DNA from: an uncultured Lachnospiraceae bacterium
Lineage (GTDB): Bacteria; Bacillota; Clostridia; Lachnospirales; Lachnospiraceae
Reading direction: 5' to 3'
Assembly (NCBI GenBank): GCA_902803015.1
Contig: CADCOL010000144.1
Span: 1 to 12,281, forward strand
DNA length: 12,281 nt
Shown one piece after another: positions 1-12,281 of this stretch. A program made the translations under genes and the position numbers. The notes below the pieces were generated by a model. The model did not search any database. It worked only from the letters and a program-made list of their open reading frames with translations, and was not told where the DNA came from. Position 1 is the stretch's first letter, and every line of letters starts with the position of its first letter.

Positions 1-14
1 TCATCACTTTTGTA

Positions 15-3000
15 TTACTTCTTCATTGCGACTTTCGGCTCATGAACACTCTTCTTTATGGGATCAACAGCTTTTTTCTTTGTATTCTCATAGCGGGAAT
101 TATACAGGTTGGCCAGTTTCGAATCATCTTCTTTTAACAATCTGCGAAGGCTGCCCTGAACATTCCGCTTTATGGATTTCGACATTTTTACGTCTTCATT
201 GAATAATACTTTTATGGATTTTACCAAAGGCTCATCCCTCCGCATATCAACCAGCGCATCATGTCTGTAAGTCTTATCCATGAATTTTATAATATTTCTC
301 GGGTTGAAATCCACATCTCTATGAGTCCTCTCCAGTTCGTTACGGACAATCTTATTATACATCTTCACGGTCGCAGCATTTTTAAAGAATTCGAAGTCCA
401 CGTTTTCCTGCTTGTCAATTACATTATTCAGCTTTTCTTCTTCCATGTCCAGCATTTTGAAGAACGGTCTCGAATGTTCCGGATATTTACCGTATTTTGC
501 CTTATCCGCCAGCATTTCTTCGTAATTCTGCTTCTGGACGGGATCCACTTCCTTAATGTTCTTACACTTGATTTTATAGGAATAGAACTCGTTAATCTTT
601 CTTTGATGATCATCAAAATACTTGTCCATTACCTTATCGGACGTCATATTCTTCTTCCACTCGGGTACCGTGGTGTCATCTTTCAACATCATTCCCCACT
701 GGAAGGTTCCGTTGACGTACTCGAGCTGGTTGATCTTATAATCCTTTAATTCCGGATTCTTATCCATTACCTTTTTCTCGTACGCTTCGGAAATCTTTTT
801 GTACTCTTCTTCATATTCGCGGTTCCTTGCCTCAATGATCTTGTTCATTTTAACATCATTTTCGTACTGGGTCAGTTTATTTATATAATCCCTGTACTCG
901 GCCTTATAATTCTCCACGTCCAGATTGTAGTACTTCACGTCATTCTCGTACTCTTTTACTTCTTCGTCGTATTTTTCTTTTTTCTTATCGTATTCCTCTT
1001 TTTCCTTCTTCCACTGATAATTGTCTAAAACGTACTTGGTTTCCAGATCGTCTTTCTTCTGCTTATAGTCCTTCTCCTCCTCAACCCATTTTGAGTGGTC
1101 CTCATCATACCTTGCTTTCTGCCGTTCATAACCTTCGATTCGCTGGTTTACATTGTTCTGGGCCGTGATTTGAAGTGCATTGATATAATTATCATACTCC
1201 GCGATTTTTTGTTCCAGACTATTGTTCCATTCGTCTGCTTGGCTCTTCTTCTCTTCATACTCCGCTTTCTTTTCATCATATCTTGTCTTCAAAAGATCAT
1301 AATATTTCTGATCTTTTTCGTATGCCTCGTATCTGCGGAGTTCATATTCGTATAAAGTGATTTCCTCCTCGTCCTCTTTCAGTTCAGGCTTCTTTTCTTC
1401 TGCCTGCAGATTCTCATCGTTCAGGGCATCTTCAAGTATGTCCTCCACAACGCTGTAGTTTAAGGCATCACTGTCATTATTCTCAATGACCGCCTCATTA
1501 TTTTCGCCCTCGGAAAGCTTCTCGGAAGGAAGAAGCTGTTTGTCGGAAGCAAGAATCTCGTCTAACTGTTCGTCGTTAAGATTGAGATTAATGCCTGACT
1601 GATCGGGCACCCGCTTCTTAACAATCTTCTTAGCCTTAAGAGCCTCATTGCGATCATACTCTTCTTTTGCCTTAACGTACCGGATATGCTCCGGACTTTT
1701 TACATAGGACTCGCGCACATTGAAAAGATTCTCCATCTTTTCCCTGTAATCTTTCAGTTCTTTGTCATAATCCAAGTTGGCTTTTTCATTCGACGCAAGT
1801 CTCTCACTTAAGCGCGCTTCCTTATTCTCTTCATAATCCGGATTGTCACCGTTCTTTGCCTTATCATCTGCCTCGATCCATTCTTTTACCGGCTCGAGGG
1901 CTTTCTGATATTCTTTCTCCTCCTCTAAATAGGCATTGTATTTCTCAAGATTTTTCTCATACTCTTCCGTAAACTGTTTTTTCAGTTCAGGGGTCTTTTT
2001 GTAATCAAAGGCAAACGGCTCCATGTTGGCGGAATACCAGTTTTTGTCTTCAATATACTTTTTGTATTCCGGAGTCTCTTCATACTCCTTCTTTATCTGC
2101 TCGTTCTTCTCAATAACTTCCTTGTTGCGGGCCTCCCAGTTCTTATGTTCGGTAAGGAACTCCTGATAATCCCTGTCATACTGTTCCCCGAGTCTTTCTT
2201 TCGCCTCTTCATACGCTTCCTTATCCGCTTCGAATTGGATATAGTTTGCCTCGTTGATTGGTTCCAATTCCTTTACCTGTTTCTCGTATTCGGCAAGCTG
2301 TTCCTTGTATGTAGCGTTTTCCCGGAGATATTGTTCCGCCGCTTCATTGAAGCGTTCCATCTCTTTTTGATTATGACGCTCCACTTCCGCATGTCTGAGC
2401 CCGTAATCCATATTTCTTTGAGGCATGGCATCGCGCTCCTGAATCCATGCATTATGGTCGTTTTCCCATTCTCTGTGTCTTTCCTCATACTGACGGACTG
2501 AGGCGCTGCTGAACAACCTTCTGAAAAACCCGGGTCTCTCAGGCTCTGCGGGTTCCGGGCGAAGAACCGGTTTATCCGGATAGACTTCAAAGACAGGCTG
2601 TGCAGGTTCCGCGGGCGGTTTTCCCGGGTAAAAATCCGGCACTTCAAATCTGATTACCGGCGGAAGAGGATGTTTAAATACCGGTTCATTCGGCACCTCG
2701 ATATATTCCGGCTCTTCGGGCGGTTCGGGTCTTTCAAGCACGGGTTTAAAAGGTTCCTCCACGGGAACCGGTTTGCTTACATAAACACGCATAAATCCGG
2801 AAGGGAAAACCGGATCCTTCGCGGAATTAAGCTGCTCTTCCACCTTCTTAATATCATTTTCGACCGACGGAACTTCCGGCTCCTTTAAATCATCCCGGGG
2901 CGGATTCGGTTTTTCAATTTTATCCGGCACTTTAAGAGTAAAGCGGGGAAGAGGAACATCCACGCCTTTGTATTCCGGCTTTACCACATCCGCACTGATG

Positions 3001-3746
3001 CGTTTGAACTCCTCATCAATCAGCTCCTGCTTCGACCTTCCGCCTTCCTGTGGATCCTTCGGAGCTTTGGGTTCCTCACGAAGAGGTTTCAGCTCTTCCA
3101 TTACGGGCATGTCGCGCAAATACTCGTTAAACGGCTTCAGCGGTTTCGGTTTTTGAGGCTCCCTGAACTTAAATTCGCCCGGATGCTTCGGTTCTAAGAG
3201 GTTCTCTTTTTTCTGGTAAATAATATTTCCTTTTTTGTCTCTGGGAAGAAATGCATCATTCAGCTTCAGATACTGATCCATTCCCTTTAACTGTCCGGAA
3301 ATCTGAAATTCTCCCACATTCGGGTTATAACGAAGCTGTCTGGGTTCGGTTTCGCCCAAAGGAATAAACACCAGTCTGCCTTTGGCAAGCTGCTGATACA
3401 AAGCACCCTCCAATGCACCGGCTGCCTGGTGGAACTCCTCTATTTTCTCGGGAGAATCCGGCATCAGACGGATTTCTTCCATTCTTTTCAGGTAATCCTC
3501 TATGGCAAGCTTACCCATTTTGGACGTAGCAACAATCCTTTTCTTTACGTCTTCGGGATCGGCTTCCAAATCAAACCCAAGATTCTCCTTCATAATCTTA
3601 TGAAAGTATTCATGATTCTTGGGATTCTTATAGATTTCCGGCGTTCCGTGATAATCCGCTGCTCTGTTTTCAGTATCCGGAATCGGCGGAAACCATCCGG
3701 GTCTTTGTTTCAAATTATTGGCTGTTAAATTTGTTCTTTTTGGCAT
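15..3746 (-). CDS. Giant coiled-coil protein of unknown function (1243 aa)
   Basis: I do not recognise this protein. Residues 1-180 look folded and mixed in composition. Residues 186-405 are rich in Pro, Glu, Lys and Val, with many PxxP and EPxxP spacings, as in an extended hinge or stalk. Residues 415-700 and 798-995 are highly charged (Glu, Lys, Tyr, Asn) and should form long alpha-helical coiled coils. They are split by an acidic Asn/Asp/Leu-rich linker at about 715-795. Residues 1000-1220 look folded again, and the C-terminus is Lys-rich. Between residues 873 and 961 nearly every heptad carries Tyr or Trp at the same position. I see no signal peptide, transmembrane segment or enzymatic motif, so a cytoplasmic scaffold, cytoskeletal or structural role is an inference only. 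The start is supported by a strong GGGGGAGG site eight bases upstream. It lies downstream of glgCD on the same strand but beyond a terminator-like hairpin. Certain as a gene, unknown in function. Confidence 0.93.
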   Translation of the reverse strand: MPKRTNLTANNLKQRPGWFPPIPDTENRAADYHGTPEIYKNPKNHEYFHKIMKENLGFDLEADPEDVKKRIVATSKMGKLAIEDYLKRMEEIRLMPDSPEKIEEFHQAAGALEGALYQQLAKGRLVFIPLGETEPRQLRYNPNVGEFQISGQLKGMDQYLKLNDAFLPRDKKGNIIYQKKENLLEPKHPGEFKFREPQKPKPLKPFNEYLRDMPVMEELKPLREEPKAPKDPQEGGRSKQELIDEEFKRISADVVKPEYKGVDVPLPRFTLKVPDKIEKPNPPRDDLKEPEVPSVENDIKKVEEQLNSAKDPVFPSGFMRVYVSKPVPVEEPFKPVLERPEPPEEPEYIEVPNEPVFKHPLPPVIRFEVPDFYPGKPPAEPAQPVFEVYPDKPVLRPEPAEPERPGFFRRLFSSASVRQYEERHREWENDHNAWIQERDAMPQRNMDYGLRHAEVERHNQKEMERFNEAAEQYLRENATYKEQLAEYEKQVKELEPINEANYIQFEADKEAYEEAKERLGEQYDRDYQEFLTEHKNWEARNKEVIEKNEQIKKEYEETPEYKKYIEDKNWYSANMEPFAFDYKKTPELKKQFTEEYEKNLEKYNAYLEEEKEYQKALEPVKEWIEADDKAKNGDNPDYEENKEARLSERLASNEKANLDYDKELKDYREKMENLFNVRESYVKSPEHIRYVKAKEEYDRNEALKAKKIVKKRVPDQSGINLNLNDEQLDEILASDKQLLPSEKLSEGENNEAVIENNDSDALNYSVVEDILEDALNDENLQAEEKKPELKEDEEEITLYEYELRRYEAYEKDQKYYDLLKTRYDEKKAEYEEKKSQADEWNNSLEQKIAEYDNYINALQITAQNNVNQRIEGYERQKARYDEDHSKWVEEEKDYKQKKDDLETKYVLDNYQWKKEKEEYDKKKEKYDEEVKEYENDVKYYNLDVENYKAEYRDYINKLTQYENDVKMNKIIEARNREYEEEYKKISEAYEKKVMDKNPELKDYKINQLEYVNGTFQWGMMLKDDTTVPEWKKNMTSDKVMDKYFDDHQRKINEFYSYKIKCKNIKEVDPVQKQNYEEMLADKAKYGKYPEHSRPFFKMLDMEEEKLNNVIDKQENVDFEFFKNAATVKMYNKIVRNELERTHRDVDFNPRNIIKFMDKTYRHDALVDMRRDEPLVKSIKVLFNEDVKMSKSIKRNVQGSLRRLLKEDDSKLANLYNSRYENTKKKAVDPIKKSVHEPKVAMKK

Positions 3747-3754
3747 ATCCTCTA

Positions 3755-3762
3755 CCTCCCCC
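3755..3762 (-). promoter_or_regulatory. Strong ribosome binding site of the giant coiled-coil gene
   Basis: On the minus strand the site reads GGGGGAGG, eight bases before the ATG at 3746. It fixes the start of the 1243-residue protein and suggests efficient translation. I found no convincing -35/-10 pair between this site and the hairpin at 3824-3857. Confidence 0.8.
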
Positions 3763-3823
3763 GAAGTTTAGGTGCATGTCTGTTACATTTTTTGAAACAA
3801 ATTCCGAAAGTTTTCCTTATAGC

Positions 3824-3857
3824 AAGAAAACGGGGCAAATAGCCGCTCCGTTTTCTT
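3824..3857 (-). terminator. Hairpin between glgD and the giant coiled-coil gene, probable intrinsic terminator
   Basis: AAGAAAACGG (3824-3833) and CCGTTTTCTT (3848-3857) are perfect inverted arms around a 14-base loop, 38 bases past the glgD stop. Read on the minus strand, the 3' arm is U-rich but the tract after it is short. On the plus strand the 3' arm runs straight into a T tract. It is probably the end of the glgCD transcript, possibly leaky, and would also stop antisense transcription. Confidence 0.6.
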
Positions 3858-3895
3858 TTTTCCCCATATGACTTCTCTAAAAAGAGTTTGTAACC

Positions 3896-5017
3896 CTACT
3901 GAACTTCGTATCTTGCAGTTTTCTCGATCAATACCTTTACTTCCCCGTCCCCAACGTATCTCGAATTTGCACGGATCGTATTTCTGCTCTCAACGATGCA
4001 ATTCTCGATGTAGGTATTGTCGCCGATGTATACGTCATTCAGAATGATGGAATTCTTAATGTGACAATTATTACCAACGAATACTTTCTTAAAGATTAAG
4101 GAATCTTCCACTTTACCGTTTACAATCGTACCGGAAGCTACCAGGGAATTCCTTACGTCAGCGCCCACATTATATTTTGCGGGAGGAAGGTCATCCACTT
4201 TGGAGTAAACATCCGGATACTGACGGAAGAAGTAATCGCGAACATCGGGCTTTAAGAAGTCCATATTGGTCTCGTAATAATCTTCCACGGAAGCAATGTT
4301 CTTCCAATAATCCTTCATCTTGTATCCGAAGATTCTTTTCATTTCCTTGTAACGAATCAGGATGTCCGCTACAAAGTCATATCTGCCTTCTTCGTTGCTC
4401 TTCTCAATCAGTTCGATTAAAAGACGTCTTCTGATAACATAGATACCGCAGGAAACCGTATTGGTCTTTGCAATCATCGGCTTCTCGTCAAATTCCTCGA
4501 TGCGGCTTTCCTCGTTCATCTTGATGATACCGTAACGATCAACGTTTACGTTCTCCGGCATATCCTTGCAAACGACGGTAATGTCTGCCTTCTTGTCGAT
4601 ATGATATTCAAGGAGCTTGTTGTAATCCATCTTGTAAACGCAGTCACCGGAAGCGATTACAACATACGGCTCATGACTTCTCTTTAAGAAATCAATGTTC
4701 TGATAAATCGCATCCGCAGTTCCGCGATACCAATTGGAGTTATCGGCCGTAACAACGGGAGTGAAAACGTATAAACCTCCCTGCTTTCTGCCGAAGTCCC
4801 ACCATTTGGAGGAACTCAGATGCTCATTTAAACTTCTTGCATTGTACTGTGTCAGAACGGCAACCTTCTGGATATGAGAATTGCTCATGCTGCTTAATGC
4901 AAAATCGATACTTCTGTAACTGCCGGCCACGGGCATTGCCGAAATGGCTCTCTTTAAGGAAAGCTCACGCATTCTGTGATTGTTACCGCCGGCTAAAATG
5001 ATTCCTATCGCTCTCAT
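3896..5017 (-). CDS. glgD: Glucose-1-phosphate adenylyltransferase subunit GlgD
   Basis: This is the GlgD-type partner of ADP-glucose pyrophosphorylase (373 residues), which supplies ADP-glucose for glycogen synthesis in the cytoplasm. The nucleotidyltransferase fold covers about residues 1-250 and a left-handed beta-helix covers about 285-360, seen as repeated hexapeptide-like NSxI/VGxN stretches. Family landmarks are present: [12 protein letters not shown] (96-107), [10 protein letters not shown] (123-132, with Asp125) and FDEKP (176-180). The nucleotide-binding loop is degenerate, reading AGGNNHRM where GlgC has AGGQGSRL, and the usual His after the SGD motif is Cys. This fits the known behaviour of Firmicute GlgD, which is weak or inactive alone and modulates GlgC in a heterotetramer. 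The ATG overlaps the glgC stop by four bases (ATGA), with an AGGTGA site inside the end of glgC, so translation is probably coupled. Confidence 0.95.
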
Positions 5018-6288
5018 CTGTCATCACCTGCCTTAATCAAAGTTTTGCCGCTTAAAAGTTTTCCTTCCGGATAATCATTCTCGGCAGTGATACCGGATAC
5101 TACAGAGTTCTTTCCGATGGACACACCGTTCGGAATCACGGTCTTCTCACCGATGGTAACGAGTCCGTTGTTGTAGATGTGAGGATCGGTCTCGTTGGGA
5201 AGTTCTTCGCCTTCGCCCAATTTTACCTCATTGCCGATTACTACGTTCTCGGCAATAATTGCCTTGTTAATCTCGCAGTTCTTTCCGATTGTGGTCTCAT
5301 TCATGATGATGGAATCACGAACAACGGTGCCTTCTCCGATGGTAACGCCGCAACCGATGATGGAATTGTAAACCTTGCCGTAAATGCTCGAGCCTTCGCC
5401 GATGATACATTTCTCGGTTACGCTGTCGTTGGACAGATACTGAGGAGGCAGGGTATCGGATTTCGTGTAAATCTTCCAGTACTCTTCGTAAAGGTTGAAT
5501 ACGGGAACGATATCCACGAGTTCCATATTTGCTTCCCAATAGGAATGCAGAGTTCCTACATCCTTCCAGTAGCCGTTGTACTCGTACGCATAAAGCGGAG
5601 CGCCGTTTTCATGGCAATACGGAATAACGTGCTTACCGAAGTCGAGATGCGGCTGGCTTGCCTTTGCAAGGAGTGCTTCCTTCAAAGTCTTCCAGTTGAA
5701 AATGTAAATACCCATACTTGCCAGATTGCTTCTGGGCTTCTCGGGTTTTTCTTCAAAGTCGATAATCTTGCGGTTGTCGTCGGTGATTACGATACCGAAG
5801 CGCTTTGCCTCTTCCAAAGGAACGGGCATTGCAGCGATGGTAACTTCCGCGCCGTGCTTCTTATGGAAGTCCAGCATAACTTCATAATCCATCTTGTAAA
5901 TATGGTCACCGGAAAGAATCAGTACGTAATCCGGATTGAAGCTTTCCATGTAATCAATATTCTGATAAATTGCATTCGCGGTACCGGTATACCATTCGGT
6001 ATCCGTACTCTTCTCGTAAGGAGGAAGCACGGTAACACCACCGATATTCCGGTCAAGATCCCAGGGAATACCGATTCCGATATGTGTATTTAATCTTAAG
6101 GGCTGATACTGGGTCAGAACACCCACGGTATCCACGCCCGAATTAATGCAGTTGCTCAAAGGAAAATCGATGATTCTGTACTTTCCGCCGAATGAAACCG
6201 CAGGCTTTGCAACCTTTGCGGTTAACACACCAAGACGACTTCCCTGACCACCCGCAAGTAACATGGCAATCATTTCTTTCTTGATCAT
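5014..6288 (-). CDS. glgC: Glucose-1-phosphate adenylyltransferase catalytic subunit GlgC
   Basis: This enzyme makes ADP-glucose and pyrophosphate from ATP and glucose-1-phosphate, the committed step of bacterial glycogen synthesis. At 424 residues it has normal family length. The N-terminal catalytic domain shows the nucleotide loop [10 protein letters not shown] (10-19), [12 protein letters not shown] (36-47), [12 protein letters not shown] (99-110), [10 protein letters not shown] (126-135) with the metal-binding Asp128, FEEKP (178-182) with the likely sugar-phosphate Lys181, and WKDVGT (241-246). The C-terminal part (about 290-400) is a left-handed beta-helix. Unlike its partner GlgD, every catalytic motif is intact. 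It is the first gene of the operon, with GAGGTG five bases before the ATG, a good promoter 87-115 bases upstream and a foldable leader between them. Regulation through that leader is possible but unproven. Confidence 0.97.
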
Positions 6289-6313
6289 GCTTTCACCTCA
6301 CATGCCTTTATTT

Positions 6314-6362
6314 GTCGGGGTTCCCGCAAAAAGGGAACACGAAAAGAAAAAAGCCCCCCGAC
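6314..6362 (-). promoter_or_regulatory. Folded 5' leader of glgC
   Basis: In the transcript from the predicted glgC promoter, GTCGGGG (plus-strand 6314-6320) pairs perfectly with CCCCGAC (6356-6362). Inside it, GTTCCC (6320-6325) pairs with GGGAAC (6333-6338) around a seven-base loop. The two stems can stack almost directly on each other. A U-rich strand forms the side of the inner loop. The structure ends about 25 bases before the glgC start, so it does not cover the ribosome binding site. It does not match a riboswitch I know. Confidence 0.5.
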
Positions 6363-6374
6363 TTCCATAAGAAA

Positions 6375-6403
6375 ATTTTAACACGGCATTTGTAAAAAGT
6401 GAA
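6375..6403 (-). promoter_or_regulatory. Predicted promoter of the glgCD operon
   Basis: On the minus strand TTCACT (6398-6403) stands 17 bases from TAAAAT (6375-6380). They match the sigma-A -35 and -10 elements at four and five of six positions. The predicted transcript starts near 6368, giving a leader of about 80 bases before the glgC ATG at 6288. Confidence 0.6.
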
Positions 6404-6588
6404 CTATAAAAAGACAAGTATTTACCGTTTTGCGAACTTTTTTCTGTTATTATTCATACTTTTTAACGAACAACCGACTATTTCTTTGTGCATAATCACA
6501 AATATCCTTGTAAAATCGTTTCGACGCTTTTGAAATATTTAACAAAAATGCCGGAAGACGGGATATCAAATTAGAAAGAGCCGAAATA

Positions 6589-6617
6589 TAGACGAAAGAG
6601 CGAACTTATTTTATAAT
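6589..6617 (+). promoter_or_regulatory. Predicted promoter of murC
   Basis: TAGACG (6589-6594) is followed after exactly 17 bases by a perfect TATAAT (6612-6617). This is a good sigma-A promoter with a short leader of about 24 bases. The leader carries AAAGGAG nine bases before the murC ATG at 6648. Confidence 0.7.
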
Positions 6618-6647
6618 AAGTATGTTTTTTGAAAGGAGTGCCGAAAC

Positions 6648-8027
6648 ATGTATGAAATAGATTTCGCAAAACCGATTCATGTTCACTTTATCGGAATCGG
6701 CGGCATCAGCATGAGCGGTCTGGCGATTATCCTCTTAAAAGAAGGATTTACCGTATCGGGATCGGACAATAAGGAATCGGAACTGACCGAAGAACTTCGA
6801 AAAGAAGGCGCAACAGTCTATATCGGGCAGCGCGCGGACAATATTTCCTCCGATATCGATCTGGTTGTGTATTCCGCAGCGATTCGTAAAGATAACCCCG
6901 AATTCGGCGCATCTTTGGAATCCAATCTGCCGATGTTGTCCCGTGCGGAACTTTTGGGACAGATGATGCGAAATTATGCATGTCCGATTGCCATCAGCGG
7001 TACACACGGCAAAACCACCACCTCTTCGATGGCCGGTGAAATCCTCATGGCAAACAATACGGACCCGACCCTTTCCATCGGCGGAATGGTACAGTCCATC
7101 GGCGGAAACATCCGCATCGGCTCCTCCGATTACTTCTTAACGGAAGCCTGTGAGTACACCAACAGCTTCCTCTCCTTCTTCCCCAAATACGGGGTAATTA
7201 TGAATATTGAGGCGGATCATCTGGATTTCTTCAAGGATCTTAACGATATCCGCAATTCATTCCATAAATTCGCACTTCTTTTACCGGAAGACGGCGCATT
7301 AATCATCAACGGCGAAATCGAGAACCTGCAGGAAATCACGGAAGGTGTGAAGGCGAAAATCTATACCTTCGGTTTAAACGACAGCTGCGATTATTACGCA
7401 ACCGACATTGCGTTCAACGCATCCGGCTGTCCCACCTATTGGATGCATTCTCCCGACGGTTCCGTAAGCGATGTGAATCTGGGCGTTGTTGGACGTCATA
7501 ATGTATATAACTCTCTGGCAGCCCTGGTGCTTTCCGACGTATTGAAGTTCGACCGCGAAAAGAGCCTCGCGGCACTGAGTAAATGCATCGGCGCCGACAG
7601 AAGATTCCAGATTAAAGGACATCTCGGAGACATTACCATCGTAGACGATTACGCACATCATCCTACGGAAATTTCCGCCACACTGGCCGCGGCAAAGAAT
7701 TTCCCGCATAAGGAAACCTGGTGCGTATTCCAGCCCCATACCTACTCAAGAACGAAAGCACTGCTTGCAGACTTCGCAGAGGCATTAAAGGCAGCGGACC
7801 ATGTTGTTCTCGCCGACATTTATGCCGCGCGCGAGACCGACACCCTGGGAATCTCTTCGAAAAACCTGCAGGAAGAAATCGTAAAACGTGGCGGAGATTG
7901 CCGGTTTTTCCATAGTTTTTCGGAAATTGAAATTTTTTTACTGCAAAGTTGTAACCCGGGTGATCTGTTGATAACTATGGGCGCCGGAGACGTGTACCGC
8001 GTAGGAGAAGAGCTTCTTGGAAACTAG
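6648..8027 (+). CDS. murC: UDP-N-acetylmuramate--L-alanine ligase MurC
   Basis: MurC joins L-alanine to UDP-MurNAc at the cost of ATP, the first peptide-adding step of peptidoglycan precursor synthesis in the cytoplasm. The 459 residues match the family length and three-domain plan. The N-terminal UDP-binding domain has the FIGIGGISMSGLA stretch (14-26). The central ATPase domain has the P-loop GTHGKTTT (118-125), EACEY (166-170) and NIEADHLD (186-193), which include the metal- and carbamate-region residues expected of Mur ligases. The C-terminal domain has DDYAHHPTE (333-341), QPHTYSRT (362-369) and MGAGDVY (444-450). All key motifs are intact. It has its own promoter and a probable terminator after it, so it is likely a single-gene unit, with some read-through into the following primosome genes possible. 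Confidence 0.98.
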   Translation: MYEIDFAKPIHVHFIGIGGISMSGLAIILLKEGFTVSGSDNKESELTEELRKEGATVYIGQRADNISSDIDLVVYSAAIRKDNPEFGASLESNLPMLSRAELLGQMMRNYACPIAISGTHGKTTTSSMAGEILMANNTDPTLSIGGMVQSIGGNIRIGSSDYFLTEACEYTNSFLSFFPKYGVIMNIEADHLDFFKDLNDIRNSFHKFALLLPEDGALIINGEIENLQEITEGVKAKIYTFGLNDSCDYYATDIAFNASGCPTYWMHSPDGSVSDVNLGVVGRHNVYNSLAALVLSDVLKFDREKSLAALSKCIGADRRFQIKGHLGDITIVDDYAHHPTEISATLAAAKNFPHKETWCVFQPHTYSRTKALLADFAEALKAADHVVLADIYAARETDTLGISSKNLQEEIVKRGGDCRFFHSFSEIEIFLLQSCNPGDLLITMGAGDVYRVGEELLGN

Positions 8028-8133
8028 TTATCCACAATATCCACATACATTTTCGCAAAACCGGCAAAAATGCAATGTGGATATTTTTATGCCGATTTTA
8101 CTGGAAAAATGACAGTTATCCACACTGTCCACA
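8028..8133. promoter_or_regulatory. DnaA-box cluster upstream of the primosome genes
   Basis: Five DnaA-box-like 9-mers lie in 106 bases. There are two perfect TTATCCACA at 8028-8036 and 8116-8124. Each is followed with no gap by a weaker copy: ATATCCACA at 8037-8045 (one mismatch) and CTGTCCACA at 8125-8133 (two mismatches from TTATCCACA). One inverted ATATCCACA lies at 8076-8084. The first box begins at the base after the murC stop codon. Such clusters are known at replication origins, at DnaA-regulated promoters and at titration sites. No dnaA or dnaN gene is in the window, so a regulatory or titration role at the promoter of the helicase-loading genes is the more likely reading. The boxes are seen directly; the role is inferred. 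Confidence 0.75.
8057..8099 (+). terminator. Probable intrinsic terminator of murC
   Basis: AAAA-C-CGGC-AAAAAT (8057-8071) pairs with ATTTTT-AT-GCCG-A-TTTT (8083-8099), leaving a C/A mismatch and a two-base bulge. The 3' arm ends in a short T run. It begins 30 bases after the murC stop. Its loop and the start of its 3' arm hold the inverted DnaA-like box (8076-8084), and its 3' arm can instead pair with downstream sequence, so it may be conditional. Confidence 0.5.
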
Positions 8134-8156
8134 ATCGGCAGAAACCCAGTAAAATC
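8094..8156. repeat. 11-bp perfect inverted repeat enclosing a DnaA-box pair
   Basis: GATTTTACTGG (8094-8104) and CCAGTAAAATC (8146-8156) are perfect inverted copies. The 41 bases between them contain the second abutting pair of DnaA boxes. A smaller repeat, GACAG (8111-8115) and CTGTC (8125-8129), frames the perfect box exactly. GCCGAT (8091-8096) can also pair with ATCGGC (8134-8139), so several folds compete with each other and with the murC terminator. Confidence 0.65.
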
Positions 8157-8199
8157 AAGGCTTTGCGCCAATTTTCCTATTCCCTTTTTGAAAACGGCA

Positions 8200-8208
8200 T
8201 GCTATAAT
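8200..8208 (+). promoter_or_regulatory. Predicted extended -10 promoter of the dnaD-like operon
   Basis: TGCTATAAT is a perfect -10 hexamer (8203-8208) preceded by the TG of an extended -10 element. The -35 position (8180-8185, TTCCCT) is poor, as is usual for extended -10 promoters. Transcription would start near 8215, giving a leader of about 30 bases. The DnaA boxes end about 70 bases upstream of the -10 element, a position open to either activation or repression. Confidence 0.65.
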
Positions 8209-8243
8209 CACAATGCTCAAATGAAAATTGGGGGAATATGGTA

Positions 8244-9326
8244 ATGAATCGTATCACATTGACCGGCGATGACAGACCGGGAGCCACTTCGGTTTCCAAC
8301 GTGTTCATCGATTATTACATGAAAGAGGCGAACGATGCCCAGATCAAGGTTTACCTGTATCTGCTTCGCAATATGGCCGCTCATCGCTCTTTCGAAATCG
8401 GAGACATCGCCGATGAGTTTAATCATACAGAGAAGGATGTCATCCGTGCCTTAAAGTACTGGGAGAAGGAAGGACTGCTTGCTCTCCATTACGACGAGAC
8501 CGGAGAAATCAACGCAATTAATTTAATCACCGCAACAAAGAAAACCGAATTAAACAGCCGCGAAGCAGCCGTATCGGTTGCCGCACCGGTCCTTTCCATT
8601 GTACCGGCCGTGGAAAAGAAACCGGTTTTGGAGAAAAAACCGGAACCCGCAAAACCGTCCGCACCGGAGAAACCTTCCTACGGAGCCGATGATTTAAGAG
8701 CATTCAAAGCAGAAGCCCGTACCGAAGAGCTGATTGCCGTTACGGAATCGTATCTCGGCAAAACCATCAGTCCGAGCGACTTAAGAAGTTTACTCTACAT
8801 CCATAAAGAACTCGGCTTTGATTTCGAAATGATGGATCTTCTGCTTCAGTACTGCGTTTCCAAGAACAAGAAGAGTTTCCATTACATCGAAAGCATTGCC
8901 GTATCCTGGTTTGAACAGGGCATTAAAACACCCGCTCAGGCCAAAGACGGCATTTCCAAATATGACCACAGCATAAAGGACATCATGGCAGCGCTCGGCA
9001 AGAATGCCGCACCCACGATGAAAGAATCGGAGTTCATCAACCGCTGGCTCGGAACCTACGCATTCCCCAAGGAAGTAATCCTGGCAGCCTGCGAAAGAAC
9101 CGTTCTGAAAACCGATACCGACCGCTTCCCTTACGCGGAGGGTATTTTAAGCAAATGGAACGAACAGAATTTAAAATCTTTAGCCGCCGTGGAAGCCTCC
9201 GAGGAAGAATACCGCAGGAATAAAAAGAACGTACCGATTCGTCCGGTAAATGATTCGAAATACAATCAGTACACAAGAACCAAATACGATTTTGCAGCAT
9301 TGGAACAATACATCAAAGAGAACTGA
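8244..9326 (+). CDS. DnaD-domain helicase-loading (primosome) protein
   Basis: This protein should act with the following ATPase to load the replicative helicase at origins and at restart sites. The 360 residues contain an N-terminal winged-helix region (about 15-95) and a Pro/Lys/Ala-rich linker (about 100-148). Two tandem copies of the DnaD/DnaB C-terminal domain (DnaB_2 type) follow. The signature YxxxIxxxW appears in both: Y214, I218, W222 and Y297, I301, W305. Two copies make it longer than Bacillus DnaD (about 230 residues), so I give no symbol. A basic segment and the KYDFAALEQYI tail end it. I chose the ATG at 8244 because the GGGGG site (8230-8234) is nine bases away. The in-frame ATG at 8238 is only three bases from it but cannot be excluded. 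The next gene follows 13 bases downstream. Confidence 0.9.
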   Translation: MNRITLTGDDRPGATSVSNVFIDYYMKEANDAQIKVYLYLLRNMAAHRSFEIGDIADEFNHTEKDVIRALKYWEKEGLLALHYDETGEINAINLITATKKTELNSREAAVSVAAPVLSIVPAVEKKPVLEKKPEPAKPSAPEKPSYGADDLRAFKAEARTEELIAVTESYLGKTISPSDLRSLLYIHKELGFDFEMMDLLLQYCVSKNKKSFHYIESIAVSWFEQGIKTPAQAKDGISKYDHSIKDIMAALGKNAAPTMKESEFINRWLGTYAFPKEVILAACERTVLKTDTDRFPYAEGILSKWNEQNLKSLAAVEASEEEYRRNKKNVPIRPVNDSKYNQYTRTKYDFAALEQYIKEN

Positions 9327-9339
9327 TTCGAAATAAACC

Positions 9340-10311
9340 ATGAATTTATCAAGTGCGGAATATACCGAACTTTTAAACGAATATAAAGCAAGGCAGCTTC
9401 AAAACGAACAGATTCTGGTTGCTCGCAGGGAAGAAGTCTATGCACGAATTCCACGCTATAAGGAGATGGAGGAAGAATTAATTACTCTCTCCGCCGAAAA
9501 AGCCCGTGCCATGATCCGCAAGGATTCCGAAAAGGTTTCGAAGCTGGATGAACAGCTTGAGGACCTGCAAAGAGATCAGAAGCTCTTATTAACAAGTGCC
9601 GGATACTCCATTAACTATCTGGATCCGCAGTATTCCTGCCCTTATTGCAAGGATACCGGATTTATCGACGGTGCACGCTGCCACTGCTTTAAGCAGGCCA
9701 TTCTTGACCGCATTTACGAACAAAGCAGCATCAAAGAACAGCTCGCTTTGGAAAATTTCGAAACGCTTCGTCACGACTTTCAGGTAGGAGAAGCTTCCAG
9801 GGATTTTGAAAAGGCCGTTTCCAAGGCCAGAAATTTTGCAGATCTTTTTGGCACACGCTATGCCAATATCTGCTTTACGGGTTCGGTGGGAACCGGCAAG
9901 ACCTTCCTTTCGAACTGTATCGTTAACGAGGTGCTCAAGAAAGGATATTCCTGCATCTATTTCAGCGCACCCACGCTGTTTAACACGATTTCCGATTACA
10001 AGTTCCATAACAAATACGACAACGGATCGGAGAATCCGTTAAACGCGATTAAATCCTGCGACCTGCTCGTCATTGACGATCTCGGCACGGAATTATCCAA
10101 TTCCTTCTCCACCGCCGAACTTTTAAATCTGTTAAACGAGCGGTATTTAGCCAAAAAGCCCATTGTAATCAGCACGAATCTTTCACTGGAAGATTTATGC
10201 TCCCGCTACACGGACCGTGTATTCTCAAGGCTTTTTGCTCAATTTGAAATCTGTACATTGTCCGGTCAGGACATCAGATTATATATCAAACAAATGCAAA
10301 ACAGAAAGTGA
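9340..10311 (+). CDS. dnaI: Helicase loader ATPase, DnaI/DnaC type
   Basis: This is an AAA+ ATPase of the DnaC/DnaI/IstB group, 323 residues. The N-terminal part (1-85) is a charged helical region. A Zn-binding cluster follows with C100, C103, C114 and C116, as in Firmicute DnaI. The ATPase domain shows Walker A GSVGTGKT (181-188), Walker B LLVIDDLG (242-249), sensor-1 STN (278-280) and an Arg-containing stretch CSRYTDRVFSRL (287-298) with the likely arginine finger. Its place directly after a DnaD-domain gene, and the absence of any transposase, argue for a chromosomal helicase loader rather than an IstB transposition helper. The ribosome binding site is weak (AAAGAG overlapping the end of the previous gene), so coupled translation is likely. 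Confidence 0.9.
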   Translation: MNLSSAEYTELLNEYKARQLQNEQILVARREEVYARIPRYKEMEEELITLSAEKARAMIRKDSEKVSKLDEQLEDLQRDQKLLLTSAGYSINYLDPQYSCPYCKDTGFIDGARCHCFKQAILDRIYEQSSIKEQLALENFETLRHDFQVGEASRDFEKAVSKARNFADLFGTRYANICFTGSVGTGKTFLSNCIVNEVLKKGYSCIYFSAPTLFNTISDYKFHNKYDNGSENPLNAIKSCDLLVIDDLGTELSNSFSTAELLNLLNERYLAKKPIVISTNLSLEDLCSRYTDRVFSRLFAQFEICTLSGQDIRLYIKQMQNRK

Positions 10312-10322
10312 GGAACTTTTTC

Positions 10323-11510
10323 ATGGCTCATTCCGAAGAAGTGCGTAACTTGGAAACCATTCCCGTGGGAATGTTACGGCTGATGCCCACAAGGGGCTGT
10401 GCCGAAATCGGCAGAAAGGTAGACGAATACCTGGTAAAATGGAGAACCGAACGCGAGAGCGAACACAAAGGAAGTCTTGCGTATTCCGGTTATCAGAGAG
10501 ATTCCTACATTCTGGATGCGAAACTTGCCCGTTTCGGATCCGGCGAAGCCAAATGTACGATTAACGAATCCGTTCGTGGTGCGGACATCTACATTCTCGT
10601 AGATGTATGTAATTATTCCGAAACCTACAAAGTGTGCGGACACATTAACCATATGTCCCCCGACGACCACTTCCAGGATGTGAAGCGTGTCATCGCGGCA
10701 ATCGGCGGCAAGGCCCGCAGAATCAACGTAATCATGCCCTTCCTGTATGAAGGAAGACAGCATAAGCGTACCGCAAGAGAGTCTCTGGACTGCGCACTTG
10801 CACTTCAGGAATTAACTTCTCTCGGCGTTGACAACATCATCACCTTTGATGCACACGATCCCAGAGTACAGAACGCAATTCCTCTTCACGGATTTGAAAC
10901 CGTTACACCGACCTATCAGTTTACCAAGGCACTTCTTAAGAACGTACCCGACATCAAGCTGGATGCGGACCACATGATGGTCATCTCCCCGGATGAAGGT
11001 GCACTTTCCCGTGCCGTATACATGGCAAACATCATCGGACTGAATGTCGGCATGTTCTACAAGCGTCGTGATTACAGCCGCATCGTGGACGGCCGCAACC
11101 CCATCGTTGCACATGAATACTTGGGTACCGACCTTTCCGGCAAGGACGCCATAATCATCGACGATATGATTTCCTCCGGTGACAGCGCTCTCGATGTTGC
11201 AGCGGAATTAAAGAGAAGAAACGCAAACCGAATCTTCCTTGCAACGACCTTCGGACTTTTCACCAACGGTTTGGAAAAATTCGACAAGGCATTTGAAGAC
11301 GGACTTCTTTACAGAGTCCTGACCACCAACCTGGTTTATCAGACTCCGGAGCTTCTCTCCCGTGACTGGTACATCAACTGCGATATGAGCAAATACATCG
11401 CATACTTAATCGACACCCTGAATCATGATGCTTCCATTTCGGATCTTCTGAATCCTTCCGCAAGAATCCAGAACATCTTAAAGAAGTACGGACAGGGCGG
11501 AAACGAATAA
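10323..11510 (+). CDS. prs: Ribose-phosphate pyrophosphokinase, divergent long form
   Basis: It should make PRPP and AMP from ribose-5-phosphate and ATP, feeding purine, pyrimidine, histidine and NAD synthesis. Prs motifs are recognisable: FGSGEAKCTINESVRGADIY (71-90), the His region TFDAHDPRVQ (174-183), PDEGALSRA (223-231), KRR (247-249) and the PRPP-binding loop DAIIIDDMISSGDS (275-288). At 395 residues it is about 80 longer than standard Prs. It carries extra sequence after residue 90 and a C-terminal extension from about 335. The sugar-phosphate loop ends in SSGDS where standard enzymes have DT(G/A)GT, so kinetics or regulation may differ. I chose the ATG at 10323, with GTGAGG nine bases upstream. 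An alternative GTG at 10308 overlaps the dnaI stop but has no ribosome binding site. Confidence 0.88.
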   Translation: MAHSEEVRNLETIPVGMLRLMPTRGCAEIGRKVDEYLVKWRTERESEHKGSLAYSGYQRDSYILDAKLARFGSGEAKCTINESVRGADIYILVDVCNYSETYKVCGHINHMSPDDHFQDVKRVIAAIGGKARRINVIMPFLYEGRQHKRTARESLDCALALQELTSLGVDNIITFDAHDPRVQNAIPLHGFETVTPTYQFTKALLKNVPDIKLDADHMMVISPDEGALSRAVYMANIIGLNVGMFYKRRDYSRIVDGRNPIVAHEYLGTDLSGKDAIIIDDMISSGDSALDVAAELKRRNANRIFLATTFGLFTNGLEKFDKAFEDGLLYRVLTTNLVYQTPELLSRDWYINCDMSKYIAYLIDTLNHDASISDLLNPSARIQNILKKYGQGGNE

Positions 11511-11521
11511 TCTTTTGTGTT

Positions 11522-11698
11522 ATGGAAATAAATGTAGGAGAAGTAATTCAACTGAAAAAACCGCATCCCTGCGGAAAGCCGGGCGCAGACAAATGGAAAG
11601 TGCTGCGCGTCGGCGCAGACTTCCGCCTGGAATGCACCGGATGCGCCCATCAGGTGATGATGAAACGCAGTTTGGTAGAGAAAATGATTGTAAAGTAA
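11522..11698 (+). CDS. DUF951 family small protein
   Basis: This 58-residue protein has the pattern of the DUF951 family of Firmicutes (Bacillus YyzM type). It has an N-terminal beta-rich stretch, then KPHPCG (13-18), a KWKVLRVGADFRLEC segment (24-38) and a CTGC pair (38-41), ending in a basic R/K-rich helix. Cys17, Cys38 and Cys41 could help bind a metal, but only three cysteines are present. The function is unknown in the family. The ATG is 11 bases after the prs stop and has no clear ribosome binding site, so it probably depends on translation of prs. It is the last gene of the operon: the folded element and terminator follow within 110 bases. Confidence 0.85.
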   Translation: MEINVGEVIQLKKPHPCGKPGADKWKVLRVGADFRLECTGCAHQVMMKRSLVEKMIVK

Positions 11699-11710
11699 AA
11701 CGATTTGCTC

Positions 11711-11798
11711 CTGCTCGAGGATTCGCAATCGCCACTTCGTGGCTTTCCCGCACTACGTGCTAAGATTGCTCATCCGCGTGCAGCCCTTGCTTCGCAAG
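11711..11798 (+). ncRNA. Candidate structured RNA element (branched stem with triloop hairpins)
   Basis: A long stem is formed by 11711-11730 and 11764-11783. It has 16 pairs, interrupted by T/T, A/G and a symmetric TC/TC mismatch. It closes over two hairpins, GCCAC-TTC-GTGGC (11731-11743) and GCAC-TAC-GTGC (11750-11760), to give a three-way junction. A third hairpin, CTTGC-TTC-GCAAG (11786-11798), follows, and then the terminator at 11805. The element starts 13 bases past the DUF951 stop, so it may be its 3' untranslated region, a separate small RNA, or a dispersed palindromic repeat. It could fold on either strand, but the T tract after the final stem favours the plus strand. I cannot assign it to a known RNA family. 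Confidence 0.6.
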
Positions 11799-11804
11799 TA
11801 CGCA

Positions 11805-11866
11805 AGAGGGCCGAGAACGTTAGACCGTGTGTAAACACCCGTCTCCCGTTCTCGGCCCTCTTTCTA
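11805..11866 (+). terminator. Intrinsic terminator with long composite stem, end of the primosome operon
   Basis: AGAGGGCCGAGAACG (11805-11819) and CGTTCTCGGCCCTCT (11847-11861) form a perfect 15-bp stem. Above a TT/CC internal loop, AGAC pairs with GTCT. Above a further small bulge, GTGT pairs with ACAC around a GTAA (GNRA-type) tetraloop. A modest T-rich tail follows (TCTTTCTATT). The length and the precise stacking exceed what a simple terminator needs. Confidence 0.8.
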
Positions 11867-12281
11867 TTGCAAATAATGGCATTGAAAAAGGAAACTGCAT
11901 CAGCGACGATCATCGACTAATATTATCCAATGCGGTTTCCTCTTTCAATTGATATGTAATTGATTCTTCGGCGTTCAACCAGCCCACCGGCTTCCAAGTT
12001 CGCCTTCCGTCTCCTTTTGGTCTGTATCTTTTCTCCTTCTTGATTCCTGTTACAGAGTTGTTCGCAAGACAATGTCACTTATCTTTTGTTAGTTAAAATT
12101 CAGAAATCTCAAATTTGAAAGGATGCATTCCGCCGGGATTCTTCCGGTTCCGTCTTCGTCCAACAAACTGACTACTGACTTTGGAATCAACCTGTATATC
12201 TTGTTGTTGATATAAATATAACACACTCAAAATAAAAAAAAAGGGGGTTTACACCAACTAAAAATAAAACGACACGAAAAA
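11862..12281. other. Gene-less region at the right end
   Basis: I see no convincing gene in these 420 bases. Besides the inverted repeat at 11882-11948 there is a pyrimidine-rich stretch at about 11985-12060 and another at about 12135-12165. On the minus strand these read as short Arg/Lys-rich open stretches without a start codon or ribosome binding site, which may be a decayed gene or only base bias. An A9G5 run lies at 12234-12247. No tRNA, rRNA or known riboswitch was recognised. Confidence 0.5.
11882..11948. repeat. Imperfect 19-bp inverted repeat, possible terminator
   Basis: TTGAAAAAGGAAACTGCAT (11882-11900) and ATGCGGTTTCCTCTTTCAA (11930-11948) pair at 17 of 19 positions, with a 29-base loop. 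As RNA, each strand would have one G-U wobble and one mismatch, so the fold works both ways. On the minus strand the 3' arm contains TTTCCTTTTT, so it could terminate a transcript coming from the right. Confidence 0.5.

Follow-up and report, generated by a model that had tools for sequence, protein, structure and literature searches.

In Bacillus subtilis, clusters of DnaA boxes lie between genes, and several of them act on the adjacent promoter (sda, yqeG, ywlC, ywcI/vpr, yydA, trmE and gcp/ydiF; PMC4447404, PMC8203912). DnaA appears to be a repressor of several operons in this organism and is an activator of sda (PMC4447404), and its direct regulon has been described as comprising eight gene sets (PMC8203912). 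In Caulobacter crescentus, DnaA boxes are predicted upstream of dnaQ and dnaB, both of which belong to the DnaA regulon, and DnaA is reported to regulate the latter, the replicative helicase gene (PMC8203912). The DnaA protein of Escherichia coli prefers boxes that are 2-3 bp apart, and such double boxes occur at the replication-linked targets polA, purH, nrdA and mutH/DARS2 (PMC11317965). The same species carries datA, a box cluster away from the origin at which read-through transcription is reported to matter (PMC10950094), and where, together with IHF, hydrolysis of DnaA-ATP is promoted (PMC5295017).

The locus described here, the spacer between murC and a dnaD-like gene in a member of the Lachnospiraceae, shares features with each of these systems and differs from each. 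Like the B. subtilis clusters, it is an intergenic group of boxes next to a promoter, but it stands at other genes, as dnaD, dnaB and dnaI are all missing from the B. subtilis lists given in PMC4447404 and PMC8203912, and it includes a predicted terminator, a word absent from PMC4447404. It recalls Caulobacter dnaB in its proximity to helicase function, but the gene there specifies the helicase itself, while here DnaD and a loader are concerned, and the available description of dnaB includes neither a terminator nor abutted pairs of boxes. As in the E. coli double boxes, two boxes lie close together, but with a gap of 0 bp instead of 2-3 bp (PMC11317965). Like datA it appears to be a non-origin cluster, the action with IHF being described for datA. 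DnaA boxes at murC-dnaD, or in Lachnospiraceae, were not described in the titles or abstract openings searched.

The murC-dnaD spacer

The window, meaning the whole stretch of 12,281 nucleotides analysed, comes from an assembly of 1.9 Mb in 330 contigs that is 76.75% complete. No dnaA above the family cut-off was found in this assembly and, because it is incomplete and without a dnaA match, relatives were used for comparison. The features in and around the spacer are as follows.

6648..8027, plus strand: murC, recognised by Mur ligase N-terminal, middle and C-terminal domains and its open reading frame; the stop codon adjoins box 1
8028..8036, plus strand: DnaA box 1, a perfect TTATCCACA, directly after the murC stop
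8037..8045, plus strand: DnaA box 2, ATATCCACA, one mismatch, abutting box 1; also the 5' arm of the terminator
8036..8085, plus strand: hairpin of the predicted murC intrinsic terminator (folded from box 1 onward, the stretch has -17.9 kcal/mol)
8076..8084, minus strand: inverted DnaA box, ATATCCACA; also the 3' arm of the terminator
8084..8088, plus strand: T-run of the terminator, read from the sequence
8116..8124, plus strand: DnaA box 4, a perfect TTATCCACA, first box of the second pair
8125..8133, plus strand: DnaA box 5, CTGTCCACA, two mismatches, ending 69 bp before the -10
8145..8160, plus strand: conserved block CCCAGTAAAATCAAGG, between pair 2 and the -10
8200..8208, plus strand: extended -10, TGCTATAAT, taken as the dnaD-dnaI promoter
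8238..9326, plus strand: dnaD-like gene, with a DnaB_2 domain (PF07261, E=1.6e-38)
9340..10311, plus strand: dnaI/dnaC-like helicase loader, with AAA+ matches (IstB_IS21, Bac_DnaA)

The gene calls of the preliminary description (murC, a DnaD-domain gene and a DnaI-type gene) agreed with these domain matches. An ATG at 8244 is also a possible start of the dnaD-like gene, and many relatives align from residue 2-3. At the other end of the window, positions 15-3746 (minus strand) encode a charged, repetitive-looking protein of 1243 aa without a Pfam match at E<=0.001.

The two perfect TTATCCACA sites had been placed 88 bases apart, start to start, each abutted without a gap by a weaker box on the same strand, and with an inverted box between the pairs. 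Positions and distance were correct, the weaker boxes carry one and two mismatches, and the inverted box is present. A DnaA-box cluster has been defined as three or more boxes that are less than 100 bp apart on average (PMC7561715), a density that the spacer reaches, with four boxes of at most one mismatch at 8028-8124 and a fifth, of two mismatches, at 8125. Counted across the window at <=1 mismatch, however, there are 6 box matches where 2.9 would be expected, a number equalled or exceeded by 16 of 200 shuffles, so that the window taken alone is just mildly unusual. The earlier judgement that the cluster is unlikely by chance thus gains its weight from the two perfect copies and from conservation, not from this count. 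In the window's own genome the perfect site occurs 28 times and the reversed pattern 5 times, and two perfect sites within 200 bp of each other occur in three places, namely contigs C88 and C101 and the murC-dnaD spacer.

Conservation among relatives

A dnaD homologue was present in 97 of the 99 genomes searched, and 90 of these loci were taken (left out were G039, G072, G074, G077, G084, G087 and G090). Removal of three without a local dnaD match and six without murC gave 81 spacers from the window's order, including three of more than 800 bp that were retained. Together they carry 146 perfect TTATCCACA sites, compared with 0.45 in shuffles, and 321 boxes at <=1 mismatch, compared with 8.1. 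A perfect box was found in 64 spacers and at least two boxes in 71, these being all 30 from the window's genus and 41 of the 51 from other genera. The positions of the boxes also recur. Relative to the murC stop, a box (<=1 mismatch) stands at +1 to +3 in 55 of the 81 spacers and is perfect in 34, another stands at +9 to +12 in 52, an inverted box at +47 to +52 in 36, and an abutted pair (<=1 mismatch each) beyond +70 in 36. In the nearest subclade (eight genomes, window included) box 1 is invariant and an alignment shows that box 1, the terminator arms and the -10 hardly vary while the interior of the hairpin drifts; pair 2 has decayed in three of the eight (L030, L033 and L034). Relatives that keep the gene order and lose the boxes had been named in advance as a refuting observation; there are ten such spacers among the 81, five of them of 55 bp or less, compared with the 71 that hold at least two boxes.

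A scan for the exact succession of abutted pair, inverted box and T-run, with one genome per species, recovered at least 119 loci. Among the matches listed, 118 of 119 were at murC and/or dnaD (111 at both, 5 at murC alone, 2 at dnaD alone and 1 at neither), and the records were mostly of Lachnospiraceae or of genera of that family. For other orders of the class, 26 dnaD loci were drawn from 123 genomes with a match and about 1.1-1.5 kb upstream was searched; all 26 were without a box pair and without a murC match upstream, and three had a single 1-mismatch box upstream of dnaD. Three loci within the order at which the linkage is broken (L094, L103 and L104) had no box within 900 bp of dnaD. 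The idea that boxes simply travel with dnaD is therefore unsupported. Given the absence of both box pair and murC at dnaD in other orders, the cluster seems, among the genomes examined, to have arisen within this lineage and to be tied to the gene junction and not to dnaD generally.

A terminator built from DnaA boxes

At the end of murC, box 2 and the inverted box form the arms of a hairpin that is followed by a T-run, the layout of an intrinsic terminator. After the murC stop, 49 of the 81 spacers have a CCACA...TGTGG word pair, which in most cases is supplied by box 2 and the inverted box. Although the sequence of the inner stem changes from genome to genome, it pairs better than shuffles in 46 of the 49 (p<=0.05), and at least six T occur within 12 nt after the arm in 48 of the 49. 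A simple terminator scan of the window did not report the hairpin, as its rule admits only loop lengths of 3-8 and asks for a T-run that begins 0-2 bases beyond the stem, and the spacer had no Rfam match at gathering scores. Judged by pairing and T-run, DnaA-box words double as the stem of the predicted murC intrinsic terminator, and this is kept across many genera. The preliminary description was right about the boxes of the cluster but overlooked this second use. A free third site, as which the inverted box could be counted, is mostly explained as a terminator arm that pairs with box 2.

The dnaD promoter

The extended -10 word TG[CT]TATAAT was found in 36 of the 81 spacers and was absent from one shuffle of each. 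No promoter at 8200 was listed by a sigma-70 scan of the window, which requires a -35 match. With the last box of the second cluster picked by a loose rule, the distance from its end to the -10 could be taken in 48 spacers. In 23 of them, 13 of the window's genus and 10 of other genera, it is 67-70 bp, a preferred spacing of the kind expected at a DnaA-regulated promoter; in the other 25 it falls outside this range. Measurement was not possible in 33 of the 81, 26 having no -10 word and seven no box. In all eight genomes of the nearest subclade (window included) the distance is 69 bp, with the sequence between varying. Part of the intervening sequence, the block CCCAGTAAAATCAAGG, is largely conserved in the eight-genome alignment, and AGTAAAATCAAGG occurs in 10 of the 81 spacers; no known motif was recognised in the block.

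Abutted pairs at other loci

Across the 99 genomes, 93 abutted near-perfect pairs were counted, with 54 at murC-dnaD (in 38 genomes), 7 at dnaA (six of these from one genome) and 32 elsewhere, the locus labels having been assigned by hand from site and gene positions. Equally dense clusters in many spacers, which had also been named in advance as a refuting observation, were thus not seen, either in the window's own genome, with its three places, or among the relatives, where 54 of the 93 pairs share one junction. The pairs elsewhere represent 29 loci, and 21 of these plus two from the window's own genome were covered (left out were two in G025, and those in G021, G028, G024 and G091). The gene downstream of the pair is presumably hpf, for a ribosome-hibernation factor, in 11 of the 21 other loci and also on the window's own contig C88, where the pair (L006 2940-2957) is perfect. 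On contig C101, boxes (L009 3024 and 3185) lie upstream of a parA-like gene, within what we take to be the gene order mnmG-rsmG-parA-parB-like. In other orders (L197, L189-L192, L211, L187, L204 and L209), abutted pairs are found beside the 3' end of a DnaB-type helicase gene, SBP_bac_3 solute-binding genes, tsaD or rho, hinting at further lineage-specific targets of DnaA.

Proposed role of the cluster

The reading we prefer, with a probability of roughly 0.6, is that the spacer is a lineage-specific, DnaA-bound control region for dnaD-dnaI that has become fused to the terminator of murC. What we observe directly are the boxes and how well they are conserved, the structure of the terminator, a favoured distance to the promoter and, as far as the genomes examined go, confinement to one lineage; from these we infer binding by DnaA, regulation and its sign, and a roadblock to transcription. 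DnaA would occupy both abutted pairs. The first of these lies right at the end of murC, and in the RNA, box 2 and the inverted box would fold as the terminator hairpin at which murC transcription ends; bound DnaA would also act as a roadblock to murC transcription before the dnaD promoter is reached, and the first pair and terminator would together insulate that promoter from murC. The second pair, at its preferred 67-70 bp from the -10, would adjust the dnaD-dnaI promoter. The sign is most likely repression by DnaA, a choice guided by B. subtilis, in which DnaA apparently represses several of its targets (PMC4447404). Synthesis of the helicase loader would then be tuned to free DnaA and would rise once DnaA is titrated or the site has been replicated, while the sites would soak up DnaA as well.

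The suggestion made at the outset, that DnaA sets the supply of its own downstream partners, is partly supported: throughout the order the cluster tends to be kept together with murC-dnaD, comparable clusters are few, and the preferred distance to the dnaD promoter fits such control, but ten of the 81 spacers have lost the boxes. Control is also supported by the nearest subclade, in which there is little variation in the cluster 1 boxes although the inside of the hairpin changes, with its pairing kept, and the membership of dnaB in the Caulobacter regulon, as described in PMC8203912, offers a precedent for DnaA control near helicase function. Counted against it are the 0-bp gap within pairs, which is neither the spacing favoured by E. 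coli DnaA nor the usual one at dnaA loci, the 25 of 48 spacers with other -10 distances and the 33 of 81 that gave no measurement, the decay of pair 2, the absence of dnaD, dnaB and dnaI from the B. subtilis list, and the lack of a promoter at 8200 in the sigma-70 output. As the 26 dnaD loci of other orders are without a box pair, such control would not be general.

Alternative explanations

The main rival is that the cluster is a titration site for DnaA, like the B. subtilis clusters and E. coli datA, and that the dnaD promoter is incidental to it. In that form it is somewhat unlikely, and it may hold together with regulation by DnaA. The excess of abutted near-perfect pairs at murC-dnaD over those at dnaA (54 against 7) and the further pairs upstream of the presumed hpf genes are in its favour. 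Early initiation in B. subtilis when six such clusters are missing (PMC5295017) points the same way. A sink, however, needs no link to one gene junction and does not account for the preferred distance to the dnaD -10. The distance from dnaA is also uneven: five genomes that carry the two loci on a single contig gave 45, 138, 142, 250 and 883 kb, and a sixth, which has a weak cluster, gave 1.26 Mb (Butyrivibrio fibrisolvens 16/4, a draft in which the dnaA frame is interrupted, was left out).

It is improbable that the boxes are read not by DnaA but by another protein that recognises 9-bp direct repeats, an explanation that draws on the geometry of the pairs. Of the pairs of perfect boxes, again assigned to loci by hand, 37 of 44 at murC-dnaD are abutted compared with 3 of 35 at dnaA, where 17 of the 35 are 2-3 bp apart; 24 of the 35 come from three genomes (G046, G097 and G075), and of the other 11, eight are at 2-3 bp and one abuts. 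The window, like those 37 pairs, thus departs from the E. coli type of double box. Set against this, the 9-mer and its variants match those at dnaA loci, with TTATGCACA, TTATCAACA and TTATACACA common to both places, which is what DnaA boxes should show; abutted pairs are present at the dnaA locus of G046, and in 10 of the 81 spacers a third box follows the pair after a 3-bp gap. There are two options, a different mode of DnaA binding at abutted pairs or a share of the binding taken by some other protein; the variants argue for DnaA. The dnaA region of G046 (L135) is very dense in boxes, with 25 upstream and 11 downstream at <=1 mismatch.

That the element is a murC terminator alone, and the likeness of its arms to DnaA boxes a by-product, is very improbable: the arms do pair and a T-run comes next, but the hairpin does not include box 1 or pair 2, both of which recur, the DnaA word is preserved in the arms although the stem inside them changes, and the full signature is, among the matches listed, almost confined to the murC-dnaD junction.

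A second replication origin or melting site, which the preliminary description had raised and which the closeness of the cluster to helicase-loader genes might favour, is scarcely credible and is rejected on skew in one closed relative, G096, where GC skew and gene strand change sign at 1.915-1.930 Mb, by dnaA (1.913 Mb), and where 20 sampled stretches gave no flip of skew or strand at murC-dnaD (2.164 Mb, 250 kb from dnaA). A DnaA-trio-like run beside a box was found in none of the 81 spacers, a weak result since the same test scored just 2 of 30 dnaA loci and is therefore insensitive. The murC-dnaD locus is head-on to a dnaA origin in five of six genomes (G096, G081, G035, G085 and Blautia parvula) and co-directional with it in Clostridium sp. 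Marseille-P2415; as skew was checked in G096 alone, no claim is made on orientation relative to replication.

A second repeat between the pairs

The word TT[TAC]ACATAA occurs in 38 of the 81 spacers and in none of one shuffle each, and it is located just after the terminator in those inspected. Among 27 spacers picked by hand, TTTACATAA is followed by an inverted TTATGT at a gap of 48-49 bp in 14 and of 59-60 bp in two. All 16 are from the window's genus and have the repeat between the two box pairs (e.g. L035, L054 and L057); spacers of other genera either have a longer gap or no inverted copy, and the window's own subclade is without the TTTACATAA element. Distances from pair to pair cluster near 79, 90-92, 135-136, 146, 155-158 and 167 bp, a step of about 11 bp (R=0.63 over 18 distinct values) that was noticed post hoc, after seven periods had been tried, and from which the values 99, 111, 131, 141, 144 and 180 depart. 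Such a step would be compatible with a complex built along a single face of the helix, but is only suggestive.

These repeats could belong to a more far-reaching arrangement, which we consider unlikely, in which the junction is a rigid, order-specific nucleoprotein switch resembling datA or DARS: DnaA would sit on the two abutted pairs, a second, putative protein on TTTACATAA...TTATGT in much of the window's genus, and read-through from murC past the box-made terminator would strip or reset the complex. Its odds were lowered slightly because all 16 spaced repeats are from one genus, so that shared ancestry may explain their spacing.

Significance

The murC-dnaD junction provides a concrete case in which genes for helicase loaders may be under the control of the initiator that they serve, a link that is absent from the B. 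subtilis regulon as listed in PMC8203912, where control of the helicase gene is reported for Caulobacter. It also presents a dual-use element, with DnaA boxes predicted to serve as the stem of an intrinsic terminator, and the abutted geometry raises the question of whether DnaA can fill two boxes without a gap between them. If the junction were the switch outlined above, the supply of cell-wall precursors would be linked to the supply of helicase loader and to initiation. The order concerned includes common gut bacteria.
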